Of a stretch of 64,000 bases of DNA, positions 1 through 64,000 are shown piece by piece; positions within the stretch are counted from its first letter, which is position 1, and every line of letters starts with the position of its first letter. The stretch covers positions 1 through 64,000 of the forward strand of contig CAMQYZ010000002.1 in the NCBI GenBank assembly GCA_947039505.1, in the 5' to 3' direction. The stretch is from an uncultured Mycoplasma sp. Its GTDB lineage: Bacteria > Bacillota_I > Bacilli_A > Mycoplasmatales > Metamycoplasmataceae. The notes beneath the pieces were generated by a model. The model saw nothing but the letters and a program-made list of their open reading frames with translations, searched no databases and had not been told where the DNA came from. A program made the translations under genes and the position numbers.

Positions 1-911
1 ATCAAATGAATGGACCAAGACCAATGAATCCAAATCAAATGAATGGACCAAGACCAATGAATCCAAATCAAATGAATGGACCAAGACCAATGAATCCAAA
101 TCAAATGAATGGACCAAGACCGGCTGACCACCAACAATTAACAGGTATGGTTAATTTGAATACTGGTGAATTTGTTCCAAATGTACAACCACAAATGAAT
201 GTACCAAGACAAATGAATTTGTCTCAAAGAACTACAGGATTATTTAACTTGAATACTGGTGAATTTGTTCCAAATGTACAAATTCAACAACCAATGAACA
301 TACCTCAAATGAATATACCTCAAATGAACATACCTCAAATGAATATACCTCAAATGAACATACCTCAAATGAATATACCTCAAATGAACATACCTCAGCA
401 AAGAGTTATAAACCCTAACCAAATGAATACTGGAATGATTAATATGAATACTGGTGAATTCGTTCCAAATGTACAAATTCAACAACCAATGAATACTGGA
501 CCTATTAATATTAATTCGACTCCACAAATAAATGAACAAAGTTCAATTATAGTTCCTCAACACATTAACCCTAATCAAATGAATACTGGAATGATTAATA
601 TGAATAGTAATCAACAAATAGATTCTCCAAAACCAATTATAGTTTCTCAACAAACAGATTCTGAATTAATGGCTACTAGTTTAATTTCAATGCAAACTAA
701 AAATAATCCTTTTTTTGATCCAACAATGAATACTTTTGAATTTGATTTTACAAATAATCAAGATGATTTGTCATCTGATTATTTTGGAAAAATAGAAATT
801 GATTTAAAATTAGAAGAATTGCAAAAAATTTATAACAGTAATTTAATTACTAGTGAAGAATATATAATCAAAAAAAGAGATTTAATTAAAAAAGCATTAG
901 ATAAATTATAG
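1..911 (+). CDS. Repeat-rich Asn/Pro/Met protein with SHOCT-like C-terminus (5' end outside window)
   Basis: The reading frame is already open at base 1 inside a repeat, so the true start lies upstream. The visible 303 residues have four parts: an 11-residue repeat (MNGPRPMNPNQ); three copies of a TGEFVPNVQ motif; seven MNIPQ units; and a less repetitive Asn/Gln-rich stretch. There is no membrane segment. The last about 35 residues (LEELQKIYNSNLITSEEY, then a Lys-rich helix) match the SHOCT pattern, a short C-terminal two-helix domain with the core L-x-x-L-x-x-G/S-x-I-T-x-E-E-F/Y. The gene lies 41 bases before dnaJ on the same strand and may be cotranscribed with it. I do not recognise the full protein. 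Low-complexity N-terminus plus SHOCT tail suggests an oligomerising or scaffold role, which is inference. Confidence 0.75.
   Translation, partial: QMNGPRPMNPNQMNGPRPMNPNQMNGPRPMNPNQMNGPRPADHQQLTGMVNLNTGEFVPNVQPQMNVPRQMNLSQRTTGLFNLNTGEFVPNVQIQQPMNIPQMNIPQMNIPQMNIPQMNIPQMNIPQMNIPQQRVINPNQMNTGMINMNTGEFVPNVQIQQPMNTGPININSTPQINEQSSIIVPQHINPNQMNTGMINMNSNQQIDSPKPIIVSQQTDSELMATSLISMQTKNNPFFDPTMNTFEFDFTNNQDDLSSDYFGKIEIDLKLEELQKIYNSNLITSEEYIIKKRDLIKKALDKL
6..122 (+). repeat. 33-bp in-frame tandem repeat
   Basis: Three full copies (6-38, 39-71, 72-104) and a partial fourth (105-122) of a 33-bp unit encode MNGPRPMNPNQ. The array continues past the left edge of the window. The copies are identical at the DNA level, which favours slippage or recombination and length variation between strains. 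Confidence 0.9.
294..398 (+). repeat. 15-bp in-frame tandem repeat (MNIPQ x7)
   Basis: Seven consecutive 15-bp units encode MNIPQ. Units alternate between AAC and AAT for Asn, so the DNA has a higher-order 30-bp period, which points to expansion by duplication of a two-unit block. The unit length is a multiple of three, so copy-number changes keep the frame. Confidence 0.9.
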
Positions 912-952
912 TAATTAACAAAAATATTTAATCTATGGTAATATTTTAAATT

Positions 953-2086
953 ATGAGTAAAAACAAAAAAGATTATTATGAAGTTTTGGGAGTTTCTAAA
1001 AACGCCGATACTAAAGAAATTAAACAAGCATACAGAAAATTAGCTATGAAATATCATCCAGATAAGAATTCATCTCCTGAAGGAGAAGAAAAATTCAAGG
1101 AAATTAATGAAGCTCATGAGCACTTGTCTGACAACGATAAAAGAAAAGAATATGATACATATGGACACAATGGACCTTCTTTCGGTTCAGGTGGACAAGG
1201 CGGATTCGGACAAGGTGGATTCGGACAAGGTGGATTCGGAGATTTCTTTAGTGATGTTTTTGGCGGCGGATTCAACCCTTTTGGAACACAAGGTAGATCA
1301 AGACAAGACAAAAATGCTAAATTAAAGGGAAATACTCTTCAAGCAAAAATTGAAATTAGTTTTTTAGATTCTGTTTTAGGTAAAGAGTTTTCTGAAAAAT
1401 TAACAAAATATACTACATGTCACAAATGTATGGGTTCTGGAGCTCATTCAAAAGAAGATATTAAGAAATGTGCTACTTGCAATGGAACTGGAGAGCAAAC
1501 CAGAAGAGTTCAAACACCTTTTGGACAAATAGTTGAACAAGTTTCTTGTAGACCATGTCATGGTGAAGGGAAATCTATCCTTAAAAAATGTCAAGAATGT
1601 CATGGAAATGGAATCATTAAAACTGTGGGTACTCCACAAATTAAAATACCAGGCGGAATTAGAGAAGGGCAAACTTTAATAATAAAAGGTTATGGTGGTC
1701 CAGGTAAAAATGGTGGAGAATCAGGTGATTTAATATTGATTGTTGGAATTCAAAAACATAATTATTATACAAGAGATGGAGATCACATTCTTTTAGATTT
1801 TCCAGTTTCATTTATAAGTATATTAAATGAAGATACGCTAAAAATACCCACACCTTACGGAACAGAAGATATTGTCTTAAAACAAGAAATAAAATCCGGA
1901 ACAATTGTTAACATTAAAAAAAGAGGTTTTAAAAATTTGGAAACAGGAGTTTATGGTGACTTAAAATTAAACATCAAAATTTATGTACCCAAAATAAAAG
2001 ATAAGGAACGTAATCAAGTTTCTGAAATTTTAAATAATGTAAAAGATAAGGCTCATGAGGATTGATTAGCAAAAGTTAAAAAATAA
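953..2086 (+). CDS. dnaJ: Chaperone protein DnaJ
   Basis: Cochaperone that delivers unfolded substrates to DnaK and stimulates its ATPase in the cytoplasm. At 377 residues it has the full type I layout: J-domain (about residues 5-70) with the HPD motif in YHPDKN; Gly/Phe-rich linker with three GGFGQ-type repeats; four CxxCxGxG zinc-binding motifs ([32 protein letters not shown]); then the substrate-binding C-terminal domain. A UGA at 2063-2065 is read as Trp, adding seven residues before the TAA. There is no clear Shine-Dalgarno. It is followed after 10 bases by a small unknown gene, then cmk and der. dnaK is not in the window. Confidence 0.97.
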
Positions 2087-2096
2087 AGTAATATTT

Positions 2097-2495
2097 ATGA
2101 ATAAAGAAACCAGAGTAAAAAAATGAATGAAATATCGAGAAGAAATATTAGAGAATAAAAATATTAGAGAATCTCTTGTAAATACAAATGAAGATTTTAA
2201 AAAACAATATGAAAAAATTTCCACCATATTTCATAATATTGATTTTATTGAAAACGAAAATTTCCTTTCAAGAATTGATTCTATTGACTTAAAAACACAA
2301 TTTAAAATTGATGAAATTGATAAATTATTAAATTTTGTAAACCAAATTGAAAAAAGAAGTGGTAAAAAAAACGATGAAAAGAATTATAATACCAATAAGT
2401 ATGATAAATTTATTGCAAAATATTTTGTTAATGAAATTAAATCAGAAGATGAATTGGGTAAAATCAAAGTCACTAAAATAGAATTAGGGAAGTAA
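2097..2495 (+). CDS. Small charged protein of unknown function upstream of cmk
   Basis: A 132-residue protein starting at ATG 2097; one UGA (2124-2126) is read as Trp in the N-terminal segment VKKWMKYR. It is rich in Glu, Lys, Asn and Ile, with no membrane segment or signal peptide, and looks mostly helical with possible coiled coil. It lies 10 bases after dnaJ and 5 bases before cmk on the same strand, so it is almost certainly cotranscribed. I recognise no family. Tight packing and the absence of internal TAA/TAG support a real gene. Confidence 0.7.
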
Positions 2496-2500
2496 TTGTT

Positions 2501-3172
2501 ATGAGTAAAATTAATATTGCCATTGATGGACCTTCTGGAGTAGGCAAAAGTACTATTGCTAAAACAATTTCAGAAAAATTAGATTATCTTTTTATTAATA
2601 CAGGATTAATGTATAGAGCCATTTCTTATTTTTGTATAGAAAATAAAATAAATATTCATAATGAATCAGAAGTTGTAAACAACCTTAAAGCCATTGAATT
2701 AGTTATTTTACCTCAAGAACAAATTACTTTAAATGGTATTAATGTTAGTAAAAATCTTAGAGAAGAAGAAATATCCATTGCATCATCAATCATTGCCAAT
2801 TATAAAGAAGTTAGAAAATTTTGTGTTTTAAAACAACAAAAATATACAACCAATAAAGGAGTCATTATGGAAGGCAGAGATATTGGAAGTGTAGTAATTC
2901 CTGATGCAGAATTAAAAATTTTTCTTAATGCTAATTTATCAACAAGATCTCAAAGAAGAATTTTGCAATTACAAGCCAACAATATTAAATGCGATCAAGA
3001 CAGTGTTCAAGAAAATATTTTAAAAAGAGATGAATTTGATATAAATAGAGCTAATGATCCTCTCAAAAAAATGTTAGATGCTATTGAAATTGATACATCT
3101 AACATTACCATTGATGAAGTTGTTAATCAAATAATAGAATTAGCTATGGAAAGAATAAATGATGAACAATAA
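2501..3172 (+). CDS. cmk: Cytidylate kinase (CMP kinase)
   Basis: Phosphorylates CMP and dCMP with ATP, feeding CTP/dCTP synthesis in the cytoplasm. At 223 residues it fits the bacterial family. The P-loop GPSGVGKST is at residues 9-17, NTGLMYRA follows at the substrate-binding region, and [10 protein letters not shown] and the R-R-I-L lid segment are in the expected order. An AGGGAAG ribosome binding site precedes the start. The 3' end overlaps the start of der by about 11 bases, the common cmk-der arrangement, suggesting translational coupling. Confidence 0.96.
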
Positions 3173-4460
3173 TTTAGTTGCAATAATAGGAAGACCAAAC
3201 GTTGGAAAAAGCACTCTTTATAATAAAATTATTGGTAAAAGAAAGTCTATTGTTTATGATGAACCGGGAGTTACTAGAGATCGTTTGTACCATAAAGTAA
3301 GTTGATTAAATCAAATATTTACAATTATTGATACAGGAGGAATTAGCACTGAAAAAAAACCTTTTTTAGAAGATATTAAAATACAGGCACAAATCGCTAT
3401 AGAAGAAGCGCTTGTTGTTGTTTTTGTTTTGGACGGAAGAATGGATGTTACTAAAGAAGACTTTCATGTAATAGACTTAATAAGAAAAAGTGGTAAAAAG
3501 ATTATTATTGCCGCCAATAAAATGGAAGGAAATAAATCTTTTGACTCATCAATTTACACGCTAGGAGTTGAAGATATATTACCTATTTCTGCACTTCATG
3601 GAGAAGGTGTAGGAGAATTACTGGAAACTATATTCAAAGAATTCAAAGACAATGATGATCTTGTAAAAGACTCTTTTAAACTTTCAATAATCGGTAAACC
3701 TAACGCAGGGAAAAGCAGTCTACTAAATAAATTATTAAAAGAAGAAAGAGCAATAGTTTCAGCAATAGCCGGAACTACTAGAGATTCTATAAACTCTAAA
3801 CTAATAATTGGTGAAGAAGAATTTGAAATAATTGATACCGCAGGCATTAATAGAAAATCAAAATTAGTGGAATCTATTGATCATTATGCTTTAGGAAGAG
3901 CTTTTAATTCTTTAGATGAAAGTAATCTTGCTTTATTAATGATTGATGCTACTAATGAACTTTCTCATTTTGATGCTAGAATTGCTGGTTATGCCATGGA
4001 AGTTAAAAAACCTATAATAATAGTTATTAATAAATGAGATTTAATTGAAAAAAATACATATACAATGGTTGAATATGAAAAAAAGATTAGAAAAGAATTT
4101 AAATTTATGTCATGAGCTCCAATTGTTTTTATTTCAGCTCTAACAGGAAGTAAATTAGATAAACTAATGGCAGAAATTACCCTTGTAAAAGTAAATATAG
4201 AAAGAGAAGTTAAAACATCTTTATTGAACGAAGTAATTATGGAAATGCAACAAATGCAACCTGCACCATCACTTAAAGGTAAAAGAGTTAATATCACATA
4301 CATCAAACAAATTAATGGGGATATTCCTACTTTTGTATTGTTTGTAAATAATGTTGACTATTTACACTTTACATATAAGAGATATATAGAAAATCAGATG
4401 AGAGAGTACTTCGATTTTCGAGGAACACCTATTTCTTTAGTTTTTAGAAATAAAAAATAA
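3162..4460 (+). CDS. der: GTPase Der (EngA), ribosome assembly
   Basis: Essential GTPase with two tandem G domains that helps mature the 50S subunit. The first P-loop GRPNVGKST is at residues 10-18 and GVTRDR follows; the second P-loop GKPNAGKSS is near residue 178, with DTAGI and NKWD after it (this Trp is UGA). The C-terminal KH-like domain ([13 protein letters not shown] to the end) is complete. The 432-residue length is normal. The start lies inside the end of cmk; ATG 3159 is an equally good start three bases upstream. Two UGA codons (4035, 4110 region) and one near 3304 are read as Trp. Confidence 0.96.
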
Positions 4461-4463
4461 TTG

Positions 4464-4472
4464 TGTTATAAT
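4464..4472 (+). promoter_or_regulatory. Extended -10 promoter of hup
   Basis: TGTTATAAT is a TGn plus TATAAT extended -10 box directly after the der stop codon. No convincing -35 box is visible. A GGGAG ribosome binding site follows at 4494-4498, before the hup ATG at 4504. Confidence 0.7.
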
Positions 4473-4503
4473 TTATTCAATATGTTTTAAACTGGGAGTA
4501 TAT

Positions 4504-4773
4504 ATGAATAAAAAAGAATTAGTTGTTGAATTATCTAACGTAACAGAAATGACACAAAAAGATACTGAGTTGATTATTAATGCATTTATAAATGTTGTTA
4601 GTGATCAATTAAAAAAAGGTGAACAAATTACGCTTGCAGGATTTGGAACATTTAAAAAAGTAGATAAAGCCGCTAGAATTGGTGTAAACCCTGCAACAGG
4701 AGCAAGAATAGATATTGCTGCCAAAAGTGTACCAAAATTTATGCCTGCTAAACTTTTCAAAGATTCTTTTTAG
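4504..4773 (+). CDS. hup: DNA-binding protein HU
   Basis: Small basic nucleoid protein that bends DNA as a dimer. At 89 residues it matches the HU/IHF family: MNKKELV start, the GEQITLAGFGTFKK core, then the DNA-binding arm with GVNPATGARIDIAAKSVPKF, whose Pro intercalates in DNA. It has its own extended -10 promoter and good ribosome binding site after der. Its end lies only 4 bases from the convergent recU end, with no clear hairpin. Confidence 0.97.
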   Translation: MNKKELVVELSNVTEMTQKDTELIINAFINVVSDQLKKGEQITLAGFGTFKKVDKAARIGVNPATGARIDIAAKSVPKFMPAKLFKDSF

Positions 4774-4777
4774 GTCT

Positions 4778-5248
4778 CTATAAATATTTTAAAAAATCTA
4801 TAACTCCAGGAAAAAGGAGATCAAGTTTAATGGCTTTTTCTTCAATATATTCTAGTGTTATGGATTTTTTTTCGTAATTTATCAAAGAAACATCAACCAA
4901 AAAGAAATCATTAGTTCCTTTAAATAATATTATATAAAACGCTAATCCTCCATGTCGCTTAATTGACTTTAAGTAATTATGTTGATGTTCTTTAAAATTA
5001 CTTTTAGGTATTGTTTTAGCTTTAACTGATTTTGCTTCAAATGCAACGAAAATTCCATGATATATTCCGTAATAATCTACAGTACTTTTAGAAACAATAA
5101 TTCCATTTTTAATTTTTTTAGTAATATCTAATGAAGAAAATTTTATATCTAACATTTTTTTATGAAAAATGGCAATTTCTTTTTCTCGATATTGTTTAAT
5201 TGTATTGTTAATTATTGTCTCCAATAACATGCCTCTATTGTTATACAT
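4778..5248 (-). CDS. recU: Holliday junction resolvase RecU
   Basis: Cleaves four-way DNA junctions during recombination and chromosome segregation in Firmicutes and Mollicutes. Visible motifs: NRGMLLE near the start, the catalytic block STVDYYG then FVAFEAK (Asp, Glu-x-Lys of the PD-(D/E)XK fold), and FKEHQHNYL. I chose ATG 5248, preceded by GGAAA at a fitting distance, giving 156 residues; an in-frame TTG at 5281 would add 11. It is shorter than Bacillus RecU, which has a longer N-terminal extension. Confidence 0.85.
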   Translation of the reverse strand: MYNNRGMLLETIINNTIKQYREKEIAIFHKKMLDIKFSSLDITKKIKNGIIVSKSTVDYYGIYHGIFVAFEAKSVKAKTIPKSNFKEHQHNYLKSIKRHGGLAFYIILFKGTNDFFLVDVSLINYEKKSITLEYIEEKAIKLDLLFPGVIDFLKYL

Positions 5249-5341
5249 ATAATCTATTTCCAAAAATTTATATTTTTGCAATAATAAAAAGAATAATTAA
5301 GAAAAAAACATGCTTTTAGTTATCTTTATTGTTTTTAAAGT

Positions 5342-5349
5342 TGTATAAT
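5342..5349 (+). promoter_or_regulatory. Promoter (-10) of gapA
   Basis: TGTATAAT lies 55 bases before the gapA start; a GGAG ribosome binding site (5395-5398) follows. The roughly 50-base leader fits a strongly expressed glycolytic gene. No clear -35 box is seen. Confidence 0.6.
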
Positions 5350-5352
5350 TAA

Positions 5353-6411
<1,059 letters not shown>

Positions 6412-6427
6412 TTCTTTGAATTATTAT

Positions 6428-6454
6428 AAAAAACACTTTAATAAGTGTTTTTTT
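6428..6454 (+). terminator. Intrinsic terminator after gapA
   Basis: A perfect stem AAACACTT / AAGTGTTT with a 4-base loop (6431-6450), followed by T4 and preceded by A3. It sits between the convergent gapA and manB ends and could work in both directions. Confidence 0.85.
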
Positions 6455-6471
6455 GTATTTATCAATTTATT

Positions 6472-7989
6472 TTAATATAAATTTTTAAGAATGTTAAAAT
6501 AATAATTATAATTTTCCAAAGCTATATCTCGCTTTTCGTGAGTAAAGAATAAATATATTTTGATTTTAGGTTCTGTTCCTGAAGGTCTTAAAGAAATTCA
6601 AGACCCATCTAAAAATTCATAAGTTAACATATCATTAGCTTGAATTGAGCCTATGCCATTATTGTAATTGAGGAATTTAGAATTTTGAATGTTTAATTTT
6701 TCAAAAGATGTTTTAATTTTTTTCAAATCATTGTCTGACTTAATATTCAAAACTATTGTTCCGCTTTCTACATATCCATATTTGTTATATATATCATCCA
6801 AAGTTTGTATTAAATTAAGTCCTTTGGTTTTATAATAACTTGCCATTTTTGTCAAAATAACTATTGATTGTATAGCGTCTTTATCACGACAAATATTGGC
6901 ATCAATAAGAGAACCATAACTTTCTTCAAAAGCGTAAAGTAACTTTTGTTTAGGATTTTCATTAGATAAGTGTTGAATTAAATTTCCTATTCATTTAAAG
7001 CCGGTTTCAGTCATATAATGTTTTAAGCCGTTTTCTTCAGCCATTTTTTTAGGCAAAGTAGAAGAAACAAAAGAATAAACTAAATAATATTTATCTAAAT
7101 TTTCTCCTTTTAACTGATCTATCAAATAATTAAATATTAAAATCCCTGTTTCATTACCAGATAATATTTGATATTCATTATTGTGTTTAACTGCCAAACC
7201 CACTCTGTCTGCATCAGGATCTGTCACCAAAGCGATATCACAATTATTATTTTCAGCTATTTTCAATACATTATCAAATGATTCTTTAGCTTCTGGATTT
7301 GGATTTGCAGAAAATGTAAACTCAGTATCCTCTTGCATTTCATTCATTTCATAAAAAGCATTAACATTAAGTTCAGAAAATAATCTTTTAACCGGTTTAG
7401 CGCCTGTCCCGTGTTGAGGAGTGTAAGCAATATATATATTAGATAAATCTCTTATTTCTCCACCAATTTTTTTTACAAATTCAAGATATTCATCCATTAA
7501 AGTATTTGTTATTAAATGAAAATATGTTTTATTTAAATCAATTTTAACATTTATAGATTCACTATAAGGGTTGAAATATGTTATTAATTTTTTGATATCC
7601 TGAGGAAGTAATTGACAACCTTGATCATCATACAATTTAACACCATTGTATTCTTTTGGATTATGACTAGCAGTTATATTTACCGCCCCAATTGCTGATA
7701 ATTGTCTTGTAGCAAAAGAAATGAATGGAGTAGGAGCTATTTCTTCATTGTAATGAACATTTATTCCATATTGAGATAAGACTGCAGCGGTAATTTCTGC
7801 AAAGTTTTTGCTTTGTCTTCTATTATCTCTCCCTATAACCACACCTTGTGTTTTTGCATTTTCAAAATTATCAATAAGATATTTAGCAAATCCCTCAATT
7901 ACTCTAACTATATGAAATTCATTTAGTTTGTCTTCACCTTTCCCTAAAATTCCTCTTATACCAGCTGTTCCAAACTCTAATTTTTTCAT
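6472..7989 (-). CDS. manB: Phosphoglucomutase/phosphomannomutase
   Basis: Interconverts hexose 1- and 6-phosphates; beside a Leloir operon the likely job is glucose-1-P to glucose-6-P. The 505-residue protein has all alpha-D-phosphohexomutase signatures: GTAGIRG near the N-terminus, the phosphoserine loop TASHNPKEYNGVK, metal site DPDADRVGLA, sugar loop GNETGI, and the C-terminal phosphate loop RPSGTEPKIKIY. The last is reached only by reading UGA as Trp (6598-6600). It is divergent from the RpiR-type regulator and shares its operator region. AAGGA precedes the start. Confidence 0.95.
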
Positions 7990-8046
7990 TTTATTATCCT
8001 TATATTATCTTCTGTTTTTACTTAATTAATTATATAATTGAAACTC

Positions 8047-8052
8047 ATTATA
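8047..8052 (-). promoter_or_regulatory. -10 box of manB
   Basis: TATAAT on the minus strand, about 57 bases before the manB start. It abuts the left arm of the rpiR inverted repeat, so a protein bound there could also affect manB. Other AT-rich -10-like sequences lie closer to manB. Confidence 0.45.
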
Positions 8053-8085
8053 TAACCAATAAATAAGATATAATTTATTGGTTAT
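8052..8085 (+). promoter_or_regulatory. 13-bp perfect inverted repeat, probable rpiR operator
   Basis: ATAACCAATAAAT (8052-8064) and ATTTATTGGTTAT (8073-8085) are exact reverse complements separated by 8 bases. The spacer and right arm contain the rpiR -10 box (TATAAT, 8069-8074), and the right arm ends in the rpiR start codon. The left arm touches the manB -10 box. This is the position expected for an autoregulatory operator. As RNA it would not form if transcription starts near 8081, so a DNA site is more likely than a hairpin. Confidence 0.65.
8069..8074 (+). promoter_or_regulatory. -10 box of rpiR-type gene (leaderless)
   Basis: TATAAT ends 9 bases before the ATG at 8084 and there is no Shine-Dalgarno, so the transcript probably starts at or just before the start codon. 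Confidence 0.6.
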
Positions 8086-8902
8086 GAATGCAAGTGATAA
8101 AATTACCTCAATATTAATGAACAATGAACATATCTTAACTGATATAGATAAAAGAATCCTTAAACATATTTTAAAAGTACAAATCAAGGGTGATATATTT
8201 TTGTTAAAAATAGAAGATATTGCATTAGAAATGAATGTCAGTAATTCAAAAATAACTAAGACATTACAAAAGTGTGGTTTTTCTGGATACAAAGATTTTA
8301 GATATGCAATTTCACAAAATGATAAGCAAATAAATGATGAAAATTTAATTCATAAATATTTAAAAGATACATTAATATATTCTATAAATAAAAGTTTTGA
8401 AAATATATCGAATTATGATTTTGCTTTTTTTAATAAGTTGATTGATAGCTCTAATGATATTTATTTTTTGTCTGGAGGTTTAAATCATCATATTAGTTCC
8501 ATATTCGCTGCCAAATATAATAAAATTGGTAAGCGTTCAAAAGCAATAGAAATATCCAATCCAGAATGTAATAATATCAATGAAAACTCTTTAGTTATCG
8601 TCGTTTCTTTGTCTGGTAAAAATTATAAAATTAAAAATAGAATTAAGTATATCCGAGAAAATATTCCTAATGTTAAAATTGTCTCCATTACTATTGCCAA
8701 TAAAACAAATGTTTTTGAATATTCTGATAAAGAATATTCTTTAACTTTTATAGATTATGAAAACTTGAATGAAAGAGAATTGCCTAGACACTCATTTTCA
8801 ATTATATCCACATTTTTAAACATGTTTTTTTTAGAATATTACAAAAGTAAAAGTGAAAAATTTGATAATATAATCAAAACTAATGCAGATAAAATTACTT
8901 AA
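8084..8902 (+). CDS. MurR/RpiR-family transcriptional regulator
   Basis: Sugar-phosphate-responsive DNA-binding regulator of 272 residues. The N-terminal HTH_6 domain (about residues 1-75) has the helix-turn-helix EDIALEMNVSNSKITKTLQ followed by GFSGYKDFRYAI, a family hallmark. A SIS domain follows (about 110-240), with the sugar-phosphate loop YFLSGGLNHHISS and VVVSLSGKNYKIKN. An in-frame TTG at 8078 is an alternative start. It is divergent from manB and convergent with galTM, overlapping that gene's end by 8 bases. Inference: it controls the galactoside island and itself through the repeat at 8052-8085. Confidence 0.88.
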   Translation: MNASDKITSILMNNEHILTDIDKRILKHILKVQIKGDIFLLKIEDIALEMNVSNSKITKTLQKCGFSGYKDFRYAISQNDKQINDENLIHKYLKDTLIYSINKSFENISNYDFAFFNKLIDSSNDIYFLSGGLNHHISSIFAAKYNKIGKRSKAIEISNPECNNINENSLVIVVSLSGKNYKIKNRIKYIRENIPNVKIVSITIANKTNVFEYSDKEYSLTFIDYENLNERELPRHSFSIISTFLNMFFLEYYKSKSEKFDNIIKTNADKIT

Positions 8903-11294
8903 TTTCAAACTTATATGTAGCACTTTGAATATATGGTTTATTCTCATTAATAGTTATATTTTTAAAATTAGGATTATTTATAGATGTCGGTATTTCTTGG
9001 TACTCTAAGCATAATCCTTGTTGTGTATCTTGATTAGTATTTAATAAAGGATTGGTCGATTTTCAATTGTGTGTATACATTACTATATTTTTTAATGTAG
9101 AATCAGCAATCAAAGTGTTTTTAAAATCAGGAGATGATAAAGTAATTTTTGAATTTTTATCAAGTTCTATCGGGTGATCTATACCATCATTAACCAATGT
9201 TGTTTGTTGAATATCAAGTTTATCTTTTATGTCAACAACCTTAAGAAAATCATTAATAATAAGTTTTTCTTGTTTTATAGGATTAAAATTATTATTTAAT
9301 TTTCAATAACTTTTTGAATTTAAATTAATATTTAAATCTAATATACTTTTACTATTAGGAATTTTTCAATAAAAATGATGTGTAGGATTGCAGATGGTTG
9401 TCTTATTTGTTTTAATAATATAATCAAAACTAATTGAATTTTCATTATGTCAAACTGTTAGTTTTATTTCTATATCAAAATGACAATCTAATTCCATATT
9501 ATACTGACTAGCAATACCTGAAATAACATCAAAATTTTCAAAAGACTTGATAGAAATATCAAATATAATATCGGATCATTTTTCATTCATGCCATGAATA
9601 TAATTATTTCTTTCATCTGTATTCAAAAAAATTTCTTGATCATTTAATTTAATCAAACCCTTTTCAATTCTACCTGCTACAGGACCAACAAAAGAATTTA
9701 AAAAAATATCATTATTTATAAAATATGAATTCACGTCTTGATATTCTAATAGAAAAGGATTATTATGCAATTTTATTTGTTTGATTGTAAAACCCTTATT
9801 GATAATTTCAACATTAAGTCCCACATTATTTTTAATGGTAAATATTTCTTCATTATATTTGATTTTATTTTGAATAAATTCAGTAAAGTTTTCATCATTT
9901 AAAACTTTACAATCCTCTAGACAACTTAAAAAAATATCAGACATATCTTTTAATAAATTTTCTTTATTTATCTTTATTTTATTTTTAACTAATTTTTTAA
10001 TTCACAAATAATGTTTAGAAATTTTTTCATTATTCAAAATAACATCTAAATTTTTTTCATCAAAAACGTTTATTATTTCTTCTAATTCAGAAACTAATCG
10101 TTTTGGAAGAATAGCTAATCCTCCCGCTTCCATTAAGCCAATGTTTTCTTGTTTTATATGAAATTTGGTAGGATTAATATGAAAATTACCAAGAGGTTTT
10201 TCCTCGCTTGTTGAATTGTTTCTAAATATCAAATATACATTAAAAACTTCGCCAATCTTATTGGCTATTATTGTTGTAGAATTATTAATAGATTTTAATC
10301 CATAATCAGAATTGCTTTTTCATTCATTAATAAAAAAATTAACAACACTTATAATTTCATCTGAATTACTAGAAGATATTTTTATTGCATTTAAAGGTCA
10401 ATTTAAAATATCAATATTTGCCTCTTTAAATTTAAATGATTTCAATATTTTTGCATTCATGATAGGCAGAGTATCTTCGCCTCCTTGATAATGATTGTGA
10501 CCTAACAAAGATCCTCCAACAATAGGTAAATCTGCATTACTACCTAAGAAAAAATTATTGTTTTCGCTAATAAATGTAATTAAATTTCTAATTGTATTAT
10601 TGTCAATAATCATGGGGGTATGTTGAATATTATTCAAAACAAAATGCTTATTAATGTAAGCATATGGAGAATATTGAAAAAACCATTCATTTTTGTTTTC
10701 TTTATTCAAAGTGATAAAAATCGCTCTTAAATTTTCCCTTGAATCTTTAATCAAACTTCCTTTGAAACCAATATTTTCAACACAAATAGGACATTTTGGT
10801 TCATCTTTATTTTCAGAAACAAAATTCTTTTCATTAATTATTTGAGCTTGCGTTTTTTCTGGTTTAGCATTATTGATAGAGATTTTTATTTCTCCATAAT
10901 TAGTATCATGATTTCACATAGAATTTAATCTGTTTTTATCTGTTTTTATGTAATAAGAAATAATAGAAAGCATTAAAAGTTTTTCATATTTATCCGCATT
11001 GACAAATGTTGTATTTATTTTCAATTGTTTAGGAATTAAATACCCTAAAGTTTCATTTATTTTATTTTCAACCAACGAATCATAATTTTTACTTTTAAAA
11101 TACTCTCTTAGCTCTTCTATATATATTAAGTGTTGATCAATTTTAAATTCCATATTATCAATAAGATTTAACTCACTTATGCTTTCTTCTTGATTGTCCA
11201 ATAATATTTTATTAATAATTTCTTGTGCATTTTTTTTATCAACTAATTTTGCAAATAAAAATCCTTGAATAATGTTACTTAATATTTTTTGCAA
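8895..11294 (-). CDS. galT: Fused galactose-1-P uridylyltransferase / galactose mutarotase (GalT-GalM)
   Basis: One open frame of 799 residues with no TAA/TAG between two Leloir domains. Residues 1 to about 460 are Firmicutes-type GalT: CPIC zinc motif, GGSLLGHNHYQGG with the catalytic His region, IKQENIGLMEAGGLAILP, and the usual C-terminal helix ending near NDENFTEFIQNK. Residues about 465-799 are aldose 1-epimerase: FVGPVAGRI, NYIHG, NPTHHFYW and a C-terminal beta-sandwich ending EFEIK-like. The only Met between them (9944) lies inside the GalT C-terminal helix and has no ribosome binding site. GalT uses UDP-glucose and galactose-1-P; GalM converts beta- to alpha-galactose. The start is TTG 11294, inside the end of galK; the next ATG is about 45 codons in. 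Confidence 0.88.
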
Positions 11295-12435
11295 AATCCA
11301 CTACCTTAACCATATACATCTCACAAGGATAACCAAATTTAGCATTATATTGTTCTACTAGTTCTTCTTCCAATTCTTTTATGTTGTGTTTATTTACTAA
11401 AACAATTACACAACCTCCAAAACCAGCGCCTGTCATTCTAGCACCTAGCACTCCATTTATTTTATTTCCATATTCCACAATGAAATCTGATTCTTGACAT
11501 GAAACTTCATACAAATTCCTTAATCCTTCATGACCTTCATTTAATATTTTACCCATTTGAGGATAATCATTTAATGCTAATAAATCAACAAAATTTTTAA
11601 CTCTATTTTGTTCTTCTATAGCAAACTTAACTCTTTTTTTAATAACTTCATCATCAATCAATTCAAGAACATTATTTAATTCTGACAAAGGAATTGAGGT
11701 TAAATTTTCATAACTATTTGATTTATTTATTTGTTCTAAACCCTTCGATGTTTCTTCTACTCTTTCGTTATATTTAGAACCCACTAAATTTCTTTGTTTT
11801 TTAGTATTGAAAACCACAAATTGATAATCACCTAAATCTATTTTATAATTAGAGAATTTAAGAGTAGATGTATTTAATAGCATTAAATTATTTTCAATAC
11901 CATTAGCAATGATAAATTGATCCATAATACCATTTTTAAGTTTCATAAATTTATTTTCAACTTCTTTAAATAATTTAGCAACTTGAATTCCATCAACTTC
12001 ATAACCATAAAGTTGTAATAAACCTTTAATGATTAAAACGCCAAAAGAAGCTGATGAAGATAAACCAGAAGAAGGAGGAATGATTGAAGAAATAGAAATA
12101 CTAGCTCCCTCTATTTCAAAAGAATTATCTCTTAATATTTGAACACAACCTAAAACATAGTTTAAAAATCCCAAAGATTTGTCATATTTAAAAATCTTTT
12201 GATCATCTGTTTTTTTAATACCCATTTCTTGAAAATTATCAGAATAAATTTCAAATATTTTATTTTTAGAAAACATTCCCATCATGTATAAATTAATATT
12301 GGCTGGCAAAACATTACCACCTAAATAATCTATGTGCTCGCCAATTATATTAATTCTAGAAGGAGATAAAATAACAACCTCTGGTTCCATACCAAATAAT
12401 TTTATATGTGCTTCATTTAATTTATCTTTATTCAT
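11275..12435 (-). CDS. galK: Galactokinase
   Basis: Phosphorylates alpha-galactose to galactose-1-phosphate. This GHMP kinase of 386 residues has the substrate motif SPSRINIIGEHIDYLGG (the usual form is PGRVNLIGEHTDY), the ATP loop PPSSGLSSSASFG, and the C-terminal GARMTGAGFGGCV motif. I chose ATG 12435, which overlaps the galE stop by 8 bases (ATGAATAA) and suggests translational coupling; an in-frame ATG at 12459 is further inside galE. The protein could also act on related sugars such as GalNAc, but the operon supports galactose. Confidence 0.94.
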   Translation of the reverse strand: MNKDKLNEAHIKLFGMEPEVVILSPSRINIIGEHIDYLGGNVLPANINLYMMGMFSKNKIFEIYSDNFQEMGIKKTDDQKIFKYDKSLGFLNYVLGCVQILRDNSFEIEGASISISSIIPPSSGLSSSASFGVLIIKGLLQLYGYEVDGIQVAKLFKEVENKFMKLKNGIMDQFIIANGIENNLMLLNTSTLKFSNYKIDLGDYQFVVFNTKKQRNLVGSKYNERVEETSKGLEQINKSNSYENLTSIPLSELNNVLELIDDEVIKKRVKFAIEEQNRVKNFVDLLALNDYPQMGKILNEGHEGLRNLYEVSCQESDFIVEYGNKINGVLGARMTGAGFGGCVIVLVNKHNIKELEEELVEQYNAKFGYPCEMYMVKVVDFAKNIK

Positions 12436-13405
12436 TTTTGTTTTTCTTTCTAAAATCATATTCTGTTTTAATCATGTTGTCCAAAGAGTGTTTTGGAGTT
12501 CACTTTAAAATTTGATTAACCTTGTTTGTATTTGCATAAAGTTGTGCAGGATCTCCATCTCTTCGTTTTGACATTTCATTTGGAATGTCAATTTTTAAAG
12601 TTTCAATAGATTGCTTTAAAACTTCCAATACTGAATAACCGTCTCCAGAACCTAAATTGAAAATATTTGAGTCTTGATTTTTCATTGATCACTCCAATCC
12701 TAAAATGTGTGCTTCTACCAAATCTACAACATGAACAAAATCTCTTATACAAGAACCGTCTTTAGTTTTATAGTCAGTACCTAAAACTTTGAAAGTTTTT
12801 TTCTCAATAGCACTCTGAACAACGCAAGGCAATAAATGTGTTAATGCATCTCCCCTAATTCCAATTTTTCCACTTTCATGTGCTCCAGCAACATTAAAAT
12901 ACCTAAAGATTACATAGTGTGAATTTGTCGCTTTTGATCATCCTCTAATAATTGCTTCCGCTGCTAATTTAGATTCTCCATATGGATTGATTGGTTCCTT
13001 AATATCATTTTCTGAAATAGGAACTATTTTCGGCTCTCCATAAACTGCTGCTGTTGATGAAAAGACAAAATATTTAATATTAAATAGTGATGCTACTTTC
13101 AAAAGAACCTCAACACCATGAGTGTTATTATTAAAATATTTTATTGGTTCTTTTACACTTTCTGGAACAACAATTAAACCTGCAAAATTCATGATAGCTT
13201 CAATATTTTTTTCTGTTTCGAAAATGATTTTAAGTTGCTCTTCATCTCTTATATCCGCTTCATAAAAAGTTGCTTCTTCATGAATGTTTGATTTAAAACC
13301 CTTTGATAGATTATCAATAATAATTACTTCATATCCTTTTTCAATTAATGAATAAACTGCATGCGATCCAATATATCCTGCTCCACCTGTTACTAATATT
13401 TTCAT
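12428..13405 (-). CDS. galE: UDP-glucose 4-epimerase
   Basis: Interconverts UDP-galactose and UDP-glucose using bound NAD. At 325 residues this extended SDR has GGAGYIGSH at residues 7-15, FAGLIVVPES, and catalytic Tyr/Lys in PYGESK near residue 144. Further along are the nucleotide-sugar residues of the FRYFN region and KRRDGDPAQLYA near the C-terminus. Four UGA codons are read as Trp. The ribosome binding site AAAGGAG is 11 bases downstream of the lacZ stop, so the genes form one operon. Confidence 0.96.
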
Positions 13406-13416
13406 TTTATCTCCTT

Positions 13417-16554
<3,138 letters not shown>

Positions 16555-16579
16555 TTTTTTCTCCTGTGAATTGATTTGT

Positions 16580-16605
16580 AAATAACTAATTTAAATAACT
16601 AATTT
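16580..16605 (-). repeat. 13-bp tandem repeat in lacZ leader
   Basis: Two perfect copies of AAATAACTAATTT (16580-16592 and 16593-16605), between the lacZ -10 box and ribosome binding site. Each contains ATAACTAAT, which differs by one base from ATAACCAAT in the rpiR inverted repeat at 8052-8060, so these may be sites for the same regulator. Confidence 0.6.
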
Positions 16606-16618
16606 AAATTATGATTTA

Positions 16619-16624
16619 ATTATA
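16619..16624 (-). promoter_or_regulatory. -10 box of the lac/gal operon
   Basis: TATAAT on the minus strand, 65 bases before the lacZ ATG; the leader contains the 13-bp tandem repeat. No good -35 box is seen, and the inverted repeats at 16646-16688 lie just upstream. Confidence 0.5.
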
Positions 16625-16645
16625 TTTCAATTAGAGATTTATCTA

Positions 16646-16688
16646 TTTTTTTTCATATTGTGGAAAAAAAATTTCCTCAATGAGAAAA
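16646..16688. promoter_or_regulatory. Two adjacent inverted repeats between lacZ and permease promoters
   Basis: A 9-bp perfect inverted repeat T8C / GA8 with an 8-base spacer (16646-16654, 16663-16671). It is followed directly by TTTCCTCA-a-TGAGAAAA (16672-16688), arms matching at 7 of 8 positions. They lie between the two divergent -10 boxes, a good position for a regulator. The first is partly homopolymeric and could arise by chance in AT-rich DNA. Confidence 0.4.
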
Positions 16689-16712
16689 AAATAAAATTAT
16701 ATTTATTGTACT

Positions 16713-16718
16713 TATAAT
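16713..16718 (+). promoter_or_regulatory. -10 box of the permease gene
   Basis: TATAAT about 115 bases before the permease ATG; a CGAAAGG ribosome binding site follows just before the start at 16834. The leader is long and AT-rich, so another start site is possible. Confidence 0.4.
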
Positions 16719-16833
16719 ATATTGTGTAAAATAATTTATACATTATTTTAATCTTTGCTTAAAATAATAGTTAAATATTGAATACAAAAAATATATTTAA
16801 AATATTTAAATAAAAAAAATACGAAAGGCTATA

Positions 16834-19263
16834 ATGTCAAAAAAAACCTTTAATTTAAAAGGGAAAAAAAGTGGTGGTTCAAAAATATCAATATTTGCAA
16901 TGGTTGCTATTGCAATATTGGCTATCTTTTCCTTACAAAATGTTATTGACAACTATGTAGGAATGGGATTGAGTGCTTCAATCGCTTTCCTAATTGCTGT
17001 TTTAACATTTTTATTTCCTTTTATCTTTATGATTGCTGAATTTGCATCACTTAAAAAGAGTTCCAAGTCTGGTTTAACCAGTTGGATTCACACTTCTGTT
17101 GGGAGGAAAACTGCGTTTATCACTTCGTTTATGTTTTGATTTGCTAATTTAACTTATTTCTTCTCAGCAGTTCCACAAAGGATAAACTTTTTATCATTTG
17201 CAGTCACTGGTCAAGATTTTACCAGCGATACCATTTATAAAAGTGTAATTCCTTTTGTTACTATTATCTTCTTTGGATTAATTACGTTTGTTTCCACATT
17301 AAATACTAAAAAATTATCCAAAGTTGTTTCTTTGGGTGGTGGTTTGATGTTGGCATTAACAGCCTTCTTCTTCATTATGGCAACAATAGGATGAATAGCA
17401 GGTGCTATTGATCCTACATTATTACCAGGTACTGAAGCTCCCGGAATAGGAGATAATGTCAATCTTTGGGGTGATACCGGCGGTTTAAATTTTGCTTGAT
17501 TATCCACATTTATTTGAGTCTTAATGGCTGCTGACGGAGGACAATCATTAGGTGTTTATGTTAAAGATGTTAATGGAGGTAGAAAAGCCTTTACTAAAGC
17601 TATGATTATTTCAGTTATGGTTATTGGTGGTTGTTATATAATTGGTACTTTACTATCTTCAGTATTTCCTCCAACAGGTGGTTTAGCTTCAGGTTGAGCC
17701 AACTCATTTCTTAAAATCTTTCAGTTCATCCTATCTCCAATGGGAGTTTCTGATGCAGTAATTACAAGAGCTGCTTACATCATAATCGGTTCTATCTTCT
17801 TTATATCATCAATTGGTGGTCTAATCATTTGAACATCAGCTCCAGTTAAAGTAATGTTTAGTGAAATAGCACCAGGAATCTTTGGTTCTAAATTATCTAA
17901 ACAAAATAAAAATGGTGTGTGTTCCTATGGTGCCTGATTGCAATTTGCTTTAGTTGCTCCATTCTTATTATTATTAACATGACCTATGGGAGATTCATTG
18001 AGCGAAAATCTCTCTTTAATAAAAGGTGCTGCTGGTTGAATTGGAATGTTGCCATGAATTGTTATTTTTGTTTCTTATATTAACCTAAGACTTCGTAAAG
18101 AACATGAAGAAAGAAGTTTCAAAATGGGTAATAGGAAATTTGGAATAGTAGTCGGTGTTTTCTTAACAACAATTACTGCCATTATTTTAGTCTTAACATT
18201 TATGGATGGGACTCCTTTAGAAAAACCAATTCAAGATTGACCTTCAAATTGATGAATGGGTCCAGTTATGAAATTAGTAATGATTTTATTTATTGTTGTC
18301 CCTGCTTATTTATGATATTACTTTAAATATGAATATCAATTAAGAGATACAAAAATTTCTATTAAAAATGGTTTTTCTACTAAATATGCATTGATTAAAT
18401 ATTCATTAAGTAATAATTTTGTATTATGATTACATCCAGAAATATATGAAGAATATTTGGTCAAAAAAAATAAACTATTATTAGAAGGTAGAAATATATC
18501 ATTATCTATTGTCGAAAAAATAAATGCAAAACTAGAATTTAAAAATGAAATTTCTGTCATGTTAGAAAAAGCTATGGATGCAGGCAATTATCTTGCTATC
18601 AAGAAAAGTAGTTTGCAAGATCAAAAAGATGCTTCTATTGAAATTAAGAAATTAAAAAAAGAAATTAATCAAAATAGCAGAGCTTTCAAAAAAGAGCTTG
18701 CACATTTAAAACGTGAATATAAACTTGAAGTTAAATCAATGGCATTAAAATTAAAAGAAGAAACAAAGGCATTTTATTCTAGCACTTTAACTCCTATACT
18801 TCAACAATATAAACTAGATAAAAAATCAAAGAATAACGAATTGAAAAAAATCATGTTATCAGAATTGCCAATTGTTCAAGAAAAAGATCTTGAATTTAAT
18901 GAAAAATATAATGATATTAACGAGTATATGGCTTTTGGTGCATCATCATATTATTCTAAATTTACTAAATTTAAACTAGAAGATAAAATCATTATCAACA
19001 ATGATGAAATAGTAATTATGAGAAACTTTGCTGATACTATAGTAGGTGAAAAATTTAGTATTCAAAACATAAAAATTTTTAAAGAAACCATTGACACAGA
19101 GATTGAGGTTATATCTTCTGGAAATTGAGAAAAATTAGAATTAGCTTCTGTTATTCATGTGGAAAATAATCAATTTGAAAACTTTAAAATTTATGTAAAA
19201 AATATAGATGAATTTATGCAAAATTTTAATGAAAAAAAATCTTTATCATTAAATAAAAATTAA
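16834..19263 (+). CDS. APC-superfamily permease with cytoplasmic coiled-coil tail
   Basis: Integral membrane transporter of 809 residues. The first about 510 residues carry roughly 12 hydrophobic segments typical of amino acid-polyamine-organocation permeases, including IFAMVAIAILAIFSLQN in TM1 and MAADGGQSLGVYVKDV, which resembles the G-G-E-x-x-G-x-x-V-K-D motif of glutamate/GABA-type exchangers. From about residue 540 it continues as a soluble Lys/Glu-rich region with heptad-like helices (SLQDQKDASIEIKKLKKE), then a small mixed domain. Most APC permeases stop after the membrane part, so this tail is unusual. It is divergent from lacZ and upstream of a GH63 enzyme. Substrate unknown; a glycosylated amino acid would fit. 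Confidence 0.82.
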
Positions 19264-19267
19264 TAAT

Positions 19268-19310
19268 AAATAACACATTATTTCCTAATCAAGGGGAAAT
19301 GTGTTATTTT
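19268..19310 (+). terminator. Hairpin terminator after the permease
   Basis: Long stem AAATAACACAT / ATGTGTTATTT extended inward by ATTTCC / GGGAAAT, followed by TTTT, between the permease stop and the GH63 start. The next gene begins 21 bases later, so it may only attenuate. Confidence 0.7.
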
Positions 19311-19330
19311 CAATATAAAAAGAGGAATAT

Positions 19331-21445
19331 ATGAAATATAAAAATATTTTAGATTATTGCAGTGTTGCTGACGCAGAAATTAACTTTCAATCATTGCCAT
19401 ATGATAGTAATTATAATTACAAGGACACTAATAAATCTAATGTTTTTTCGGATAATGGTGCATGACACGGCTACTATCTATCTAAAAATAAATCATTGAG
19501 TTCATTCATTGGTCCATTAGTTTTATCACAGGAAATTCCTGTTAATATCGGTAAATATTCAAATAAACTAATTATTAAATACATGAATAAAGAAATTGAT
19601 TTTAATGAAGCCAAACATCAAATATACTCATTACCAGGGAAACTGGTCATGATGTATGAATTTAGTGACTTTATTATTGAAAAGAAATTGATTTTTGCCA
19701 GTTCTCGAACATCTTTAATAGAAACAAGAATTATCAATAAAACTAAAGAAAAGATTGCACTTAACATTTCTATACAAGGTCATATTTATCAACAAGTTAA
19801 AACTAAATCATCAGGTGAAAATAAAGATAATGAAAAGTTTTGGTTTAATTATTTTCAAAAAATTGAAAATTTTGATAATTTTATTGACATTACTTTTAAT
19901 CCTATAATCAACAAAAAAGTTACAGAAAAGTTTAGTGTAGAATATAGTGAAAAAATTAAAAATTTCACAATTTCTAAATTTGAAGAAAATAATGAAATTC
20001 TTTTTACTAGTGATTTTGGAACTTTTGAAATTCCAAAAGAAAAATCTTTTGAATTGAATTCTTTTGAATCTTTTTTATTCGATAGTGAAAAAAATGAATC
20101 TTCCTTTAATTTAAAAGATAAATATAATGTACAAAATGAAGAGAGATGACAAAAATATATTGCCAATATTTTAAAAATAAACAAGGATGTTGTGTATGAA
20201 GATTTAATTATTAAATCATTACAAACCTTGGTATCTAATTGACGTTCTCCAGCAGGAGTAATAAAGAACAATTTCATCATTCCTTCAATTACTTATCAAG
20301 ACTTTATTGGAGCATGATCATGAGACACATGAAAAATTGTTGTGGGCGTTGCTCAATTTGATACTAAATTAGCTCAAGAAAGTTTAGAGTCTATGTTTGA
20401 TTTTCAAATAAGTGAAAATGATGAAGTTAGACCACATGATGTTGGGATGATTCCTGATTGTATTTTCTTCAATTACTCTCCCGCAAGAGGTGGTTCAGGT
20501 TTTAATTGAAATGAACGGAATAGCAAGCCGCCAATAGCTGCTTGAGCAGTGTATGAAATTTATAAACTTTCTAATGATATGAATTTTTTGCAAAAAATGT
20601 ATCCTAAAATAGTTGCTTATAATAATTGATGAAATGATAACCGATCTGTCAATAAAGATTTTATCTTACAATATGGAGGAACTGTTGATGATCAAAATGA
20701 TTTCAATAATGAAAACTCTATTATTGAAGCTGCCGCATGAGAAAGTGGTATGGATAATGCACCAAGATTTGATTGAGATAGAGCTAAAGTCCAAAAAGTA
20801 TTTAAAGACAAGGTATTAATAGGTTATGTAATAGATCAAATTAGCGTTGATTTAAATTCATTTAATTATTTAGATTTTGTTTCTTTAAAAGAAATAGCAA
20901 AAATTTTAGATAAAAATAAAGATGTTGATAAATATGAAAATGCTGCTCAAAAAGTTAATGAATTTATTAATGAATATATGTATAATGAAGAAACTAAATT
21001 TTATTATGACATCAAATCATTTGATAAAAGAAAAGTTGTTGACTATGGAAAAGGTATGGAAGGTATTCTACCTCTTTTTGCCAAATTAGCAACACAAGAT
21101 AAAGCTAAGAAAATCATCGAAAACATCCATGATAAGAATTACAACCAATTTGTGCCTTTCCCATCAGTTTCAGTTAATAACTCGCGGTTTTCAGAAAACG
21201 ATTATTGAAGGGGGCCTGTTTGAATAGATCAATTATATTTTGGAGTTCAAGGTGTAGCTAATTATGGTTACCTTGATTTCGCTAAAGAACTATCAATCAA
21301 AGCCATCAAAAATATGGATGGTTTATTAGGCAATGCACCAATTAGAGAAAATTATAACTCGCTAACCGGACATGGTTTAGCGACCACAAACTTTAGTTGA
21401 TCAGCTTCTTTAATCTTAATAATCATCAAAGATATAATTAGCTAG
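19331..21445 (+). CDS. GH63-like (YgjK/MGH-type) alpha-glycosidase
   Basis: Inverting glycosidase of 704 residues with an (alpha/alpha)6 barrel. Diagnostic motifs are GAWSWDTWK, RPHDVGMIPDCIFFNY, FNWNERNSKPPIAAWAVYE, AAAWESGMDNAPRFD (the Asp near residue 470 is the expected general acid) and DYWRGPVWIDQLYFG, in family order. Related bacterial enzymes cleave glucosyl-galactose, glucosylglycerate or mannosylglycerate; I cannot fix the substrate. There is no signal peptide, so it acts in the cytoplasm on imported glycosides. Start ATG 19331 has AGAGGA upstream. Many Trp residues are UGA. Its TAG lies in a palindrome shared with the convergent RNase J stop. Confidence 0.85.
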
Positions 21446-23150
21446 CTATTATTTCTTCTTCAGGAGGAGAAATTAATCTTAAATCATCAGTATAGAAAAT
21501 TGTTGAAGTAATGATTGGTTTTCTTCTTTTAGTTTTATAAAAATAAGGTTGTAATCTTTCTTGAATCAGTTTCTTAAGTTGCTGAGTAGTTCAATTATCA
21601 TGATTTTTAATTTTATACAATAAAGCACCATGAACTAATCTTCTAGATTCTGTAATAATAGGAAGAGATGTTTTGACATACAAAGTTCCTCTAGAAATAA
21701 TTTTAGTTCTTCCGATTATTTCATTTTTAGCTCTATTAATTGTAACTACAACATGGACAAAACCACTTTCTCCAAGAACTTCTCTTTCTTTAATAATTTT
21801 AGAGTTTAGTTCAGAAGCAATATCTCCATCAATATAAACTGGTTCTGCATCTATTCTATTTGTAGAAAGTGTTAATTTACGATTTAGTAATTCATATACC
21901 TCTCCATGAGCAGCTATAAAAATATTTTCTGGCTTTACACCATTCTCCACAGCTGTTTGACCATGAACTACAGACATTCTATATTCACCATGATAAGGAA
22001 CAAAATAATCAGGCTTTGTTAGTTGAAATATTTTATCATGTTCTTCTCTATAAGCGTGTCCTGATGTGTGTAAATAACCATCTATTCTATTTTCTTTAAT
22101 ATCTGCGCCTAATTTATATAAATTATTAATCAATAATTCGATTTTAATTCTATTTCCTGGAATAGGTGAAGATGAAAAAATAATTAAATCTTTATTTTTA
22201 ATAGTAACTTGTGGATGCTTACCAATTGCCATTTTTGCCAATGCAGCTAATTGTTCACCCTGAGAACCAGTAGTTAAAATAACTATTTCATTTTCTGCAA
22301 ATTTAGAGATATTTTTTTTATCAATAAAAACACTTGCATCAACGTCAATATATCCTATTTCTCTTCCTATATTTACTCCATTAACCATTGAACGACCAAA
22401 TGAAACAACTTTCTTGCCTAACTCAGCAGCCATTTTAATAATCGCACTAATTCTTGTCATGTTTGAAGCAAAAGCTGTAATGATAATTTTCTTTTCAGCT
22501 TTTTCCATATAATTTCTAATATCTTTTAAAATATCTTTTTCAGAAGGTGAATGGAAGGGTCTCATAGCATTTGTTGAATCAGAAAATAAAACACTTAAAT
22601 TTTCTTCACCCATTTGCTCTAATTTTTTAAAGTCTGTCATATTTCCTATTGGGGTATAATCAAATCTAAAATCACCAGTAAACATCAAAGAACCATTAGG
22701 TGTGGAAAATCTAATACCAAAAGCATCAGGAATTGAATGTTGAGCAGTTCAAAAATCAACAACTACATCGTCAAAAACAAATTTTTCATCTTTTTCAATT
22801 TCAATAAATCTAACATTAGTGTGTAGTTTTCTTTCGCTAATTTTTGCTTCCAAATATTTAATGGCAATTTTGGGAGCATAAATAAATTTAAGATCTATTT
22901 GTTGCAACAAATAAGGAATCCCACCCATGTGATCTTCATGACCATGAGTCAAAAATAATCCTTCTATTTTGTTTTCGTTTGCTTTTAGGTATTTGTAGTT
23001 CGGAATGATACCTTTTATTCCAGTAATTGAACCATTACCAAATTTAATCCCAGCATCTAAGATAAAAATTTTATCGTTATGTTCTATTACAAGTGTTGAT
23101 TTACCAATTTCTTGCATTCCACCTAAACCAAAAAATTTTGTTGGTTGCAT
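21438..23150 (-). CDS. rnj: Ribonuclease J
   Basis: Metallo-beta-lactamase/beta-CASP RNase with 5'-exonuclease and endonuclease activity in RNA processing and decay. The 570-residue protein has the start GLGGMQEIGKST, zinc motif THGHEDHMGG, GDFRFDYTP, SDSTNA, GSQGEQLAAL, and the C-terminal HTSGHA motif. Mollicutes usually carry two paralogues (J1 and J2); I cannot assign which from sequence alone. ATG 23150 is preceded by GGAG. The stop overlaps the end of the GH63 gene by 8 bases. Confidence 0.95.
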
Positions 23151-23314
23151 ATTTTACTCCTATATTTTTAAATTTTGAATATTTTGAATTTAAAGCTTTT
23201 AATTTTTTTAGTTAATATAAATTATAATGCATTTTTATAATTTCTTCACCAATATTAAATAATACTTTACAACATATTGACAAGCATTTTTTAAAAAGCA
23301 AATTAATCTTATAA

Positions 23315-26300
23315 TTATAATAAAAATATACTAATTAATGAAATTGTTGGAATTACTATTTCACTACTTAAAGTAATGTCTTGAGTTCCGCCATAGTAAT
23401 CTATTTTTATATCTAAAGAATAAGAAACTTTATAATTTCCGTCTGTTTGTTTGGTTACTGTAATTTTTTTATTATTTTGATTTTGTCCAATAACAATATT
23501 TTGGAATAATGCATTTTCAAATAAACCATTGTTGTCAACAAGTAACATTTCTAATAGTGATGTGTTATTTGATAATAAATTGAATGTGAATCCTTCATTA
23601 CTTAAATTTTGCAATAAAGTTAAAGAATTATTTATGTCACCATTTCCTACACCAATTCAATTATTAGAATAAATATTTGAATTTGATTTTAATACTTCTC
23701 TACCAAAAGAAGTAACAAAATTTTGCAATGGTATGTCAACGCTTTCATCATTTGCTAACCCTTCAATTAATGCCTTGTTAGTTACAGAGTTTAAATCTTC
23801 TATTACTGTATTTTCAAAAGTTCCAGGTTTAGAAATTAAGACTTTATTATTTGTTTGATTTAATTTATCAGCAGTAAACAATTTATCTATAGTTTTAAAG
23901 TTTTTGATTGATATACGTATTGAGCTAGTAATATCAGGTGAAACTTCAAGAGATAAATGACCACCTATAGTTCCGGCTTGATCATTAAAGGTTAAAGTTG
24001 GTCCCATAATAAATTGGATTGCTTGTCCTGGAAAATAATGATCCATTATCCTTGGAGTAAAAGTAATATAATCTTTTCAAACATCTGGATTTTTACTTGC
24101 TTGCAATAATACTGTAGAAGCATAAGTTGCTATATTTTCATTATCTTTTATAGTAAATTCTTCTGCCAAAATATTAAGAGCGGCTTGTTTGATGTTTAAG
24201 TTAACTTTATAATCTATTAGTGAATTAGTAATTGGAGTAGCTTCTGTTCATTGAGTTCCATTGAATTCCTTTTGAGCAAACATTATTTTTATATTTCAAT
24301 TAGTATTTGTAAAATTGATATTGCTGAATTCCATACTTGAAATAAAACCATTATTATAGAATTTATTTATATCCAAGTAAGTTAAAAAATTACTATATTG
24401 ATATCTAACTAATAGCGGCGTTGTATTGTATCTAAAAAAATCTTCTATGGTGATACTTTGAGTAGTTTCATCTTTTAAATCATTAATAAAGTTTTTTTCA
24501 TTTAACAATATCTCTGGATTCAAAATATCTAATTCCAAATTTGATTGGAAAACTGGAAAGTTAGAAATAGTTATTTTTTCATTATTAATTTCATGACCTT
24601 GATATTGACCATTTAACAATAAAATTAATTTTCCTGTTACTTGTGATGAGCCTTGAACAATAGATAATTTTAAATCACTATAGAAGTGATTAGCAACTAA
24701 TCTTTGATTTAATTCTTCATTAGTTAATGTAGATATATTTGTGTATTGGTCCAAGTTTAATTGTCTAGCAACTGCAACATATTTATCAACTTCTAATTTG
24801 ACATTAGGACTAAGAGCATCATCAGGAGAATTTGCTGTATAACTAATTTGTCCACCTTGTACAAATTCTGCCAAAACAGGAGGGATTGGGTCAACTGGTG
24901 GAATTATGTTGACAATTATTTCACTACTTAAAGTAATGTCTTGAGTTCCGCCATAGTAATCTATTTTTATATCTAAAGAATAAGAAACTTTATAATTTCC
25001 GTCTGTTTGTTTGGTTACTGTAATTTTTTTATTATTTTGATTTTGTCCAATAACAATATTTTGGAATAATGCATTTTCAAATAAACCATTGTTGTCAACA
25101 AGTAACATTTCTAATAGTGATGTGTTATTTGATAATAAATTGAATGTGAATCCTTCATTACTTAAATTTTGCAATAAAGTTAAAGAATTATTTATGTCAC
25201 CATTTCCTACACCAATTCAATTATTAGAATAAATATTTGAATTTGATTTTAATACTTCTCTACCAAAAGAAGTAACAAAATTTTGCAATGGTATGTCAAC
25301 GCTTTCATCATTTGCTAACCCTTCAATTAATGCCTTGTTAGTTACAGAGTTTAAATCTTCTATTACTGTATTTTCAAAAGTTCCAGGTTTAGAAATTAAG
25401 ACTTTATTATTTGTTTGATTTAATTTATCAGCAGTAAACAATTTATCTATAGTTTTAAAGTTTTTGATTGATATACGTATTGAGCTAGTAATATCAGGTG
25501 AAACTTCAAGAGATAAATGACCACCTATAGTTCCGGCTTGATCATTAAAGGTTAAAGTTGGTCCCATAATAAATTGGATTGCTTGTCCTGGAAAATAATG
25601 ATCCATTATCCTTGGAGTAAAAGTAATATAATCTTTTCAAACATCTGGATTTTTACTTGCTTGCAATAATACTGTAGAAGCATAAGTTGCTATATTTTCA
25701 TTATCTTTTATAGTAAATTCTTCTGCCAAAATATTAAGAGCGGCTTGTTTGATGTTTAAGTTAACTTTATAATCTATTAGTGAATTAGTAATTGGAGTAG
25801 CTTCTGTTCATTGAGTTCCATTGAATTCCTTTTGAGCAAACATTATTTTTATATTTCAATTAGTATTTGTAAAATTGATATTGCTGAATTCCATACTTGA
25901 AATAAAACCATTATTATAGAATTTATTTATATCCAAGTAAGTTAAAAAATTACTATATTGATATCTAACTAATAGCGGCGTTGTATTGTATCTAAAAAAA
26001 TCTTCTATGGTGATACTTTGAGTAGTTTCATCTTTTAAATCATTAATAAAGTTTTTTTCATTTAACAATATCTCTGGATTCAAAATATCTAATTCCAAAT
26101 TTGATTGGAAAACTGGAAAGTTAGAAATAGTTATTTTTTCATTATTAATTTCATGACCTTGATATTGACCATTTAACAATAAAATTAATTTTCCTGTTAC
26201 TTGTGATGAGCCTTGAACAATAGATAATTTTAAATCACTATAGAAGTGATTAGCAACTAATCTTTGATTTAATTCTTCATTAGTTAATGTAGATATATTT

Positions 26301-26590
26301 GTGTATTGGTCCAAGTTTAATTGTCTAGCAACTGCAACATATTTATCAACTTCTAATTTGACATTAGGACTAAGAACATCATCAGGAGAATTTGCTGTAT
26401 AGCTAATTTGTCCACCTTGTGCAAATTCTGCCAAAACAGGAGGGATTGGGTCAACAGGAGGAATTGGGTCAACAGGAGGTTTAGTCATGTTATCATTTTG
26501 TGCACAAGAAATCAAAATAAGAGGAGAGCTAACCACCCCTATAGCCAAACTGCCAATGATTAAGTTAGATAATTTTATAGATTTTTTCAT
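23315..26590 (-). CDS. Surface lipoprotein with two tandem 520-residue repeats
   Basis: A single open frame of 1,091 residues, UGA read as Trp. The signal peptide MKKSIKLSNLIIG...LILISC has a lipobox with Cys29, then a Pro-rich linker (PPVDPIPPVDPIPPV). The rest is two copies of a 520-residue unit (about residues 44-558 and 564-1078) joined by another PPVDPIPPV segment. The protein ends abruptly with a 14-residue hydrophobic tail (IVIPTISLISIFLL) after the second copy. No known domain is recognised. An AAGGAA site and an extended -10 promoter lie upstream. It is anchored outside the membrane and is probably an antigen; function unknown. Confidence 0.88.
23357..24901 (-). repeat. Downstream copy of 1,560-bp tandem duplication
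   Basis: Matches 24917-26461 at a spacing of exactly 1,560 bases (520 codons). Reading line by line I found only five differences, all within the last 90 bases (24816, 24842, 24861, 24896, 24899); the rest looks identical. The duplication therefore appears recent or kept uniform by gene conversion. Confidence 0.93.
24917..26461 (-). repeat. Upstream copy of 1,560-bp tandem duplication
   Basis: Copy nearest the start of the lipoprotein gene. Two of its five differences from the downstream copy change Ala/Val residues (AEFAQ versus AEFVQ; DDVLSP versus DDALSP). Recombination between copies would delete or add exactly 520 codons in frame. Confidence 0.93.
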
Positions 26591-26659
26591 TTTTTCCTTA
26601 AGTATTAAAATAAGTTTTTGTAGTTCAATAAAGTTTAATTTATGTGAAAATACACACTC

Positions 26660-26668
26660 ATTATAGCA
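26660..26668 (-). promoter_or_regulatory. Extended -10 promoter of the lipoprotein gene
   Basis: TGCTATAAT on the minus strand (TGn plus TATAAT), about 70 bases before the lipoprotein ATG at 26590. Confidence 0.65.
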
Positions 26669-26741
26669 TAAAGATATAAAATAAAACATTCTTTAAAAAG
26701 TAATATTTTTTTCATTTAAATTTATAATTTTTGTTAAAAAA

Positions 26742-26750
26742 TGTTATAAT
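26742..26750 (+). promoter_or_regulatory. Extended -10 promoter of glpOKF
   Basis: TGTTATAAT, a TGn plus TATAAT extended -10 box, about 90 bases before the glpO start. No matching -35 box at the usual distance. Confidence 0.65.
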
Positions 26751-26782
26751 TTAAGTGTATTTTAAACTAAAAAATTAAAATA

Positions 26783-26803
26783 TTGTCGACACAATTGTTG
26801 ACA
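26783..26803 (+). promoter_or_regulatory. Tandem 9-mer in the glpOKF leader
   Basis: TTGTCGACA (26783-26791) and TTGTTGACA (26795-26803) repeat with a 12-base period in the leader between the -10 box and the glpO start. TGTCGACA is itself a palindrome. This GC-containing motif stands out from the AT-rich surroundings and may bind a regulator. Confidence 0.35.
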
Positions 26804-26841
26804 TCACAACTTTATTAAAAATAAATTATGAAAGAAGATAA

Positions 26842-27993
26842 GTGAAAATATATGACGTTGCCATAATTGGCGGGGGAATTATTGGTGGAATAATTTCATA
26901 TGAATTATCTAAATACAAACTAACCAATATAGTGTTTGAAAAGAATCCTGTTTTAGCAGATGAAACAACTAGAGGAAATTCAGGTGCTATTCATGGTGGT
27001 TTTGATCCTATACCAGAAAAAATAGAAGCTAAATTAAATGTTTTAGGAAATCAATTGTGAAGAGAAGAAATTTTTCCGAATTTAGACTTTCCTAAAGCTC
27101 AAGTAAATAGTTTAGTCGTTGCTTTTAATTCTGAAGAGGAAAAACACTTAGATATATTATTTAAAAGAGGTTTGACCAATAAAGTCCCTAAGGAATTTAT
27201 GAAAATTATTTCTCAAAAAGAAGTAAGAAAAATAGAACCTAATATAAGCAAGGAAGTTACAAAAGCTTTATTGTGCACTAGTTCATGAGCAATAGATCCT
27301 GTTGCTGCTACCAAATCTTTGTTTGGTGTTGCTGAAAATAACGGAATTAATATCCAAAGAAATTCTGAAGTTACAAATATAAAATACATTAATGATTATT
27401 TTGAAATAACCATTAATAAATCTGATATATTTTATGCTAAAAATATAATCAATGCTGCGGGTCACTATGCAGATGCAATATCTGAAATGGCTGGATATCC
27501 TGATTTTAAACAAAAAGTTAGAAGAGGAGAATATAGAATTTTGGATAGATCTGAAAGTCACTTTATTAATTCTATAATTTTTATGGTTCCAACAATTCAC
27601 GGAAAAGGTGTAATTGTAGCCCCTATGTTAGATGGTCATATTTTAGTAGGTCCAACTGCAGAAGAGGATATACCTAAAAACGAAACACGTTTAGTGACTA
27701 GAGAAAAATATGATGAAATAGGTAAAATTGGAAATAAATTAATTCCAGGATTAAAATTAGAAAAAACTATTATGACATTGTCTGGTTCAAGACCAATCGA
27801 TATCGAAACCGATGATTTCATTATTAGATATGCAAATAATAATAAAAACTTTATTAATGTAGCCGGAATGCAATCGCCTGCCATAGCTTCGGCTCCCGCT
27901 ATAGCCATTGAAGTAGCTAATTTACTTAAAAACAATGGAACAAAAATGGAAAAGAACAATTCTTTTAAACCAAAGTTTAAAATTATGTACTAA
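26842..27993 (+). CDS. glpO: Glycerol-3-phosphate oxidase (FAD-dependent)
   Basis: Oxidises glycerol-3-phosphate to dihydroxyacetone phosphate; in mycoplasmas this enzyme passes electrons to O2 and makes H2O2. The 383-residue protein has the FAD dinucleotide motif AIIGGGIIGGIIS at its N-terminus, followed by FEKN, and the DAO-family segments RGNSGAIHGGFD, INAAGHYAD and a C-terminal GMQSPAIASAPAIA. The length fits mycoplasma GlpO. The start is GTG 26842 with AAAGAAG upstream. It heads the operon glpO-glpK-glpF. Confidence 0.92.
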
Positions 27994-28031
27994 ATTAATA
28001 ATCAAAATAAAAGAAAGAAAAAAATTAAAAA

Positions 28032-29561
28032 ATGAATGAAAAATATATACTAACGATTGATTCGGGAACTACTTCTTGTAGATCTTTAATTGTCAACAAA
28101 AAAGGAGATGTTGTATCTACTTCACAAGTAGAATTTACACAATTTTTTCCAAAAAGTGGTTGAGTGGAGCATGATCCTTTAGAAATTTGAAATGCTCAAC
28201 TTTCTACAATTCAATCTGTTAAAAATAAAAGTAATATAAAATCTACAGATATTGCAGCTATAGGAATTACCAATCAAAGGGAAACCATTGTGGTTTGAGA
28301 TAAAGCAAGCGGACTACCTTTATATAATGCCATTGTTTGACAAGACGGAAGAACCAAGGAATATTGTGATGAATTAATAGCCGAGGGATATTCTGATTTT
28401 TTTTCCGATAAAACAGGTTTAATTATTAACCCTTATTTTAGTGGGACAAAATTAAAATGAATACTAGAAAATGTGCCAGCAGCTAAAGAAGCTTTGTCTA
28501 GAGGAGATTTATTAGCAGGAACAATAGATACTTGATTATTATGAAAATTAACAAAAGGTAAATCATTTTTGACAGATGTATCTAATGCTTCTAGAACATT
28601 ACTTTTTAATATTAATACTTTAGATTGAGATCAAGAAATTTTAGATTTATTAAAAATTCCTAAATCAATTCTTCCTAAAGTTCAAGCTTCAAGTTCATTT
28701 TTCGGAGATATGACGCCAGAATTTTTCTCCATTAATGCAAAAGGAATTGTACCAATTACAGGAATGATTGGAGATCAACAATCATCTTTATTCGGGCAAT
28801 TATGTATTGAACCAGGAATGGTTAAAAACACTTATGGTACCGGTTGTTTTGTTTTAATAAACACTGGAGATAAACCAATAAAAAGTAAAAACAGATTATT
28901 AACAACTATAGCTTGACAAATAGAGGGTGAAAAAACTCAATACGCTTTAGAAGGATCTGTATTTATAGCCGGGGCTTCTATTACTTGATTGAAAAATGGA
29001 CTAAAATTAATTTATGATTCATCTGAAACTGATTTTTATGCCGATTTAGTTGAAAAAATTAAAAAAGATAATCAAAGAATTTATGTTGTCCCTTCATTTA
29101 CTGGATTAGGAGCACCTTATTGAGATTCAAACTCAAGAGGTGCTATCTTTGGACTAGAAAGAGGAACAAAGAGAGAGCATATTGTAAAAGCTACTTTAGA
29201 ATCAATAGCTTATCAAGCGAATGATTTAATAAAATCAATGTCTAGTGATATTAATAAAAAAATTGAAGTGATGAAAGTAGATGGAGGAGTAAGTAATTCA
29301 AATTATTTATTAGATTTTCAATCATCACTTTCTGATGTAAAAATTGTTAAATCTCAAAATATCGAAACAACCGCAATGGGCGCTGCCTATATGGCAGGAT
29401 TGCAAATCAAATATTGAAAAAATATTGATGAAATTAAAAAAATTGCAATTATTGATAAAGAATATAAATCTCAAATTACAAATGAAGAAAGAAAGACATT
29501 AATCAAAGGTTGAGATGAAGCAGTTAAAAGAACCTTCAATTGAACAAAAGATATTGAATAG
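28032..29561 (+). CDS. glpK: Glycerol kinase
   Basis: Phosphorylates glycerol with ATP. The 509-residue FGGY-family enzyme has [12 protein letters not shown] (usual DQGTTSSR), [36 protein letters not shown] and [13 protein letters not shown]. Thirteen or so UGA codons are read as Trp. It lies 38 bases after glpO and 61 before glpF. The product feeds GlpO. Confidence 0.97.
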
Positions 29562-29622
29562 AATTCATCATTAAATAAAAAAATAAAATAGAATTAATTT
29601 ACTATTAAGAAAGAAGAAAATT

Positions 29623-30393
29623 ATGGGAAATTTATCCATAAGCCAATTATTCCAATTTGGCGCTAGCGAATTTGTTGGTACAATGTTACTAATTTTACTT
29701 GGTAACGGTGTTGTTGCAACTTGTTCGTTAAACGGAACTAAGGGAAAAGGAAGCGGATGAGTTGCTATTTGTTTAGGTTGATTCACAGCAATCTTTATAT
29801 CTGTAACAGTAGCAACAGCATTGGCTCCCGCAAACTTACCTACAGGATTAATAAATCCAGTATTTGCAATCAACAACATGATATTACATGCATCTGATAG
29901 TTCACAAGGACTTCCAGTAGCGGCAGGTTTTATTGCTTTGTTATTTCAATTTTTAGGTGCAGGAATAGGACAAATTTTAGTTGTTCTTATATTTAAAAAA
30001 CACTACGATGCTACAGATGAGTCATCAGCTATTTTAGGAACATTTGCAACAGGACCAGCAATAAGATCTCTACATTGAAATTTTTTAGCTGAAGTTATTG
30101 CAACTTTTGTATTAGTATTTGCTGTGTCATCAATCGGATTAGCAAGTCCAACATCTAACTCAGAGGGTTCTTTGTTTGTAGGTTTAATAATCTTAGGTAT
30201 TGGAATCTCATTAGGTTCTGTAACAGGTTATTCACTAAATCCTTTTAGAGATTTAGTACCAAGACTAGTTCATCAAGCACTTCCTTTAAAAAATAAAGGA
30301 ACATCAGATTGATCTTATTCATGAGTACCTACATTAGGACCAATCACAGGTGGATTAATAGGTTTATTAGCTGCACCTGGTTTATTTTACTAA
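29623..30393 (+). CDS. glpF: Glycerol uptake facilitator (MIP/aquaglyceroporin)
   Basis: Channel for passive glycerol entry; 256 residues with six hydrophobic helices in the MIP pattern: EFVGTMLLILLGNGVVA in TM1 and LAEVIATFVLVFAV in TM4. The two pore NPA motifs are altered: the first is NPV (LINPVFAINN), the second NPF within LNPFRDLVPR, where most GlpF proteins have NPARDFGPR. The Asn and Arg of the pore are kept. GAAGAAAA precedes ATG 29623. Last gene of the glp operon, with a terminator after it. Confidence 0.93.
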
Positions 30394-30413
30394 GATAAAT
30401 ATCCATATAGTAT

Positions 30414-30450
30414 AAAATCAAAATCATAATTGCATGGTTTTGATTTTTTT
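30414..30450 (+). terminator. Intrinsic terminator after glpF
   Basis: Stem AAAATCAAAATCAT / ATGGTTTTGATTTT (13 of 14 Watson-Crick pairs plus one G-T) with a 6-base loop and a T-rich tail. It lies between convergent glpF and def and has A-runs on the other side, so it could serve both. Confidence 0.85.
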
Positions 30451-30457
30451 TGCTTAA

Positions 30458-31009
30458 TTATAACGTTTTTAAATCTTCATCTTTTTGTCAAGGATGATTA
30501 TGATTAATATGGTCAATAAATAGTTTTCCTTGCAAGTGGTCTAGTTCATGTTGAAAAACAATAGCAACAAATTGATTACAATCAAATGTTTTTATTTTTT
30601 TTTCATTATAAGAATAAGCTTCTACTACTATTCTCTCCGACCTTTTGATAAAACCTTCTTGATTAGGATCTGTTTCCCTAACACTTAAACAACCTTCTCC
30701 TTGTTTTAAAGCTACCATTCCTTGGCTTTTGGCTATTATTTTTGGATTTATTATTGCATCACTAAAAAGAACATTGTCATCACTATCTAAAATATGAACA
30801 AAGAAGATATTTTTCAAAATACCATATTGCACAGCCGCCACTCCAACAGCTGGTCTAAAATGAGTTTCAGGTTTTGTACTATCTATTACATGATACATCA
30901 TTTTTTGAACTAATAAATCATCTTCTTTTGTCAAAGGAATAGGTACATTAACTGATTTTTTCCGCAAAACTTTGTTTGGCAATTTTATAATTCTTACATC
31001 AAATTTCAT
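30458..31009 (-). CDS. def: Peptide deformylase
   Basis: Removes the formyl group from the N-terminal Met of new proteins. The 183-residue metalloenzyme has motif 2 EGCLSV (metal Cys) and motif 3 HELDHLQG (metal His and catalytic Glu). Motif 1 is AVGVAAVQYG; its first Gly is replaced by Ala compared with G-x-G-x-A-A-x-Q. UGA at 30488-30490 is read as Trp, adding ten residues to the C-terminus. Confidence 0.95.
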
Positions 31010-31052
31010 ATTAAAAATTATAAATAAAATAAATATTTTTTTATTAAAAATA

Positions 31053-31058
31053 TATAAT
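31053..31058 (+). promoter_or_regulatory. -10 box of serS (leaderless)
   Basis: TATAAT ends 6 bases before the serS ATG, with no Shine-Dalgarno between; transcription should start at about the start codon. Confidence 0.55.
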
Positions 31059-31064
31059 TAAAAT

Positions 31065-32318
31065 ATGTTAGATGTTAAATTACTAAAAAATGATATAAAT
31101 GCAGTTATAGAAAGTTTAAATTCAAGAAATTTTGACAAAGATTTGTTAAAAAAAATTTCTATTTTAATTTCAAATAGAAATCAAAATATCAATATTTTAT
31201 CTAAATTACAATCAAGTAGAAATACTATTTCAAAACATATTAGTTTAGCAGAAAATAAAGCAGATTTATTAGAAAAAGCAAACGAAATCAAAGAAGAAGT
31301 ATTACTAATGGAAGATAAAGTTAGAGAACTCCAATATGAATTGGATTTATTATTGCCATTGATTCCCAATATTCCTTTACCAAATGTTCCTATTGGTGAT
31401 TGTGAAGATGATAATGTTGTTATCACTGAATTTCCTAAAATAGGTAGAGGATTAGTAAAGGCTATGAAACCACATTATGAGATCGGTATTGATAAAGACA
31501 TTATTGACTTTGAAAGAGCTGTAAAAATGTCTGGTGCTCGTTTTGTTATTTTCAAAAAAGAAGGCGCAAAATTAGTAAGAGCTTTATCTAATTTTATGTT
31601 AGATTCTCATATACAAAATGGGTATACTGAATTGCAAGTTCCCTTAATGGTAAATTCAAATACAATGTATGGAACAGGTCAATTACCTAAATTTAAAGAT
31701 GATTTATTTAAAGTTGATAATAGTGATTTATGAATGATTTCAACAGGTGAAATACCATTAACAAATTATTATAATAATGAGATTATTGACTTAACAAAAC
31801 CTCAATTATTTTGTACTTTTACTCCTTGCTTTAGATCAGAAGCTGGATCTTCTGGAAGAGATACAAGAGGACTTATTCGTTCTCATCAATTTAATAAAGT
31901 TGAAATTGTAAAATTTGCAAATGAGCAAGATGCCATGGATGAATTTGAAAAAACTGTAAGGGATGCCGAAAACTTATTGATTGCTTTAGAAATACCTTAT
32001 AGAAAAGTTTTATTATGTACTGGTGATATGGGTTTTAGTTCAAAAATGACTTATGATTTGGAATTATGATTGCCATCTGAACAAAAATATCGTGAAGTTT
32101 CTTCAATATCTTATTTTGGAGATTTCCAATCAAGAAGAGCTATGATTAGATATAAAGATGGAGAAGATAAAATTCAATATGCCCATACAATTAATGGTTC
32201 TGGATTAGCTATAGATAGAGTGATTGCTGCTTTATTAGAACAATATCAAAATGAAGATGGAACTATTGATATTCCAAAAGTTTTAATTCCTTATATGAAT
32301 AATTTGGTTAAACTATAA
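31065..32318 (+). CDS. serS: Seryl-tRNA synthetase
   Basis: Class II aminoacyl-tRNA synthetase charging tRNA-Ser; 417 residues. The N-terminal antiparallel coiled-coil arm (residues 30-100) that contacts the tRNA long arm is followed by motif 2 [22 protein letters not shown] and motif 3 [16 protein letters not shown], both canonical. Two UGA codons are read as Trp at conserved positions (LWMISTGE, ELWLPS). The stop overlaps the next gene's start (TAATG), indicating coupling. Confidence 0.97.
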
Positions 32319-33319
32319 TGGAAGAAATTATTGAAGATATATTTTCAAAATTTGATAAAAAAAACCAAAAAAAACCACTAGAAATAGATTCTAGTATTCC
32401 TGCAATAAGTATTCAAAATTACACCAAAACATTTAAAAAATTTGTTGCAGTAAAAAACATAAACATGGAAGTCGGACAAGGAAAAATTCACGGTTTTATT
32501 GGTCCTAATGGTTCAGGAAAAACCACAATAATCAAAACCTTAATTGGCGCATATGTCTATAAAAATGGTTTAATAAAAATTAACTCTTTTAAAGCAGGAA
32601 CCGTAAAAGCCAACTCAATAATCGGTTACATACCTGAAAGAGCCTCGTTTCCTTCACATTTAAATTGCATTCAATATTTGCAAACTATGGCTGAAATTTC
32701 AGGTTTTAGTTCCAAAAAAGCAAAAATTAAAGCTCAAGAAATTTTGGAACAATTGAATTTAACTAAACTTTCCAATAGAAATCCAAATAATTTTTCTTCA
32801 GGAATGCAGAAAAAGATTTTATTGGCTCAAGCTTTGTTAAATGATCCTAAGGTTTTAATTTTAGATGAACCAGCGGCTAATTTAGATCCTGTAGCTAGAA
32901 AAGAATTATTTGATACTTTATTTCTTTTAAAAAATAGTGGTAAATCCATATTAATTTCTTCACATATTCTTTCTGAGTTAGAAAGAATTGTTGATGAAGT
33001 TACTTTCATTCATTATGGAAAAATAATTTATTCAGGAAATTTAAGTGCATTTGATGGTTTAACTCAAGATGTTTTCATAAAAAGCAAAGACAATGAATCT
33101 TTATCAAAATACTTAAATAATCTAGGGTATCAAACAGTGTTAAATTTGGGAAATGAATTAGTTGTCAAAGATATTGAAGATGAATTTAGAAAAAAATTAC
33201 AGTACAACATTTCCCTTTCTGGAATTGAAGTTAGTGTTTATAGGTCTTCTGATTTAATGTCTATTTATGATCACTTATTGAAAGAAGAAGAAAAGGAGTC
33301 GAATGATGCCAATCTATAA
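32318..33319 (+). CDS. ABC transporter ATP-binding protein
   Basis: Cytoplasmic ATPase subunit, 333 residues. Walker A GPNGSGKTT at about 65-73, a signature loop degraded to FSSGMQKK, Walker B VLILDEPAANLD and a His switch ISSHILSEL. The C-terminal extension (about 250-333) is typical of drug or polysaccharide type exporters of the CcmA/ABC-2 class. It pairs with the permease that overlaps its 3' end; substrate unknown. Confidence 0.93.
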   Translation: MEEIIEDIFSKFDKKNQKKPLEIDSSIPAISIQNYTKTFKKFVAVKNINMEVGQGKIHGFIGPNGSGKTTIIKTLIGAYVYKNGLIKINSFKAGTVKANSIIGYIPERASFPSHLNCIQYLQTMAEISGFSSKKAKIKAQEILEQLNLTKLSNRNPNNFSSGMQKKILLAQALLNDPKVLILDEPAANLDPVARKELFDTLFLLKNSGKSILISSHILSELERIVDEVTFIHYGKIIYSGNLSAFDGLTQDVFIKSKDNESLSKYLNNLGYQTVLNLGNELVVKDIEDEFRKKLQYNISLSGIEVSVYRSSDLMSIYDHLLKEEEKESNDANL

Positions 33320-35063
33320 ATCCACTTTAATTAAATTTTTAAAATCTTTTTCTACTTGATTCCCATTAGGTATGACATTGATTATTGTAGCTTTAATTGG
33401 CGCTATTTTACCTTTTTTATTTTTGGATTTACAAGCCCCATCAATCATCCAAACATATAAACTATATATTGTCGCATCAGTGACAACCATTGGTTCTGCT
33501 ACAGCAATAATTTCAGCTACTTTCGCTGCATACAAATCAGTGCAAATATATAAGCAAGAAATTGAAGAGGGAACATTTTTGGTCTTGGTTTCCAAACCAA
33601 TAAATAGAAAGAGAATAATTTTTGAAAAATGATTGGCTCTTTTTACAATTATTTCATTTTATGTAATTATACTAATATCTTTTTATATATTTTTAGTTTT
33701 ACTAATTGATCCAGGAGATCGAATACCCAATCTAAATATTCCGCCCATTAAAGACAAAATATTTATTGTTGGTTTAATCCTTATGGTGATTGTATTGGTT
33801 TTAACATTACTATTTTCTTCAATAGCTTTAATCTTATCATCTAAAATATCTTCATCAGCTACAATTGCTTTAGTGGCAGGATTGGGAGCAATTATTCCCA
33901 TTACAGGATTAATTCCTACATTTACCAATAAACAACCACAAACTATGATTACTAACCCAATAAATATCCTTAATACTTCAACAATTCCTAGAGATCAAAC
34001 CATTGATTTTATTGAAACTATAATTGACAATCCAGAATTAAATAAAGAAAATATTTTAACTCTTTTTAAAGAGATTAATTTTCATTATGAAAAAATTGAA
34101 AGTGATTCAGAAAATAAATATGTCAACAATCTGGGAGTTAGTTCTGGAGAATGAGATGTTTACAATAATTTATTTTGATTAGACTTTAATTATCAATTAT
34201 CTAGTATAGCAACTATAGCTAGTGATTTACTTATTTCAAAACAAGATAGTAATTCCATTGCTTCAGCAGCTATGATTGGTGGTTTTACACAAAGCCCAAC
34301 ATTAAGTGGAAAAGTCAAAATTACAACACCAAATATTCCTATCAATGAATTATCCACCATGCTCTTAAATACTTTAAATGAATATGATGCCATTGTAAAA
34401 AGTGAAGCTTATGGAAATGGTATTTTTCCATTTTTAGATTATATTCTTGCCAAGCATAATGTCATCTTTGAAAAAACAACTAACGAGAACTTTAGTATTA
34501 ACTTAAAAAAACTATTTGCTGCTATAGATCCAAAAAATTATGAAACATTTTTATTAGCACCTATTACACAAACAATCTTAAACGATAAAAATGTTTCAGA
34601 TAATTTAAAAAAACAATTACAAAATAAAAATAATCCATATTGAGGAGAGATTAAAGCTATTGAAGCATTGCTATTAATGAGAATTAGTTTAGAAACTGGT
34701 TTAGGTTTAAATTTAATTATTGCCAATAATTTTGTTGATGATTTTTATAATAAAAATGAAATTAATAAATTTGTAGATGTCCAAGAAGCTAGTGCATATC
34801 TGAGTAAATTTGCTACAACAGATAATTCTTTAATGATGATTATAAATGAATATTGCAAAATAGACAACTTAGGCTATAATGAAAAAGCAATTATCCAATT
34901 AGCAAATACATTAATGCTTACAGAGAAATCTAAAAATGGTTTAAATGCCTTTGTATTCGAAGATTATGCAAACCAATGAGTTTTATTTGGAATATACATT
35001 GCAATCACTTTCATTTTATTACCAACATCATACTTAATAATTAAAAAACAGGATATTAGATAA
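33303..35063 (+). CDS. ABC-2-type transporter permease
   Basis: Membrane partner of the preceding ATPase, 586 residues. N-terminal TM1 (LGMTLIIVALIGAILPFLF), then four more helices within residues 50-215 in the ABC-2 order (including SATIALVAGLGAIIPITGLIP). A large soluble region follows (about 220-560), probably extracytoplasmic, and one C-terminal helix. ABC-2 permeases rarely carry so large a domain before the last helix. ATG 33306 is an alternative start. The first codons overlap the ATPase gene by 17 bases. Confidence 0.85.
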
Positions 35064-35065
35064 TA

Positions 35066-35788
35066 ATGCCCAAAAATATGAATCTATATATTTCTATCGG
35101 TAATACTAGAACAACTTTTGCATATTTTCCAAATAACATAACTAGTATTAAAATTATTAAAAAAAATACCAAAGAATTCTTTAATAAAATGAATTTTGAT
35201 GAAATATTAAGTGAGTTTAATATTTTAATTAAACAAATTTTTGTTTGTTCGGTCGTTAAGGAAGCCAATGCAAAATTAAAAATATATTTTGTCAATCAAA
35301 AAATTATATTCTTAAATCATGATAATCAAAAACTTATCAAATTAAATCAATTAGAAAATCCGCATGAAGTAGGGAACGACATTATTGCAGCAGCCATATA
35401 TGCAGCACACTTGAGTGATAACACTACTGTTTTATCATTAGGAACAGCAAGTGTTATTTCTAGCATTATAAACAGCTCTTTAGCAGGTTGTATTATCACA
35501 CCAGGATTAGAAATATCATATAATGCTTTAATAGAAAATACAGATATACCAAAAATTAAATTAACTTATACATCAAAAAACATTGGTAAAAATACTCAAG
35601 AAGCTTTAAGTATCGGTATGATTACAGGTCACAAAATATTGTTAGAAGAATTAGCTAAAAAATTTCACAACGAAAAAACTCTTTATGTTTATTTTGGAGG
35701 CAACACATCTTATATTAAATTAAATAATTGAAAAAAAATTAAAGACATGGATTTATTAGGTTTATATTTATTTTCCATCAATTTGTAA
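35066..35788 (+). CDS. coaX: Type III pantothenate kinase-like protein
   Basis: By fold, the first enzyme of coenzyme A synthesis. At 240 residues with ASKHA-family order: LYISIGNTRTTF (family: IDIGNT), EVGNDIIAAAIYA (family GxDRIAAAxAA; the Asp is kept), LSLGTASVISSI (family DLGTAT), PGLEISYNALIENT and GKNTQEALSIGMITG. Two Asp positions that bind phosphate and metal in the family are Ser here, so activity is uncertain. It lies 2 bases after the ABC permease and converges with the helicase gene. Confidence 0.8.
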
Positions 35789-35813
35789 ATTGTCCTCTGA
35801 AGTTAAAGAAGGT

Positions 35814-38800
35814 TTATTTAGAAGCTTCTATTTTTTCATTCAATTTTGAATCATTTTCATTAACTAAATTATCAGTTTTTAAATTTGGTGCTTCTACAAT
35901 ATTTTCTATAGGTTGTGAGTCTTGAAGATTCTCAGAATTATTTTGTGGCATAGGTGCTTTGGATCTCATCATTGCCGGATTTGCAAAATTTCCTCCCATT
36001 GGTGGTCTTTGCGTTTTTTTAGCAAATTGTTTTTTATTAATAATAAGATTTATACTATGGATTATTTGATTTTTATTAATAACTCAATTCATTTCATTGA
36101 TTTTGATGACAGGATATTTTTTAATCAATAAAAAGTTTTTTAAATCTCTATCAACCACGTAGTCTTCATATGATTTAAAATATGAGAAATTATCAATTAA
36201 GAATCCTTGAATGAAATTCTGTGTAAACTTGTCAATAATAGCAACATCAATTTTCATAGTTCCTATTGAAAAATTCTTAATAACTTCAACACCTACTGAA
36301 TTATCCAATCCTTTTTTAACCCCATCAATAAATGAATCTAAAAGTTTGTTTTTTGCCATTTCTAGAGTTGTCGGTTTACTGGTAGAAGCGACTCTTGTAA
36401 TATAGTTTTTCTTTTGTTCTTCTGAAAAATCCAAAAATTTTAATCATTTTTTAAATACATTAATGTCTTCGCTGCCGCTAGGATTGTTAATATCCTCTGC
36501 TTTAATAGACTTAATAATAATCATTTTATCTTTAGCTCTAGAAATGGCAACATTAAGTGCATTTTTACCACCAGATTTTGCTACATATGAAGAATGTAAT
36601 TTTGTATGCTTATCATAAACAATAGTCATAATAACCAAATCTGCTTCATCACCTTGAATATTTTCAATATTTCTAATTAACAAATGATTAGTTGCCATCG
36701 CTTGTTCAATTATTGGATATTGAGTAAATATCAACTTTTCTATTTGTGCTTGTTGAGATCCATTAAAACACAATAAAATTATTTTTTTATAGTTAGGTAA
36801 ATTATTAGAAACTTCTCTAATAGCTACTTCTATCTCAATTGCATTAGTCGAATCTACTCAAACACCATCAACATTGATAACATCAATAGGTGTTATTTTT
36901 TCTCTTGAATTAACATCAACAACATCTAGTTCACCCTTGTAAAATGTTTCCGAATTAAATGTCATTAATGAAGCATGATTAGAACGATAATTCTTATCTA
37001 GTAAAATACTGTATACTCCTTTAGCTGTTGCAAAATCCAACAATGATTCAATATCGCCAAAAGTATTTTCACCTTCCACTTTAGCAGCAAATCATCTAGT
37101 AGGTTGCATTTGTTGATCATCTCCTGCCAATATTTTTATTTTAGCTAAATAAAGAATAGGAATTCCTTTTTCCAAAAATATTTGAGATGATTCATCAAGA
37201 ATAGCATAATCAAATTCATTACGTGTTCATGACCTTAACTCTGTTTCTGGAGTAGTAATAATAATAGGGAATAATATTTTAACAATATCTGCATGTTTTT
37301 TAATAAACTGATTAGGTTCTAAACTTGCTGTTCTAACATCTAATGCTAAAGCGTTGTATTTGGCTTTCATTTTTTTATCAAATTTTTTAATTTTTTCAAA
37401 AATCATTTTCCCAATTACTTCTTTTAATTCACTAGCGTCATTAACTTTATTTTCATAGTTATTTAAATTAAATTGATGTAATTTATTAACACTTGTCATT
37501 AAATTTAAATCTATGAAACTTTGCTTTTTCACATAATTATCTAAGTCAATATTTTTATCCAGAAAATTAGTTTCAATAATTTTAACTGCTTCTTTAACTT
37601 CTAGTGTTGAACGCTTAAATACAGTTGATTTCAAATTATTTTTAGTCATTAAAAATTTCGTAATATTTTTAGCTTCTTTTAAATTAGGCAAATCATAAAC
37701 TAAAGTTTTAGATAAATTTTGGATATCTTCAAATATTTTAATATCAAATTTATTCTGCGATACATATCAAGAAAATAAACTCATATTTTTAGTTCCATTA
37801 GGTGCTGATTTAATTTTGTTAATTAATTTCATAAAATCTTTTTCATAATCAGAAATTATTCTAATTGGTTCTTGAATCACATTGTTATCAAAATTTTCTA
37901 AATAATTTATATATGACTTAATCGGAGTGTAAAATGATTTTTTATTCATATCTTTATCATTAAGAATAAACAAACAAAACATTCCCAATTCTTCCATTCT
38001 ATTTTTTAGAACTTCCAAGGCAGCCTTTTTTTGAGATGCAACAATAGCTGTTTTATCATACATTAAAACATTCGTAATAATATTAGAGATGGTTTGCGAT
38101 TTACCTGTTCCAGGAGGGCCTCAAATAATAGTGTTTTGATTTAAGGCAGAAATTACAGCTTTATCTTGCGAGAGGTTAGAATGTTGAGTTTTATAAAAAC
38201 CAAAGTTTTTTTTGAACATAGTGTTTTTTATTGTATCTTTGTAAATGTTCTTATCAAATTCCACTTCTAAAATTTCATCAATTATGCCACTTTCTATAAT
38301 TTCAACCATTATTTTTCTTAAATATCCACCTGTAGGCTCATAAAAACCAAGAGTTACTCCAGGTCAAAATTTAATTTTAGAATTAATAATTTCATCTGAT
38401 TTTAAATTAGGGGCAAATCCAGAAAGGGCAGATGGTATTTCAAAATTTTGTGATCATGATTTTTGAATAGTATCATAAAGTTCCTTAATTGACATTTTAG
38501 AAAAATCAAAATCTAAATCAAATAAAAAACCATTAGATTCTAAAAAGTAAGTTAGTTTTTCATTTATTTTAATATCTCCAATTGAAATAATAGAAACATT
38601 TGAGTTTTTAATTTGAATATTAACTTCTTTAAGAAAAAGTGGCGCTTGAATGGACTTACCATCTATATTTATTGTTATATAAATAAAACCTAAATGCAGC
38701 GGTCATAAATTATTTTGCTCATTAATTGTTTGCGCTTTATTTAAAAGTATCTTTCAATTAAATGATGATTTTTGTTTTTTAAGTTCAGCAATTTTAACAA

Positions 38801-39182
38801 TTTCCTTTTTAGCTAATTCTATTTTGGCAGGAGTGCTTTTGGCTGAAATAATTTTTTGGATAGATTCAGGAATATCTTCATTAAATGATTTATATATTTC
38901 TTCTACTTCTGTCAATTCCTCCAAAGCTTCAATTTTAGTAATAAATGAAGAAGTGTCCATTTCTGTTAAAGACAATAAAAAATATTTATTTATTATAATA
39001 TTGTCAAAAAATTCATTCCCAAACTTTTTGGCAATATCAAAAGAACTTTTGTTATCTATATTTGAAAACAAGCAAGAATCATTCATTGAAATATTCAATA
39101 AATTATTTAATATTTTTTTGTAATTTTTAGTGCTATGTTTAATAGGTTTAATTTTCTGATTATCACTTGTTTTTATGTTCAT
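35814..39182 (-). CDS. Long SF1 helicase with Vsr-like C-terminal domain
   Basis: 1,122 residues. Walker A WGPPGTGKSQT (about 350), then VASQKKAALEVLKNRM; Walker B/DEAD-like ILDESSQ (about 664); GDDQQMQPTR (motif III); LDKNYRSN; IQGDEADLVIMT (motif V); NVAISRAKDKMII (motif VI). This is the DNA2/UPF1-like COG1112 pattern. After the helicase core, residues about 930-1050 (MKIDVAII, then DRDLKNFLLIKKYPVIKI) resemble the Vsr/PD-(D/E)XK nuclease fold fused to such helicases, but the acidic core is weak. The last 70 residues are Asn/Pro-rich and disordered. An ORF start at 39293 is rejected because it would overlap the divergent promoter. Long helicases of this type are common in mycoplasmas. Role: nucleic-acid repair or defence, unproven. 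Confidence 0.82.
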
Positions 39183-39189
39183 ATAAAAT

Positions 39190-39195
39190 ATTATA
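39190..39195 (-). promoter_or_regulatory. -10 box of the helicase gene (leaderless)
   Basis: TATAAT on the minus strand, 7 bases before the helicase ATG at 39182, preceded by TG. No Shine-Dalgarno. Confidence 0.55.
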
Positions 39196-39214
39196 CATAA
39201 TAAAATCAATAAGT

Positions 39215-39220
39215 TATAAT
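39215..39220 (+). promoter_or_regulatory. -10 box of the ThiT-like gene (leaderless)
   Basis: TATAAT on the plus strand, 8 bases before ATG 39229. An ATG at 39223 is too close to the -10 box to be transcribed, which supports 39229 as the start. Confidence 0.55.
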
Positions 39221-39228
39221 ATATGAGA

Positions 39229-39819
39229 ATGTGAAAAAATAAGTTAATTTTAAGAGATATTTCCTTAGCTGGAATGTTTATGGGATTAATCAATATCTTA
39301 AATATAATATTTTATTTTTTTCCAGTAGTTATGGGTTATTCTATATATTTTTATTTTATTGTATTTTCAATAGGGTTAGTTGTTATTAAAACAAATATAG
39401 TAAAAGCTAGTTTTTTTATTATGACACCCTTTGTTTTGCTTATTGTGCCAAATGTTTATTGAATAAACTTAGGTCAAATATTAGTTGAATATTTTTTGGC
39501 TATTTGGTGTTTTTTCCCCTTCCTTTTCGGAAGTAAAATAATTGAAAAATTAAATGCTAAAAAATATGGAGATAGAATCCAATTATTAGTTTTTTCAACA
39601 CTATTCATTTTGTGTTGATTATTAAAATTATTTTTACATGTATTAGCTGGATATTTATGATGAACTAATCATGATTGATGAGGTTCTATGTTGATTAATT
39701 TCCCAATTATGTTTACAAACATATTATTTACAATTCCTATTTTTGTTTTGTTATTTAATAGAACAATAAATTTAACAAAAACTTACTATTTAAACATTTG
39801 AAATGAAGTCAAAGTATAA
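39229..39819 (+). CDS. ECF transporter S component, thiamine-type (ThiT-like)
   Basis: Membrane protein of 196 residues with about six hydrophobic segments. The C-terminal third has KLFLHVLAGYLWWTNHDWW and LINFPIMFTNILFTIPIFV; the H-x-x-x-G-Y pattern and aromatic residues recall ThiT and related mollicute S components that bind vitamins for an energy-coupling factor module (EcfA/A'/T elsewhere in the genome). Trp-rich, with most Trp encoded by UGA. Substrate assignment is tentative; another ECF vitamin is possible. Confidence 0.55.
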
Positions 39820-39820
39820 T
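39815..39820 (+). promoter_or_regulatory. -10 box of lysS
   Basis: TATAAT overlapping the stop codon of the preceding gene, 33 bases before the lysS GTG start. Confidence 0.45.
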
Positions 39821-39853
39821 ATAATTAAAATAATAAATAATGGAGGCTTAATT

Positions 39854-41311
39854 GTGAGAAATTTTACAGAACAAGAAAATATTCGGAGAGAAAAAATAAT
39901 AGATAATCAAAAGCAAGGAATTTCTAGTTATTTAACTAAGCAAGAAATCACTAATACTATAGCAAGTTTAAATACCTCTTTTTCTTCTTTTAATAAAGAA
40001 GAGTTAGAATCAAAACAAGAAATTGTGACTACTTATGGAAGACTAATGTTCAAAAGAGGACCTTTTGTTGAAATTGAATTAGAAAATTCAAAAATACAAA
40101 TTTATATTAATAAAAAAATGGATGCAGCATTGTTTGATTGTGTTGATAATTTAGATATTGGAGATATTATTTGAATCAAGGGATCATTAATGAAAACCAT
40201 GACTAATGAATTAGCAATTAAAGGTTCTGAATTAAAACTATTATCAAAATCATTAAAAGTACTTCCCGAAAAATATCATGGGTTGGTTGATGTAGAAGAA
40301 AGATATAGACATAGATATGTAGATTTAATTACTAATGCAGAAATTAGAAATATTTTTATTAACAGAACTCGAATTATTAAAGAAATTAGAAAATTTTTTG
40401 ATGAAAAAGACTATTTAGAGGCTGAAACACCTATTTTATCTCCCGTTTCTAGTGGAGCTAGTGCAAAACCATTCACTACTTACCATAATGCTCTAAGTAT
40501 GGAGTTTTTTTTAAGAATTGCAACTGAATTACCTTTAAAAAAATTAATTGTTGGTGGTTTATCTAAAGTATATGAAATTGGTAGAATATTTAGAAATGAA
40601 GGAATTGATTCTACACATAATCCTGAATTTACAACGATTGAATTTTATGAGGCAAATTCTGACATGTGAGAAATGATGGAATATACAGAACAATTATTTA
40701 AAAGAATAGGGAAAATGCTAAATAGAGAGAAATTTGAATACCAAGGAGTAAACATCAACTTAAATAACAAATTTGATAGATTAGAGATGAGTGAAGCTGT
40801 TTCAAAAATTACAGGATTTGATGTTAAAAAAGCTTCAGAACAAGACTTAATAGCATTTGTTAAATCAAGTGGTTTTAAAATTGAACCTTTTTACAAAAAA
40901 GGACATTTGATTAATCTAATTTTTGAAGAAAAAGTGGAAAGTACTTTGATTCAACCAACTTTTGTTTATGGTCACCCTATTGAAATATCACCATTTGCTG
41001 TCAAAATGGAAGACAATGGCAATTTTACACAAAGAGCAGAACTATTTATTAATGGGCGTGAATATGCAAATATGTTTACAGAACTAAGTGATCCTATTGA
41101 TCAATTAGAAAGATTTGAAAGTCAATTATCTGAAAGTAAAACTGGCAATGATGAAGCTAATGATATAGATTGGGATTATGTTGAAGCTTTAGAATATGGA
41201 ATGCCTCCAACCGGTGGTTGTGGAATTGGTGTTGATAGATTAGTTATGTTATTTACAAATCAAACTAGTATCAGGGAGGTGTTATTATTTCCACATATGA
41301 AAAACAAGTAA
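39854..41311 (+). CDS. lysS: Lysyl-tRNA synthetase (class II)
   Basis: Charges tRNA-Lys. 485 residues: N-terminal OB-fold anticodon domain (about 50-150; [17 protein letters not shown]), RYRHRYVDL, motif 1 around [15 protein letters not shown], motif 2 [19 protein letters not shown], and motif 3 [14 protein letters not shown]. The start is GTG 39854: a strong GGAGG site at 39842-39846 is correctly spaced to it, and the longer in-frame ATG (39803) lies within the previous gene. UGA at two places is Trp. Confidence 0.97.
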
Positions 41312-42159
41312 TTTCACAAAATAAAAATTCTCAATATACTAAATCAAAATTATTTGTTTTTGATTTAGTTGGAATATTGCTAAATAATGGCAATATTGAA
41401 AACGACACTATTTTAGAAATGCAAAAAATTCATCAACAAGGTCATTTTATTGCCATAATCACCAACAAAGGTTATAAAGAATCTTTAAAATATTTAAATA
41501 GTGCTAAACAATGAGTTAGTTTTTTTATTACAAATAATGGTGCTATCTTGGTGGATGACATTAAAAAAGAGTTATTAAAAACTCCTCAAACTATTAATTT
41601 AGATTTTATAAATCAGATTTTACAAGACATTAAATTGTTAAATGGAGCTGCTCAAATTATTACTAGCAAAAAAACTTATATCTATTCATATATTAACTTC
41701 TTAAAAAGTGATCGTTGATTATCTCTCAAAGATAAAGAATTAAATATTGATGGTTTTTCTCAATATGAAAAAGAGAGTATTGTTAAAAAAAGTGAAATTA
41801 TCCAAATAACCATAATATTGGAACCAGATTTAATGAATGAATTATTAATTTACTTTAAAAAGTTTTATAACATAAATTATGAGTTTAAATTATCGTCAAA
41901 TGTTACATTGGACATTAATGTTTTTGGTGTGAATAATTATGAAGGAATTAAAACAATAATGTTGCTATATAAAATAAAACCACAAAACGTATTTGCTTTT
42001 GGTAATTCAATGTGTGATTTAGAGTTAATGCAAAACCTTAAGAATACTTATGCTACAAAAAATTCAATGCCTAAAATTAAAAAATTAGCAAAAAATATTA
42101 TTGAATTAAACGAAACTCATACTTTGTCACTAGAAATTGAAAAAATATTAAAAAGATAA
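41284..42159 (+). CDS. Degenerate Cof-type HAD-family protein, probable ATT start
   Basis: About 291 residues. The frame aligns with Cof-type HAD phosphatases from [15 protein letters not shown] onwards, but the second catalytic Asp of the FDLDGTL motif is Val, and the C-terminal GDxxND loop is [11 protein letters not shown]. The upstream in-frame TAG (41266) leaves no ATG, GTG or TTG before the HAD motif. A GGGAGG site at 41274-41279 is spaced for ATT at 41284 or 41287, so an ATT start is likely. The first residues overlap the end of lysS. Probably a pseudoenzyme or a gene in decay; ends one base before the convergent intact paralogue. Confidence 0.6.
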
Positions 42160-42160
42160 T

Positions 42161-42997
42161 TTATAAAACATTTTGATCAATAAAATTAGCAATTCCTTCA
42201 TCATCATTACTATCTGTAATATAAGTTGCAATTTTTTTCAAATCCACAACAGCATTATCCATAGCAACTGAATAGCGAACCGCTTCAAACATAGGGATAT
42301 CATTATCAGCATCACCAAAAGCCAATGTTTTCAAAATATTTAATGATAATAACTTAGTAATGTATCTTATTCCATTTCCTTTGGATGAATTAAAAGGAAT
42401 AATGTCTAATATATTTTTTTGAGATTGCAATATTTTGAAGCAAATAATTTCAGTTTCAAAAAAATGCATTAAATTGCTGATTAATTCTTCTTTCAAATTT
42501 ATGGTAGGAACTAATAATTTAATTACATGATGATTTTCCAAAGTAAAATCATTATCTACTTTAATTAACTTTCATTTATATTCATCATTTAAATTAGCAA
42601 TCGTTGACTTTAATGATATTATTCATTCATTTGAATCATCAGAATTATAATACATAAGTTCATTAGTATAAATAAGGTAAGGGTATTGGTTGTTTTTTAA
42701 AAATTTTTCAATTTTTAACAAAGATGGTAGATCAATTTTTTCTTGATATAAAGTTTGATTACTTTTTGAATCAATAATCATACCACCATTAACACAAATA
42801 ACATTTTTATTAACTGGTAAATTTGTCAATTCCTTTTTTATCATATAAGGAGGTCTTCCTGTTGCTATAAAAACATTAATATTCTTTAACTTTAATTTTT
42901 TCAAAGTTTCTATAGTAGATATTGAAATTGTCTTATCACTTTTAAGAGTAGTACCATCTAAATCTAAAAACACATTTTCTATATCTAATTTTTTCAT
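42161..42997 (-). CDS. Cof-type HAD-superfamily phosphatase
   Basis: Cytoplasmic hydrolase of small phosphorylated metabolites, 278 residues. Motif I FLDLDGTTLKSD has both catalytic Asp; motif II FIATGRP; Lys of motif III in NSSKGNGI; motif IV AFGDADNDIPMF. The class IIB cap lies between. Two or three UGA codons are read as Trp. Six bases after hinT, it is the last gene of the P80-P60-HinT operon. Substrate unknown. Confidence 0.92.
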
Positions 42998-43003
42998 AGC
43001 ATA

Positions 43004-43339
43004 TTAAGATGGTTGCCCGATTTTTGGAGAAGGAACAACATGAATGTGTGTGTGAAAAACGACTTGTTTAGATGTTGCTTCATTATTCACCATAATTCTA
43101 AATCCGTCTACTTGTTGCTTTTTCATTTCTTTTAAAGCTAATTTTCTAGCTATAAAAAAACAGTATTTTAAATCTTTATCTTTAATTGTAATCAAATTAC
43201 GAGAAAAAGATTTAGGGACAACTAAAAAATGACCTTTTTCTATCGGTTTAATATCATAAAAGGCAATTACTCTTTTATTTTCAAAAATAATATCTGCCGG
43301 TATTTCTTTGTTGATTATTTGTAAAAACAAAGTTTCCAT
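43004..43339 (-). CDS. hinT: HIT-family protein (HinT)
   Basis: 111-residue histidine-triad hydrolase acting on purine nucleoside phosphoramidates and similar AMP conjugates. HTHIHVVP is the histidine triad; FYDIKPIEKGHFLVVPK is the family core. The start overlaps the P60 stop (TAATG). In M. hominis the HinT protein binds the P80/P60 membrane complex encoded by the same locus, matching the order here. Confidence 0.94.
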   Translation of the reverse strand: METLFLQIINKEIPADIIFENKRVIAFYDIKPIEKGHFLVVPKSFSRNLITIKDKDLKYCFFIARKLALKEMKKQQVDGFRIMVNNEATSKQVVFHTHIHVVPSPKIGQPS

Positions 43340-45270
43340 TATTTTACCACATTAATTTTAGTTCTAGGAGTAGCGTAATCTGGTTTTTTTGATAAATAAA
43401 TAATTCCTAATTCTTCTAAAATAACATTAACTTCTTTAATATTTCCTGGATGTATTGCCACATCATTCAATACCAAAAATGCCTTAATTACATTTATCAA
43501 TTCTGCATCATTCATATACAATGAGAAAGCCAACATTCTTTGGTTGTTTTTATTTGTTGGTTCTGAAGATCAAGGTGTTCCATTCATTGAAAATGTTCCA
43601 ACGGCCTTTTCTTTGCCATCAATTTCTCTAACTTCTTTAATTCCATCAATAGTTTTTCATGTAAATGAAGGCAATAATCTAATGTAGTAAGAAACATTAA
43701 CTTTTCCCTCTACAATAGGATCAATACCATATATTTGTTGACTTTCAAAAGAATTATTTGGATCTAGATCATTAAAGAACATTGTGCTAGGTAATTCCGA
43801 AATTATTTCAGAAGCATCAGGATTATTAGTTTGAGTTCAACTAATAATAACATTATAAGGATAATCTACAAAACCATTGGTTGCATCAGTGTTGCTATAT
43901 GTCATTGATAATTCAATTGACTGTTGAGAACTTGAATCATTTAAAATAGGAGTAATACTTAAAACTTTTCAACTATTTTTTGATCCTACTGGCGAATAAG
44001 ATCCATCAGGAGTTAATTCACTATTATCAATTACCAAATCAACCAAATTTATTTGTTTAGAATTTTTACGAACAACATCAGTAGTGTTACGTATCGAAAT
44101 AGCAGGCAAGAAAGCTTCTGCATTTAAAAGATCAATTTTTGCTCTCTTTTCTAAAGTGTCAAAAGAAACAAATTTATTTTTAGCATTCAATAAACCTGAT
44201 GCATTAGCACCAAATCTTCTAACAATATCAGGATCAGTACTTAAATCACCCTCACCAGATTCAGTAGATAATTCTATAGTAGAATTGTAGCCATAAAAAT
44301 CTAAAGCTGATTCATCAAATTTCATATCACCAGACTTAATTAATAAATCCTTTGAAAAGATTTTCTTCGGAGAAGATGAAGTACCCACTTGTTCTCCAGA
44401 TCACAAGTTAAAATAATCTTGAACATTTTTAATTTTGGTATTAGTTAAATTAGCTATTTTATCAGGTTTTTCTGAGTTATAGTTTCATTTTATTTTAGGT
44501 CCTTTTTCTACTAAGTATTTTTCTAAAAAATATGTAGGACTGTTTATATCAAAACTAGTTGCTTGTCAATATTCAATTGCATTGATATCTCCATCCATAA
44601 TGTCATTATAATCAGTTCCTCTTTGAATCATATCTGATGTTGTAGCAGTGAAATAAAATTCAGCAATCGCCATATTCAATAATTCTGTTTGAATTCCTGT
44701 TTGAATAATTTGATACAACAAATTAAAATCAGCTTTAAATTGTGTTGCTTCTGTAGAAGAAGAAGAATAAGCAAATTTTGGATTAAAATTTAATTCAATT
44801 GTTTGTTCATTAAGAGATAATTGATTTTCAACTCAAGCTTGTTTTTTCTCTCTAAAATAATTAATATTTGTTGATGTTTTTCATGCTGTGTAAAAAGTAT
44901 ATGCACTAAATAGTTGAGCATTAATTTCGGCAGAAATGGCAGCACCATTTAAACCATTAATGACAATGTCGTTGGTAATTGGAGTTAAGTTTAAAAGATA
45001 TTTTTTAATGATTTCTTTGTTTGTTTCAAAACTATCAGAAGTAACATCTTCATCAGGAGATTTTGATTTTAAATAAAGTTCAGCAAAGGCATCTCTTGCT
45101 CAATAATTAGAATATATTTCTTTTGCAGCAGGTGAAGTTAAACCCTCTAATTGGTTAGCTAAATTTTCATCAATTTGTGGAACGGTTGAACATGATGTTA
45201 AAACAGCAGTAGTTAAAACTGGTAATGTTAATACAGATGGAATCAATAGCATTTTTTTAAATATAGACAT
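43339..45270 (-). CDS. P60-like membrane lipoprotein
   Basis: 643 residues with a lipoprotein signal peptide ending VLTSC (Cys27), so lipid-anchored on the outer face. No enzyme motif. The position between a P80-like protein and HinT, with TAATG overlaps on both sides, matches the M. hominis p80-p60-hinT locus, and this is the basis for the name. About a dozen UGA codons are read as Trp. Homology to P60 is inferred mainly from context. Confidence 0.78.
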
Positions 45271-47705
45271 TATTGGCCACCCGATTTTCTACTTGAAGGT
45301 AATATTCCTGGTTTTGCTTTAGCTTGTACAGAAATAATTTCACGTAGTTTATCATCAAATTCTGATTCAATCAACAAGTATCCATCAAGAGCAGCATTTT
45401 TATATCCAGAATTATTCATAAAACTCAAAGTAATTGGACCAGAGTTTTTTGGATTTTCAAAAAAATCATAACTATTCATCGGTTTAATCATTTCTTCAAT
45501 AAAAGTAGACAAGTCTGTCATTGCACTTTTAACATCAGGATTTATAGTGTTATTAATAGTACTAATTAAATTTTTATAAACATCATCAACAATTTTGGTT
45601 GCATCAATTTCACTTACTGTATCTGATTTTAAAGTATCAACTACATATTTTTTGTTTTCCTCTATCAAAATTTTATTAATAATTTCAGGAGTTGTTATCT
45701 TATTGTATTGTGCAGCTACATCATACAAAATAACTTGATCAGGATTTTCTGCCACATCTATTGTATTTTGAATGTCACTTTGCAACATTTTTAAAGATGG
45801 CTGATCAGCAGGCGCTGCTGTTGTATTTGTTAAATTTTCAATATTATAAACTGTTAATCCCTTTGCATCAACATATAAAAATGTATCTTCTCCAATTTTA
45901 TAAACAGTTCATTTTTTAGGTACTTCATTCACAGGACTAGTAGGTTTATCTGTAAAACCTGCATATGGATCTAAATCTTCAAAAGATGAGTTTAAAAGGT
46001 CATTAAATGTATTGGTAAAATCTTGTGAATTAATAGCATTTATCTTATCCTTTAAATTTTTATTAAATTTAAATAAATCAAAATTAGGTTTGAACTTAAA
46101 AATAATGGTTTCTCCACCAGCTGTAGGATCAGTCGCTTTTTCAGGTAATAATTCTTCAGTTAAAAATTTGGTTAAGTTTGTAATATTTTTTGATACTCCC
46201 GCCGCTATAGCAGGATCCATAAATAAAATTTTATCTAAAAATATATCTATTGGATTAGCATTTTTAACTTTAAATAATCCCTGTTCAGGAGTTGGAGTTA
46301 GCATCGCAGAAATTGCTGCAACATGAAATGATCTTAATTCATTTTCTTCACTTTTAATTAATGTTGCTAATGAAGTCACTTTTGATGATCCCAATTGTGA
46401 ACCTGTAGTTGCCGCCAATTTTGTAGATGGTTCTGGTTCTGGTTCTGGGTCTGGAGCAGCTGTTAAGATAGTATTTAAAATAGTTTTGTCTTTGTCTTGT
46501 CTATTTGATGAAGTATTTGCTCCTAGAAAACCAGAAATGGTATTAAAAGGTATAACTTGCTCCCCTGAATTAGTTCTAGAAACTGTAAATAAATTAGTAA
46601 GCATAGCGGGAGTTATAGTCAATTCTAATTCTGTATTTTCAGCATTTTGAATCAAAGGAATTGAAACACTACTAATATTAGCAGACTTAAAATATTCATT
46701 GTATAAATTAGGTAAACGATTTAGTGGATTTCTTTCATGTAAAACATATGACTTAGTTTGATATACAGCTATTTTTACTTCTGAAGATGGGGTAATAGGA
46801 TTTCTTTGTGATGGAATGGCAATGTTGTCTCCATTTGCATTTAAGAAATTTTTACCTCCAACTAAATCAGGCGAAAACAAACGAGTTCCTGCTGGAATGC
46901 TTTGTTCAACTCCGGCATCATCTTTATAAGTAATATTTTGCTTAGCTTGCAAACTTAAATCTGCTTGTGTTCAAGATGTTATATTAATTTCAGCTGTATT
47001 AAATCTTGCAAAGGCAGCATCTTTCAATTTATTTTTAGTTAAAAAATCAATTGCTTCTTGATCAGTTTCTGAACCACCATATTTTTCAGATTTTAATTCT
47101 TGACTTCATTTCAAAGGTCAATCCAAAGGATAAGATTCTCTCATGGCTTTTTTAGCTTTATTCAATTCTTTTTCTTGTGATTTTCTAACATCATCAAAAG
47201 ATTGAGAAACATCAACACCAAATGATGTTGCTCCAACACTTTCGTTTGTATCTTTATACTTTGTATTATTAACAAAAGCTTCAAATTTTAGAAAAGCTTC
47301 TCTTTCTTCTTTATAAAGTTTTTCAACAATGATATTTTCAATTTTTTCTGCATTTTTATTAATTTTATCTTTGTCTTTATTAATTCCAATAATGTCATCA
47401 ATAGTTGGTCCACCCTCAAAAACTGGTAAATCACCATCATATGGTTTATCGCTTATATACTGCACGCCAGCAACACCTATAGGAACTCCAATACCTATAG
47501 ACAAAAGAGAAACTATTGCTGCACCAAAAATCCATTTTACTCTTTTATCTTTGGGATTTACATCTACATTTCCATATGAAATTGTAGATGTAGTATTAAC
47601 ACCAGATATTTTTTTTGAAAGTGATTTTTTAGGTGCTCTTGGGGCTTTAGGGGCTTTAGGAGGTTTTTGTTTTTTTGGTTTTTTTGGTTTTTGGATTTCT
47701 TCCAT
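45270..47705 (-). CDS. P80-like membrane protein
   Basis: 811 residues. The N-terminus is a cytoplasmic Lys/Pro/Ala-rich stretch (KKPKKQKPPKAPKAPRAPKK), followed by one membrane helix (about residues 57-83, FGAAIVSLLSIGIGVPIGVAG) and a large extracytoplasmic domain with an ESYPLDW segment and an Ala/Pro/Glu-rich patch (PDPEPEPEP). It heads the operon P80-P60-HinT-Cof. The basic tail could be the contact for cytoplasmic HinT (inference). It has an AGAGG site and extended -10 promoter. Confidence 0.78.
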
Positions 47706-47750
47706 AAATTTCCTCTTTGGTATAATACAGCCTTATTTAAATTTATAAAA

Positions 47751-47759
47751 ATTATATCA
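47751..47759 (-). promoter_or_regulatory. Extended -10 promoter of the P80 operon
   Basis: TGATATAAT on the minus strand (TGn plus TATAAT), 46 bases before the P80 start. Confidence 0.65.
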
Positions 47760-47808
47760 TTTTTTAAATTTCCTGATAAAAAATATATTTAATTAACTTA
47801 TTTATTAA

Positions 47809-47814
47809 TATAAT
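47809..47814 (+). promoter_or_regulatory. -10 box of the LicD-like gene
   Basis: TATAAT 11 bases before ATG 47826, giving a leader of about five bases and no Shine-Dalgarno. Confidence 0.45.
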
Positions 47815-47825
47815 ATATCTTAATT

Positions 47826-48545
47826 ATGATTCAAGAAAATAACAATGATTATAAAAATATCTTTACCAAGTTTGTATCTATTTGTGAACGAAATAATTTA
47901 TGATATTCTTTAGCAAATAATAGTTTGCTTAGTGCAATGACAAATACTAATTATTTTGAAAATATTGGTATTTTAGAAGTTTTTGTCACTTATGAAACTT
48001 TTTTATTCATTAAAAACAAGTATCCAGATAATATTATGGACTTTGCTTCCTCCGATTCTTTCTATTTGCCTACTCCTTTTTTTTATGTTAAAAATTTAAA
48101 TAAGTTTATCAAAATTATTATCTTAACTCCTACTAGTGTGGACAAAGTAAACAAAGTTTATAAATTATCAAATAAAGTTAAAAATCAATATTCAAATTTT
48201 TTAACATTTAAAAAAGGATATAACTTATCCACTAAATTGATGTTTAATTTTTTTCGTTTATTTTCTATGTTTTTTTGCCCAATAGAACAAAACAAATTAT
48301 TTGATTCCTTATATCATGAAGATTACAGAGGATTTATAGCAATTAATTCTTTAAATGAATCTAGCGTGAAAAATTGATTTCCTAACATTACTTTCCAAAT
48401 GGAAAATATTGATTTTTTAGGTGTTAATACTAAAATCATTAAAGAATATGACAAACTACTAATAGCTAGATATGGTGAAACATGAAGAAATGGTGTCAAA
48501 ATCAAACATGTTAGTTTTAATTATGAAAAATTGATTATAGAATAA
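47826..48545 (+). CDS. Divergent LicD-like protein
   Basis: 239 residues, cytoplasmic. The N-terminal ERNNLWYSLANNSLLSAM resembles the start of LicD (phosphorylcholine or similar transferase of the nucleotidyltransferase fold), and the C-terminal YDKLLIARYGETWRNG resembles its conserved Y-G-D-x-W end. The metal-binding WDDDID block expected between them is replaced by ENIGILEVFVTYE, so catalytic activity is doubtful. It converges with the ABC ATPase gene, 7 bases apart. Assignment is by motif order only. Confidence 0.5.
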
Positions 48546-48552
48546 TGATGTT

Positions 48553-49428
48553 TTAAATAACTATATTATCTGCATAATTCATAAGACTATCTGAAACAAT
48601 TTTGGATTTCGATAATTTAATTACTCTAGTTGCATATATAACCACTTCTGGATCATGTGAAACCATAATAATTGTTTTACCTAATTCTTGATTGATTTTT
48701 CTCAATAGATCCATCACAATAATTCCTGTTTTTTTATCAAGAGCACCTGTTGGTTCATCAGCAAAAATAATTTCACTACTTTTAGCAAGAGCTCTTAAGA
48801 TAGAAATTCTTTGTTGTTGTCCCCCCGACATTTGAGAAGGATATTTATGGATAACATCTAGTAAATCAAAATCTTCAAACATTTTATGAATATCTGGTTT
48901 TTTGGTTTTATCTTTTTGTAAATATGAGCCTGTTTCAACATTATCATAACCACTTAAGTTGGTTAATAAATTATAGCTTTGGAAAATGAAAGATAAATTT
49001 TCTCTTCTAAATGTTGTTAACTCGGTATTGGATAAATATGGTAAATTTTTATCACAAACAATAAGATTTCCTGTAGTTGGACGATCCAATCCAGAAATTA
49101 AATTTAACAATGTTGTTTTACCTGAACCTGATTTACCAAACAAAACTACAAATTCGCCTTTTTTAATAGATAAATTTAAATTTGTTAAGACTTGTGTGGA
49201 ATTACCACCAGAAATATAATATTTATTTAAATCATAAATATCAATTATATTGCCTTCTTGATTTACTAAATCTTTATCAGGATCTTTTTTACCCCTTCTT
49301 TTTCTATTATTAGCTTTTTTAATTTCTTGTTTGGTTTTAAAATCAATTTTAATAATATTAGAATCAAATAATCTCAAATCCAGTTCTGCTGTTTTTTTTA
49401 AAAATATTTCTAAAACTTTATTTTTCAT
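48553..49428 (-). CDS. MacB/LolD-type ABC transporter ATP-binding protein
   Basis: 291 residues. Walker A GKSGSGKTT (about 94-102), Q-loop FIFQSYNLL, signature MSGGQQQR, Walker B IIFADEPTGALD and switch VSHD. The first 60 residues are a charged extension (KKANNRKRRGKKDPDKD) absent from most LolD/FtsE proteins. The start follows the permease stop by one base, so the two form one unit. Such pairs act as mechanotransmission machines or lipoprotein movers rather than true pumps. Confidence 0.94.
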   Translation of the reverse strand: MKNKVLEIFLKKTAELDLRLFDSNIIKIDFKTKQEIKKANNRKRRGKKDPDKDLVNQEGNIIDIYDLNKYYISGGNSTQVLTNLNLSIKKGEFVVLFGKSGSGKTTLLNLISGLDRPTTGNLIVCDKNLPYLSNTELTTFRRENLSFIFQSYNLLTNLSGYDNVETGSYLQKDKTKKPDIHKMFEDFDLLDVIHKYPSQMSGGQQQRISILRALAKSSEIIFADEPTGALDKKTGIIVMDLLRKINQELGKTIIMVSHDPEVVIYATRVIKLSKSKIVSDSLMNYADNIVI

Positions 49429-49429
49429 T

Positions 49430-52400
49430 TTACTCTCCCTTCAGTAACATAATTGGTTTAATTCTATTTAAATTTAATCATGATATCAATGATGTAGCTG
49501 AAAATATGAGAGCAACTATCAGTGATGAGAACAACACATCGGTTGCTCCTAGCGATATAGACAGTGAAATTAATACTGTTGAATTAACGACACTACTAAA
49601 CATTGTTATCAACCCTATAGTCAGTGGTATTGATAGAATAATAGATAATAAAATAATTGGAATATAAAGTGAGAAAAAGAGTTTCATTTTTTCAATATTA
49701 CTATAACCTAAAATTGAGAATATGGCAACATTTCTTTCGTTTTCACTAATAATCAAAGTAGAAATCATAATTAAAATTGTTACTGATATTAATAACGATA
49801 ATACAATAACCATTGTGTTAACTGAATTAATTGCATTTGTTGTATTGGAAATAAATCCTGATTCAATATTTTTAGATTGAATATCTTTAAAACTTGGTCC
49901 TACAACATTATTGCTATTATATATTTCAGAAAATTTCTCTAATGCATTATTCACAATAGTTTCCATTCCTGGGTTAATCATGTCAGGTAAAGAAACACTA
50001 TTGTTTCCTAATAAAAATATTTCAATTAAAGATGATTCTTCAGAGTGTGAGAAATTAGGGTTAATAATTCTTAATGTTTTTGCAAATACAGAGTTATTAA
50101 CAATACTTGTACCACTTCCTTGAATTTTATAAAATAATTCTTTAAATATATTGGTGTTTTTTTCTTGTTGCTCACTAGATAAATTAGTTGATATTAAATC
50201 AATTTTATTGTTGGCTGATCAATAACCATTTTCAGAATACAATCCTAGAGATTCAGTGGCCTGTACAGGATTTTCATCGGTTGATAAAATTCCATTAAAT
50301 GGTATTTCATTATCAATAGATAATTGTGGGTCATCTAGATAGGTAATGGCATTAATCACTTTTTGAGTAGTGGTTCATTCTTCATTAATAAAGGTTTCAT
50401 TAATACCAATAACTTCAGCTGTTCAAGTTGTTTTTTTTGGTGAACCTATATTGAGTGTTTTTTTGATATTTTCAGTAAATCTGTTGGTTGTATTGATAAC
50501 AGTTAATTCTAATTGTGAACCTATATTTAAATTTCTTTTATCTTTAACAACATGATTAATAATAATAGGGATTACTTCTTTAGAATTATCTCATCTATTA
50601 TTGGCAATTTCTAACAAATTATTTCCGTGATTATCTAATATTTGGACTTGTTTTGAATTTGGATCAAAACCATTAATTGTCGGCATATGACTTTGATCAT
50701 TTTGATTTACAGTAGTTGCATATGAAAATTTTTCATTAGTTGTTTCATCAAACATTACACTACCAAAAGTTAAGAAGAAATCTTTTACAAATTCAGGTGC
50801 ATTTTCATTTTCTGGACTAGTACTATCATAATTTAGTGATTTGTCATACGCACTTACTAAAAACTCTCTATATTTTTCTCTAATTCCTGATCGAGCAAGG
50901 GGTTGATGTAATTGATTCCCAGTAATCACAATATCTTCATAATAATATTCTCCCGTTGTATCATTAATATTTCTATAAACAAATTTTGAATCTTCAGGTT
51001 TTTCTAAATTAATTAAATATTTAAAGTAAGGAGCTTTATTAATCAAGTCATCTGCTAATTTATATTCATCACTTTGACCATAATTAGTTAATCCTTGGGT
51101 TCACTCTAATCATTTAGCAGCATATTGCGATGTTTCCACAACACTTACTCTTTGTGAGTCAGGCATAGAGTTAAACAATGAATCTCAAACATTAGTTTCT
51201 ACACCTCCACTATTAAAAAATAAATCAAATGAGGACTTGGTAATAATATGTTTATCGTGAATAGAGGGGGTTCCATTAGGGTTGAAGCCATCAGCATAAA
51301 CGGGATTAATAACATCATTGGGTCCAGGAGCAAAATAATTTGATAAATAAGTTGATCCTTCGTTTGGATTCCCTATAGGTACATACAACAAATTTCCCAC
51401 ACTTTGTTTGTCAAAAGTTGTAATTGCACCACCTTCTAGTGTCGGAGTAATTAATTCTATTTTAAAATCATATTTTCTATTTTTATATGTTTTATTTACT
51501 GCATTACCAAATGCATTTTGTGATGCTAGAGAAAAACTCATAATAGTAACCGTTAATAACAATGATACTAACAATGATATTAATTTTCAAATAGAATTTA
51601 AAGATAATGATAACGTAAATTTAGATTTAATATTTTTTGAATGAAATTTTCCCTTAATAACTTCTGCTGTTTTTGAATTATTTAATTGGAATGAACCATC
51701 CATTAATTTAACCGGTTTTACTTTTAATAAAAATAGTGTCGTAATTATTGTTAATAAAACCAAACCAATTAAAGGTACTAGCACAGTAATAATTAAGGAC
51801 AAAACGTTGAATGCACTAGGACCTATGGGGAGCGTTCAATATATAGAAAAAATATTCATAACAGGGATTTGTAAGAAATATCCAACAATATAACCTAAGG
51901 TTGCTCCAAAGAAAGCGACAATCAAAGCAAAGAGACAAATGGATGCAGCTATTTGAATTGATCTATATCCTTGTGCTTTTAAAATACCCAATACCTTAGA
52001 TCTAGATGATACATATCTTTTTATTACAAAAATAGTGATAATACCAATTAAGAATATTAAAATACTTGAAATCAATAAATTAATGTTGTTAATTGTTGAT
52101 ATCAAAGTTTCAATTGTTTGCACTCTCAATGATATTTCTGGTTTTAATGGATTAGTTTCGTTGTATAAATAGGCTTTTTTAAATAAAGCGTTGTTTTTTT
52201 CTTCTGTTGTTAAATTGTTATAATTATTTAAACCAGTAGTACTAACATAAATATATTCGTTTATTTTATTTTGTAAAATTGTTGGTGTAGTATCGTTTGG
52301 AGCAACAACTAAAAAATATTTATTAATAACTGCATTGGCATTTGATTCTTTAACTCTATCAAATCCTGATTGATTAACATAAACTAAAGCTTGAGTTTCT

Positions 52401-55400
52401 GTATTAACTTGAATATTATTTAAATCTGTAACTGGATATAAATAATCGACTGTTGCATCTTCTCCAATAATTAAAAATTCTAATCCATTAACATTAATTT
52501 TATATTTATCTAGTGTATTTTCTATTAAGTTTTGCATTTCTAAAGAATCTTTAGGAGCGTTCTCTAAGGTCATTGGATAAATTTCTTTTTTGTTATTTTT
52601 CAAGTATGCTGAACTTACTTTTGCTAAGTAAGAACCAACATCAGATATAACTATTTTATAATCATCTGTAGTCACTTCTGTAAAAGAATCGACAGCAGCT
52701 AAAAGAGCATCCGATAAATTTACACCAAAAATATCAGGATTAATTGCTAACATTTCTGATAAATATTCTAAATAATCTAAATCTAAAGATAAAGTTATTG
52801 GACTATTCTCATAAATTGGTTCATCAATATAAACGCCTTCACCTATAAAAGAATTCACAATACCTTCAAAACCTTCATAATTAATAGCTGGTGCATCTGT
52901 TAAGTTTTCAGAATTAAAGTTATATAGCTTTTCTTTAATAACATAAGCTAAATTTCCCAAACTACTTGTATCTATAGCGTTTTGATTAACTGTAAATCAC
53001 ATCAAAACAGGGGCATTCAATACAGCGCTAAATGGACTCATAATAACACTTGATATTCCTAAATTTTCTAAAACATAATTAAAACCACCAGACAAAGTTT
53101 TTAATGTTCTTTGCCCTAGGGTTAGCATGATTTGAGATTTCTCTTTATCATTTTTAGGTAAAAATAAATTGATAAAATCTTTTGTGACCAAGTCTGCTTT
53201 AGTTGGAGCACTTGAACTTGTTGTACCTTCTATTGAAATGATTGAAGATAACCCAGAAACTAATGAAATAGTATTATTATTAATTTTTAATTTTCCTTGA
53301 ATTTCATCATAATCAAAATAATAATTAATCGCTTCTTTAGTTATTCCATTTGACATTAATTCTCCTGGAGTATATTGAGTAAACTTCATTGCTGTAGCTT
53401 TAACATTTGAAAAACCATCTAAAATTTTAAAATTTAATAATAAATTAGGATTGAATGATTCTGTTGTGGAATTCAAAATTTTACCAATAAAAGAATTTTT
53501 ATTTAAGACATTATTAACTAGATTAATTATTTGAGATGCAACACTATTTGTGGTAGCACCACTTGATTGTAGATTAATTTCTGCAAACTTCATTCAAAAT
53601 GAATAGAAATTTAATATTTCCACAGTCATATCTTTTGCTTGCAAAGGGTTTTTATCATTATAAAATTCATTATAAACTTGTGTAGATATAATATCATAAA
53701 TTGGGTTTTTACTTGCCGGCTTAACGTTTGGATTAATCATATTAATGAATTTATCAGCTAAAGAACTAGGAAGGGTTGGGTTAGCAATATTACCACCCAA
53801 AGCACCACCCGTTGTAGGTGATGCCATATTGGGATCAAAATTAACAAATTCTGTTTGTTGCATAAACTCTAAATAAACATCTACTCTTTTTTTGATGTCA
53901 TAATTAGCAATGCTAATATCTCCTGCAAAATTAAAAATATAATTTGTTAAATATTTTCCCATAGTTGATTCTGGATCTACAAAATAATTGGGATCATTAA
54001 GGGAAATCGATAATTCTTTTAAAGATGTTTCTAAATCTTGTAGTTCTGGTGTCGGCGATTTTAAAAGTGATTGCAAGTCTCTAATGTCCAGTTTGTTGGG
54101 ATCGGATTCTGGTTGATAAACACCAACTACACCACCTACTAATTCTGTTTTAGAAGATATGTTTAATAATTCAATCATTGCATTATGTAAGGCATCATCA
54201 TTATCATTATTGTGTCCCAAAGAATTTAACAAAGAAGCGGCCATTCCAGAAACTGAAATAGAATTAATAATATATTTTTGTGTTTGTTGTTCATGATCTA
54301 CATAATAAGTTCGAATGACTGAGTTATTTTTAATATTTGTTGCCATGGCATCAAGATTAATTAAATCAATAATTTTGTTTAGTCCAATATTCATATTTAC
54401 AAAATCATTATTAGGATCTGGATTAACAGCTCCCAAATTACCATTTAATTGATCAAGAATAGGTCCAAATAAAGCTGCAGAATCTGCATCCAAAACATTA
54501 TCTTTTAAATATTTAATAATTTTTGAAAAATTCAACTGTGTAATTATTTGTTTTAACCCCGCCTTAAATCCTACATTAGGATTGCTAGGATTATCTACAA
54601 AAATATTATTTAGCAAAATAGGTAAAATGTCTCCTGTACCAATTGTTTCTATAACATTATTAGTATTTGGTGAATTATCATAAAAATTCATTCATATTTG
54701 GCTAATTGTAGCATCTATATCGATTGACGCAATAATTTTACGCAATCCTATCAACATTTCTCTAGGATCATTTACATAATTTAAGAGCGATGCAATATCA
54801 AATTCATTACCAAACATTGCTTGAAAAATTTTATTAATATTTTCAATTTGTTTGTTTATATACAGTGGATCTGGGTTAGATATTATAACATTTAATATTT
54901 CATCTAAAAAACTATTTCAATACAATTCTTCATTATATTTAGCTCCCTCATAAAAGATTCCAAATATTATTTTTTGTAATTTTCTAGATTGAATTTGAGA
55001 AGGAAATGTTAATACATCAGCAAATCCATTCTTAGACATTGATGTTGTTGCAGCTTCTAAAATGATTTTTAAGTTTTTAGGTGAAATTAATGGTTCTAAA
55101 ATACTGGTTAATGAATTAATAAGGTTATCTCTAAAAACATTAAAATTATTTGATTCTTGTCAATTATTAATAATGTCAGAACCAGGAATTACAAGTTTAA
55201 ACGGGATAGAGTATTTATTTTCATAATTAGGATTTTGTTTAGCTCAACCATTGGGTCCAACTATCACCCTAGGTTCTCCTGTAGATTTTGTGGTCGCAAA
55301 ATTTAAATCTTTATCTTCAATAAATTTGGCCATTGACTCAGAACTACCATCAAATTCACTATTACTCATATTTTTAGAAAATCAAGTTTTTTTACCGCCC

Positions 55401-57517
55401 ATATTTTTTTCTTCTAAAATATAATATCTACCTACATCATCATTCATAGTAGGGGCTTGCTTTGTTATTCCATAAATTTGGCCATTAGCATTTTGCATTC
55501 TAATTATTTTGGCATTTGACATTTTTATTCACTTGCTAGAGTCAATTTGTTCTTTAACAAAAGGAATATATGAATAATTTTCAAAAGTAATAATAGGATC
55601 AATATAATTTTTATCAACCGACATTCCACTAAAAATTAAATCAGTAATTTTGAAAATATATGATTCAGGAACTTTTGTTGACATTATGTCATCTTTTGAG
55701 CTAAGTTCAAATAACAAAGACTTTTCTTTGCTTTCGTTATAAAGTTTACCAACATTTTGTTCAACCAAAATATTGTTATTTAATTTAATTTCTTGATTTT
55801 CATTACCACCATTTATAAAATGAAATGTGTGAGCAATATTATCTAAAAATCCTGAAACAGTGATGTTTTCTCTAAGTCCGATATTGTCAATATCTCCCAC
55901 AAGTCTTAATATTTCATTATATAAATTTTGCTGTGCAATAGCTTTGGCACCATCATCTATTTGTTTAATTCTATTGTTTTTAGAATTAGCATCATTAAGT
56001 ATTTTTTGTATTTTAATTGATGTATCTCCATTTAAGTCTTTTAAAACAAGATTAACATCTTCATTTGATATGAATTTAGATTCTCTTTCTATTCATAAAA
56101 TTGAACCTGTATTCAAAGTATTGTTTGAAGGTGCTCTTGGTCCATTTATTTTGGCACCATTTTTAGGTTTTAATTTTCTATTCAAATCTTTTGATGTAAT
56201 GGATTCAGAAAGACGTATTGTTTCTTTTGGATCAATAACTGTAATACCATCTTGTTCAACAATTTCAATAATTTGTGTCTTTTTTCAATAAGATGTTTGT
56301 GAGTAATATTCTTGTTCTTTCTTTGTCAAACTTAACATATAATCTTTATAGTTTTTGGTTCATAATTTGTTGTTTTCTGCTTGACTATTTAAAAAATCAT
56401 AATTAATTTTACTGTGGTATCTTACATATTCATAACTTGTTCTTTCTTTCACAATTCAAGCTTTAGGTATAACAAAATTACTTTGAATAACAAAGAATAA
56501 TTTACTATTTGGTTGAACTATGTCATTTATAATTGTATTATTATAATTAATTGAAAAACCACCCGGTTTAATGGTTTTATTTAAGGATTGTGAAAGCCTT
56601 CATTTTTTATTATTTGTAGGAGCAACAATATCAAACAATCCTTGTTGTCCTAATGATTTATTAACAGAATAAATAGATCCACGACTTTCACCGGGACTTT
56701 TAGTAAAACCAAGTAATTTAGCAACTTGATCAGGGGTAATAGTAATTAATTTTCCTTGTTTTTCTCATGATTGCTTTAATGATTGTGAAATTGTTGCCTC
56801 GTGAGAATCTGCATTGATATATATGCTTTTAACATTAGTAATTCTATCATCTGTAGATGAAAAAAAGCCATCAACACCTGGAACAACCATTACCAAATCT
56901 CCCAATGTAATATTTGAATCTCCTGATTTGAAAACTGTTATCTTATCAGTCGAATTTAATCTATAATTAACATCTACACTTATTCCAGGTAATTCATATT
57001 CTTTGAGTGGTGTTGGTGGAAAACGTCTTGATTCTACAACTCCCGTTTCAGAATTAACAAAATTTGAAATATTATTTACTTGTAAAAAACGATATAAATC
57101 TTTTACTTTTAAGTAATTATTGTTAGTTTCTGATCCTACAAAATTTAGTTTTGAAATTTGAATATAACCCTCTTTTGTTAAGGGGTTAATAACAACATCT
57201 GATTGTGGAAATCTAATGGTGTTTTGTGTATTAATTGTTGCTTCATCCGATACATATTCGGTTCTTTCTGGAATTAAGCCATCAGGAATATATGTTTTTG
57301 AAGGTTTTTCTCCTGTGGCTTCAATTTCTGTATCTACTGTTAAATCATGAATTTTTGAAACTTTTTTATAATCATCAAATTGAGAAGTGTAATTTGCTTT
57401 AACATCACTCAAAAGAGTGAATACACCAGAAGAAAGGAAGATTAAAACTGTCAATCCTAAAATTAAACTTTTTGTTTTAGAGAATGATTTTCAAATTTCT
57501 TTGAACAATTTTTTCAT
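49430..57517 (-). CDS. Giant FtsX/MacB-type ABC transporter permease
   Basis: One open frame of 2,695 residues with UGA as Trp. I read the least obvious segments (54.7-55.5 and 55.9-56.8 kb) and found no TAA/TAG. N-terminal membrane helix at about 17-37 (SLILGLTVLIFLSSGVFTLL), then about 1,750 extracytoplasmic residues. Next come FtsX domain 1 (about 1795-1975; ISSILIFLIGIITIFVIKR, KVLGILKAQGY), a second external domain (about 2010-2550), and FtsX domain 2 (about 2555-2690; NVAIFSILGYSNIEKMK). The layout is MacB/LolE-like but several times larger. AAGGAA precedes the ATG. Confidence 0.88.
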
Positions 57518-57554
57518 TTTTTTCCTTCTGTAAAATCAAATATAATACAAAGCA

Positions 57555-57563
57555 ATTGTATCA
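57555..57563 (-). promoter_or_regulatory. Putative extended -10 promoter of the FtsX permease
   Basis: TGATACAAT on the minus strand, 38 bases before the permease ATG. A TATAAT lies further upstream at 57571-57576 and could be an alternative. Confidence 0.4.
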
Positions 57564-57581
57564 CATATAGATTATATAAGG

Positions 57582-58268
57582 TTATTTTGTGGAAATTAAC
57601 AATCAAGATCGGGGATACTTTTTGGGTGTTTCTTTATGCTTAATATACTCCAATAAATAATGTGTTTGCACTTCATCATTCTTAGTTTCAACATTTATAA
57701 TTTGAATGTTTGTATGCAAAGATAGTTCTCCTATAATTCATTGGGCTTCTTGAAGTTCATCATATATTTTTGGACCCTTTAAAAACGAATATTTACAATT
57801 TAAAGCTCCTACCTTTGAGGAAATTTCAATTAAATTTTTTAATGAAGTAACGGCCCTAGCAGTAATAAGGTTGAAAATACCTTCTTCTTGAACATCTTCA
57901 ATTCTTTGGATTATAAATGTCACATTTAAAGATAAAACATTTTGAACTTTTTTCAAAAAATCAACCCTTTTTATACTGGGTTCAGAAATAAATAATTGAA
58001 AATCTCTTTTAAATATTAAATAAGGTATAGAAGGAAATCCAACCCCCGATCCTATATCTAACATTTTTTTATCTTGAGTATCTTCAAAAGCAGCCATCAT
58101 CAAAACTATTGATTGATATATACCTTCTCTTCAAAGGTCATCTCCACTAAAACCCGTTAAATTCAACGATTTGTTGGTGGTTTCAATCATTTCAACATAT
58201 TTAATTAAATCTTCAAAAACTTGTTGATTTTTACCTATCAATTCAAAAGTTTTATCTTTAAAGGTCAT
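57582..58268 (-). CDS. rsmG: 16S rRNA (guanine-N7) methyltransferase RsmG
   Basis: Methylates G527 of 16S rRNA with S-adenosylmethionine. 228 residues with KKMLDIGSGVGFPSIPY (SAM motif I, the LDIGSGxGxPG form), EPSIKRVDFLKK, and ARAVTSLKNLI (the RA-x-A/V motif). Starts 11 bases inside the end of prs. C-terminal residues after UGA 57736-57738 end in a basic segment. Confidence 0.93.
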
Positions 58269-59232
58269 TTTCTTTCATTTTCTCATAAATTCTTGAAATT
58301 GATTTTGAATTAATAGATGCCTTAATGACTTTGGAAATAAATGGTGCCAAAGAAATAATTGCTATTTTAGAAGATTTAATGTTATGCACACTTTGAATAG
58401 AGTCAGAAACCAAAACCTTATCAATAAATTCAGATTTATCAAATGCATCAAATGATTTAGTAAATAATCCATGAGTTGCTGCTATATATATGCTTTTTGC
58501 TCCCTCTTTTTTTAATGCTGCAGCAGCTTTTAAAATTGTATTACCAGTGTCAATAATATCGTCAATAATAATAATGTTTTTGCCATTAACACTTCCAAGT
58601 ATGCCTAACACTTCGCTTTGATTTGGACCAACTCTTCTTTTATCCACAATCGCTATTTTCACTGTGTTAGAAATAAGTTCAGCCAAAACTCTTGCTCTAA
58701 CAGCTCCCCCATGATCGGGAGATACTATGGTAAATTTCATAGCATTGTTTGGCTCACTAACTTCACTAAGATAGCTAGCCAAACTAATTGACCACCTTAA
58801 ATCATCTACAGGAATATTAAAAAATCCTTGAATAGAAGGGTTGTGCAAATCCACAGTTATTAATTTATTAACTCCTGCAACCTCTAAAATATTAGCCATC
58901 AGTCTTGCTCCAATAGGTTCTCTTTGTTTAGCTTTTCTGTCCTGTCTAGAATAACCATAATAAGAGTTAATAACTGTTATACGTTTAGCACTAGCTCTTT
59001 TAACAGAATCTACAAACAATAGTAATTCAATAATTGATTCAGGTGATGAAGTATTACAAACAATAAATACACTTGCATTACGCACTGTTTCTTCAGAATT
59101 CAAAATCATCTCACCATCTGAAAAAACTGTTTTTTCAATTGGCACTAATGATAGTCCTGAAATTTCAGCGATCTTTTTAGCTAACTCTTCTGAATTAGAC
59201 ATTCCAAATAATTTTATATTTAAGTCATTCAT
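58258..59232 (-). CDS. prs: Ribose-phosphate pyrophosphokinase (PRPP synthetase)
   Basis: Makes PRPP from ribose-5-phosphate and ATP for nucleotide salvage. 324 residues from ATG 59232, chosen because GGAG precedes it at the right distance; ATG 59244 would add four residues. Family motifs: SDGE, RQDRKAKQREPIGARL, VDLHNPSIQGFF, SPDHGGAVRAR and the PRPP-binding loop IIIDDIIDTGNTI. Overlaps rsmG by 11 bases. Confidence 0.96.
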   Translation of the reverse strand: MNDLNIKLFGMSNSEELAKKIAEISGLSLVPIEKTVFSDGEMILNSEETVRNASVFIVCNTSSPESIIELLLFVDSVKRASAKRITVINSYYGYSRQDRKAKQREPIGARLMANILEVAGVNKLITVDLHNPSIQGFFNIPVDDLRWSISLASYLSEVSEPNNAMKFTIVSPDHGGAVRARVLAELISNTVKIAIVDKRRVGPNQSEVLGILGSVNGKNIIIIDDIIDTGNTILKAAAALKKEGAKSIYIAATHGLFTKSFDAFDKSEFIDKVLVSDSIQSVHNIKSSKIAIISLAPFISKVIKASINSKSISRIYEKMKENDL

Positions 59233-59280
59233 ATTTTTCTCCATATTTATTTACCAAATTAAAAAAATAACCTTAAAAGA

Positions 59281-59934
59281 TTATTTATCAAATATTATAG
59301 TTTCTTTCTTTTTTTCAATTGCTAATACAAAATCTTCATTTTTCAAAATTGCTTGTTCTCAATCATATAGCAAAAAAGATTTAAAATAAGGCAAAAAAGT
59401 TCTTTCTATATATCTTATAGTTTGTTTTTGCTCAAACTCAATATCTGTTTCATATACTGTAGTTGTTTTATGATTTAAATTTATCAAAGTATTAATGGTT
59501 TCTGCATAAAATCTTTCTAACTTAATCAAAAAATTATATTTAACATGAATATTAAATCAGTTTTCAAATTTGCTATCTGTGTTTTTTGTTATTCTATGAA
59601 ACGAATCTTTATCGCCTAATTGTTTTTTATAGTAAATTGCAAAATAAGCAACTTGTTTAACCGTTAGCGCTTTACTATCATTAAAAATTTGTTCTTCAAT
59701 AGTCAAGATGTTGTTTAAAAATATCGAGCCCTCTGCATTATCAATAATTTTTGAAAACAATTTTTTATTAATAAATTTGTCTCTCAAACTTCTGATTTCA
59801 GCAATACTTAAAGTAGATCTGTTTTCAAAGTCCAAAATAGCTGTTTCTCTAGTTTTTACTAAATCTTCAACCAAAACTTGTATATTTCCAACATTGATAA
59901 CTGATGTTTCTAATCTTTTTCTACTTACTGGCAT
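59281..59934 (-). CDS. Protein of unknown function
   Basis: 217 residues from ATG 59934, preceded by a strong AAGGAAGTGG site. N-terminus basic (MPVSRKRLETSVINVGN); the rest is helical, Lys/Glu/Ile-rich and soluble, with one UGA read as Trp after SKFEN and another in LYDWEQAI. No signal or membrane segment. It sits between rsmA and prs in the operon, and has a -10 box of its own. I do not recognise the family. Confidence 0.75.
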
Positions 59935-59963
59935 AATCCACTTCCTTTGAAATTTATAGATTA

Positions 59964-59969
59964 ATTATA
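59964..59969 (-). promoter_or_regulatory. -10 box upstream of the 59.3-59.9 kb gene
   Basis: TATAAT on the minus strand, about 30 bases before the ATG at 59934, in the rsmA downstream spacer. It suggests an internal promoter for the unknown gene, prs and rsmG. Confidence 0.45.
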
Positions 59970-59981
59970 ATACAAAAGATA

Positions 59982-60005
59982 AATTATTTAATTATTTAAT
60001 TATTT
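59982..60005. repeat. Three 8-bp tandem repeats at the rsmA end
   Basis: AATTATTT repeated three times (59982-59989, 59990-59997, 59998-60005), running into the rsmA stop codon. Low complexity, possibly replication slippage; no function inferred. Confidence 0.5.
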
Positions 60006-60777
60006 AATGAAGAGTTTTGTAAAGATTGTGATATTGTTCTAAGCTCAAATTTTGTGGTCTAATGTCCAAATTTAAATTATTGAATGAATAAAAATTAGTG
60101 ACTTTTTTCTCATCAAAATTTTTTAGATTCTTTAAATTATTGATTAAAGTTTTCCTTCTCATTGCAAAACATAATTTAACAAATAACAAAAAATTTTCAT
60201 CATTTATTTCTGGTCTATTTTTTTTGATTTTTAAATGTATTATTGCAGAAGTTACTTTAGGAGAAGGAAAAAAAGCTTTTGGACTAATATCAAACAATTT
60301 CGTGGCAACTGCAAAATGATTGGTACTTACAGTTAATTTTCCATAATTTGTTGTTCCGGGTTTGGCACTAATTCTATCTGCTACTTCTTTTTGAACCATT
60401 AAAATAACATCATCAAAGTTTTTGTGATATTCAAAAATCTTAAACAATATAGGGGTGGTAATGTTATATGGAATATTTGCCATAATAGAATATCCTTGAT
60501 AATTAGATAAATCGATTTTCAAAAAATCTTCATTAATCAAAGTAAACTTTGGATTTTTAATCTCTTCTTTTAAAAAATCAACTAAATTATAATCAATTTC
60601 AAAAGCCACTAAATGCTTTACTTTTTCTAACATTAATTTAGAAAGTGCCCCTTTACCAGGACCTATTTCTATAATGTTTTTATTATTAATATCAATACTA
60701 TTAACAATTTTATTTAAAACATTTGTATCTTGTAAAAAATTTTGTCCAAATCTTTTCATTGCATAGTTTTTATTCAT
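60004..60777 (-). CDS. rsmA: 16S rRNA dimethyladenosine transferase (KsgA)
   Basis: Dimethylates two adjacent adenosines in helix 45 of 16S rRNA. 257 residues: RFGQNFLQD, SAM motif IIEIGPGKGALS, IMANIPYNITTPI (catalytic N-I/L-P-Y) and SPKAFFPSPKVTSAI. Start ATG 60777 with AGAGG upstream; overlaps the tatD end by 8 bases. A longer in-frame start at 60813 lies inside tatD and lacks a good site. Confidence 0.96.
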   Translation of the reverse strand: MNKNYAMKRFGQNFLQDTNVLNKIVNSIDINNKNIIEIGPGKGALSKLMLEKVKHLVAFEIDYNLVDFLKEEIKNPKFTLINEDFLKIDLSNYQGYSIMANIPYNITTPILFKIFEYHKNFDDVILMVQKEVADRISAKPGTTNYGKLTVSTNHFAVATKLFDISPKAFFPSPKVTSAIIHLKIKKNRPEINDENFLLFVKLCFAMRRKTLINNLKNLKNFDEKKVTNFYSFNNLNLDIRPQNLSLEQYHNLYKTLH

Positions 60778-61555
60778 GTTGCCTCTTTTTAAGTTGGAAA
60801 ACCATTTCCACATTTTTATTCACTTGTTCATTTAATTCTTCGACATCAATTTGTTTTAAGTTGGCGATAAATTTAGCTGTATGAATAGCATAACTTGGTT
60901 TATTGACTTTACCCCTCATAGGCATTGGACTTAAATAAGGTGTATCTGTTTCATAAAAAATTCTGTCAATAGGAGTAATTCTTGCAGCCTCTTGAATGTC
61001 TTTGGCATTTTTAAAAGTAACCACACCAGAAAAAGACAAATATGCACCAATACTTAAAAACTTTTCTACTCAATCAGGTCCTGAAGAATAAGAATGAATA
61101 ACTATTTGCATCTTTGGATTTTGCTCCTTATATTCTTTCAACAAATCAAAAGTTTCCTGTGTTGCATCACGGCAATGAATAATTACAGGGATCTCGAACT
61201 CTAAAGCTAATTCAACTTGATATCTAAAAAATATTTCTTGTTGAGCTCGCGAGGGTGAATCATCATAATGAAAATCAAATCCAATTTCTCCAATTCCAAC
61301 AATGGTTTTATCCACCAAATTTCTTAGTTCTATTAAATCATCGGGGTTAGTGGCACTGTTTGGATGAATACCTATAACCGGAAATGTATAAGTATGTTTT
61401 GCAGCAAGTTCTTTAACTTCCTGTGAATCTTCCACGCAAGTACCAACAAGCATCATAGTATCAATTCCATTCAAGTGTGATTCTTCAATAATGTCTTGAG
61501 GAGAATCAAAATATTCTTTAAATGGATGAGCGTGTAAATCAATATATTTTTTCAT
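60770..61555 (-). CDS. tatD: TatD-family metal-dependent hydrolase (DNase)
   Basis: 261-residue metallo-hydrolase of the amidohydrolase fold. YIDLHAHPF, VGIGEIGFDFHYDD, IPVIIHCRDA, and the C-terminal ETDTPYLSPMPMRG motif supply the metal ligands. Start ATG 61555 is two bases after the mnmE stop, with GGGGA inside the mnmE end; a TTG at 61573 is possible but less likely. Possible role in DNA degradation or repair. Confidence 0.94.
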
Positions 61556-61557
61556 AT

Positions 61558-62889
61558 TTATTTCCCCAAACAAAAATTAGCAAAAATACTATCTAGTAAA
61601 TCTTCTTTGTTAATTTCTCCCACTATTGATTTAATACTTTCTCAAGCGGCTACCACATCAATTATTACAACATCAAAGCCCATATCATTCTCAATAGCAT
61701 CTAGGGCTTCTTGCAATAAATTTTTACCTTGTTTTAACAAAGCTATTTGTCTGTTGTTAAAAAAAGAAGATGAGTCTATATTGGTGTTTTTAAAATGCTT
61801 GTCAAAAGCATTTTCCAATTGATTAATTTCACTATTTTTAGCTGAAATTAATATTTTGTTTTTAAGGTTCTTTAATTCTTCACTAGATAATAAATCTATC
61901 TTATTAAATACTTTGAAATAAATTTTGTTTTTTGACAATAACGTGATTTTTTGGTCTATTTCATGTTCTTTAGAATTAATATCTAGAACATGTAAAACAA
62001 TATTTGCATTTTCAATTTCATTGTATGATTTTTCAATTCCCATTTTTTCAATGGTATCTTGTGAATTTCTAATACCTGCAGTGTCTTTAAATTTTAAAAC
62101 AATATTATTAAATACTATTTCACCTTCAACAACATCACGTGTAGTTCCTGCAATATTTGTCACTATTGATTTTTCTTCATTTAGGATTGCGTTCATTAAG
62201 GCGCTTTTCCCTGCATTGGGTAATCCCACTATAGCAATAGTTTGCGGGACCACAAAAACTTGATTAGCTTCTGAAACATCAATAATCTTATTAATTTTTG
62301 TAGTTAGTCCATTTATCAAAGAAACCAATTTTGAAGCATCCATTTTTTCCACATCATCATATTCAGGATAATCAATATTTACTTCACAAATACCAATGAT
62401 ATTTTCAATTTCTTTAATTAAATCTAAAATTAATTCTGATGATTTATTATTGAACTTTTGAACAGCAATTTTGGTTTGTAATTTTGTTTTTGCATGAATT
62501 AAATCATTAATAGCTTCAGCCTTAATTAAATCTAATTTACCATTTAAAAAAGCTCTTCTAGAAAATTCTCCAGGTGTTGCGTGTCTTGCTCCATAACTAA
62601 CAATTAACTCTAATATCATGTTTGTAATAACAACTCCACCATGAGCATTAATTTCTATGGTGTCTTCACCCACAAAATTATTTTTTCCGCGAAAAATATT
62701 AACTAAAACTTCATCTATTTTATCTTTTTTTTCGTCCACAATATAACCAAAAGAAATTGTTTTATCTTCACCCATAGAACCTGTAAAAATTTTCTCCAAA
62801 ATTAAAAAAGCTTCAGGTCCACTAACCCTGATTATTGATATGGCTTGGTTTATATTGCCCGAAGCTATTGCAACTATTGTGTCAAACAT
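61558..62889 (-). CDS. mnmE: tRNA modification GTPase MnmE (TrmE)
   Basis: With MnmG installs the carboxymethylaminomethyl group at U34 of certain tRNAs. 443 residues: N-terminal folate-binding domain (ISIIRVSGPEAF, GEDTIEINAHGG), helical domain, and the G domain with GLPNAGKSALMNAIL and IAGTTRDVVEGEI. The C-terminal end FCLGK matches the Cys-containing F-C-I-G-K family end and is reached by reading UGA 61642-61644 as Trp. Probable first gene of the minus-strand operon. Confidence 0.97.
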
Positions 62890-62899
62890 TATTAATATT

Positions 62900-62905
62900 A
62901 TTATA
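62900..62905 (-). promoter_or_regulatory. -10 box of mnmE (near leaderless)
   Basis: TATAAT on the minus strand, 10 bases before the mnmE ATG. Another TATAAT at 62932-62937 (minus strand) would give a leader of about 35 bases. Confidence 0.4.
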
Positions 62906-62917
62906 TATATTTTAGTT

Positions 62918-62923
62918 TATACT
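62918..62923 (+). promoter_or_regulatory. Possible -10 box of ychF
   Basis: TATACT 27 bases before the ychF ATG, followed by an AGAGG ribosome binding site. The spacer to mnmE is only 61 bases, so the two divergent promoters overlap. Confidence 0.35.
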
Positions 62924-62950
62924 TATTAATAATTATACAAAAGAGGTTAT

Positions 62951-64000
62951 ATGTCATTAAAAGCAGGAATCGTTGGTTTGCCAAACGTAGGAAAGAGTAC
63001 TTTATTTTCTGGACTAACTAAAATGAAAGTAGAATCAGCAAATTATGCTTTTACCACAATTGATCCAAACATTAGTGTCGTTGAATTAAACGATAAAAGA
63101 ATTGATTTATTGGCAGATATGGTCAAAACCAAAAAAACAGTCAAGGCAACTTTTGAGTTTGTTGATATTGCTGGATTAGTTGAAGGAGCATCAAAAGGTG
63201 AAGGTTTAGGTAATAAATTTTTATCAAATATTAGAGAAGTGGATTTAATTGTGCATGTTATTAGATGTTTTAAAAATGACGATGTATTGCATGTCTCTAG
63301 TTCTATTGATGCATTAAGAGATTTTGAAGTTATTAATTTAGAATTGCTTTTGGCAGATATGCAAGTTATTTCTAATGTGAAAACCAGAATTGGCAAAAGA
63401 GCTTTAAGTACAGGTGATAAAGTTTTAATCAAAGAAATGGAAGTTGTGACTAAATTACTAGAAGGTTTTGAACAAAGTATCCCAGCTAGAGAAATTTCTT
63501 TGGATGAAGAAGAATTAAAGATTGCTAAACACTATCAATTATTAACTTTAAAACCAATGTTGGTTGTTGGTAATGTTGGAGCATCTTTTGCTGCAGCTCC
63601 AAATGAAGAACCTGAATTTCAAAAATTAGCAAATTATGTCAAAAATAAGCAAATGGAAATTATTGGACTATCAGTTGAAATTGAATCTGAAATTGCTATT
63701 CTAGATGAAGAAAGCAAAGAAATGTTTTTATCTGAATATGGATTAACAGTTTCTGGTTTAGATAACTTGATTGCAACTTCATTTAAATGATTAGATTTAT
63801 TTACTTATTTTACAGTTGGAGTTCAAGAGACAAGAGCTTGAGTATTTAAAAAAGATATGAGTGCACCACAATGTGCCGGAATTATCCACACAGACTTTGA
63901 AAAGAACTTTATTAGAGCTGAGGTTATTGGCTATGAAGACTTTATTGAATTTGGTGGAGAAAAGGGCGCAAAAGACAACGGGAAAATGCATCTAGAAGGA
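62951..64000 (+). CDS. ychF: Redox-regulated ATPase YchF (3' end outside window)
   Basis: Obg-family P-loop NTPase that binds ribosomes and prefers ATP. The visible 350 residues cover almost the whole protein (family about 365): P-loop [34 protein letters not shown], the NVG-type motif VVGNVGA that replaces NKxD, and the TGS domain start [14 protein letters not shown]. The UGA at 63788 region is Trp. ATG 62951 has AGAGG upstream. The frame is open at the right edge. Confidence 0.96.

What the first reader, a model, noticed from the sequence alone, without database searches (positions are those of the whole stretch)
23315..26590. Recent exact 520-codon tandem duplication inside a surface lipoprotein gene
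Two copies at a spacing of 1,560 bases differ at only five positions, all in the 90 bases nearest the 5' end. The unit is a whole number of codons, and the Pro-rich PPVDPIPPV segment precedes each copy and may have served as the recombination site. Homologous recombination would switch between 1, 2 or more copies, giving size variation of a surface antigen.
Basis: partly seen in the sequence, partly recalled or inferred. Interest (0 to 1): 0.6.

Follow-up and report, generated by a model that had tools for sequence, protein, structure and literature searches.

The report
Old duplicated lipoprotein kept identical
A mycoplasma surface-lipoprotein gene contains the same 504-amino-acid block twice, and because a related species carries the same arrangement with a different but again self-identical block, the duplication is probably old and its two halves keep being copied onto each other, rather than being a fresh duplication.

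Summary
The minus-strand gene 23315-26590 (genetic code 4, 1,091 aa, lipobox ILISC) carries two 504-aa units at a 1,560-bp period. They share a 1,459-bp exact run, with five differences, all within 90 bp of the unit's 5' end. The longest chance repeat in simulated 64-kb sequence is 17-20 bp.

The word "recent" is not supported. A sister species (G004, an uncultured Mycoplasma MAG) has the same two-unit gene at the same rnj-glpO locus. Its copies are identical over 1,550 bp, yet the units differ between species by 207 of 1,512 bases (80% aa; dS 0.35, like the neighbouring rnj). Both genes share the inter-unit junction [IV]IVNxIPPV, which matches neither species' own 3' tail nor first linker. 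Two outgroups hold one unit at this locus.

Best explanation: one duplication before the G000/G004 split, then within-genome homogenisation (concerted evolution) by RecA-type gene conversion or unequal crossing-over. Copy-number switching and antigen size variation are plausible but not shown. Caveat: G004 is a MAG and G000's origin is unknown; short-read assembly could under-count copies and hide isolated interior differences, but not the 14% expected without homogenisation. Closest analogue: the M. hominis Lmp repeats.

The parts
23315..26590 (-). Whole gene: two-unit surface lipoprotein, 1,091 aa, genetic code 4 (8 TGA = Trp)
   Evidence: ORF; 8 TGA read through
26660..26665 (-). TATAAT, candidate -10 element, about 70 nt upstream of the ATG (weak evidence, sequence only; this position is not in the consensus scan's list)
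   Evidence: read; one search found promoter-like sites near the chance rate
26504..26590 (-). Signal peptide and lipobox MKKSIKLSN...SPLILISC
   Evidence: same N-terminal pattern in the paralogues
26429..26503 (-). Linker 1, proline-rich (PPVDPI repeated, 18-bp units at 26435-26479)
24917..26428 (-). Unit 1 (504 aa, EFAQGG...LSSEI)
24869..24916 (-). Inter-unit junction and linker 2 (IVNIIPPVDPIPPVLA); its left part is shared with G004 (IVNPIPPV)
23357..24868 (-). Unit 2 (504 aa, EFVQGG...LSSEI), 99.6% aa identical to unit 1
23315..23356 (-). C-terminal tail of unit 2 (VIPTISLISIFLL, stop), outside the homogenised repeat and diverged from G004's tail (IIMANTIN)
23357..24815 (-). 1,459-bp exact block, copy in unit 2; partner block 24917-26375 in unit 1
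24816..24899 (-). Cluster holding all five differences between the copies (24816, 24842, 24861, 24896, 24899): probable edge of a homogenised tract

Best explanation
The gene encodes a surface lipoprotein with two tandem copies of a 504-aa, genus-restricted ectodomain on proline-rich linkers. Shown: the two-unit anatomy, the same anatomy at the same locus in a sister species, near-perfect identity within each genome against about 14% DNA divergence between them, and single units in two outgroups at that locus. Inferred: the duplication happened once, in the ancestor of G000 and G004 after the G009/G011 lineages branched off, and the copies have since been homogenised separately in each lineage by RecA-dependent recombination (gene conversion, or unequal crossing-over 2 to 3 to 2). 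The tract last homogenised in G000 covered the 3' 1,459 bp and stopped about 90 bp short of the unit's 5' edge. Further inferred, not shown: copy number may vary within populations, and retention of two or more units despite a deletion-prone 1.5-kb direct repeat suggests selection for the longer, bivalent surface protein.
For: Two-unit syntenic orthologue in G004 with a 1,550-bp exact repeat at period 1,572. Within-species dS 0.003 and 0; between-species unit dS 0.35, rnj 0.37, glpO 0.53. Copies group by species (94/94) and G000+G004 units form one clade (100/100); 207 differences and a longest shared run of 59 bp between species, against 1,459 and 1,550 bp within. Shared junction IIVNIIPPV / VIVNPIPPV (20/27 nt), found in neither tail nor first linker. 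Single unit in G009 and single truncated unit in G011 between glpO and rnj. Five differences confined to a terminal 90 bp. RecA and RuvB present.
Against: Only two genomes carry the two-unit form, so one shared ancestral event rests on the junction (27 nt) and synteny. G004 is a metagenome-assembled genome and G000's sequencing method is unknown; assemblers can merge near-identical copies, so interior identity and the count of two are not certain. The species-grouping branch has 94/94 support, not 95 or more. No reads, isolates or expression data were available.
Confidence: 0.78

Rival explanations
1. Two recent, independent tandem duplications: each species duplicated its own single unit not long ago, using the proline-rich linker and the unit's 3' end, so the copies are still identical.
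For: Copies are 99.8% and 100% identical at DNA level, which a fresh duplication predicts without invoking conversion. Outgroups are single-unit.
Against: Needs the same rare event at the same boundaries twice. The junction sequence IVN-x-IPPV is shared between species but is not a clean join of either species' present tail and first linker. Copy-2 tails would have had to change in both lineages after duplications too young for the units to differ. All five G000 differences lie in a terminal 90 bp, unlike scattered post-duplication mutations.
Confidence: 0.13
2. Partial assembly effect: at least two units are real, but the exact interior identity and the copy number of two come from a short-read assembler that merged similar copies and walked the loop once; the true copies differ at isolated sites or number more than two.
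For: G004 is a metagenome assembly. Differences surviving only at the edge next to unique sequence is what graph simplification would leave (own knowledge). Short-read genomes under-count identical repeats, e.g. the Yersinia ruckeri Ilm adhesin by 4-5 fold (PMC6868369).
Against: The 14% divergence expected without homogenisation, with no shared run over 59 bp, could not be merged by k-mer methods, so strong homogenisation remains. The unique junction sequence cannot come from false duplication. This modifies rather than replaces the main explanation.
Confidence: 0.3
3. Wholesale misassembly: the gene has a single unit and the second copy is an assembler artefact.
For: Only that no reads could be examined here.
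Against: Two assemblies of different species show it. The junction holds sequence found nowhere else in the gene, in frame, and five differences distinguish the G000 copies.
Confidence: 0.03

Closest known systems
Mycoplasma hominis Lmp (large membrane protein) genes, about 0.5-kb intragenic repeats
   Same: A mycoplasma surface protein with long, near-identical intragenic tandem repeats; in Lmp, insertion or deletion of repeats gives size variation and repeat number correlates with spontaneous agglutination (PMC524362).
   Different: Unit here is 1.56 kb, about three times longer, with only two copies assembled. No copy-number variation has been shown. Homology to Lmp was not tested directly.
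Staphylococcus aureus SasG B repeats and Yersinia ruckeri Ilm Ig-like repeats
   Same: Surface adhesins with repeats identical at DNA level; SasG repeat number varies within a population and short-read assemblies under-count Ilm repeats (PMC6868369).
   Different: Those have 8 or more short units (128 aa; about 300 bp); here there are two units of 504 aa in a cell-wall-less bacterium.
Lipoprotein_17 (PF04200) and Rib domains
   Same: For the modelled central domain (unit residues 204-345), Foldseek's top two PDB matches are Ureaplasma Lipoprotein_17 structures 2krt and 3jvc, and the best aligner matches are Rib domains, Z 4.9, 2.9 A over 81 residues.
   Different: All matches are weak (E 0.05 or more; Z under 5). 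No Pfam match to Lipoprotein_17 at this locus even at permissive cut-offs, so it is not filed as a member.

Membership tests
Concertedly evolving tandem duplication | Copies within a genome more alike than orthologous copies between species | tested here: met
   Within: 3/1512 and 0/1512 differences; between: 207/1512; species grouping 94/94
Concertedly evolving tandem duplication | Duplication older than the species split | tested here: inconclusive
   Shared locus and junction favour it, but only two two-unit genomes exist in the data
Concertedly evolving tandem duplication | Recombination machinery present | tested here: met
   RecA 425 bits, RuvB_N 173 bits
Lmp-like size-variable repeat surface antigen | Intragenic, in-frame, near-identical tandem repeats in a surface lipoprotein | tested here: met
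   surface location inferred from signal peptide and lipobox only
Lmp-like size-variable repeat surface antigen | Repeat number varies between isolates or clones | not testable with these tools
   No isolates or reads; both two-unit genomes show two units
Lmp-like size-variable repeat surface antigen | Sequence homology to M. hominis Lmp proteins | not tested
   The unit family was found only in the window's genus: 6 of 135 genomes of its family.
Pfam PF04200 Lipoprotein_17 | Match over the Pfam gathering score | tested here: not met
   No match at this locus at E up to 10 in the genome search, nor in the member scan; a paralogue, C3:72878-73069, scores 13.4 bits against a cut-off of 22.4
Pfam PF04200 Lipoprotein_17 | Lipoprotein_17 fold | tested here: inconclusive
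   Top Foldseek hits 2krt and 3jvc at E 0.05-0.18; Z 3.7-4.6
Bacterial lipoprotein | N-terminal signal peptide ending in a lipobox cysteine | tested here: met
   MKKSIKLSNLIIGSLAIGVVSSPLILISC read directly; conserved pattern in the paralogues

The most novel reading that the evidence does not exclude
The real unit number is above two and varies within populations: an active size-switching surface lipoprotein with 1.5-kb repeat units that has persisted across speciation, with units continually homogenised and the assembled pair being an under-count.
Probability: 0.25. Interest if true: 0.5.

Novelty: new member of a known kind. Interest (0 to 1): 0.35.

Why it matters
It corrects a common inference: a near-identical tandem duplication is not necessarily recent. 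With a sister species and two single-unit outgroups, this locus is a small natural system for measuring how recombination keeps repeated surface-protein domains identical in a minimal-genome bacterium, and for asking why a deletion-prone 1.5-kb direct repeat is retained. The lipoprotein family has no convincing Pfam or NCBIfam match and is confined to one genus in the genomes searched.

Tried and rejected
Pfam and NCBIfam naming of the protein: the DUF6426 hit (29.9 bits for the whole protein, against a cut-off of 25) falls to 16.3 bits for one unit and appears in only 2 of 8 members, so I treat it as spurious. PDB sequence search gave only designed repeat proteins, rejected as compositional. 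Fold of the whole unit (mean pLDDT 85.7): no convincing match (Foldseek TM about 0.1, VIA Z below 4); cadherin, S-layer and Rib rows suggest only an elongated, beta-rich, multi-domain ectodomain. Internal sub-repeats within the unit: profile comparisons of the thirds were not significant. Recombination with single-copy paralogues as the source of identity: longest exact run shared with any paralogue is 14 bp, so homogenisation is between the tandem copies only. Looking up the source metagenome in papers: I searched three run accessions and one project accession that I had guessed; only the guessed project accession matched in the papers shown, so no host is claimed. The AU test of unit1+unit1 across species could not be run because the tool needs two different rows on each side (the two G004 units are identical).

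Full report
Observation. The gene at 23315-26590 on the minus strand is a single open frame only under genetic code 4 (table 11 breaks it). It starts MKKSIKLSNLIIGSLAIGVVSSPLILISC, a mycoplasma-type lipoprotein signal. It holds two 504-aa units (aa 55-558 and 575-1078), each preceded by a proline-rich linker. At an offset of 1,560 bp the copies share a 1,459-bp exact run, and the rest of the repeat has five mismatches, at 24816, 24842, 24861, 24896 and 24899. Ten order-3 Markov simulations of a 64-kb sequence never gave an exact repeat longer than 20 bp, and the next-longest in the window is 88 bp.

Relatives. The unit family is found only in the window's genus: 6 of 135 genomes of its family match. 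The window's own genome has two single-unit paralogues elsewhere. Three relatives matter at this locus. G004 (named as an uncultured Mycoplasma MAG, ERR3140027 bin) has a two-unit gene between rnj and glpO, as here. Its copies match exactly over 1,550 bp at a period of 1,572. G009 has an intact single unit and G011 a single truncated unit, both between glpO and rnj. In G002 the gene next to rnj is glpF, and in G010 and G007 the neighbour is a peptide-deformylase-like gene, with no lipoprotein gene (names by resemblance to the window's genes). RNase J identity to the window is 99% for G004, 96% for G009, 95% for G011 and 93% for G002, so G000 and G004 are the closest pair.

Age of the duplication. 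Units differ by 3/1512 within G000 and 0/1512 within G004, but by 207/1512 between the species. Synonymous divergence between species is 0.35 for the unit, 0.37 for rnj and 0.53 for glpO, so the unit diverged at an ordinary rate; within genomes it is 0.003 and 0. A tree groups copies by species (94/94) and the four units together (100/100). This leaves two readings: one old duplication homogenised within each lineage, or two recent duplications.

Why one old duplication is favoured. The junction between units reads SSE-IIVNIIPPV in G000 and SSE-VIVNPIPPV in G004 (20 of 27 nt alike). The tails after unit 2 read VIPTISLISIFLL and IIMANTIN and are barely alike (14 of 27 nt), and neither species' first linker contains the IVN stretch. 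A clean recent duplication would make the junction a simple join of the present tail and linker; it is not. The junction is shared, while the regions outside the repeat have drifted. The five differences in G000 all lie in the terminal 90 bp. If mutations fell uniformly this has a probability of about 1e-6 (computed after seeing the pattern), whereas a homogenised tract that stops short of the edge gives it naturally. At two of the three in-unit sites one G000 copy keeps the G004 base.

Mechanism. RecA and RuvB genes are present. Gene conversion and unequal crossing-over through a three-copy intermediate would look the same here. Paralogues elsewhere share no run over 14 bp with the unit, so exchange is confined to the tandem pair. 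Both genomes show two units, and keeping two across a species split despite a direct repeat that readily deletes hints at selection for the longer form (inference).

Assembly caveat. G004 is a metagenome assembly; how G000 was sequenced is not known to me. Short-read assemblers can merge nearly identical copies and traverse a repeat loop once (own knowledge), so the interior identity could hide isolated differences and two could be an under-count, as documented for another adhesin (PMC6868369). They could not merge copies as different as the two species are, since these share no run over 59 bp. The unique in-frame junction argues against a false duplication.

The protein. The AlphaFold2 model of one unit is confident (mean pLDDT 85.7): a beta-rich, multi-domain body without a clear structural relative. 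A central domain modelled alone (pLDDT 81.7) has Ureaplasma Lipoprotein_17 structures as its top two Foldseek hits at non-significant E-values and Rib domains at Z 4.9. The locus itself has no Pfam match to Lipoprotein_17. I read it as a lipid-anchored surface ectodomain of adhesin-like build, doubled in this clade; its ligand is unknown and surface exposure is inferred.

Verdict. "Recent" should be replaced by "probably old and homogenised". It is a new member of a known kind, with an unusually long unit and a useful comparative setting.

Noticed in passing
window 6-911 (+): Low-complexity Asn/Met/Pro/Gln-rich 301-aa ORF with exact 33-bp (1-121) and 30-bp (293-397) in-frame tandem repeats, directly upstream of a DnaJ gene (953-2086); no Pfam match.
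   Followed up: partly
window 8895-11294 (-): 799-aa ORF with a galactose-1-phosphate uridylyltransferase N-terminal match and an aldose 1-epimerase match in one frame: an apparent enzyme fusion in a sugar-use cluster with LacZ (13417-16554) and a phosphoglucomutase-family enzyme (6472-7989).
   Followed up: no
window 49430-57550 (-): 2,706-aa protein with FtsX-like permease domains, very large for a genome of about 0.8 Mb.
   Followed up: no
window 43339-47705 (-): Two adjacent large ORFs without Pfam match: a 643-aa lipoprotein (VLTSCS lipobox) and an 811-aa protein with a Lys/Pro-rich N-terminus and one apparent membrane segment.
   Followed up: no
L002 and L009; L003 and L012: Single-unit paralogues of the same lipoprotein family have N-terminal linkers of variable length built from short Pro-rich repeats (PPVTPDPPII, PNPNPNPD), suggesting that linker length changes quickly in this family.
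   Followed up: partly
L011:1324-2676: In G011 the orthologue at the rnj-glpO locus lacks the C-terminal third of the unit (ends ...FKTSKT then stop), a shortened single-unit form.
   Followed up: partly
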